DNA from: Okeania sp. KiyG1
GTDB taxonomy: Bacteria; Cyanobacteriota; Cyanobacteriia; Cyanobacteriales; Microcoleaceae
Assembly (NCBI RefSeq): GCF_014132355.1
Contig: NZ_BLZO01000158.1
Coordinates: 1 to 35,636 of the forward strand
Length of the DNA stretch: 35,636 bases
Reading direction: 5' to 3'
Under the pieces are notes generated by a model that saw nothing but the letters and a program-made list of their open reading frames with translations, did no database searches and had not been told where the DNA came from. Below, in pieces: positions 1-35,636 of the stretch (positions within the stretch are counted from its first letter, which is position 1; every line of letters begins with the position of its first letter). A program made the translations under genes and the position numbers.

Positions 1-40
1 GAGAAAGTAAAGTGTGGATAGAATTATAAACATATACTGT

Positions 41-147
41 ATAACCGGATTCTATATAACGTAATAATCAGAGTTTTAAGCTATTGATTGTGAGGGTATT
101 TAACCGGATTTGATATTATACCAATGCTACTGGATTTGATATTATAT
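41..147. repeat. Degenerate direct repeats, left edge
   Basis: Three related units (near 41-59, 102-121 and 129-147) share the core GGATTYDATATTATA preceded by AACC or TACT. No convincing ORF crosses them. Nothing else is recognised between 1 and 198. Confidence 0.4.
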
Positions 148-198
148 TACGTTTCATCAACGCACCCTACTGGACTTTGATTAGCAAACCCCAGCACA

Positions 199-233
199 AA
201 AAAACCCAGGCAAGTGTAACTACCTGGTTTTTT
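199..233. terminator. Bidirectional hairpin terminator
   Basis: AAAAAACCCAGG and CCTGGTTTTTT form a 12-bp stem around a 12-nt loop, with A-runs and T-runs on the two sides, so it could stop transcription from either strand. It could end minus-strand transcripts from the FG-GAP gene through the IS derivative, or transcripts entering from the left. Confidence 0.6.
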
Positions 234-285
234 CATTTCAAAGCCGAACACTAGTTATAGCTATTTTATTGAGATCTGAACTTGC

Positions 286-629
286 TTGACATACTCCCGA
301 CGTTGCCCATGGAGCGACAACGCGGGATTCTTCAGTCATAAAAAAAATGACCGCTGTTTTAACAGAGGTGATGTCCTCCCCCTGTGTTGACCTTGATAAT
401 AACATGCATATCTCCTAGCTTGTCAAGGGAGGGTATAGGAAGGTTTTATTTGTGGAGGTATCCGACTCTTAGCCCTGGCTTTCCCATCCCGACCCTCCCC
501 TAATAGCTGCCGCACTTGCTCCGCCTTTTCCTGACAGAATGCTCCGCTTGCCATGTCGGCGACAGCCGTTAACGCAGTTATGCGAAGCGCAAAACGGGAG
601 AGCGCGGGACTTCCCGCCAGGGAAGTTAA
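286..629 (-). mobile_element. Non-autonomous IS200/IS605 derivative (PATE-like)
   Basis: The left part (286-395) matches the right end of the full IS at 2466: the same TTGACATACTCCCGACG start, the same GCGGGATTCTTCAG hairpin flank, and the last tnpB codons. The right part (about 473-629) matches that element's left end at 4430-4518: GGCTTTCCCAT, TCCCCTAATAGCTGCCGC, CGGGAGAGCGCGGGACTTCCCGCC, then GTTAA. Both ends are in the same order and orientation as in the parent, but tnpA and nearly all of tnpB are missing. A further small repeat (about 510-595) is nested in the left-end palindrome. It ends about 20 bp past the FG-GAP stop codon. The one ORF covering it is repeat sequence, not a gene. Confidence 0.6.
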
Positions 630-649
630 ACAAGACGATCGCTCCATAA

Positions 650-2419
650 CTACTGACATAAGTTAAGACTTATTCCATCAAGATTAGCACCATAACCATT
701 AGCTGTCTCATTCAGATTATCAAAGCTGAGAACAGTTTCAGTGCTTTTCGCTTGCAAGTTGTAGGTTTTCACCTCCCATTCAGTATCACTGTCAAGCTTA
801 TCCAGTGCTTCCACTAATTCCGAACCCCAATTTACATTCAGTTTGTCATGTTCTGTCGTTGATTTGCCACTGCCTGCAAATCCAAAAGTTAGCTTGTAGA
901 TATCCCCTGGTTGGGTCGCTATTTTCTGAGAAATTTTAGTTGTGGCATTGTCACTATCTAGCTGCACCAATTGTGACCCATCGTAGGCTTGGAAGTATTT
1001 GTAGCCATCGTATACAAACAGATTATCGTTATAAACTATGATACCAGGCCCTTCCACTAATTCCCAATTATCCAATCCTTTCACAGGAGGAACTAATTTG
1101 GGATACGAACCATAAGGAGTTACAAAAACATAATCTTCTTCTTTAGGGGTTTTTGGTGTTTCAAAGCTGCCATTGATTACTAAGTTGTTCGGTGCTGTAT
1201 TCTCACAAGTCTTGATATACTGATCTAGGTTGTTTAACCAAACTTTGTTGGGTTGATTATAATTGGCAACAAAAGCATCAAAGTCACCGTCTCCATCTAC
1301 ATCTCCTAAAGTTACACCTAAGCTAGTGACATTCCCCAAAGATTGCCCAGAGTCAGTGAATTTGCCACTACCATCGTTTAACCACACTTTGTTTGGCTGC
1401 TTATTCCTATTAGCAACAAAAGCATCCAGATCACCGTCTCCATCCACATCTGCTAAACTCGAACCATGGCTATAGAACCTCCCCAAAGATTGCCCAGAGT
1501 CAGTGAATTTGCCACTACCATCGTTGAACCACACTTTGTTTGGCTGATTAGCATCATTAGGAATAAAAGCATCCAGATCGCCATCTCCATCCAGATCTGC
1601 TAAACTCACATCCCAGCTTGCAGAATTCCCCAAAGATTGCCCAGAGTTAGTGAATTTGCCACTACCATCGTTGAACCACACTTTGTTTGGCTGATTATAA
1701 TTAGCAACAAAAGCATCTAAATCACCGTCTCCATCTACATCTGCTAAACTTACACTTAAGCTCTTGGAATTCCCCAAAGATTGCCCAGAGTTAGTGAATT
1801 TGCCACTACCATCGTTTAACCACACTTTGTTTGGCTTACCTTGATTAGCAACAAAAGCATCAAGATCACCGTCTCCATCCACATCTGCTACACTTACATC
1901 TTGGCTACTGGAGTTCCCCAAAGCTTGGCCAGAGTCAGTGAATTTGCCACTACCATCGTTTAACCAAATTTTGTTTGGCTGATTACTCCAATTAGCAACA
2001 AAAGCATCCAGATCGCCATCTCCATCCAAATCTACTAAACTCACTCCTCTGCCCTGGGACCTCCCCAAAGATTGCCCAGAGTCAGTAAATTTGCCACTAC
2101 CATCGTTGAACCACACTTTGTTTGGCTGATTACCCCAATTAGAAACAAAAGCATCCAGATCGCCATCTTCATCCAAATCTGCTAACCTCACACCGAACCT
2201 ACTGGAATTACCCAAAGCTTGGCCAGAGTCAGTGAACTTAATCATCGGAGTAGCATTAACTGTTTGTATCGGTACAACAAACATCCCAATTGCCATTACC
2301 ACTGCCACCACAACCTGAAAGTATTTCGCCAAAGTTTGTTTCAGTTGTGGCCAAGGATTAAATTCATCCTCTATTGTTTCGGCTACATTGTTTTTCTGTA
2401 GCCATCTTGAAAATGCCAT
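650..2419 (-). CDS. Secreted FG-GAP/VCBS propeller with DUF642-like domain (paralogue 1)
   Basis: This 589-aa protein starts at the ATG at 2419 (MAFSRWLQK), which has AGGAG about 10 nt upstream; an in-frame ATG 30 nt earlier has no ribosome site. A roughly 34-residue leader precedes a hydrophobic segment (about 37-55) ending VNA-TP, consistent with a long signal peptide or signal anchor. Seven repeats of about 48 residues follow, each with a calcium-type DxDGDGDxD loop, DAFVAN, PNKVW and NDGSGK. Seven FG-GAP repeats would make one complete beta-propeller. The C-terminal 190 residues (NLVINGSFETP, DGSQLVQLDS, a Q-x-I-x-T segment, LNVNWG) resemble DUF642/carbohydrate-binding jelly rolls. Its role is probably at the cell surface or extracellular; the ligand is unknown. 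The blades are nearly identical at DNA level. An IS element lies only about 46 bp upstream of the start. Confidence 0.85.
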   Translation of the reverse strand: MAFSRWLQKNNVAETIEDEFNPWPQLKQTLAKYFQVVVAVVMAIGMFVVPIQTVNATPMIKFTDSGQALGNSSRFGVRLADLDEDGDLDAFVSNWGNQPNKVWFNDGSGKFTDSGQSLGRSQGRGVSLVDLDGDGDLDAFVANWSNQPNKIWLNDGSGKFTDSGQALGNSSSQDVSVADVDGDGDLDAFVANQGKPNKVWLNDGSGKFTNSGQSLGNSKSLSVSLADVDGDGDLDAFVANYNQPNKVWFNDGSGKFTNSGQSLGNSASWDVSLADLDGDGDLDAFIPNDANQPNKVWFNDGSGKFTDSGQSLGRFYSHGSSLADVDGDGDLDAFVANRNKQPNKVWLNDGSGKFTDSGQSLGNVTSLGVTLGDVDGDGDFDAFVANYNQPNKVWLNNLDQYIKTCENTAPNNLVINGSFETPKTPKEEDYVFVTPYGSYPKLVPPVKGLDNWELVEGPGIIVYNDNLFVYDGYKYFQAYDGSQLVQLDSDNATTKISQKIATQPGDIYKLTFGFAGSGKSTTEHDKLNVNWGSELVEALDKLDSDTEWEVKTYNLQAKSTETVLSFDNLNETANGYGANLDGISLNLCQ

Positions 2420-2465
2420 GATCGAAATTAGTCTCCTTTGATATTGCAAGTTGAATAATTATACT

Positions 2466-2519
2466 TTGACATACTCCCGACGCTCCCCTACGGGAGAGCG
2501 CGGGATTCTTCAGCCAGAG
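2466..2519 (-). ncRNA. IS right end, predicted 3' part of the TnpB guide (omega) RNA
   Basis: Read on the minus strand this is the tail of the element: a GC-rich stem (CGCTCTCCCG / CGGGAGCG region) then GGGAGTATGTCAA, after which host sequence begins. In characterised IS200/IS605 elements the omega RNA covers the tnpB 3' end and RE and uses the flanking DNA as guide. Here the guide position would be the DNA just left of 2466, the FG-GAP leader. Expression is inferred. Confidence 0.4.
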
Positions 2520-3934
2520 AAAAACTGACCGCAGTTTTAACAGAAGTGATGCCCTCCTCCTGTGTTGATAACAATCCAACCCACCCCCATCCCCTCCCGG
2601 GAGGGGAGCAAGAGGGGTGGGTGAGTTATAGTCCCTATCTAGTTCCTGTCCACATCCAGGACAAGAATGCCAGCGCTCTGATAAGCTTTTAGGGACTTTG
2701 CTCAAACATTGCCAACAATGCTGAGATGTACCCTTTGGGTCTACTTTAATAACTCGCTTACCCAGTTTCCAAGCTACATATTCTAATACTTGAACAAACT
2801 GTCCAAACGCTGCATCTTGCAAAGACTTATTCAATCCTGACTTCGCAGATTGGCCGTTAGGTAAAAACTGACCATTACCTCCTAACTTGGCTTTACAACG
2901 TCGAACTAAATTAGCTATTTGCAGGTCTTCTAAAAATATCACCTGACAATCACGCTCACAAATGATAAGCTAATTTGAATTGCCAGTCTAATCTTTGCCT
3001 GGCTATCAGTTGGTGCAGTTTCGCTATCTTACGTTTGAGAATTTTCCAAGGTAGGATGTGCTTTGGCTTCTTAGCTAGTCTTGCTTGAAGCTTAGACAAT
3101 CTATGTTCCGAGAGTCTGAAAAACTTAGGAACTTCTATGAACTCCCCATCGGACGTAACCGCATAGTAGAACAATCCCAAATCAATACCCTTTGAGTTTT
3201 GTTCGGTGGGTTGAATTTCTACACGCCTCAAAGGTACAGTCTTATCTTCGATGGTGAAACTGATATATAAACCATCTGCTTCACGGATTACTGTACCCGT
3301 CTTAACCTTGAAACCTTCTGGTATTGGGCGATTGTACACAAAAGGGACTAAACCAATTTTTGGCAAATTAACAAGGGCAACGACCGTTAGCATTTTTGAC
3401 AATATTAGCATTTGATAACTGAGGATAGCTGAACGAGTTGTAATAGTGCTTTCCCTTATATTTTGGTCTACCACTGGTTTTGCCGTTCTTGTCAGGTTGG
3501 GTAAAGTTATCCATTGTTGTTTGCACACGCTGGACAATATCTTGCAAAACCTGGGAGTGCATAGACTTATACTCAGGAAATAGTTTTTTAGTCTGTGCTA
3601 AGTCTGCCAGTTGAACAGTTTCCCACACAACATAACCATTGACTATATTTGGGTGCTTATCTCCTTTCTTTGTTATCGGGTTACCATTGCTGTCTTTTTT
3701 TCTACCGTCGCGCGTTTGTACTCTAAATTCTGGAATATTTTGGTAAATCCGTTCTATAGGTACTACTGAAACATTAAGTGGACAAGCATTAACTGGTGTG
3801 CGCGTGGCTTCAAACCAGTTCAGTCTTTCAGCTAAACGGTAATTGTATTGCCTCCTAGCCATGGATAACCAATTAGCAATAATAACCGCTTGACTTTTAC
3901 AGGGTTTTAGCTTGTACTTGTATTTCAATAGCAT
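2520..3934 (-). pseudogene. tnpB: TnpB RuvC-family RNA-guided nuclease, broken
   Basis: Three frames together make one TnpB. Frame 1 (3934-3379) has the N-terminal MLLKYKYKLKPCKSQ, a helical part and RPKYKGK. Frame 2 (to about 2956) has RuvC-I GIDLGL. Frame 3 has RuvC-II FLEDL, a zinc ribbon CWQC/CPGC and RuvC-III LDRDYNS. The first break is one extra C in a C-run near 3379; the second is a 2-nt loss in a TG run near 2965. Immediately after DRDYNS a GC-rich palindrome (2578-2622) is inserted, after which the normal C-terminus is lost from the frame. The catalytic D, E, D and the four Cys remain recognisable, so decay is recent. It is divergent from tnpA, with an 80-bp promoter gap between them. 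Confidence 0.8.
2578..2622. repeat. GC-rich palindrome inserted in tnpB
   Basis: CCCACCC and GGGTGGG arms enclose CCCCTCCCGGGAGGGG, a perfect 16-bp palindrome. A related sequence (CCCACCCCTAACCCCTCCC) recurs at about 30210-30240. It sits exactly after the DRDYNS codons of tnpB. Confidence 0.65.
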
Positions 3935-4014
3935 AGAGAATTGACTTCATGCATTATACATCTGTTATTATAATGACTGTATATATAATTGTCAACAACT
4001 ATGGCTAAATAATT

Positions 4015-4429
4015 ATGAAAAAGATTTTGTATAAGCGTGGTAGAGCCGTATCGGACATGAAAGCTCACTTAGTCTTGGTGACGAAATATAGAAAAAAAGT
4101 AATCAATCAGGAGATGCTCAAACGATTAGGAGAAATAGTAGACAACCTATGCACGATCGGGGGACTGCAAACTCATAGAATTCAATGGTGAACCCGACCA
4201 TGTACATTTGTTATTTCAATACTACCCACAGTTAGAGCAACCATTGTTTGTAACTAATCTGAAATCTGTAACCAGCAGAATACTGAGAACTCTGTTCTCA
4301 GAACAAGTCAACCAGGTATATTTCAAAGCTGTCTTTTGGAGTGAGTCTTACTTTATTGCTAGCTGTGGTGGTGTCAGTGTTTCAGTGCTAAAGAAATATA
4401 TAGAAAATCAGGACGAACCACATACATAA
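4015..4429 (+). pseudogene. tnpA: IS200-like Y1 transposase TnpA, frameshifted
   Basis: The reading frame opens at the ATG at 4015 (MKKILYKRGRAVSDMKAHLV) and is read to about 4150. After a +1/-1 shift near the run of five G at 4158, the same protein continues as DCKLIEFNGEPDHVHLLFQYYP to the stop at 4427. HVHLL is the HUH metal motif. The C-terminal CGGVSVSVLKKYIENQ carries the likely catalytic Tyr. Its combined length of about 137 aa is normal for IS200 TnpA, which cuts and rejoins single-stranded IS ends. As read, the frame stops after HRIQW. Confidence 0.8.
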
Positions 4430-4518
4430 CGCCCGGCTTTCCCATACGACGCTCCCCTAATAGCTGCCGCTAGGCTCCGCCAACGGGAGAGCGCGGGACT
4501 TCCCGCCGGGGGAGTTAA
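4430..4518. mobile_element. IS200/IS605 left-end palindrome
   Basis: It begins right after the tnpA stop with GCCCGGCTTTCCCATACGAC and carries CGCTCCCCTA / CGGGAGAGCG arms around a TAGCTGCCGC-containing loop, ending CCCGCCGGGGGAGTTAA. The same arrangement is found at 473-629. Confidence 0.6.
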
Positions 4519-4585
4519 AATTCGTAGTTTTGCTCTACCTTTAGAGCAGAGCGATCGCCCTATTTTAGCTACTCAAGGCCATCGC

Positions 4586-4762
4586 TTACCGAAAAATTGT
4601 GGGTATGCGCCTCCCCTTTTAAGGGGATAATAAGCGGTCGAGGGATGGCGAGGTCTCCTCGCCATATCCAATCGACCAAGAGAAGAAAAATTTTCATGAA
4701 TTTGTCAATCCTCTTCTTTCAAGGAGAGGTAATTATTCATTATTCATTATTAATTGTTGAAC
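4586..4762 (-). repeat. Dispersed TTCGGTAA-ended intergenic repeat, copy R1
   Basis: This copy is in reverse orientation. It begins TTACCGAA, contains CCTCCCCTTTTAAGGGGATAA, then CAATCCTCTTCTTTCAAGGAGAGG, and ends in an ATTCATTATTAATTG tract. Other copies are R2 11270-11430, R3 16931-17050, R4 17308-17476, R5 18648-18778 and R6 30044-30155. Each has two small hairpins (CCTC..GAGG and CCCC..GGGG). Between 4519 and 4585 nothing is recognised. Confidence 0.5.
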
Positions 4763-4777
4763 AGCTTTAGGAAAATC

Positions 4778-4895
4778 CTAGTACTGACATAAGTTAACGC
4801 TTACTCCATTGAGACGAGTACCAGCACCATTAGTTATGTCATTGAGGTTATCAAAGCTGAGAACAGTTTCAGTGCTTGTAGCTTCCAGGTTATAA
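4778..4895 (-). pseudogene. 3' stub of a third FG-GAP/DUF642 paralogue
   Basis: The minus strand encodes YNLEATSTETVLSFDNLND, then an ITNGAGTRLNGVSVNLCQ-like end, with the stop at 4778-4780. It matches the last 37 residues of the two complete paralogues and even their 3' flank (CTACTGACAYAA). Homology stops abruptly at 4895/4896, where the repeat at 4896-5087 begins. It is either a relic of a third tandem gene or a duplicated 3' end of gene 2. Confidence 0.75.
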
Positions 4896-5087
4896 TGTGC
4901 GATTGTTTGGTTCTGGTAAAGCCCCCGCTGGTCCCCCATTCAACAAAAAGCGCAGCATCCTTTGGCTTCCCCCTTGGAAAGGGGGACGGGAGAGGGATTA
5001 ATAAAGGGGGACTTTTAGAGTTTTATTCCCCCCAAAATTGGCTTGCTAGGGGGGCTTACATCATACCCAGAATCAGCAACGCCGAAA
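4896..5087. repeat. GCGTTGCTGA-ended MITE, left-truncated copy
   Basis: TGTGCGATTGTTTGG, AAGCCCCCGC, an internal CCCCCAAAATTGGCTTGC segment and a terminal ATCATACCCAGAATCAGCAACGC match the copy at 9748-9923. Here the left terminal repeat is missing and the copy abuts the paralogue stub. An extra CTTCCCCCTTGG/AAGGGGGAC palindrome is nested inside. The apparent plus-strand ORF here is repeat sequence. Confidence 0.6.
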
Positions 5088-5093
5088 ATCCTA

Positions 5094-6800
5094 CTACTGA
5101 CACAATTTAACGCTTACTCCATCCAGACGAGTACCACTACTATCAGCTATATCATCGAGATTATCAAAGCTGAGAACAGTTTCAGTACTTGTAGCTTCCA
5201 GGTTATAGGTTTTCACCTCCCATGTCTCACTGTCTACTTGATCAAATGCTTCAACTAATTCCGAACCCCAATATACATTTATTGTGTTATTTTCGGTTGC
5301 TTCGGAATCATCATTACCTTTAAATGCAAAAGTTAGCTTGTAGGTTTCTCCTTGTTGGGTAGAAATTGTCTGAGCAATTTTAGTCGTTGCATTTATACTA
5401 TCCATATCCACAAATTGTGACCCATCGTAGGGACTGTCGATCAATCTGTTATCAAGTTCGATAAATGGCCCGGAAACTAGCTCCCAACCTTCGATCGCTC
5501 TTTCATAACTAGCACCATCAAGTGTTGGAATTTCTGGTGTTTCAAAGCTGCCATTGACGACTAAGTTGTTTGGTGCTACGTTGTCACAAAGGTTGACATA
5601 CTCATCTAGGTTGTTTAACCAAACTTTGTTGGGCTGATTTCGATTAGTAACAAAAGCATCCAGATCGCTATCTCCATCGACATCCGCTAAACTTACATCT
5701 CTGCTATTGGAATCCCCCAAAGCTTGCTGTGAGTCAGTGAAATTGCCACTACCATCATTTAACCAAACTTTGTTAGGTTCACTTAAATTAGCAACAAAAG
5801 CATCAATATCACCATCTCCATCCACATCTCCTAAACTTATACCTCTGCTATTGGAATCCCCCAAATTTTGCCCAGAGTCAGTGAAATTGCCACTACCATC
5901 ATTTAACCAAACTTTGTTTGGCTGATCAGAATTATTAGCAACAAAAGCATCAACATCACTATCTCCGTCCACATCCGCTAAACTCACACTTCTGCTCTTG
6001 GAATTCCCCAAATTTTGCCCAGAGTCAGTGAAATTGCCACTACCATCATTTAACCAAACTTTGTTTGGCTGCTCAAAATTAGCAACAAAAGCATCAACAT
6101 CACTATCTCCATCCACATCTGCTAATTCCACATCATAGCTAGTGGTATTCCCCAAATTTTGCTGTGAGTCAATGAAATTGCCACTACTATCATTTAACCA
6201 AACTTTGTTTGGCTGCTCAGAATTAGCAACAAAAGCATCAACATCACTATCTCCATCCACATCTGCTAATTCCACATCATAGCTAGTTACATTCCCCAAA
6301 GCTTGCTGTGAGTCAATGAAATTGCCGCTACCATCATTTAACCAAACTTTGTTGGCCTGACTACCAGAATTAGCAACGAAAGCATCTAGATCGCCATCTC
6401 CATCCACATCTGCTAAACTCACATCTAAGCTATTGTAATTCCCCAAATTTTGCTCAGAGTCAGTGAAGTTGCCGTTACCATCATTTAACCAAACTTTGTT
6501 GGCCTGATCGCTAGTATTAGCAACAAAAGCATCTAGATCGCCATCTCCATCCACATCTGCTAAACTCACACTTATGCTATCGGAATTCCCCAAAGCTTGC
6601 CCAGAGTCAATAAACTCAATAGTCGGAGCAGCGTGGACTGTTGTTATTGGCATGACAAACATCGCAACTGCCATTACCACTGCCAGCACAACCTGAAAGC
6701 ACTTACCCAAAGTTTGTTTCAGTTGTGGGGAAGAATTAAATTCATTCGCTATCGTAGTTTCGGCCACATTTGTTTTCTGTAGCCATCTTGAAAATGTCAT
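5094..6800 (-). CDS. Secreted FG-GAP/VCBS propeller with DUF642-like domain (paralogue 2)
   Basis: This 568-aa protein starts at the ATG at 6800 (MTFSRWLQKTN), with AGGAG at the same spacing as in paralogue 1; an upstream ATG at 6851 lacks a site. The N-terminal leader and hydrophobic segment match paralogue 1 (FQVVLAVVMAVAMFVMPI, then VHA-AP). Seven blades follow, with DVDGDGDLDAFVAN, DVDGDSDVDAFVAN and NKVWLNDGSGN motifs. Several blades have S in place of G in the calcium loop. The C-terminal domain (NLVVNGSFETP, DGSQFVDMDS, INVYWGSELVEAFD, NLDD) matches DUF642-type folds. Blades 3 and 4 are almost identical at DNA level. The two genes are clearly a tandem duplication now separated by the IS, a stub and a MITE. 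The ligand is unknown. Confidence 0.85.
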   Translation of the reverse strand: MTFSRWLQKTNVAETTIANEFNSSPQLKQTLGKCFQVVLAVVMAVAMFVMPITTVHAAPTIEFIDSGQALGNSDSISVSLADVDGDGDLDAFVANTSDQANKVWLNDGNGNFTDSEQNLGNYNSLDVSLADVDGDGDLDAFVANSGSQANKVWLNDGSGNFIDSQQALGNVTSYDVELADVDGDSDVDAFVANSEQPNKVWLNDSSGNFIDSQQNLGNTTSYDVELADVDGDSDVDAFVANFEQPNKVWLNDGSGNFTDSGQNLGNSKSRSVSLADVDGDSDVDAFVANNSDQPNKVWLNDGSGNFTDSGQNLGDSNSRGISLGDVDGDGDIDAFVANLSEPNKVWLNDGSGNFTDSQQALGDSNSRDVSLADVDGDSDLDAFVTNRNQPNKVWLNNLDEYVNLCDNVAPNNLVVNGSFETPEIPTLDGASYERAIEGWELVSGPFIELDNRLIDSPYDGSQFVDMDSINATTKIAQTISTQQGETYKLTFAFKGNDDSEATENNTINVYWGSELVEAFDQVDSETWEVKTYNLEATSTETVLSFDNLDDIADSSGTRLDGVSVKLCQ

Positions 6801-6863
6801 AATCAAAATTAGTCTCCTTTGGTATTTTTGTGATCTACTGAAGAACATCACAATATGAAAAAT

Positions 6864-7240
6864 TAATGTTTACTTCCTGCTACGGTAACACTCCGCAACT
6901 GGACTTCCATAGATATTGAAGGGTCTTGCTGTTCTTAGACACCTACAATAATCTATATAGATCTATGATTATCTGTTCTATTCCTGCTTCATCCTGGCAA
7001 CGTCGGCGTTATCCAGTCCACAAGTTGTCACGATCTAACTGACCGCCTGAGCTAGATTTAAACTAGCATTTCCTAGGTCATGCTGCGCAAACAAATCTTG
7101 AACGCAGCTCAAATTTCAGTGTTCGCACTTAAACACTCTTACTATCCCTATGGCATTTCTGGCTCTTGCAGCCAGTTTAAATTACGGTCAAATAGATGCA
7201 CTGCCATCACCATTATAAACAAAAATTATCTAGTGTCAAA
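6864..7240 (-). pseudogene. IS1341-type TnpB C-terminal remnant
   Basis: On the minus strand a decayed TnpB tail is readable: RNAIGIVRVFKCEH with a stop where a second zinc Cys would be, then NLSCVQDL, a seven-codon insertion (FAQHDLG), NASLNLAQAVS, TTCGLDNADVARMKQE, and further down LRSVTVAGSKH before a stop. Zinc-ribbon Cys, the RuvC-III D and the N-A-x-L-N-L helix are recognisable; stops and shifts intervene. No N-terminal half is seen. Between 6801 and 6863 only the leader of paralogue 2 is present. Confidence 0.5.
7071..7091 (-). repeat. 21-nt short dispersed repeat inside a tnpB remnant
   Basis: The unit has the core GCATGACCTAGGA, preceded by TTTGCGCA. It inserts seven codons (FAQHDLG) in frame between D-L and N-A of the RuvC-III motif. 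The same unit occurs at 14610-14630 (same codon position, another TnpB subfamily) and at 17252-17272 (intergenic). It resembles the arm of the MITE at 11852-12084. Confidence 0.65.
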
Positions 7241-7315
7241 TTTAATCTCTTTTCCCTTCAGTAGTAGCTTGTCTAGACTAATTTTGTTAGTTGGCTAAAA
7301 GACAAAGTTTAATAT

Positions 7316-7440
7316 TCAGGACTTACGCAGAAGCGCTATATGTAGAGCGAACAGCCGTTTGCTTGCGCATACTTCGCAGGTGCGCTTACTAGACTGACAC
7401 AGCTTAAATAGTGTATTAGATGGGGGCGTTGCTGAATACT
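7316..7440. repeat. Half MITE and GCGTTGCTGA end
   Basis: TTCAGGACTTACGCA at 7316 is one terminal repeat of the family seen complete at 19789-19882; its partner is absent. At about 7427 GGCGTTGCTGAATACTGGGA is the terminal sequence of the MITE family at 9748-9923, again solitary. No gene is seen in 7241-8097. Confidence 0.45.
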
Positions 7441-7455
7441 GGGATGATTTCGCCG

Positions 7456-7697
7456 CTACACGGGGACACGGCGACACGGGGACACGGGGACACGGGGACA
7501 CTGGTGACACGGGACACGGTGACACGGGGACACGGGGACACGGTGACACGGGGACACGGATACACGGATACACGGATACACGGATACACGGATACACGGG
7601 GACACGGGGACACGGTGACACGGATACACGGGGACACGGATACACGGAGACAGGGTGACACGGATACACGGGGACACGGATACACGGATACACGGGA
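7456..7697. repeat. Octamer minisatellite
   Basis: About 30 tandem 8-nt units are present. CGGGGACA predominates on the left and CGGATACA on the right, with CGGTGACA variants and an occasional 7-nt unit. Because 8 is not a multiple of 3 and the unit has no stop in any frame, long ORFs appear on both strands. They have no start context and read as repeated dipeptides, so they are artefacts. Confidence 0.9.
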
Positions 7698-8056
7698 ATT
7701 ATGGTTTCTGCAGATTGCTTCACTGAGGAAATGTTTGGTTGGTTGCGATCGCAAGGTTTGAAGTGCAGCACAAACATCTCTTTTAACTTTTTGACTTTTA
7801 ACTTTTAACTTTTAACTTTTAACTTTTGACTTTTGACTTTTGACTTTGCTCCACGGGGAAACGGGGACACGGGAATTATGGTTTCTGCAGATTGTTTCAC
7901 TGAAAAAATGTTTGATTGGTTGCGATCGCAAGGTTTGAAGTGCAGCACAAACATCTTTTTAACTTTTGACTTTTAACTTTTGACTTTTAACTTTTAACTT
8001 TTGACTTTTGACTTTTAACTTTTAACTTTTGACTTTTGACTTTTAAATTTTGACTT
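7691..8056. repeat. 177-bp tandem duplication with heptamer tails
   Basis: The segment from CACGGGAATTATGGTTTC through GCGATCGCAAGG and GTGCAGCACAAACATC is present at 7691 and again at 7868. Each copy is followed by (ACTTTTA/ACTTTTG)n heptamers; the second also carries a three-unit remnant of the octamer array in front. It lies immediately upstream of the thiC leader. Confidence 0.8.
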
Positions 8057-8097
8057 ACTTTCCATGGAACCCAAAAAATGCTATAGTAGAAAATTAA

Positions 8098-9655
<1,558 letters not shown>

Positions 9656-9670
9656 TAGCTATTATATTAA

Positions 9671-9735
9671 CAGGACTTACGCAAATTCACCTTGAAAACG
9701 CGATATGTAGGGGCGAATGGCATTCGCCCTCACTT
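9671..9735. repeat. Half copy of the CAGGACTTACGCAA MITE
   Basis: CAGGACTTACGCAA followed by GTAGGGGCGAATGGCATTCGCC is the left half of the family seen complete at 19789-19882 and 21290-21510. The right terminal repeat is missing; the next MITE starts 13 bp later. Confidence 0.6.
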
Positions 9736-9747
9736 CTGGAGATGTCT

Positions 9748-9923
9748 ATTGATTGAATTAAATGCCGTTGCTGAATTGAAGTATGAATGTGCGATTGTTT
9801 GGTTATGGTCAAGCCCCCGCGCATCCCCCAATTTTGGGGGACTTCTAGAGTTTTATCCCCCCAATTTTGGCTTGCTCGGGGGGCAAAATCATACTCAGAA
9901 TCAGCAACGCTAATTAAATCAAT
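9748..9923. repeat. MITE with about 35-bp terminal inverted repeats
   Basis: The left arm (9748-9785: ATTGATTGAATTAAATGCCG, TTGCTGA, GTATGA) and right arm (9890-9923) are imperfect inverted repeats. Between them is a CCCCC..GGGGG palindrome around CAATTTTGG. A second, left-truncated copy lies at 4896-5087. Its right arm supplies the TGA stop codon of the gene at 9919-10392. Confidence 0.65.
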
Positions 9924-10392
9924 CCAGCTCAAGAAGCATTTTGAGTCTTTCTAAAACTATGGCTTCTTGTTGACTAATTTTAGGTCCTGTACCAAATATT
10001 CCTTCTCCAGAAGCATTAGCTATTTGAGTAGCGATTTCATAGAGAAATTCTTTATATTCTTGAGCTTCTTTCGGAGTAGCTTTAAGATGAGCGATCGCGA
10101 CTGCTGCTTGAATTTTTTCTTGTGCATCTTCCAGAAAGTCTGGAAAATTTACGGCATTTTCTATCTCATTTATTCGAGTTGTTTTTTCTGCAATATCTAC
10201 TAACAAATTTTGAATCAGTTGATTATCCTGATAATTTAACTTAGCGTGCTTAACTTCTTTGTTAAAAGTAAATACTTCTTTTACAGCCGAAAAAAGTGTA
10301 AATTCAGAGGCAATAATTATCATTGAAACTAAAGTAATTGCTTGTAATAATAACTGCCATTCTGAATTTGTATAATCTGCTTTAGTCGTCAT
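9919..10392 (-). CDS. Small single-pass membrane protein, conserved-type hypothetical
   Basis: This 157-aa protein starts at the ATG at 10392, inside the last codons of pyrE (11-nt overlap), so the pair is probably translationally coupled. Residues about 14-38 (LLLQAITLVSMIIIASEFTLF) form one hydrophobic helix. The rest is helical and charged. The C-terminal part (IATQIANASGEGIFGTGPKISQQEAIVLERLKMLL) resembles the helical C-terminus of TerB-like or DUF-type cyanobacterial proteins, but I do not recognise a specific family. The stop codon lies within the right arm of a MITE, so the natural C-terminus may have been altered. Function unknown. Confidence 0.65.
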   Translation of the reverse strand: MTTKADYTNSEWQLLLQAITLVSMIIIASEFTLFSAVKEVFTFNKEVKHAKLNYQDNQLIQNLLVDIAEKTTRINEIENAVNFPDFLEDAQEKIQAAVAIAHLKATPKEAQEYKEFLYEIATQIANASGEGIFGTGPKISQQEAIVLERLKMLLELD

Positions 10393-10993
10393 TTTTCTGA
10401 CTCATATTTTTCAGATTTTCTTGTAGCTCTGATATAGTAAATATTGACTCAAACTGAAGACCTTCTTTTTGATAAAGTTCTCGACCTCCTTGCTCTCTAT
10501 CTACAAGGGCAAAAACCCGCTCCACTTGATAGCTTGCTTCTCGCAGTCGATTAACAGCTAGCATTGCTGAAGCTCCAGTTGTCACAACATCTTCCAAAAC
10601 AACTACTCTAGCATTAGCTTCTAGTGAGGGTCCTTCTATATAAGCCATTGTGCCATGTCCTTTGGCCTCTTTTCGGATTATTAAAGCTGGTATTGGACGA
10701 TTTTCATAAGCTGAGACTACACTAACAGCAGTAACTATTGGATCTGCACCTAAAGTTAAACCTGCTACACCTTGAGTATCTTCAGGTAACATGGACAAGA
10801 ATAACCGTCCAGTTGCCAAAGCACCTTGGGGATGAAGAGTAACGTATTTACCATTGATGTAATAGGAGCTACGTTGTCCAGAAGATAAGATAAAATCCCC
10901 TTCGCGATAAGCTAACCGACACAACAAATTGAGTAATTCTTGTTTGATAGTGGTTAGATCGACAGTAGCTAAGGATAAAATTTGATTTGTCAT
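10382..10993 (-). CDS. pyrE: Orotate phosphoribosyltransferase PyrE
   Basis: PyrE joins orotate to PRPP, giving OMP in pyrimidine synthesis. The 203-aa length is normal. YREGDFILSSGQRSSYYINGK near the N-terminus, LTLGADPIVTAV, RKEAKGHGTMAYIEG (catalytic loop region) and VVVLEDVVTTGASAM (the PRPP-binding signature, about residues 129-143) are all present. The gene overlaps a small membrane-protein gene by 11 nt. Just upstream lie GGGAATA heptamers and no other gene, so its promoter should be between about 10994 and 11250. Confidence 0.95.
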   Translation of the reverse strand: MTNQILSLATVDLTTIKQELLNLLCRLAYREGDFILSSGQRSSYYINGKYVTLHPQGALATGRLFLSMLPEDTQGVAGLTLGADPIVTAVSVVSAYENRPIPALIIRKEAKGHGTMAYIEGPSLEANARVVVLEDVVTTGASAMLAVNRLREASYQVERVFALVDREQGGRELYQKEGLQFESIFTISELQENLKNMSQKNDD

Positions 10994-11452
10994 ACTTTTA
11001 TGGCGCTATGCGCTAGGGAATAGGGAATAGGGAATAGGGAATAGGGAACAGTAGACTGTCAAAGGGTTTTCGGTGCTCAAATGCTCCGCTAACAGAATGA
11101 GGAAATGTCCTAACCTTAAATAGATTATCGTAGGTTTCTAAGAACGGCGCGAACATTTACAAATGCTCAAAGTTAATCAGAGATAACTTCTGACTTCTGA
11201 CTTCTGACTTCTGACTTGCGCGTAGCGCTATATAATCTCACTGCTATAATACGAGCAACAAAGCCTTCATTAATTGATAATTGATAATGGATAATTGATA
11301 ATTACCTCTGGTTAAAACCGCTCTTGATTGAATATAAGGAAATATTATTTCTTTATTTCCCCGATCAAGGGGAGGCTTTAAGGCGCGAATTATTTAATTA
11401 TTAATTATTAATTATTAATTATTCGGTAATAACCTACAATAAATAATAAGGT
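10994..11452. other. Intergenic region with heptamer repeats and repeat R2
   Basis: No gene is seen. 11018-11048 is (GGGAATA)n; 11195-11218 is (CTTCTGA)n; a small GCGCGTAGCGC palindrome is at about 11217. The rest (11270-11430) is repeat R2. The pyrE promoter and the promoter of the gene at 11459 must both lie here. Confidence 0.6.
11270..11430 (+). repeat. Dispersed TTCGGTAA-ended repeat, copy R2
   Basis: It is nearly identical over about 160 bp to R4 at 17308-17476: TAATTGATAATTGATAATGG, TTACCTCTGGTT, GAATATAAGGAAATATTATT, CCGATCAAGGGGAGGCTT, AAGGCGCGAATTATT, (TAATTAT)n, then TTCGGTAAT. It is in the same orientation, 6 kb away. Confidence 0.75.
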
Positions 11453-11458
11453 ATGGCC

Positions 11459-11851
11459 ATGAATTGGAAAAGCCTTAGTGGCATAATGATTTTTTCAGCG
11501 ATCGCGACTCTAACATCTGTCCAAATTGCTGAAGCGGGACATCAAGATCCTGTTCGTACATATCAACCTTTTGCAGAAGAGTTTAACGAAGCAAGTCAAA
11601 GATATTCTGGTAACTTTTTTGATAAAACAGAGTTTTTGAATCAAATAGGCCGTTATTTCGGTATTTTAAGGTTTCCTGATGAAGCTATTTCTGACGACTT
11701 ACGCCTAGTCAATCAGCTTTATATAGAGGAACAAAGGCGACAGTTTTCTAGTACACCAGTTATTAGAACTCCTGATTTAGTTAATCCCTATAATTCATCA
11801 ATAATGACAGCTCCTCCTTCTGATTCAATTCCTACTTTTGGTGGTAATTAG
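11459..11851 (+). CDS. Small secreted protein, unknown
   Basis: This 130-aa protein starts at the ATG at 11459 (MNWKSLSGIMIFSAIATLTS), with AAGG seven nt upstream; the ATG two codons earlier is too close to that site. Residues 1-27 are a clear signal peptide ending AEA-GH. The mature part is polar and acidic (QDPVRTYQPFAEEFNEASQRY, DKTEFLNQIGRYFGILRFPDEAISDDLRLVNQLY) with a Pro/Ser-rich tail. No motif or Cys is seen and no family is recognised. A MITE starts directly after its TAG. Confidence 0.7.
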   Translation: MNWKSLSGIMIFSAIATLTSVQIAEAGHQDPVRTYQPFAEEFNEASQRYSGNFFDKTEFLNQIGRYFGILRFPDEAISDDLRLVNQLYIEEQRRQFSSTPVIRTPDLVNPYNSSIMTAPPSDSIPTFGGN

Positions 11852-12084
11852 GTAAGCATTTCCTGCGGACTGCTGCGCAAACAGCCGTCAGCTATTAGCT
11901 AGCCTCCTCCGGAGGAACTGCGTTAACAGCTATTAATTTTGAGGAAGATAAAAGCAACCTTTGAAATTGAGTTTGAATAAAATTTACTGGCAAAGTCCTC
12001 TTCCTAAACCTTAGAAGTAATTACTCATTACTGATAGCTGAGTGCTAATAGCTGGTTGCGCAGCATTCCGCAGGAAATGCTTAC
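11852..12084. repeat. 233-bp MITE with about 33-bp terminal inverted repeats
   Basis: The left arm GTAAGCATTTCCTGCGGACT then GCTGCGCAAACAGC and the right arm, read in reverse complement, differ at two positions over 33 bp. The inside contains CCTCCTCCGGAGGA and several TAGCTATTA-like boxes. A miniature relative (GTAAGCATTC..GAATGCTTAC) lies at 17061-17107, and single arms at 17252 and 23397. It begins at the base after the upstream stop codon. Confidence 0.75.
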
Positions 12085-12135
12085 ATCCTATCCACTTTGA
12101 AGCAGAAGTAATTATTAATTATTAATTATTAATTA

Positions 12136-14313
12136 TTAATTATTAATTGTTGAATAACCCCTAGGCGTAATCATCCAATTATTGTAAATACCTGTAGATT
12201 CATTACCAATCAAAATTACGGTCAACATATCAATAGAAAACTCCAATAATTTATCCAAACTTGTCAAGGTAATTTCCTCATTTTCTCGATAAACAGACCG
12301 GACAATTGCTACTGGAGTTTCCGGTTTACGATACTCTAAAAAGATATTCACAGCTTTAACTAATTGTTCTGTTCTTTTCTGGGATTTAGGATTATAAAGT
12401 GCCACAACAAAATCTGCCATTGCTACAGCATTTAAACGTTTTTCTATTACCTCCCAAGGTGTTAATAAATCGCTCAAACTAATAGCACAAAAATCGTGCA
12501 TCAAAGGCGCACCAACTCTAGCAGCAGCAGATTGTAAAGCACTAACTCCAGGAAATACTTCTACCATGGGAATTTTGCCATCCCAACCTGTGGCTCGAAG
12601 TTGTTCTAAAACTAATCCTGCCATACCATAAATTCCACAATCTCCAGAAGAAACTACTGCGACATTTAAGCCAAAATTTGCCAATTCAATTGCTCTTTCT
12701 GCTCGTTCTTTTTCTTGAGTAATAGGTAGTTTTTCGATGATTTGTCCAGGATTTAATAAGGGTTTAATTAAGTCAATATAAAGAGAATAACCAATGACAA
12801 CATCAGCATAACTAACAGCCATTTGAGCTGCGGGTGTCATCTGTTCTAATTTTCCTGGACCAGTGCCAATTAACAATAGTTTTCCAGTTCTTCCTGTATA
12901 TTCTTTTTGAGATATAGCTACAGCAATAGTTGCTGCTCCTGGTTCGCCTTCTAGACGAAATATTTGTTTGCGGACTAATAAATTACTTTCATTAATTCCC
13001 TGAAAAGTTGAGGATAAATTGTCGGTATTTTCTTTTGATTCTGAATTAAGATGATCTTTTTCTTTTGAGTTTAATATCTCGCCGTCTACACGGTGTTTAT
13101 AATTGGTTGGGGTTTGATTCCTCATCCACTTTTTACTTCTTACTTCTTCCTCTCTTGGTGCGCATTCCCTTGCGTCTGTCGCCGACGCGGGGTCGCACCG
13201 CTTCTTACTTCTTCCTTCTTCCTTCTTACTTTTGACTTTTGACTTTTGACTTTTGACTTCTCTTGTGACTTTTGACTTTTGACTTTTGACTTCTCTTGCC
13301 CCTAAAATTGCAGCAGCTTCAGCCACACTAGGAGTTCCTACTTCCTGAGCAACAATATTAGAAGGAGTCGGCACTTCAACACAGCTTAATAACTCTGAAG
13401 AAAAAGTCTGCAAAGGTAAATTTTGTTCCTGACAAAATTCTACTAACCCTATTTCATCAACTTTAATATTGATAGTGGCAATTCCAGCGATCGCTCCTTC
13501 AGCTAAATGATGAACTTGAAATACTTGTTGAACAGCAGTTGCAATTAATTTTTTAGAAGTACCTCTTTCACAACCAACCCCTATCCACAAAACTCGTGGA
13601 TGCCATTGCACTTTCGGTAAATCTGAATCTGGAGCAAACTGGCGTTGAGTAAAACTAATCCAAATTCTGGCCTTGGGAGTAGGAGCAGAGCGATCGCCTA
13701 TTTCTGGAAATCCAAATTCAAATGGATGATTCTGGGGTAGATGCTTTTGCCACAAGGTCGAACCCACTTCCTGAATTACTTGTACGGTTTCTCCTCTAGC
13801 AACTATTCCACTGACTTTATTCCAGTCACCTTCCCCGCGTCGCCAACCAAAAGGTTTACCCAAAATATCAATACCAGGTAATCCTAAATTATGGGATGCG
13901 CCTGTAATAATTGGGATGGCGTTCAGGAGGCGGGCGAGTACATTAGTTAGTTTATCGGCACCACCTTGATGTCCACCACATAAACTAATGACAAATTTAC
14001 CTACTTCATCTATAACAACTACTGCTGGATCGTGATATTTATCTTTTAACAGTGGAGAGATTAAACGTACAACTGCACCACTGGCGAGACAGAAAACTAT
14101 AGCACTATAGTTTTGCCAAATATTTGCTAGATGATTTTTCAGGGAGTCGGTGTAAATTTCGGCGTTAACTGTAGAATTTGTTGTGTGTTGACAAGACTCT
14201 GGTATCCACAGAGTTGCTCCCATTGTCTGGCAAATAGGTTGTAATAATTTTGTTGCTGTGGGAGTTGTGGCGATCGCTGCTATGGGTTGAAATTCTTGGC
14301 CAATTAAATTCAT
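12136..14313 (-). CDS. cobJ: Cobalamin biosynthesis fusion CbiG-CobJ (CbiH)
   Basis: This 725-aa bifunctional protein acts in corrin-ring synthesis. Residues about 1-335 are CbiG, the cobalt-precorrin-5A hydrolase (CLASGAVVRLISPLL, CGGHQGGADKLT, then WIGVGCERGTS and EAAAILGA). Residues about 470-720 are CobJ/CbiH, the precorrin-3B C17-methyltransferase, with SAM-site LLLIGTGPG, VVIGYSLYIDLI, VVSSGDCGIYGMAG, EVFPGVSALQSAAARVGAPL and VALYNPKS. The fusion is common in cyanobacteria. The linker (about 338-395) is encoded by heptamer repeats and a GC-rich palindrome ([29 protein letters not shown]) and is not expected in relatives. The ribosome site before MNLIGQEF is weak. No neighbouring cob gene is present. 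Confidence 0.93.
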   Translation of the reverse strand: MNLIGQEFQPIAAIATTPTATKLLQPICQTMGATLWIPESCQHTTNSTVNAEIYTDSLKNHLANIWQNYSAIVFCLASGAVVRLISPLLKDKYHDPAVVVIDEVGKFVISLCGGHQGGADKLTNVLARLLNAIPIITGASHNLGLPGIDILGKPFGWRRGEGDWNKVSGIVARGETVQVIQEVGSTLWQKHLPQNHPFEFGFPEIGDRSAPTPKARIWISFTQRQFAPDSDLPKVQWHPRVLWIGVGCERGTSKKLIATAVQQVFQVHHLAEGAIAGIATINIKVDEIGLVEFCQEQNLPLQTFSSELLSCVEVPTPSNIVAQEVGTPSVAEAAAILGAREVKSQKSKVTREVKSQKSKVKSKKEEGRSKKRCDPASATDARECAPREEEVRSKKWMRNQTPTNYKHRVDGEILNSKEKDHLNSESKENTDNLSSTFQGINESNLLVRKQIFRLEGEPGAATIAVAISQKEYTGRTGKLLLIGTGPGKLEQMTPAAQMAVSYADVVIGYSLYIDLIKPLLNPGQIIEKLPITQEKERAERAIELANFGLNVAVVSSGDCGIYGMAGLVLEQLRATGWDGKIPMVEVFPGVSALQSAAARVGAPLMHDFCAISLSDLLTPWEVIEKRLNAVAMADFVVALYNPKSQKRTEQLVKAVNIFLEYRKPETPVAIVRSVYRENEEITLTSLDKLLEFSIDMLTVILIGNESTGIYNNWMITPRGYSTINN
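13130..13305. repeat. Heptamer array and palindrome within the CbiG-CobJ linker
   Basis: (ACTTTTG)n and (CTTACTT)n heptamers flank a GC-rich unit (TGCGCATTCCCTTGCGTC, GTCGCCGACGCGGGGTCGCA). Similar heptamers occur between genes throughout the window. All pieces are open in the coding frame and keep the fusion in frame. Confidence 0.8.
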
Positions 14314-14550
14314 TTTTTAGGTATTTGAAATAGAAGCCATTTGTTATCTTGGCAAAGGTAGGGGTTTTTGGCAAAGGAATAATTTCAGCGATTTGTTGTC
14401 CAATTTTTGTCAAATTTTGTTGGCCAGTTAAAAAATCTAAAATTTTTATCACAAAAACATAGAAAAGAGTGTTGGGTTAACAATTTATAACAGTTGCCAT
14501 TACTGTATTTGACATATCAAGATCTTAAAACATTAGACAACTTAAAATTT

Positions 14551-14770
14551 AGCTAGACTTACGAACCCATTCTTGCCCGCACTGCGGCATAGTAATAGAC
14601 TGGGACTTGTTTGCCTAGCATGACCTAGGAAATGGGGCGATAAATATCAAAAATAGGGCGGTAGGACATTCCGTCCTTAAAGCACGCGCTTGCCCGACGG
14701 GATACCGGGGTTACGAAACGAGAAGCCCACACTATAGCGTCAGCGAGCGTGTGGGAGATGTCACACAAAG
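14551..14770 (+). pseudogene. TnpB C-terminal remnant with right end
   Basis: The plus strand reads LDLRTHSCPHCGIVIDWDL, then seven inserted codons (FA-stop-HDLG), then NGAINIKNRAVGHSVLKARA and a degenerate tail. CPHC is half of the zinc ribbon, the D before WDL is the RuvC-III position, and NxAINIKNRAVGH-VLKA is characteristic of this TnpB subfamily. A hairpin CCCACAC/GTGTGGG (14726-14755) followed by AGATGTCAC resembles the right end and guide-RNA tail. Nothing of the N-terminal two-thirds remains. The window 14314-14550 shows no supported gene. Confidence 0.7.
14610..14630 (+). repeat. 21-nt short dispersed repeat inside the tnpB remnant
   Basis: TTTGCCTA followed by GCATGACCTAGGA sits between codons DL and NG of the RuvC-III segment. 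Removing these 21 nt restores a continuous DWDLNGAINIKN frame. It is the same element and the same codon position as at 7071-7091. Confidence 0.7.
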
Positions 14771-14820
14771 GTTCTTGAGTCCTATAACTGTTGTTTACTA
14801 ACACCAAAAAATATAGACTC

Positions 14821-14955
14821 TCCTAGACGAACATCTACAAAATGTCTAGGATATGACACAATCGCGAAAAAAATTAGGAACCTATGTCAAAACTTGAAAA
14901 AAGGTCAAAGCTATCACAAATATGATTGACATCCCTAGACAAGGGATGCTAACTT
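14821..14955 (+). promoter_or_regulatory. Promoter with CCTAGAC inverted/direct repeats
   Basis: TCCTAGAC (14821) and GTCTAGGA (14844) form a perfect 8-bp inverted repeat, and a third CCTAGAC lies at 14934-14940. The third box falls between TTGACA (14926-14931) and TAACTT (14950-14955), a plausible -35/-10 pair with an 18-nt spacer. ATCCCT/AGGGAT also flank the third box. The arrangement suggests operator control of the TnpB-related gene; the regulator is unknown. Confidence 0.4.
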
Positions 14956-14989
14956 TGATTTTAGTAATTGAATGTAAGTCCTAACAGTC

Positions 14990-16615
14990 ATGGCTAAATC
15001 TCACGGTTCCTTAACAGGGATAGAAGCCAAAATTGAATATCATCCTGCATTTGAGGAACTAGGAGCATTGTATGAATCCTGGAAACGCTCTGCTATTAAC
15101 TGGATGCAAACAGAAAAATTGTCAGAATCGGAAGTAGAAAAGCGTCTGATGAAAAAGTTTAACATTAAATGGGCTTATGCTGATTCAATTGCTACTGAAG
15201 CACGAACATGTTTAAACCAATTAAAAACAGCTAAAAAAACCTAATTTCTAAATTAGAGTTACAAATAAGCGCTAAAACAACTGCGACAAAAAACTCATCA
15301 CTAAACTAGAAAAAACTTTAAAATTAGCAATAAAAAAGGTTTTCCACATATACAGGCTCAAAATAAATTTTGTCATAAATTGCTAGGTTTAAAGAGTAAA
15401 ATCCAGAAAATAGCTAGTCTGAAACGAAAATTAAAGAAGTTAAAAAATACAGAACGTCTACATATTTGTTTTGGCTCACAGAAATTATTTAAAGCTCAAC
15501 ACAATTTAGCAGAAAACGGATATAAAACCCAAGATGAATGGAATGTAGATTGGAGAAAAAAACGCTCAGGCAGGTTTTTCTGTATAGGAAAATCTCAGCC
15601 AGGCTGTGGAACTATGATGAAAGTTTTCTCATTACAAGAGGATGGTAAATATCAACTACAAGTTCAACTACCTAGACCATTACAAGACAAATATGGTCAG
15701 AAAATTCTAACAGTATTTTCAGTTTCAAATAGGAATGGTAGATATAGAGCAACAGATTTAGATTATGCCATAAACAATTTCAAACCAATCACAATTTCTA
15801 TTTTTCGTAGAGAACATAAACAAGACAATTGGTATGTACATCTTTCAACTTATGTACAAGAAATTCCAGTAGTTCATACTAAAAAAAATGGTTGTATAGG
15901 TATTGACTTTAATGCTGATTCAATTTCAGTTACTTATGTGAAGTGGGATGGGAATATTGAGTATTTAGAAGACATATCTAGAGAGTGGAAAAATCAAACT
16001 ACAGGACAACGACAAGCATCTATCAGAAATATTGTTTGTCAAGCTGTTTTCTTAGCAGAATTTTTTGAATGTGCTATTGCTATTGAGTCTCTAGACTTTA
16101 GCAAAAAAAAGGCCAAGATGAGTGGATATTGTAAAGTTTATAATGAGATGCTTTCCAACTTATCTACTGGAATATTTAGAGAAACTTTAGAGTCACGTTG
16201 TAGAAGATTTGGGGTGGAATTAATTAAAGTAAATCCAGCTTTTACCAGCGTGATTGGGATGATTAATTATATGGCTAAATATGGCCTCAATAGTGGCACT
16301 GCTGCTGCTTTAGTAATTGGCCGTAGAGCGTTAAAGTTATCAGAAAAAATCCCCAAATGTTTGTTGAGACCAGAGGATGTCAACAAACATGATTGGAGTC
16401 ATTGGAGACGAGTTGCTAGTTTTATTAAACTACATAGTATCCGGAGGACTCAACTTTTTCAGTGGAGGAAAGTCCTTGAGGGAATCCTAACCCATAGTTT
16501 GTGGGCGGAAACATCATGTCGGCGAAGACAAAACTTTCTTTGCGAGTACACATTGAAACAGGTGAGTAATGAAATCATTTGCAGTCACCGATGGCAAATG
16601 TCTAGTTTTGTCTAG
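14990..16615 (+). pseudogene. TnpB-related (IS200/IS605 accessory-type) RuvC-like protein, frameshifted
   Basis: The N-terminal piece (14990-15241, MAKSHGSLTGIEAKIEYH through FNIKWAYADSIATEA) and the large piece (from about 15320; in a single frame 15380-16615) form one protein of roughly 530 aa. Between them the coiled segment LITKLEKTLKLAIKK and HIQAQNKFCHKL can be read only by switching frames at A-runs. RuvC-I is GIDFNADSISVTYV and RuvC-II is IAIESLDFSKKKA. The third motif region is KYGLNSGTAAALVIGRRALKL, with no acidic residue in the usual place. There is no zinc ribbon. This fits the TnpB-related accessory family better than active TnpB; nuclease activity is doubtful. No adjacent tnpA and no clear transposon ends are seen. 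Confidence 0.7.
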
Positions 16616-16680
16616 TTTTCAAGAAGGTGCAATAATTATAGGTGCTTAATTTAAGACCCATAAATAACAAGGAGAAAAAA

Positions 16681-16887
16681 ATGAAGCAAAAAACAAACAC
16701 CATTATTTTAGAGATGGGCACAGCTAAAAGTAGAGATATCCGCGATTTGCACAGAGGTGAAGGTAAGATATTCAAGAACATAGCAAAAATGCTCAAACAA
16801 CTGAAAGAATCAGGTGAAACCCCAGAAGATGCACAACCTATAATTATAATTGTCAGGAAAAAAGTAAAAGAAAGGATTTTTGACTAA
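16681..16887 (+). CDS. 68-aa protein, possible DUF6200-like
   Basis: The start is ATG 16681 with a strong AAGGAG six nt upstream. The protein (MKQKTNTIILEMGTAKSRDI, HRGEGKIFKNIAKMLKQLKE, DAQPIIIIVRKK) has a beta-strand/basic-helix pattern. The order is: hydrophobic strand, G-K/R-x-R, RGEGK, a helix, then DAQPhhhhhRKK. This resembles, from memory, the small DUF6200-type proteins, but I cannot confirm that. It follows the TnpB-related gene by 65 bp on the same strand and could be co-transcribed with it. It may have a nucleic-acid-binding role (inference from its basic charge only). Confidence 0.55.
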   Translation: MKQKTNTIILEMGTAKSRDIRDLHRGEGKIFKNIAKMLKQLKESGETPEDAQPIIIIVRKKVKERIFD

Positions 16888-16930
16888 GTAAGTAATCGAA
16901 TTATCTAGCTCTTGCTATGGGGTGAGTTCA

Positions 16931-17050
16931 ACAATTAATAATGAATAATTAATAATTAATTATTAATTATTCATTATTACCGAAATATTGCGGTTTAAAG
17001 CCTCCCCTTTTAAGGGGATAATAAATAAAAATTTTCATGATTAGTCAATC
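16931..17050 (-). repeat. Dispersed repeat R3 (reverse orientation)
   Basis: An ATTAATAATGAATAATT tract, then ATTACCGAAATATTGCGG, CCTCCCCTTTTAAGGGGATAA and AAAATTTTCATGATTAGTCA match R1. The remaining 16888-17478 gap holds a 47-bp palindromic MITE relative (17061-17107), a short-dispersed-repeat unit (17252-17272) and R4. No gene is seen there. Confidence 0.55.
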
Positions 17051-17307
17051 CGATCGTAAGCATTCCGCAGGAAGAGCTGACCGCTAGTAGCTGAATGCTT
17101 ACGGGGGGTTTAATGAATATAGACTGTTTCAGCCAGCTTTTATAGTAAGTATAAATTCTGACTCAATTAGTAAAGCTTTTATCTAAAATTAAAAGCAATA
17201 GCTGATTGCTGAAGTCCGCAGTTCCGACCACAGGAGACTAGCTGACGGCTGTTTGCGCAGCATGACCTAAGAAATGCTTAAATCCTATCTGTTTTAAAGG
17301 AGAGTTC

Positions 17308-17476
17308 ATTAATTGATAATTGATAATGGATAATTGATAATTACCTCTGGTTTTAACCGCTACGGAATTGAATATAAGGAAATATTATTTCTTTATTTCC
17401 CGATCAAGGGGAGGCTTCAAGGCGCGAATTATTTAATTATTAATTATTAATTATTAATTATTAATTATTCGGTAAT
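17308..17476 (+). repeat. Dispersed repeat R4
   Basis: It is a near-identical partner of R2 (11270-11430). Its TTCGGTAAT end lies two bases from the rsmA stop codon, on the 3' side of that gene. Confidence 0.75.
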
Positions 17477-17478
17477 TC

Positions 17479-18318
17479 TCAATTCGCGCATTCTAAATTC
17501 TTGAACTCTCCGATGCTATTTGCTAGTGCTACCCACTGCTGCACGCTTAAATCTTCTGCACGGACTTGAGGATTTACTTTTAACTTTTCTAGTAATGGGA
17601 AGAGGCGATCGCGTTCAATAACTGCCTTAAGATTATTCCTTAACATTTTCCGTTTACTAGCAAAACCTAATTTAACTAACATTTCCATTTGTTTCGGGTT
17701 ATTTGCTTGGGGTTCTATTAATTGAGGGCGTAGTCGTATTACTGCTGAATCAACTTTTGGTGGGGGATAAAATGCTTTGGCAGGTACATCACAAATAAAT
17801 TCACAGTTGGCTAAATATTGAATTTTTACTGATAGGGAACTATAAGCTTTTGAGTCTGGTCGAGCGCAGATTCTATCCGCTACTTCTTTTTGTAATAATA
17901 AGACGATTAAATCATAAGTATTAGCCACAGGTTGGGCAATTGTTCCTAATAGTTTTTCCAGGATTGGACCAGTAATATTGTAAGGTATATTCGCCACAAC
18001 TTTATGAGGATTTTGGAAAGTAGGAAATTGTGCTAAATTTGTTTCTAAATTTAGGGATAAAATATCTCCTTGTAACAATAAAAAATTTTCTACTCCGCCA
18101 ATTTTTTTGACTAACTTTTGACATAAATCTCTGTCAATTTCTACTGCAACAACTGAAGCTGCGAGGGGCAATAAACGATGAGTTAGAATACCTGTACCTG
18201 GTCCAATTTCTAAGACGCGATCGCTATCTGATAATTCCGCAGCTTGGACAATTTTATTGAGAGCTTTGTCACTCCTCAGCCAATGTTGAGCAAATCTTTT
18301 TCGAGGTTGAATAGTCAT
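17479..18318 (-). CDS. rsmA: 16S rRNA dimethyladenosine transferase RsmA (KsgA)
   Basis: RsmA dimethylates two adjacent adenosines in the 3'-terminal helix of 16S rRNA during 30S maturation, using SAM. The 279-aa length is typical. The N-terminal PRKRFAQHWLRSDKALNKIV is the family start. SAM-binding VLEIGPGTGILTHRLL and VAVEIDRDL, the catalytic VANIPYNITGPIL (N-[I/L]-P-Y motif), and KAFYPPPKVDSAVIRL are all present. The C-terminal helical domain (FASKRKMLRNNLK, RAEDLSVQQWVALA) is complete. In many cyanobacteria ispE follows; here repeats follow instead. The C-terminal tail (GEFKNLECAN) runs nearly into repeat R4. Confidence 0.96.
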   Translation of the reverse strand: MTIQPRKRFAQHWLRSDKALNKIVQAAELSDSDRVLEIGPGTGILTHRLLPLAASVVAVEIDRDLCQKLVKKIGGVENFLLLQGDILSLNLETNLAQFPTFQNPHKVVANIPYNITGPILEKLLGTIAQPVANTYDLIVLLLQKEVADRICARPDSKAYSSLSVKIQYLANCEFICDVPAKAFYPPPKVDSAVIRLRPQLIEPQANNPKQMEMLVKLGFASKRKMLRNNLKAVIERDRLFPLLEKLKVNPQVRAEDLSVQQWVALANSIGEFKNLECAN

Positions 18319-18923
18319 TTCAGTTATCAGTTATCAATTATTAGAAAAAAGGAAGGATCTAAGCAAAGAAATTATTTAATAGTTTATCACTGAAGGTTTG
18401 TATTGATGGAAAGTAGCGGATACGTCAGGACTTTTGGTGACAACAGAGTTTGCTGAAAACTTCAATCTTTCTGTCATATTAGTTTGCAATTACTTTAAGA
18501 ACCATAAGTTAATTTAAACTATTTTTTTGCTGTTGTCAAAAAAATCTCAGGTAGTAGTGGATCGAGTGAGACCTGATACATTTTGTTCACCAATCAATAT
18601 ATAGAAATATAGAAGAGCAGGATGGCTATATTTAGAGACTATTCTTCAATAATTGATAATTGATAATTAATAATTGATAATTACTTCTCCCTTTTAGGGA
18701 GAGGATTGAATAAAAGGAAAATTAATTCATTGTTTATCCACGGCGAGTGAGAGAATTTTTACCTTAATTATTCGGTAAAGCAAATATTAATGTGAGTAGA
18801 GCAGGTTTTATCTTGCTAAAATCTCTACTATACTTATAAATAGATTAGGTATTAATAGGAGAGTCGCTGAAAATTTGCTTTACTTCCGACTAACTACATT
18901 ATAGACAATTTTAGAGGTGAAAA
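18319..18923. other. Intergenic region with repeat R5
   Basis: No gene is supported. 18648-18778 is a copy of the TTCGGTAA repeat family (TAATTGATAATTGATAATTA, CTCCCTTTTAGGGAGAGGATTG, TTATTCGGTAA). The remainder is AT-rich and must contain the promoters of rsmA (minus) and the Uma2 gene (plus); TTAGAGGTG before 18924 is a good ribosome site. Confidence 0.5.
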
Positions 18924-19505
18924 ATGGTACAGACAAAAAATAAACTTACACTAGAAGAGTTTCTCAAACTCCCACCAGGAGATGGAGATATTACTTATGA
19001 ACTTATTGAAGGAGAAGCAACACCCAAAATGTCGCCAAAAAAATTTCACTCTAAGCTAACTCGTGCATTACTCTATTTAATAGATGAATGGTGCGAAGGA
19101 AAAGGAGAAATTTATCCAGAATTAGCAGTTAAATTAACAAAAAAAGGAAAAGACTGGATGCCTGTTCCAGAATTATTATATCTTGCTGCTGAACGTTTTC
19201 CTGAAGACTGGGAAGAAGATGTAGCTTGCTCTGTACCACCAAATTTAGTAATAGAAATAATTTCTCCTGGGCAAACATTTGGTCAACTCATGTCTAAAGC
19301 TAAAGATTATTTAGATGCAGGTGTATTAAGGGTGTGGGTTGTTGATAGTAAAGCCAGGAGTATTACAGTTTTTTATCCAGATGCACCGCCACAAACTTAT
19401 ATGGGAGAAATCCCACTGATAGATTCTTTATTTGAGGGATTAGAGTTAACTGCCGAACAAGTATTTAGCAAGGCTGGAATTACTAATAAAATGACTTCTA
19501 TTTAA
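18924..19505 (+). CDS. Uma2-family (DUF820) PD-(D/E)XK nuclease-like protein
   Basis: This 193-aa protein, normal for Uma2, starts at the ATG at 18924 with AGAGGTG upstream. The fold landmarks are in order: LTLEEFLKLPPGDGDITYELIEGE (first acidic position), HSKLTRALLYLID, VPELLYLAAER (where most members have VPD, so E replaces the usual D), PPNLVIEIISPGQ (E of the D/E-x-K core), KAKDYLDAGVLRVWVVDSKARSITVF, and the C-terminal LELTAEQVF. Such genes are present in dozens of copies in cyanobacteria and are often associated with mobile regions. The substrate and role are unknown; cleavage activity is only inferred. Confidence 0.85.
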   Translation: MVQTKNKLTLEEFLKLPPGDGDITYELIEGEATPKMSPKKFHSKLTRALLYLIDEWCEGKGEIYPELAVKLTKKGKDWMPVPELLYLAAERFPEDWEEDVACSVPPNLVIEIISPGQTFGQLMSKAKDYLDAGVLRVWVVDSKARSITVFYPDAPPQTYMGEIPLIDSLFEGLELTAEQVFSKAGITNKMTSI

Positions 19506-19559
19506 TTAGATTATCAAGCGCTACGCGCAAGTCAAAAGCTAAAATTCAAAAATTATAAG

Positions 19560-19690
19560 TAATCTCTGACTGATATATTTCTTACTTCTTATTTCTTATT
19601 TCTTATTTCTTATTTCTTACTTCTTACTTTTGACTTTTGAGATGATTTCTTACTTCTTACTTTTGACTTTTGACTTTTGACTTTTAACTG
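19560..19690. repeat. Heptamer arrays
   Basis: (CTTATTT)n, (CTTACTT)n and (ACTTTTG)n heptamers follow one another after the Uma2 gene. The same units occur at 7770-8050, 13200-13300 and 27483-27585. With the MITE at 19789 they fill the 19506-19925 gap; no gene is seen there. Confidence 0.8.
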
Positions 19691-19788
19691 TGGAATGTGG
19701 GTAACTTATAGTTGCCACATACATTATTAAGTTTTACTCATGCCTAGTGACATTAGGTTGAGCTTTTATTATAGAATAATAAATATCA

Positions 19789-19882
19789 TCAGGACTTACG
19801 CAAAATAGCAAATTATACACTAGCTGTAGGGGCTAACGGCCGTTAGCCCCTACCAGATATGGTGGTATTGCGTAAGTCCTGA
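19789..19882. repeat. Complete 94-bp MITE
   Basis: TCAGGACTTACGCAA and TTGCGTAAGTCCTGA are perfect inverted ends. Inside is a perfect 28-bp palindrome (19826-19853) centred on AACGGCCGTT, with GTAGGGGC arms. Taking CAGG..CCTG as ends, ATCAT flanks both sides, a 5-bp target duplication. Confidence 0.85.
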
Positions 19883-19925
19883 TCATTAGTTTCTTCTCTT
19901 ACTACAATTTTTTTTATACTCAGAA

Positions 19926-21299
19926 ATGCCACTAGACTTACGAACATTTTTACAAGCGACGAATCCAGGAAGAACTTTATTTTTAAGAGATAATCCTGAA
20001 GAAGATAACAATTATTATATTGATTTTCTTCGGTGCGGGAGGTCAGATTATTGAGAATCTACGAGACAATATTACTTTGTTATCGCCGGATGAAGCGACT
20101 TGCGAATTATTTACTGGGCACATTGGATGTGGAAAATCTACAGAATTGCTAAGACTTAAAGCAGAGTTAGAGAGAGAAGGATTTCATGTTGTTTATTTTG
20201 ACTCTGGAGAATATTTGGAATACCATGATGTGGATATTGCAGATATTTTATTAGCGATCGCTCATAGAGTAATAGAAAGTATTGAGCGACTAGAACTTGA
20301 AGAAGCTACAGGACTTGAAAGATTATTTCAAGGTGCAGTTAAAGTATTACAAAAGGAGTTTGAACTAGAAGAAGTTGAACTGAAACCTCAAATTCCTAAT
20401 GCTCCTGATGTTGGAATTAAGGCGAATAAAAAAGGGATTTAGTCTTTCTTTTGGTATGGGTAAGATTACTGCTAAAGCAAAAGAAAGTTCTGAATTAAGG
20501 AAGAAGTTGAGGGAGTATATAGAGCCTCGAATTAGCAATACAATTGAAGCAATTAACCATGAAATTATAGAGCCTGCTATTGAGAAATTGCAACAGCAAG
20601 GTAAAAAAGGATTGGTGGTAATTATTGATAATTTGGATCGTATTGAAGATAATAAAAAACCTTGGGGAAGACCTCAACCAGAATATGTTTTTGTAGACCG
20701 GGGACAGCAGTTACGTCAGCTAAAATGTCATCTTGTTTATACTATTCCTTTATCGTTGCGATTTTCTAATGATTATGGATATCTAACTCAGAGGTTTTTA
20801 ACAGATCCAAATGTATTGCCAATGGTTTCAATAAAGTTGCGTGATGGTAGTAATTATCAGGAAGGAATTGAATTACTTCAACAGATGGTTTTAGCAAGAG
20901 CTTTTCCCGAACTTGAGTCAAATAAACGTCTGGAAAAAATTACAGAACTTTTTGATAATTCTAAGACTTTAGAGCTTTTATGTTTTGTTAGTGGTGGTCA
21001 TATTCGTAACTTGTTAAGGTTCCTATATGACTGTATTCGTCAGGAAAAGAAATTACCTCTTTCTAGTGAAACTTTGAAACAAGTAATTCAAAAAAAAGCG
21101 CGACCAAATGGTTTTGGCAATTGAACCTTATGAATGGGAATTATTGCGTCAAGTAGTTAAGTCTAAAAAAGTTACAGGAGATGATGGATATAAGATTTTA
21201 ATTCGGAGTATGTTTGTTTATGAGTATTGTGATGCTGAAGGGTCTTGGTTTGATATTAATCCAATTTTAGAAGGTGCGGAAGAATTAAACAGGACTTAG
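19926..21299 (+). pseudogene. P-loop ATPase of a two-gene cyanobacterial locus, multiply frameshifted
   Basis: The protein starts MPLDLRTFLQATNPGRTLF at ATG 19926 and continues through four frame segments. The breaks are near 20018-20035 (short T and G runs; adding one base to each gives DFSSVRGGQIIE), 20441 (one extra T), and about 21095 (A-run). Together they encode roughly 455 aa: Walker A GHIGCGKSTELL, VVYFDSGEYLE, Walker B-like GLVVIIDNLDRIED, HLVYTIPLSLRF, and SGGHIRNLLRFLYDCI. The order is that of STAND/AAA-like ATPases. The end (DINPILEGAEELN) is cut by a MITE at 21290. The substrate and pathway are unknown. Confidence 0.75.
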
Positions 21300-22317
21300 G
21301 CAACATAAGAAAATATAGCAGTTTTCAGTAGGCGTGAGGTACATCGAACGATCCCCCTAAATCCCCCTTATCAAGGGGGACTTCCAGTTCCCCCCTTCTC
21401 AAGGGGGGTTAGGGGGGATCGCCAGAAATGCTATATAAACCATCTGTAGGGGCGAATGGCATTCGCCCCCCTATAAATAGCGTGTTGTCTAAGAAATTGC
21501 GTAAGTCCTATTAAAATTATGAATGAGTTAAATTTATCTTTTGAAAGTTCTGATAATGAGCGATCGCTTGAAGATATTGTATGGACTATTGAAATGTCTC
21601 AGGGAAGGAGCGGAAGAGTTAAACAGGAGTTAGGCAACATAAGAAAATATAGCAGTTTTCAGTAGGCGTGAGGTACATCGAACGATCCCCCTAAATCCCC
21701 CTTATCAAGGGGGACTTCCAATTCCCCCCTTCTCAAGGGGGGTTAGGGGGGATCGCCAGAACTGTACCTCACAAGAAAAGGGAAATGCTATATACACCAT
21801 CTGTAGGGGCGAATGGCATTCGCCCCCATACAAATAGCGTGTTGTCTAAGAAATTACGTAAGTCCTATTAAAGTTATGAATGAATTAAATTTATCTTTTG
21901 AGAGTTCTGATAATGAGCGATCGCTTGAAGATATTGTATGGACAATTGAAATGTCTCAGGGAAGGAGCGGAAGAGTTAAACAGGAGTTAGGCAACATAAG
22001 AAAATATAGCAGTTTTCAGTAGGCGTGAGGTACATCGAACGATCCCCCTAAATCCCCCTTATCAAGGGGGACTTCCAATTCCCCCCTTTTTAAGGGGGGT
22101 TAGGGGGGATCGCCAGAACTGTACCTCACAAGAAAAGGGAAATGCTATATACACCATCTGTAGGGGCGAATGCCATTCGCCCCCATACAAATAGCGTGTT
22201 GTCTAAGAAATTGCGTAAGTCCTATTAAAGTTATGAATGAATTAAATTTATCTTTTGATAGTTCCGATAATGAGCGATCGCTTGAAGATATTGTATGGAC
22301 TATTGAAATGTCTCAGG
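21271..22317 (+). repeat. Three-copy tandem array of a MITE plus a gene start
   Basis: Unit starts lie at 21271, 21605 and 21962; the second period is 357 bp and the first is 334 bp because copy 1 lacks 23 bp. Each unit holds the last codons of the ATPase gene (GGAAGARTTAAAC), a MITE (AGGACTTAGGCAAC to GCGTAAGTCCT) with nested GATCCCCCTAAATCCCCC..GGGGGGATC and GGGGCGAATG palindromes, and the first 29 codons of the next gene (MNELNLSFESSDNERSLED). The copies are about 97-99% alike. Only the third runs into the full gene. Confidence 0.9.
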
Positions 22318-22853
22318 GACAGTTTTGTTTAATATTAGCTCTATGTGACTCAACTAAGTTGCGCGATAATATGGCACAAAAATTACAAGAAGTTTGTCCG
22401 AATATAGAAGAGATTGTTCTTAAGTCATCGGATACTTTAATCCATCCCCAACTTAAAGATATAAATAGTCAAAAACATCCACCAGCAATTATGGTTCGTG
22501 GTTTTGAGTCAGTTAAAAATATCGATCGAATGTTAACTTCTCTGAATCAAGTAAGAGAAGATTTGTGGAAGTCTTTTAAGTTTCCTGTAATTTTATGGAT
22601 TAATGGGGAAATTGCAAAAAAAATGATTCGACTAACTCCAGATATTGAGAGTTGGGCAAGTATAACTAATTTTAGTAGTTTCTCTGGAAAAGAGATTGAT
22701 TATCGACCAGAAAGGGTAGATAGATTTAATCATAATCAAGGTTCTGAAGATGACGATGGATTGAAGAATAATAATTTTTTAATTGGGTTGTTTTTGAGAT
22801 TTTATTTTCTTCAGGACTTACGCAAAGAAACCGGGTTTTTAGGACTATATTAA
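22233..22853 (+). pseudogene. Second gene of the ATPase locus, 3'-truncated
   Basis: The start is ATG 22233 (MNELNLSFDSSDNERSLEDIV). It reads through IEMSQGQFCLILALCDSTKL, HPPAIMVRGFESVKNIDRML and FPVILWINGEIAKKMIRLTPDIESWA to FSSFSGKEIDYRP, about 190 aa. At 22811 a half MITE (TCAGGACTTACGCAA) replaces the rest, giving a foreign tail ending FLGLY. The FPVILW-N and LTPDIESWA pattern resembles the N-terminal part of cyanobacterial tetratricopeptide/NTPase proteins paired with the upstream ATPase. Two truncated starts of the same gene lie at 21519 and 21876. Function unknown. Confidence 0.65.
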
Positions 22854-23040
22854 TCAGGTTTAAATATAAAGTTACGAGCTGTTTTTTATCAGAGTAAACT
22901 ATCAGTTTTAATTGGATTTTCAAAATTAAATGGAAGGCTTCCTAGAACTCATCCGAAAAATTGCGATCGCTTCGACGTAAAATTATTGATTTACAAGAAT
23001 TATAGTCTAATTTGGCCATTTAAGTTGTGTAAGTCCCGCT

Positions 23041-23174
23041 AGTTGCAAATAATTCTGGCCGAATAAAGTTATTGCTGGCTAGTTGCAAATAATTTGAGCT
23101 GAAGGGTGTTTTTATTTGCAGTTAATGTGAGCTGAAAATTGCCTTGTTTGCGAGCCGAGGCGTTTTTGTTTGCA
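23041..23174 (+). repeat. TTGCA-box array resembling a TnsB-type transposon end
   Basis: Five boxes occur in the same orientation: AGTTGCAAATAATTCTGGCC (23041), AGTTGCAAATAATTTGAGCTG (23081, core 20 nt), TTTGCAGTTAATGTGAGCTG (23115), TTTGCGAGCCGAGG (23147) and TTTGCAACTACC (23169). Their spacings are 40, 33, 32 and 22 bp. Repeated 20-nt boxes of this kind are what Tn7-like and CRISPR-associated transposon ends look like. No transposase is in the window, so this would be a solo or remnant end. 22854-23040 shows only repeat fragments. Confidence 0.4.
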
Positions 23175-23197
23175 ACTACCGATCGCCTGAAGAGAAC

Positions 23198-23447
23198 GGG
23201 GGTTGAGTAGCAATTGTGCAAAAAACCCCGTTAAGGTATTTACAATCGCTGTACCAATTAAACCTTCCTGAAAAAAGAGGTCTGAAACCCTTGAAAAATC
23301 GTTCTAAATTTCTGTACCAAATAAACTACAGTTTAACTGGTACGACCATTCATATACAAAACTTCACAAATTCTTATGGCTAGAACTAATTCATAGTAAG
23401 CATTTCAGCCTTAGCGTGGTTTTCTGTACGGTTGCTACTCAAACCCC
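23198..23447 (+). other. Segment closed by a 16-bp inverted repeat; structured RNA or small element
   Basis: GGGGGTTGAGTAGCAA (23198-23213) pairs with TTGCTACTCAAACCCC (23432-23447), with one wobble. The pairing extends inward with transitions only (CAAYYGTRCA). Between the arms lies a 30-bp imperfect palindrome (23314-23343, arms GTACCA/TGGTAC and TAAACT/AGTTTA) and a half-copy of it at 23251 (GTACCAATTAAAC). A terminator follows 5 nt later on the same strand. It could be a structured RNA or a MITE; no ORF is supported. Confidence 0.4.
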
Positions 23448-23452
23448 TTTTA

Positions 23453-23483
23453 CCAGCCGGGTGATTTTGGCTGGGTCTTTTTC
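23453..23483 (+). terminator. Rho-independent terminator
   Basis: CCAGCC/GGCTGG stem with a 10-nt loop (GGGTGATTTT), followed by GTCTTTTT. It is oriented for plus-strand transcripts, yet no plus-strand gene precedes it, which supports an RNA from the 23198-23447 segment. Confidence 0.6.
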
Positions 23484-23568
23484 TGGGTTCAGAACTCGGT
23501 AAGCGAGTATCAGCTTCATGAGGATCGCCTACCATAGTAAGTGCCGAAGAGCCGCTTTTTTCACGACA

Positions 23569-24348
23569 CTATGAACAAAGGTCTATTGCCTCACATAACT
23601 CTTTAGATGCTTCTGATGTATCAGATAGGAAATCTGCCGCATCGCCAAATTGCTCGCACACATCATCAACAGAAACACCCAGTGCGATACACAGGCCATC
23701 TGCAAACGGATCTTCTGGTCCTCCTCCCACTGCATCACATTCAACACCAAACTCTGGAGCAATAACTGCACATGAATCACCGGCAACCAGTTCTAGCGTG
23801 TCACTCACTACGGCAGTGCATATATCACAAGAAATTGTTGGTTGATTGGTCTTGGCGCCACCGTTTCTAGACTGAACACCCCCCCATGTTGATGTATCCC
23901 AGAGAGATGTTCCGTTGGAAGCATAAATAACTAAATTTCCATCATCTTGCATTACTAAGAACGCACCTGGGTTTCCCTCAGTTTTAGAATCCCAATAGCC
24001 GACGTTATCAACATTGTACGCAACTAAGTTTCCATCCACCCCCTGCATAATGGTCTTCAGTGGAGGAGCTCCCTTTGTCAAGCCTCGAGATTCCTCAGTT
24101 TTGGAATCCCATAGAGATTTACGATTACTGACCACATAAAGGACTAAATTGCCATCAGTTTGTGAGCAAAACTTATATTCTCCGTTGGTGGAATAAAGAC
24201 ATTCACCACTATTAAGAGACTCATTAGGATGCAAAACGCCTCCAGGATGCAAAACGTCTCCTTCCAATGCAAAAGCTGGGCTAGAAAAAGTGACAACTGT
24301 TACCAGTAAAACTGATAAAAATGACAAAAAATTCTCAACATATTTCAA
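23569..24348 (-). CDS. Secreted bulb-type lectin with Cys-rich, halocin-C8-like C-terminus
   Basis: This 259-aa protein starts at the TTG at 24348, which has a perfect AAGGAG five nt upstream; no in-frame ATG is nearby. Residues 1-27 are a signal peptide ending AFA-LE. Residues about 30-155 hold three bulb-lectin (mannose-binding B-lectin) boxes: QTDGNLVLY, GVDGNLVAY and QDDGNLVIY, each followed by a W-D-S/T step. The first and third fit QxDxNxVxY; the second is degenerate. Residues about 172-259 have eight Cys (CDIC, DSC, VEC, GLC, DVC, ELCEAIDLC). The starting CxxC and final C-x5-C recall the halocin C8 peptide domain; a saposin-like fold is an alternative. It is probably an extracellular binding or antibacterial protein. 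No immunity or export partner is evident. Confidence 0.8.
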   Translation of the reverse strand: MKYVENFLSFLSVLLVTVVTFSSPAFALEGDVLHPGGVLHPNESLNSGECLYSTNGEYKFCSQTDGNLVLYVVSNRKSLWDSKTEESRGLTKGAPPLKTIMQGVDGNLVAYNVDNVGYWDSKTEGNPGAFLVMQDDGNLVIYASNGTSLWDTSTWGGVQSRNGGAKTNQPTISCDICTAVVSDTLELVAGDSCAVIAPEFGVECDAVGGGPEDPFADGLCIALGVSVDDVCEQFGDAADFLSDTSEASKELCEAIDLCS

Positions 24349-25048
24349 AATTTCTCCTTGATTAAAATTAGTAGTCCGGACACTTTTGGGAACGTGGATG
24401 TAAGGCTTACAGTGTTAGTCTTTGTCCGATAGAGCATTTTTTTGCAAGTTAACCCTGGGGCGGCATTAAAAAATAATGCGCCTTTTGCCGCAACTTTTGC
24501 CCTGTAGTCGTTCTGGGGTCCAAAAATATCCGAAGTATTGCCAACAAGTAGTTGTGCAAAATTATTTTGAGATTTTTGCAAGGGGGCGATCGCACAGGAA
24601 ATTATGATTCTCCAGCCCTATCCTATAAGGCTTCAGGGATTTAATTATCCTAAATTGATGACCTCAGAAAATATCGAAATAATTTCGCCTATGTACTGGT
24701 GAGATGCGCCCGTAAAGGTTTTTGAAGCTGGGGTCTAAATACAATCATCCCGTGGATAAATCCCCAGTTAGTGTTGCACAATAACGGGATTGTGAAGTTT
24801 TTTATGAGTTAATTATGTTATGGCACAGCACAATCTGGAGTGTCAAGGGGTATTTGGAAAACTAGCAACCCCTCCAGAAGCTTCAAAGTCCCGCTGGGCT
24901 AGCGTCGCAATATATTTTTGGGGACTTTGTAAAGTTCTGTAACGAAACGCTGGAATGCAGACTTAGCGTTTCAAGAATGATGAAAACATCGACGTATTTA
25001 CCGCTCATAAAGAGAGTTTGGGGTTTGTTTGGGCTTGAAATTTGCTAA
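24349..25048. other. Gene-free stretch of unknown origin
   Basis: No ORF with coding character is seen. AAGTCCCGCT at 24886-24895 repeats the sequence at 23031-23040 (just outside the TTGCA array), and AAGTCCCG recurs at 25048-25055 where the REC homology begins. GGGGACTTTG at about 24919 is an inverted relative. A HIP1 site is at 24588. The stretch could be the far side of the inserted segment. Confidence 0.35.
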
Positions 25049-27244
25049 AGTCCCGTTATTTTTCTCACCGCAAAAAATCAAATTTCTGACTTAGTAAGAG
25101 GTTACAATGTAGGGGCAAATGATTTTATTACTAAACCTTTTTCTAAAGGGGAATTATTAGCACGAATCAAAACTCATATTAGCTTAAAAAAGAAAAATCA
25201 GGAAGTTCAAGAGCAGCGTCTACGAGCTGAAATTGCTGAAATTGAAACATTAATTTCCTTATCTCAAGCTCGTCTATTATCTGATGATTGGTTAGGTTCT
25301 TTGGATGCTGTTGTTCAAGCGGGTAAAAAGTTACATAATGTGCAAGTTTTACCCGATCTGAAAATGAAAGTAACTTGCCAACTTAGACAAGTAGTTGACA
25401 ACATCTCAGAGAAAAGTCGTTTCCAATTTCATACAGCTAAAGTTAACAAAATTATCTTTAGTCCAGATGGTCAAACTTTAGCCTCAGCTAGCAATGATGG
25501 TACAGTAAAACTCTGCCGATTAGATGATAATTCAATAGTTACTCTTGAAGGTCATAATAATCCAGTGACTAGCGTTGGTTTCAGTTTCGATAGTCAAATA
25601 TTAGCTTCTGCAAGTCAAGACAATACAGTAAAACTCTGGAGATTAGATGGTACTGAACTAGGAACTTTTCAAAATAAGGGAAATAAAGTAATTTTTTCTC
25701 CTAATGAAAAAATATTAGCTTCAACTAGGGAAGGAACAATAAAGTTTTGGCAAATAGATGGTACGGAATTGCAAATTACCTCTGATTTAAAAGTAATAGA
25801 AGACTTAAGTTTTAGTTCATTGGAACAGATTTTAGTTTGTGCTACTGAAGAGGGTATTAAACTGTGTCAATTAAACAATCCTAATATACTAAGCATTCAT
25901 TCCGATCAAGAGTGGGTAACAAATATTAGTTTTAGTTCTAATGGAAAAAGTTTAGTTTCTGCCAGTCAAGATGGTGTAATAAAACTCTGGCATTGCAATG
26001 ATGGTAAATTAGAAGAACGGGAAAGTTTTCCAGCACATAAAGAGTCAATAACTAGCCTAATAATTAGTCCTAATGGCGATAAATTTGCCTCAAGCAGCGA
26101 AGATAGAACAGTTAAAATATGGGATTTACAAGGCAATATAATTAATACGTTTAGAGGTCACAGATACAAAATTACAAGTCTTTGTTTTCATCCCAATAAT
26201 CAAATTCTAGCTTCTGCTGATAATAGTGGTGCAGTAAAATTATGGAGTTTAAGAGATAATAAATCACCAACTTTTTGTAATCATAAAAGCAAAATTACAA
26301 ATGTTAAATTTAGTCCGGATGGTAAAACTCTTGCTTCTGCTGATGAGCATGGGAATATCAAATTCTGGCAAACAGATGGAACAGAACTTGAAAACCATCA
26401 AAATTATAAGAAAAAAATAACCGCTCTTAGTTTTCATCCAAATAGCAAAATTATTGCTTTCAGTGATGATGATGGTAATGTTGAATTTTTATCATTAAAT
26501 AAGAGTGAAATACTAATACCTATACATCAAGATTTCGGAATTACTAGCTTAAATTATTTTGGTTCTGATGGTAAATTTATAGCCTTGACTCAAGAGAATG
26601 GTAGTCTTGAAATTTTTGACCAAGATGGTAACTCATTAGATTTCAAGAGACATGGCGATCGAATTATTTGTATGGATGTTAGTTCCAATAATCATACTTT
26701 AGCCACTGTTGGTGCAGATAATAAAATAAAAATCTGGGATTTCAAAGATAATAAACTATTAGAAAAATTCTCTTTTTCAACTAATAGTAGCCTGACTAAA
26801 ATTAGCTTTAGTCCTGATGGAAAAATCCTTGCTTCAGCTAGTGAAGATTGTACTATCAAACTTTGGAATCTTAATGGTGAAGAATTAGCAATTTTCAAAG
26901 GACACAGCAAAACTATTACTAGCATCAGCTTTAGTCCCGACGGTCAAATTTTAGCCTCTGGTAGTAATGATAATACCATCAAATTGTGGAGTCTTATTAA
27001 TAGGACTGAAATATATACATTACAAGAGCATACCCAAGCAATTACAAGTATAGATTTTAGTCCTGATGGTCAAACTTTAGCATCTGCGAGTAATGATAAG
27101 ACAGTAATTCTGTGGAATTTGAATCTTGATGATTTACTACGTCGTGCTGATGAATGGTTACCTGAGCATTTAAACCTACATCCGCACGACAAAATTAAAG
27201 TCAAAAGTCAAAAGTCAAAAGTCAAAAGTAAGAATAAATTATAG
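25049..27244 (+). CDS. REC-WD40 protein, 5'-truncated
   Basis: The open frame begins right after a TAA at 25046. Its first residues, [19 protein letters not shown] and [20 protein letters not shown], are the last third of a response-regulator receiver domain, with the conserved Thr and Lys but without the phospho-Asp part. A charged coiled coil and linker ([19 protein letters not shown]) follow, then 14 WD40 repeats ([16 protein letters not shown]-type), enough for two seven-bladed propellers. The tail [10 protein letters not shown] is coded by heptamer repeats, and the stop lies in a MITE end. With no ATG, translation could begin at TTG 25301 (647 aa). The gene has lost its 5' part; it may be an expressed scaffold or a pseudogene. 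Confidence 0.75.
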
Positions 27245-27478
27245 TGGTCAATAGGAGTCCACGATTCAATAAGTATTTATGCTTAATGTTTAACTGAGGA
27301 TTTGGCTCTTGATCGAGGTAAATGAAGATAATTTATATAGTATAAATACTTAAACAACCTCAGAATTTTATACTAATTTTTATGTTACACATTGAAGTGC
27401 GGAATGTAACATAATACATTTTGTCGTGCGGAATGTGGGATAAATACTTACTGAATCCTTTACTCCTATTGACCACTA
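27242..27478. repeat. 237-bp MITE of IS630/Tc1 type
   Basis: Terminal inverted repeats start TAGTGGTCAATAGGAGT and extend to about 40 bp (GATTCARTAAGTATTTA). TA flanks both ends (27240-27241 and 27479-27480), as expected of IS630/Tc1/mariner insertion. Inside, GTGCGGAATGT occurs twice. There is no transposase. The first three bases of the element are the TAG stop of the WD40 gene. Confidence 0.8.
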
Positions 27479-27482
27479 TAAT

Positions 27483-27585
27483 TTTCTTCTTACTTCTTAC
27501 TTCTTACTTCTTACTTCTTACTTCTTACTTCTTACTTCTTACTTTTGACTTTTGACTTTTGACTTTAATTTTGACTTTTGACTTC
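27483..27585. repeat. Heptamer arrays downstream of the NACHT gene
   Basis: (CTTCTTA)n then (TTTTGAC)n. The units are the same as those in the WD40 gene tail on the other side of the MITE, so the MITE may have inserted into one array. Confidence 0.8.
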
Positions 27586-27593
27586 GCACAGGG

Positions 27594-28946
27594 CTATATT
27601 TCAGTAAAATGTTTAAATAATAAATGATGAATAAATTGATAGCGATCGCCTACTTTTTGTAATAATAAACGACTCACAGCATAATTGAGAAAACGACGAT
27701 AATTCCAGGGAATATGCCCATTAAAAAATAGAATCATCCGTAGCACAAATTTTTTTAATCCCGGTAAACCAAATGCAATTCCAATAGCTACACCTCCCAT
27801 AGCGCCACAAATTAACCCTAGATATAAATCTAAGTCGAAAATTAAAGTAAAAATAAACCCAAAAATAAACCCCCAAAATAACACACTAATCAAATTAACA
27901 ATTAACTGATATGCCTGTAACTCGCCGTTAACATCTAACCAAGCTGGCCCTAGTTTTTCTATTGTAAATTCCTGAGTGTTATCTGCGGCCATTTGTTGTG
28001 CTAGCCATGCTAACCATCGTCTTGTATGTTCCGGCAGTGGCTCTCGGCCCCTAGAATACCAATTATAGTTATTCTCTCGTCCTAATTGACGACGAATATA
28101 AGCATTTAATAAATATTTTTCTCTTCCCTGTTGAGAACTAATTCTTCTCCAAGCAGCAATTAAAATTTCCTCATAAGCCAAAGTCATCATACTTAACATT
28201 AATGGTATTTCAGCTAAGTTTAATAACTCTGGTTCATCCTGAAGATAATGCCAAAGTTCTCTACTACGAGCTGCTAATAAATAATCTTGAATCTGACCCG
28301 TTGTTAAAGGCTGTAATAATACAGCAGCATTTAATTTAAACTTAGTCCGACAATTTTTATAAGTGGCAAAACTACTACAAATAACTAAGTCCTTTGGTTG
28401 CAAATATACTGATAATTTATTAATTTCTTCTAAACAATTTTTAGATAATTCTGGAGATACTCGATCAAATCCATCTATTAGAAGGGACAAATGTTGATTT
28501 TCTAGCCAATTTCTAATGACTTTTTTGGGGATCTTGTACTTAAATTTAATTTGATTAACTAACCAATCTAAAATATCCTGATTTTTATTTTGCCATGTCG
28601 AAAGGTCTAATAATACTGGGATTGATGTTTGTGGTTCTTTTTCCGCCCGAATTACTAGCTTTCTAGCTAATTCTAGTAAAGTTGTAGTTTTTCCACCCCC
28701 AGGATTTCCTAATATAAGTAATTTTCCTTTCATTTTGTCAAAAACTTGGATAATGCTTATTTTTGCTGGTAGTTGAAAACTAGGGCGCTTTCCTACTTTA
28801 ACTTCTATATCCCAAGAACGTTTTAATTGTTGGGGGGGTCGCTGACGAACAAGATTAACTATCACTGCATGGTGTAGAGACTGCGATCGCAATTGCAGAA
28901 CTTCTCTTTTAACTATGTTTAATATTTTATCGCGATTTCTTTGCAC
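27594..28946 (-). CDS. NACHT-family STAND ATPase with C-terminal membrane helices
   Basis: This 450-aa protein has the usual NACHT order: a short N-terminal segment (RPPQQLKRSWDIEVK), a Walker A ILGNPGGGKTTTLLELA (about residues 78-94), IPVLLDLSTW, Walker B LSLLIDGFDRV (about 152-162), ICSSFATY (sensor region, where many members have CSR), LQPLTTGQIQDYL, and IPLMLSMMTLAY. Two or three hydrophobic helices follow (VNLISVLFWGFIFGFIFTLI, LGLICGAMGGVAIGIAFGL), with the conserved end RFLNYAVSRLLLQKVGDRYQFIHHLLFKHF. This architecture is common in cyanobacteria. NACHT ATPases act as regulated oligomerising switches in signalling or phage defence. The role here is unknown; no effector domain is fused. 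It is convergent with the WD40 gene. Confidence 0.85.
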   Translation of the reverse strand: MQRNRDKILNIVKREVLQLRSQSLHHAVIVNLVRQRPPQQLKRSWDIEVKVGKRPSFQLPAKISIIQVFDKMKGKLLILGNPGGGKTTTLLELARKLVIRAEKEPQTSIPVLLDLSTWQNKNQDILDWLVNQIKFKYKIPKKVIRNWLENQHLSLLIDGFDRVSPELSKNCLEEINKLSVYLQPKDLVICSSFATYKNCRTKFKLNAAVLLQPLTTGQIQDYLLAARSRELWHYLQDEPELLNLAEIPLMLSMMTLAYEEILIAAWRRISSQQGREKYLLNAYIRRQLGRENNYNWYSRGREPLPEHTRRWLAWLAQQMAADNTQEFTIEKLGPAWLDVNGELQAYQLIVNLISVLFWGFIFGFIFTLIFDLDLYLGLICGAMGGVAIGIAFGLPGLKKFVLRMILFFNGHIPWNYRRFLNYAVSRLLLQKVGDRYQFIHHLLFKHFTEI

Positions 28947-29251
28947 CTTCGTATATTTCTATTGTTAGATGATTTAGTTAGCTGTTATCTTAATACCGTT
29001 TCACGGAAGTCATGCATCGAGTGCTAATTGGCGAGGTCTCCTACGGGACACCTACTGTGCGGAAGTAATTCTGCACACAGCCCCTCCAGAATGTAAGACG
29101 CACATCTGACAGTCAAAAGTCAAAAGTCAAAAGAGCGTTAAAATATTAACAGCATATATCTGTCTGAATAGCTGATAGTGATACTTGTGATAAAAATGCA
29201 AATTAGCCAAGAAAGTGAACATAAAATCTAGTTTATAAAGGGGTGAAAATT
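28947..29251. other. Short intergenic region
   Basis: It contains GTGCGGAAGTAATTCTGCAC (palindrome, about 29057), a (GTCAAAA)n triplet at 29113-29132, and AT-rich DNA that should hold promoters for the two divergent genes. AAAGGGG at about 29238 is the ribosome site of the next gene. Confidence 0.4.
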
Positions 29252-30019
29252 ATGTCATTCAACATAGGACAACTAATCGTTACAGGAATAACTGGCCTTG
29301 CTACTGCTACCTCTGTTGCTTATTTCACAATTCAGTCTGATTCGTCACAATTTACTACTAATTTTTTACAGACAGAAAAATTGAATAGCAACCTAGTTTC
29401 ACTGGCTCCTAAACATCAACTAAAATCTTCATATTTAACTCCTAATTCCTCAAATTTAGTTAGTCAAAATTTTAGTCCAGTTGTGATTACACCACCAACA
29501 TCGGGGTGTAAAATTAGTATGGCCATAGTAGACGACCCTGAGCCACCTCTGAATGTTCGTAGCAGTCCAGAAGTTAGAGAAGGCAATAAAGTTGCTCAAC
29601 TTAACAATAATACCTTTGTTTCTGTCGCAGATGAAAAATATGGATGGCTACGAATTACTGAGCCAGTTATAGGTTGGGTTGCCAAGAACCGAACTCGTAG
29701 CACTTGTGCCAGAGTAGATAAGACTATTACTTTTTCCCCAGAAAGTGACACAGCTATTGTTAGAGGGGAGATGATTGGTACTGGTAGTCATAGCTATCGG
29801 GTCAGGATGCTCCAGGGTCAGACCATGACTATCAAAAATTCTGGGGATGTATTTCCGGCAATTATTAGTCCTGATGGCCAACTTATGGCAAGGGAACCTA
29901 ATATTGAAGGTAATGAAAATAAATGGACACATACTATGCCTATCAGTGGAGTATATACTTTGGAATTCGATTCTAATTTCCGTGGATTTGAATATGAATT
30001 TTTAGTAGAAATTAAATAA
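29252..30019 (+). CDS. Secreted SH3b-domain protein with PPC-like C-terminus
   Basis: The start is taken as ATG 29252 (MSFNIGQLIVTGITGLATAT), eight nt after GGGG; a GTG three codons earlier is too close to that site. The 255-aa protein has an N-terminal hydrophobic export segment and a Ser/Asn-rich spacer. It then has a bacterial SH3 domain at about residues 85-150 (PPLNVRSSPEVREGNKVAQL, DEKYGWLRI, GWVAKNRTRSTC). The last 95 residues (GTGSHSYRVRMLQGQTMTI, ISPDGQLM, GVYTLEFDSN, YEFLVEI) resemble the PPC/pre-peptidase C-terminal beta-sandwich. It probably binds cell wall or exopolymer outside the cytoplasm. The ligand is unknown. Confidence 0.75.
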   Translation: MSFNIGQLIVTGITGLATATSVAYFTIQSDSSQFTTNFLQTEKLNSNLVSLAPKHQLKSSYLTPNSSNLVSQNFSPVVITPPTSGCKISMAIVDDPEPPLNVRSSPEVREGNKVAQLNNNTFVSVADEKYGWLRITEPVIGWVAKNRTRSTCARVDKTITFSPESDTAIVRGEMIGTGSHSYRVRMLQGQTMTIKNSGDVFPAIISPDGQLMAREPNIEGNENKWTHTMPISGVYTLEFDSNFRGFEYEFLVEIK

Positions 30020-30750
30020 AATAGTTCAAGAATTTAGAATGCGCGAATTTAGAATTTAGAATTACCTCTTCTTATAAATAAGAGGATTGGATCAAAGGAT
30101 TTTTTTTCCTTTTTCCCCATGAATGGAGAGACTTTATACCTGAATTTTTCGGTAATAGGGAATTGATAAATATTTGCTACAAATAGCTAGGATATTTCTT
30201 AGGAGTCAACCCACCCCTAACCCCTCCCAGGAGCGGAGGGGAAGTCAGTCGGACCGAGTCACACGGGAATGGGTTTAATACCATTTTTTAGGGTGTAAAT
30301 TATCTTTTTTGTCAAAGAGATGTCTGCTGCAAAGTCTTTTTACCGCTCTTACTATGCGTAACATTCTTTTTTTCAAATTGGTATAATACAGCGGTTTAAT
30401 GATGAATAAACCACAATCATACTGACTCCTTACTCATTACTCATTACTCATTACTCATTACTCATTACTCATTACTCCTTACTCATTACTCCTACAACAG
30501 TTTTGTGGTCTACTCAACTGAAAAGCACTGTAGGGAACAGGGAACAGAGATTTGTAGCAAGTATTTATCAAACTGCTGTAATAATTATTGTTTTAGTAGG
30601 GTTTGATTGTCCTGTTCGGGTAATGGTGAAGACATATATTTTTTAATTTCTCCCCACACTCCCCACACCTCCCACACCTCCCACACCTCCCACACTCCCC
30701 ATCCCCCCATCTCCCCATCTCCTCATCCCCCCATCTCCCCATCTCCCCAC
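30020..30750. other. Intergenic region of repeats
   Basis: R6 (30044-30155) is a TTCGGTAA-family copy (CCTCTTCTTATAAATAAGAGG, CCCCATGAATGGAGAG). 30208-30240 is the CCCACCCCTAACCCCTCCC palindrome family. 30425-30492 is (TACTCAT)n. 30652-30750 is pyrimidine-rich (CCCACACCT)n and (CCCCATCT)n low complexity. A short ORF here is only repeat sequence. No gene is supported. Confidence 0.6.
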
Positions 30751-33700
30751 TCAATAAATGGGGATTTTAATTATAAATTCTGTGCCTTTTCCTAAAGCAG
30801 AAATACATTCTAATTTCCCCTTGTGATGTTCAACAATAACTTGATAGCTAATTGCTAAACCTAATCCTGTACCTTGACCCACTGGTTTTGTGGTATAGAA
30901 AGGGTCAAATATGTGCTTTTGTACTGCTTCACTCATACCCATGCCATTGTCAGCTATCCTAATTATTACTTGATTTTCTGTTTCTATCTCTGTAGTAATA
31001 GTAATTTGAGGAAGGGAATTGCTCGATTCTTTTCTCATTGGTTGTAATGCATCAATAGCATTACCAATAATATTCATAAATGTCTGATTTAGTTCCCCGG
31101 GATAGCATCTTACTTTGGGTAATTGACCGTAATTTTTAACAACTTTAATTTCCAATTCATGGAGTTTAGCTTTGAGATTATTTTGGAGAATCATCAGAGT
31201 AGAATCTATCCCTTCATGTATATCTACATTCTTTACTTCTGATTCATCAAGACGAGAAAAATTGCGTAAAGATTCTACAATTTTTTTAATTCGATTAGCT
31301 CCTATTTTCATAGAAGTTAGTATTTTGGGCAAATCTGCAACTAAAAAATCTAACTCTACTTCTTCTATAATATCTGTTACTTCTGGAACAGGTTCTGGAT
31401 AATATTGCTGATATACTTGAATTACATTTAATAAGTTTTCAGCATATTCTTGAGTATGGTCTAGATTGCCATAAATAAAGTTGACTGGGTTATTAATTTC
31501 GTGAGCTATTCCTGCCACTAACTGTCCTAAAGAAGACATTTTTTCTGTTTGAATTAGTTGGGTTTGAGTCCGTTTTAATTTTTTTAAAGTTTGAGCGAGA
31601 CGTTGATTTTTTTCGTTTAATTCTTGGGTGCGTTGCTCTACTTTTTGTTCTAAAGTATCGTAAAGCAAGGCATTTTCTAGGGAAATTGCTGCTTGGGTTG
31701 TAATCATTTCTAATAGTTGTATCCTTTCAGGTGTAAATGCTCCTTTGATTAAGTTGTTTTCTAAGTAGATAATACCGATGAATTTTCCTTGGTTGGCGAT
31801 AGGAGTACATAATATAGATTGAGGTTGCTGTAGTTTAAAATATGGGTCATTTCTCCATGTTGCTTCTGTAGTTGCATCGTCTAATACCTGGAATTTTTGA
31901 GTTCGCCAGACATAGTTAATTAATGCTTGGGGTAACTCTTGAGTTGCTGAAATGGGTATGACCGGACGCTCAAAATTTTGTAAATACTGCTGAGGATCTA
32001 CAACATGAGTTATTGCTTCTAGAATTAACTGCTGTTCTTTGAGTAGGATGAGAGCGCATTTTTGGGCACCAGCATTTTCCATCATCAGTCGAATTAATGT
32101 TGAGAGCAAGTTTTCGAGTTTTACTTCTCCAGACAGAGTTTGGTAAGCTTTGAGTACAGTTGATAGATCGAGGATGTTTTCCCTGTTAGTGCTTTGTATC
32201 TGGGAAGTTGCCAGGGAGTTGCTATTTTCTGAAGGTCTAAGAAAAACTGATGCTAGTAGTTGTGGGTAGCGTTTTTCTAAATCTGTGACTTTTGTTACTG
32301 CTCCCCAATTAACATATCCATAGTAAGCTTCTAACATATAGGTTTGGGCAATTTTTGTTTTACCCCACTCCAGATAAAATTTAGCACAGAGTTCATTTGC
32401 GAGAGCTACTTCTTGGATATATTTGTTTTCTGTGGCGAGGGCGATCGCTTGTTCGTAAGCTTCAATAGCTTCGAGTTTTTCTCCGAGTATTCTATGTTTT
32501 TCTGCTGCTATTAAATAATATTTGTGGGAGTGGTTTGCGGGTGCGTGTTGTGCCCAGAATTTGATTTTTGCCTCATTAGTATTGACCTCTTCTAGTATTT
32601 GCTTTTTTTCTGCAACTCCTGCTTCTGAGTAATAAGCTAATTTAGCTAGTGAGCTATAAAAGAAATATACAGGAAAATAAAATAACCCAGTTACACCGTT
32701 AACATATTCTCCTGCCAGAATTGCATAATCTTTTGAGTTTTGAAAATTTCCCAAGAAATAGGACAGAATTAATTTATTGAAGTAGATTTGAAATAAAGCA
32801 TAGCGGTCGTTAATATTTTCATAGAAAGGAATAAATTTTGTCTCATTAAAAGCACTGCCTGATAATAATGTAGGATTTTCTGTATACCCAAGTAAATTCA
32901 GCACAGCTTGACGATAGATCTGATTATAGTAGTAGGCATTTTCTTGTTTTATTTGTTTTAGAGAATTGCTATAATTTGCTATTTCTGGTTCTAGTTTCTC
33001 TAGAGATATACCTGCTAAGTAAGAGTAACAACAATAATGATGAATACCATAAGCAGTAAACTCTAAATCTCCCGTTTCTAAACCAATTTTATAAGTTTCG
33101 AGCAAATGAGGAAAAGTTTCTTGAATATGGACTTTCCAATTTTCTATGCAATTGTAAACAATTTGAAATACTCTGGTTTTCTGGTCTTTACTATGAAATT
33201 TTTCTAGTAGCTCACAAGCAAGTATTCCAAACTTATATCCAGTATCAATATCTTGTTCTACACCACATAAAAGCAAACCATAAGTAGCACAACTAAAAGC
33301 AAATAATGGAGAAATTCCTGATTTGAGAGAGAGATTAATTTCTGCACATATAATTAGCGGTAGTAACTCTGGTTTTCCAAGAAATGTCAGAGTAATAATT
33401 GATGATAAAATCTGCATTGCTGCTAATTTTTGTTGGTCTTGCAACAATGGTAAATCAATCAATTCTGAAATATTTTTTCCTTTCAATTTTTCCTTAGTTG
33501 TTTGTAAGTATTCTTGAATATATGATTGAGTTGGATTTGCAGGAAAGCTAATACCAAGAAGTTCTAAAACAGATAAACCAATAGTTAAAGCTTCTTGCAG
33601 TTTACTCTGAGCTATGCCAGCTTGAATTTTAATTTCATAAACTTTGACTTTTTCCAGGAGCGTATTAGCTTTTTCTAATACAATATCAATCAACTTCTCC

Positions 33701-35259
33701 ATTTCTTCAAATTCACCATTCAAGTAGGTAGCTTCTGCTACTTCTTCATATAGTGCAAGTGTGAGTTTATATTGAGTTGACCAACTATTTTTAGTTAGTA
33801 GATTTATCCCTGTATTAAAATAAGATATTGCTGTTTTATAAGCGGTAGATACTTTAGCCTTAATTCCCGCTTTTAAATTTAAACTTGCTAACTTTTCCCT
33901 AGCTTCTGCTTCTGTAATTAATTCCACACCATAATTAAGTTGATTGACAATTTCAAATATTTTTTCTTCTAGTTGGTCACTCGCCGTATTGTTTAACAGT
34001 AGCATCCCAATTTTTAGATGAATTTCTTGTTTTTTTTGTTCAGGAATTAGACTATAAGCTGCTTGTTGAACCCGGTCGTGGATAAAATGATAAATAGGTG
34101 TTTGTAAATCAGTTATTTCAGGAAAATTATCGTCGTTTTCTCCCTGATAAAATTTATAGATTTCATCCTCTGGCAATATCAATCCTTCTGCTAAAGCATC
34201 CCATAAACATAAAGCAGTTTCAGACAGAGATTTTTCTGATACAATAGATAGAGTTTTCAAATCAAAATGGTTACTAATACAAGCAGCTAATTGCAATATT
34301 TCCTGAGTTGAAGGGGGTAATTTTTGTATTTGGGCAGCCATTAATTCTATTACATCTCCCCTAGCTGCCAAATTTTTAATTTCTGGCAAATTGAACAACC
34401 ATTTCTCCTGTCGATCGTGATAAAAAATTAATCCTTCTTTGTGCAAGGAATTGATAAATTGATTGCTAAAAAAAGGATTACCTTGAGTTTTTTGATAAAT
34501 CTGTTCTGTAAGTAGCAGTGATTCCTGTGGAGAATAATTGACAGTATCAGCAACTAAATTATTGAGTGCTGACTGACTCAAAGGAGTGAGAATAATTTGA
34601 TTAACAACAGCACCTATTTCTTTGATTTCCTCAACGGTCAAGAGCAAAGGATGCCCAGCACTTACTTCATTATCTCGATAAGCTCCTATCAGTAATAAAT
34701 AGTTAATATCAATTTTTTCCATGACCAACTTCATCAACTTCAACGAAGCTAAATCTGCCCATTGTAAATCATCGAGAAATATTACTAAAGGATGTTCAGC
34801 TTGAGCAAATACAGAGATAAAGTTTGATAGTAATAAATTGAAGCGATTTTCTGCTGCACTTGGAGATAATTCCGTGGCTGGAGGTTGCTTGCCAATCAAT
34901 AATTCTAATTCGGGAATTACATCAATTATAACCTGTGCTTCCTCTCCTAATACTTGCTGTAATTCAGTAGCGATCGCTTGTAACTTTTCTTCTGGTTCGC
35001 TTAAAATTTGCTTAATCAATTCTTGAAAAGCATTTAACCAAGCAGAAAAAGGAATATTTCGTTGAAATTGGTCAAACTTTCCAGAAATAAAATAACCTCG
35101 TTTCTTGAGAATAGGTTTGTGAATTTCATTAACTAATGCTGATTTCCCAATACCAGAAAATCCCCCGACCAACATCAACTCTATTTGAGATATATCTGGG
35201 TCACAAATACGGTAAAAAGTTGTTAATAATATCTCTATTTCTTGTTCTCGTCCATAAAG
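30751..35259 (-). CDS. AAA-TPR-GAF-histidine kinase part of a hybrid multi-kinase
   Basis: About 1,500 aa are read from a frame open from 35259; an internal ATG at 35178 gives 1,475 aa. Domains in order, in 1,475-aa numbering: AAA/ORC-like ATPase (GGFSGIGKS at 5-13, Walker B LVIFLDDLQWAD near 130-140), a long helical TPR-like region (about 430-960), GAF (about 1010-1170), coiled coil, HisKA with LVAGIAHEINNPVNFI (H-box), and HATPase with N-box NIIGNAIDAL, G1 IADNGMGM and G2 GTGLGLAIS. It should autophosphorylate at the H-box His in response to ligands of the upstream modules. Relatives fuse this to an N-terminal Ser/Thr kinase; here that part is in the next frame (35260-35636). No response regulator is adjacent. 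Confidence 0.9.
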   Translation of the reverse strand, partial: LYGREQEIEILLTTFYRICDPDISQIELMLVGGFSGIGKSALVNEIHKPILKKRGYFISGKFDQFQRNIPFSAWLNAFQELIKQILSEPEEKLQAIATELQQVLGEEAQVIIDVIPELELLIGKQPPATELSPSAAENRFNLLLSNFISVFAQAEHPLVIFLDDLQWADLASLKLMKLVMEKIDINYLLLIGAYRDNEVSAGHPLLLTVEEIKEIGAVVNQIILTPLSQSALNNLVADTVNYSPQESLLLTEQIYQKTQGNPFFSNQFINSLHKEGLIFYHDRQEKWLFNLPEIKNLAARGDVIELMAAQIQKLPPSTQEILQLAACISNHFDLKTLSIVSEKSLSETALCLWDALAEGLILPEDEIYKFYQGENDDNFPEITDLQTPIYHFIHDRVQQAAYSLIPEQKKQEIHLKIGMLLLNNTASDQLEEKIFEIVNQLNYGVELITEAEAREKLASLNLKAGIKAKVSTAYKTAISYFNTGINLLTKNSWSTQYKLTLALYEEVAEATYLNGEFEEMEKLIDIVLEKANTLLEKVKVYEIKIQAGIAQSKLQEALTIGLSVLELLGISFPANPTQSYIQEYLQTTKEKLKGKNISELIDLPLLQDQQKLAAMQILSSIITLTFLGKPELLPLIICAEINLSLKSGISPLFAFSCATYGLLLCGVEQDIDTGYKFGILACELLEKFHSKDQKTRVFQIVYNCIENWKVHIQETFPHLLETYKIGLETGDLEFTAYGIHHYCCYSYLAGISLEKLEPEIANYSNSLKQIKQENAYYYNQIYRQAVLNLLGYTENPTLLSGSAFNETKFIPFYENINDRYALFQIYFNKLILSYFLGNFQNSKDYAILAGEYVNGVTGLFYFPVYFFYSSLAKLAYYSEAGVAEKKQILEEVNTNEAKIKFWAQHAPANHSHKYYLIAAEKHRILGEKLEAIEAYEQAIALATENKYIQEVALANELCAKFYLEWGKTKIAQTYMLEAYYGYVNWGAVTKVTDLEKRYPQLLASVFLRPSENSNSLATSQIQSTNRENILDLSTVLKAYQTLSGEVKLENLLSTLIRLMMENAGAQKCALILLKEQQLILEAITHVVDPQQYLQNFERPVIPISATQELPQALINYVWRTQKFQVLDDATTEATWRNDPYFKLQQPQSILCTPIANQGKFIGIIYLENNLIKGAFTPERIQLLEMITTQAAISLENALLYDTLEQKVEQRTQELNEKNQRLAQTLKKLKRTQTQLIQTEKMSSLGQLVAGIAHEINNPVNFIYGNLDHTQEYAENLLNVIQVYQQYYPEPVPEVTDIIEEVELDFLVADLPKILTSMKIGANRIKKIVESLRNFSRLDESEVKNVDIHEGIDSTLMILQNNLKAKLHELEIKVVKNYGQLPKVRCYPGELNQTFMNIIGNAIDALQPMRKESSNSLPQITITTEIETENQVIIRIADNGMGMSEAVQKHIFDPFYTTKPVGQGTGLGLAISYQVIVEHHKGKLECISALGKGTEFIIKIPIY

Positions 35260-35636
35260 TTTTCAGGGATAATTAAGCAGTTGTTATTATCTTTTCTTCC
35301 TAAATCAAATAATGTAATTTTTCCACTATTTTCCCACTCAGACTGACATTTTTCTAAATCGTGACGTAATCCTATTGCTGTTTGATAACGCTCTTCTGGC
35401 ATTTTAGCCATCAATTTCAGCACAATAGTATTAAGAGTTTCTGGTACTTTTGGATTTAGCTCAATTATCGATTGTGGTTGACGAGCAATATGAAAGTGAA
35501 CTAACTCCATAGGATCTGTTGATTGAAAAGGCAGTCTTCCAGTTAATAATTCATAAAATGTAATCCCCAACGAATAAAAATCACTCCGATAATCAATACC
35601 TCGATTCATCCGCCCAGTTTGTTCGGGAGACATATA
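35260..35636 (-). CDS. Ser/Thr protein kinase C-lobe, partial, frameshifted from the AAA-HisK gene
   Basis: It runs off the right edge. The visible part reads YMSPEQTGRMNRGIDYRSDFYSLGITFYELLTGRLPF (the SPE motif and subdomains VIII-IX), then LMAKMPEERYQTAIGLRHDLEKC (subdomain XI). It continues to CLIIPENFMDENKK and a stop at 35235. The expected continuation PEKLYGREQEIEILL is obtained by adding one A to the run of four at 35260-35263. Kinase and AAA-HisK parts therefore belong to one gene of well over 1,600 codons; the break is either a sequencing error or a recent mutation. The catalytic loop and N-lobe lie outside the window. Confidence 0.85.

What the first reader, a model, noticed from the sequence alone, without database searches (positions are those of the whole stretch)
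7066..14630. Small repeats hit the same codons of three different tnpB copies
Seen: in the tnpB remnants at 6864-7240 and 14551-14770, which belong to different TnpB subfamilies, the same 21-nt repeat (core GCATGACCTAGGA) lies between codons DL and N of the RuvC-III DRDLN motif and adds seven codons in frame. In the fuller tnpB at 2520-3934 a different palindrome (2578-2622) is inserted right after DRDYNS, within about three codons. Known: short dispersed repeats of 21-27 nt have been described in cyanobacterial genomes. Inference: either the conserved codons are an insertion target, or the repeats shape or silence the 5' part of the guide-RNA region overlapping the tnpB 3' end.
Basis: partly seen in the sequence, partly recalled or inferred. 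Interest (0 to 1): 0.72.

Follow-up and report, generated by a model that had tools for sequence, protein, structure and literature searches.

The report
Tiny mobile repeat hitting tnpB codons
A 21-letter mobile DNA repeat, present in hundreds of copies in this cyanobacterium, has landed again and again between the same two codons beside the catalytic site of many copies of the tnpB nuclease gene, because those codons often spell the repeat's preferred landing sequence.

Summary
A 21-nt repeat lies exactly between codons D-L and N of RuvC-III in two tnpB remnants (7071-7091 minus, 14610-14630 plus); it is one of several hundred dispersed copies in this Okeania-like genome. The same junction is filled in at least 20 tnpB copies here, and RuvC-II E-D-L|N in 3; 47 more fillings lie in named Okeania records. 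A single interrupted ancestor is rejected in one well-sampled subfamily (AU p 0.00025; the window's own copies were not in that test). The repeat adds exactly 21 nt, without target duplication, at Y-G|A-A-N-S; GAY-TTG|AAY-G, one spelling of D-L-N, fits. The junction is filled some 8 to 14 times more often than other matching tnpB sites, but is not exclusive: of 200 copies not chosen for tnpB, 16 lie in tnpB, 2 at D-x|N and 14 elsewhere in antisense. A guide-RNA role is not supported. The third case is a different palindrome family. Best reading: a new family of cyanobacterial very small dispersed repeats, caught in a large pool of often decayed tnpB genes; how it moves is not shown.

The parts
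7071..7091 (-). 21-nt repeat (type B, TTTGCGCAGCATGACCTAGGA) between codons DL and N of a tnpB remnant
   Evidence: exact match
   Evidence: tblastn of TnpB references over joined flanks, E 9e-5, covering about 120 bases around the junction; translation
14610..14630 (+). 21-nt repeat (type B, TTTGCCTAGCATGACCTAGGA) between codons DL and N of a second tnpB remnant; reads TAG in the tnpB frame
   Evidence: exact match
   Evidence: tblastn E 1.3e-28, 84% identity, covering about 165 bases around the junction
2578..2622 (-). about 45-nt palindrome of another repeat family, directly after DRDYN of tnpB
   Evidence: pattern matched at 2580-2608, one of 118 places at <=3 mismatches in the genome; position
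2520..3934 (-). fuller tnpB carrying the palindrome, in three open pieces
   Evidence: Pfam PF12323, PF01385 and PF07282 each on one piece
11861..11881 (-). further copy of the repeat (type A, 1 mismatch), context CTG|AATGCTTA
12055..12075 (+). further copy (type A, 1 mismatch), context CTG|AATGCTTA
17252..17272 (+). further copy (type B, 1 mismatch), context CTG|AATGCTTA

Best explanation
The 21-nt unit is a very small dispersed repeat of Okeania-group cyanobacteria that is, or was, mobile. It inserts as a clean 21-nt addition, with no target duplication, at Y-G|A-A-N-S (shown). The D-L-N strings of TnpB RuvC-II and RuvC-III, when spelled GAY-YTG-AAY-G, match that site (shown). The genome holds hundreds of tnpB-like stretches, many decayed, so this junction has been hit repeatedly (independence shown for one subfamily by tree and AU test, with gene conversion not excluded). 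The 21-nt length keeps the reading frame, so some interrupted tnpBs are still long open frames with a 7-residue insert one residue after the presumed catalytic Asp; most probably that damages the nuclease (inferred). How the repeat moves is not shown; the least bad guess is an enzyme supplied in trans acting on a folded single strand (one type A form is predicted to fold as two tandem C-GNA-G mini-hairpins).
For: Copy number: 398 exact type A copies with the 3' AAA in this genome, 686 at <=2 mismatches, control 0; type B: 100 exact places used from a cut-off list, 406 at <=3 mismatches, which also admits some type A, control 1. Target from 258 contexts in 37 flank families (loci partly chosen for tnpB): -1 G 97%, -2 Y 97%, +1 A 97%, +2 A 95%, +4 G/C 81% against 34% background. 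Clean 21-nt difference from empty tnpB copies alike at up to 249 of 261 positions. Fillings: 15 of 16 exact GAYNTG|rep|AAY places in this genome read as tnpB (14 RuvC-III, 1 RuvC-II), plus nested fillings (6 RuvC-III, 2 RuvC-II); 47 of 47 in named Okeania records (41 RuvC-III, 6 RuvC-II). Over-filling: 6 of 21 D-x|N sites against 9 of 427 other YGAANS sites in the same 60 tnpB loci, Fisher 1.9e-5; 1.6e-4 without the query copy. Independence: 14 changes needed, 6 forced, AU p 0.00025. Self-nesting at CG|AAGC: 65 places in 6 genomes, 18 here.
Against: No motor was found: only 4 of 24 Y1 transposase loci (two of them overlapping) have a copy in the fetched 3 kb. Folding energies do not beat shuffles (z -0.8 to +0.4). 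Type B breaks the second hairpin; double Watson-Crick changes are 15, 3, 1, 1 and 0, 0, 0 at the seven pairs among 387 copies. Gene conversion among tnpB copies could also scatter the filled state. The short motif alone does not explain the over-filling of D-x|N, and Fisher values ignore clonal copies. Thirty of the 60 loci were found with an interrupted TnpB as query. The nested search fixed the nesting position, so other positions were not tested.
Confidence: 0.83

Rival explanations
1. One interrupted tnpB arose once and spread by IS transposition, so the shared position is inheritance.
For: The filled state is clustered over the whole tree (20 changes for EMP against a shuffled mean of 41), and some interrupted copies are near relatives of each other.
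Against: Within the best-sampled subfamily one clade is rejected, AU p 0.00025, 6 changes forced (five long or degenerate rows, the window's 14610 copy among them, were left out, and the 7071 copy is of another subfamily). Filled and empty copies and types A, B and nested mix among near relatives. The junction is filled in several subfamilies and in two RuvC motifs. The tree also held 7 RuvC-II rows, another part of the gene, so its total is only indicative.
Confidence: 0.1
2. The insertions serve a function: they silence or reshape the tnpB guide RNA or domesticate TnpB.
For: The RuvC-III site lies near the tnpB 3' end, where guide RNAs start (recalled). The junction is over-filled.
Against: 14 of 16 tnpB insertions in the 200-copy sample lie 71 to 260 codons upstream and in antisense. 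Stop-giving copies are 16 of 62 at the junction and 28 of 200 in the sample, Fisher p 0.05 towards more stops, so the frame is not being kept. Remnants without a usable gene carry them too.
Confidence: 0.06
3. Repeats are copied into tnpB by homologous exchange (gene conversion) rather than by insertion.
For: The commonest genomic context, CTG|AATGC, shares seven bases around the junction with tnpB TTG|AATGC. Many near-identical tnpB copies exist.
Against: 37 flank families share little beyond the target motif. Nesting inside the repeat needs no tnpB homology.
Confidence: 0.15

Closest known systems
Small dispersed repeats (SDR1-SDR8) of Nostoc punctiforme, Elhai et al. 2008, Genome Res 18:1484 (paper not held; its content is recalled; cited in PMC4390886, PMC2884548, PMC3116915, passages seen)
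   Same: 21-27 nt, many copies, found in heptamer arrays and minitransposon-like contexts, nested in themselves (recalled); a precise target for at least one family (SDR5 in HIP1, passage)
   Different: Target here is YG|AANS, not HIP1. Exact type A is found in 17 of 389 genomes sampled from the order, with 159-398 copies in each of the 6 genomes of this genus. Identity to a named SDR could not be checked.
REP/REPIN elements with RAYT transposases (PMC3116915 passages; PMC3733652 listing only)
   Same: short non-autonomous repeats that may fold as single strands
   Different: no link to Y1/RAYT-like genes seen (4 of 24 loci, none of the six longer frames of 181-226 aa)
Rickettsia palindromic elements (recalled)
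   Same: in-frame insertion of a repeat into protein genes
   Different: those are much longer (recalled); here 7 codons, 14 when nested
Inteins, introns and homing elements in catalytic codons (recalled)
   Same: recurrent insertion at the most conserved codons of an enzyme
   Different: a 21-nt unit cannot encode splicing or its own mobility

Membership tests
Very small dispersed repeats (SDR) of cyanobacteria | 21-27 nt unit dispersed in high copy number | tested here: met
   21 nt; 398 exact type A copies in this genome, reversed-pattern control 0
Very small dispersed repeats (SDR) of cyanobacteria | precise insertion shown by filled and empty sites | tested here: met
   presence/absence at orthologous sites of two strains was not tested
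Very small dispersed repeats (SDR) of cyanobacteria | nested insertion into own copies (recalled for SDR1, SDR4) | tested here: met
   65 nested pairs in 6 genomes, one deeper stack (L478)
Very small dispersed repeats (SDR) of cyanobacteria | common secondary structure backed by compensatory changes (recalled for SDR4-6) | tested here: inconclusive
   two-hairpin minimum-energy fold for one of five oligos; double Watson-Crick changes 15, 3, 1, 1 and 0, 0, 0 at seven pairs, type B breaks the second stem
Very small dispersed repeats (SDR) of cyanobacteria | sequence match to a named SDR1-SDR8 family | not testable with these tools
   paper not held
SDR5-type (HIP1-targeted) | insertion between bases 3 and 4 of GCGATCGC | tested here: not met
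   target is YG|AANS over 37 flank families
REPIN/RAYT | linked Y1/RAYT gene flanked by copies | tested here: not met
   a copy within about 1.5 kb of 4 of 24 Y1_Tnp matches, none of the six longer frames
TnpB for the host genes | OrfB_IS605 and C-terminal zinc-ribbon domains, similarity to solved TnpB | tested here: met
   filled L036: PF01385 8e-20, PF07282 2.4e-18; empty paralogue L146 to 8bf8 E 3.6e-42

The most novel reading that the evidence does not exclude
The repeat is a minimal homing parasite of an RNA-guided nuclease: 21 nt and often stop-free, it lodges in the two catalytic D-L-N strings of TnpB across subfamilies, blunts the nuclease, and is spread with the tnpB elements; the YG|AANS preference was tuned to these codons.
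Probability: 0.08. Interest if true: 0.78.

Novelty: new member of a known kind. Interest (0 to 1): 0.45.

Why it matters
It gives a very small repeat with a defined target, clean empty and filled site pairs and self-nesting at a site that fits its own target motif, so the old question of how 20-nt repeats move becomes testable. It also shows how codon conservation in an abundant transposon gene can turn into a recurrent DNA insertion target.

Tried and rejected
Single interrupted ancestor: rejected in one subfamily. Guide-RNA role: positions and orientation in 200 copies speak against it; no RNA data were available. Selection to keep the frame open: stop-giving copies not depleted. RAYT/Y1 as motor: no enrichment seen. 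Palindrome as part of the same process: separate family; of the 30 best-matching loci 2 could not be placed and 26 of the other 28 have TnpB similarity in a flank, at several positions. Rfam on the window: only a TPP riboswitch at the gathering thresholds. Literature searches listed nothing that I recognised as an account of this repeat or of insertions in tnpB catalytic codons; what was seen are listings with abstract openings and the passages.

Limits. The 200-copy sample is the first 100 listed places of each of two searches (contig order; the type A search preferred non-G at two flank positions); 12 more of the 200 have TnpB similarity nearby but not across the repeat. The patterns demand D-x-N codons and cannot measure exclusiveness, and several genomes are the same as records. 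Most tnpB assignments are my reading of translations. An earlier count gave 40 and 7; the recount is 41 and 6.
Full report
Observation. The repeat TTTGCNNAGCATGACCTAGGA lies at 7071-7091 (minus) and 14610-14630 (plus), each time between the codons for D-L and N of a tnpB RuvC-III motif. The first remnant is of a ..DLNASLNLAQAVS type, the second of a CPHCG..DLNGAINIKNRAVGHSVLK type; they fall in different parts of the tree, though the first is a long branch. Both are decayed, and the second repeat copy reads TAG in the tnpB frame.

What the repeat is. The window is contig C158 of a 10.98-Mb assembly. In the named genome collection the 45 stretches with the same D-L|repeat|N pattern are all from Okeania (the window's own or very near genome may be left out there). 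Two main forms exist. Type A, TTTGCGNAGCATTCCGNAGGA, has 398 exact copies with the 3' AAA in this genome and 159 to 374 in each of the five other genomes of the genus; 17 of 389 genomes sampled from the order have any. Type B, as in the window, has 406 places at up to 3 mismatches, which also admits some type A copies; the list of exact copies was cut off at about 100. By eye, many copies lie in heptamer-like arrays and in one minitransposon-like context.

Target. Over 258 distinct contexts in 37 flank families (loci partly chosen for tnpB), the base before the repeat is G in 97% of families, the one before it a pyrimidine in 97%, the two after it A in 97% and 95%, and the fourth after it G or C in 81% (background among TGAA sites 34%). 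Compared with empty tnpB copies alike at up to 249 of 261 positions, the insertion is exactly 21 nt with no target duplication. The motif Y-G|A-A-N-S also fits a place inside the repeat itself, GCG|AAGC. Nested pairs at that point occur 65 times in six genomes, 18 in this one (contexts). The search fixed this nesting position, so others were not tested. The inner unit is the CCCGNAGGG form in 63 of 65, so the 42-nt pair may also travel as one unit. One place holds a deeper stack (L478).

The tnpB junction. Exact search for GAYNTG|repeat|AAY in this genome gave 16 places; read by translation, 14 are RuvC-III, 1 is RuvC-II E-D-L|N and 1 is not tnpB. Nested copies add 6 at RuvC-III (C37, C68, C82, C94, C133 of the exact list, and C155 seen) and 2 at RuvC-II (C36, C117). 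In named Okeania records 47 of 47 places read as tnpB: 41 RuvC-III, 6 RuvC-II. These patterns demand D-x-N codons, so they cannot say how exclusive the site is. Of 62 genomes of the family 8 have such places; several are the same as the records. Of 25 places viewed there 24 are tnpB.

Independence. In a tree of 124 site sequences with the repeat left out, filled and empty copies need 20 changes; 7 of those rows are RuvC-II, another part of the gene, so this total is only indicative. In the best-sampled RuvC-III subfamily (24 filled, 25 empty; five long or degenerate rows left out, the window's 14610 copy among them) 14 changes are needed, 6 are forced by well-supported branches, and one clade of filled copies is rejected, AU p 0.00025. 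Near relatives carry types A, B and nested pairs. Gene conversion between copies could produce part of this pattern.

Is the site special? Of 200 copies not chosen for tnpB (the first 100 listed of each type), 16 lie across tnpB: 2 at D-[LV]|N in sense, 14 at other positions 71 to 260 codons upstream, all antisense and several recurring. So tnpB carries the repeat at many sites. Yet the junction is over-filled. In 60 tnpB loci of this genome 6 of 21 D-x|N sites with the motif are filled (3 of them nested), against 9 of 427 other YGAANS sites in the same genes: Fisher 1.9e-5, or 1.6e-4 without the query copy. By pattern in the whole genome 8 DRD-x|N sites with a single repeat are filled and 40 with the same spelling are empty, about 3 of these expected by chance. 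Clonal copies inflate these values, and 30 of the 60 loci were found with an interrupted TnpB as query. Only 15 of 58 empty tnpB sites have TG|AA at the junction. The longer match TTG|AATGC, like the commonest genomic context CTG|AATGC, may be the reason (inference).

Effect on the gene. Type A is stop-free in all or most variants of all six frames (12 or 16 of 16), type B in three of six frames. Twenty open frames of at least 250 residues in the fetched loci carry the repeat in frame; 16 of these also hold the TnpB zinc-ribbon and DxD motif, but many loci were chosen for interrupted tnpB. L036 encodes 417 residues with FAQHDLG one residue after the second Asp of DRD. In the one alignment printed, DRDLNAA of an empty paralogue aligns with DRDENAA of 9yyg, an AI-designed RNA-guided nuclease; the same paralogue matches TnpB 8bf8 at E 3.6e-42. 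That this Asp is catalytic is recalled; inactivation is inferred. Stop-giving copies are 16 of 62 at D-x|N and 28 of 200 in the sample (Fisher p 0.05, towards more stops at the junction), so there is no sign that open frames are kept.

The third case. The palindrome near 2578-2622 belongs to a family with 118 places at up to 3 mismatches. Of the 30 best-matching loci 28 could be placed, and 26 of these have TnpB similarity in a flank, at several positions. The place after DRDYN is shared by five of them (L388, L393, L397, L399, L408), which look like one subfamily, the window's copy (L399) among them. It is a separate tnpB-associated repeat.

A second small repeat of about 22 nt lies just upstream in another subfamily, between the D and R codons in a HIP1-like GCGAT|CGA or GTGAT|CGA; one copy (L124) has it while its D-L|N junction is empty.

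Mechanism and limits. Insertion at a short target is well supported; the motor is unknown. One type A oligo of five is predicted to fold as two mini-hairpins with GNA loops; no energy beats the shuffles, and covariation is modest (15, 3, 1 and 1 double Watson-Crick changes at four of seven pairs). No link to Y1 transposases was seen. The kind, very small dispersed repeats of cyanobacteria, is known (Elhai et al. 2008, recalled; cited in papers whose passages were seen). I recognised no account of this family, its target or its tnpB habit in the listings.

Noticed in passing
L056, L276, L092, L096, L114, L130, L131, L134 just upstream of the 21-nt repeat: A second small repeat (about 22 nt) sits between the D and R codons of DRDL in one tnpB subfamily, in a HIP1-like site; a further copy lies downstream in L056, L123, L130 and L276.
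   Followed up: partly
window 2578-2622; L384-L408: The CCCGGG-centred palindrome family is strongly tnpB-associated: 26 of 28 placed copies have TnpB similarity in a flank; by eye, at one position it seems to replace about 20 bases rather than only insert.
   Followed up: partly
L478 (G000:C97:14748-15589): Stack of several 21-nt repeats nested in one another.
   Followed up: no
L362, L180, L074 (tnpB, antisense repeats): Open tnpB frames of 322 to 424 residues with in-frame peptides SYGMLRK, FLRNATQ, SCGMLRK encoded by antisense copies of the repeat.
   Followed up: partly
window 8091-8186 +: TPP riboswitch at the start of the ORF 8180-9655.
   Followed up: no
window 4048-4411 +: Broken Y1 (IS200-type) tnpA next to the fuller tnpB.
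   Followed up: no
window 7458-7696 and 7780-7847: Tandem arrays of ACACGGGG (about 30 copies) and CTTTTAA (about 10 copies).
   Followed up: no
window 650-2449 - and 5094-6851 -: Two similar-looking proteins of DVDGDGDLDAFVAN-type repeats flank the tnpA/tnpB remnants.
   Followed up: no
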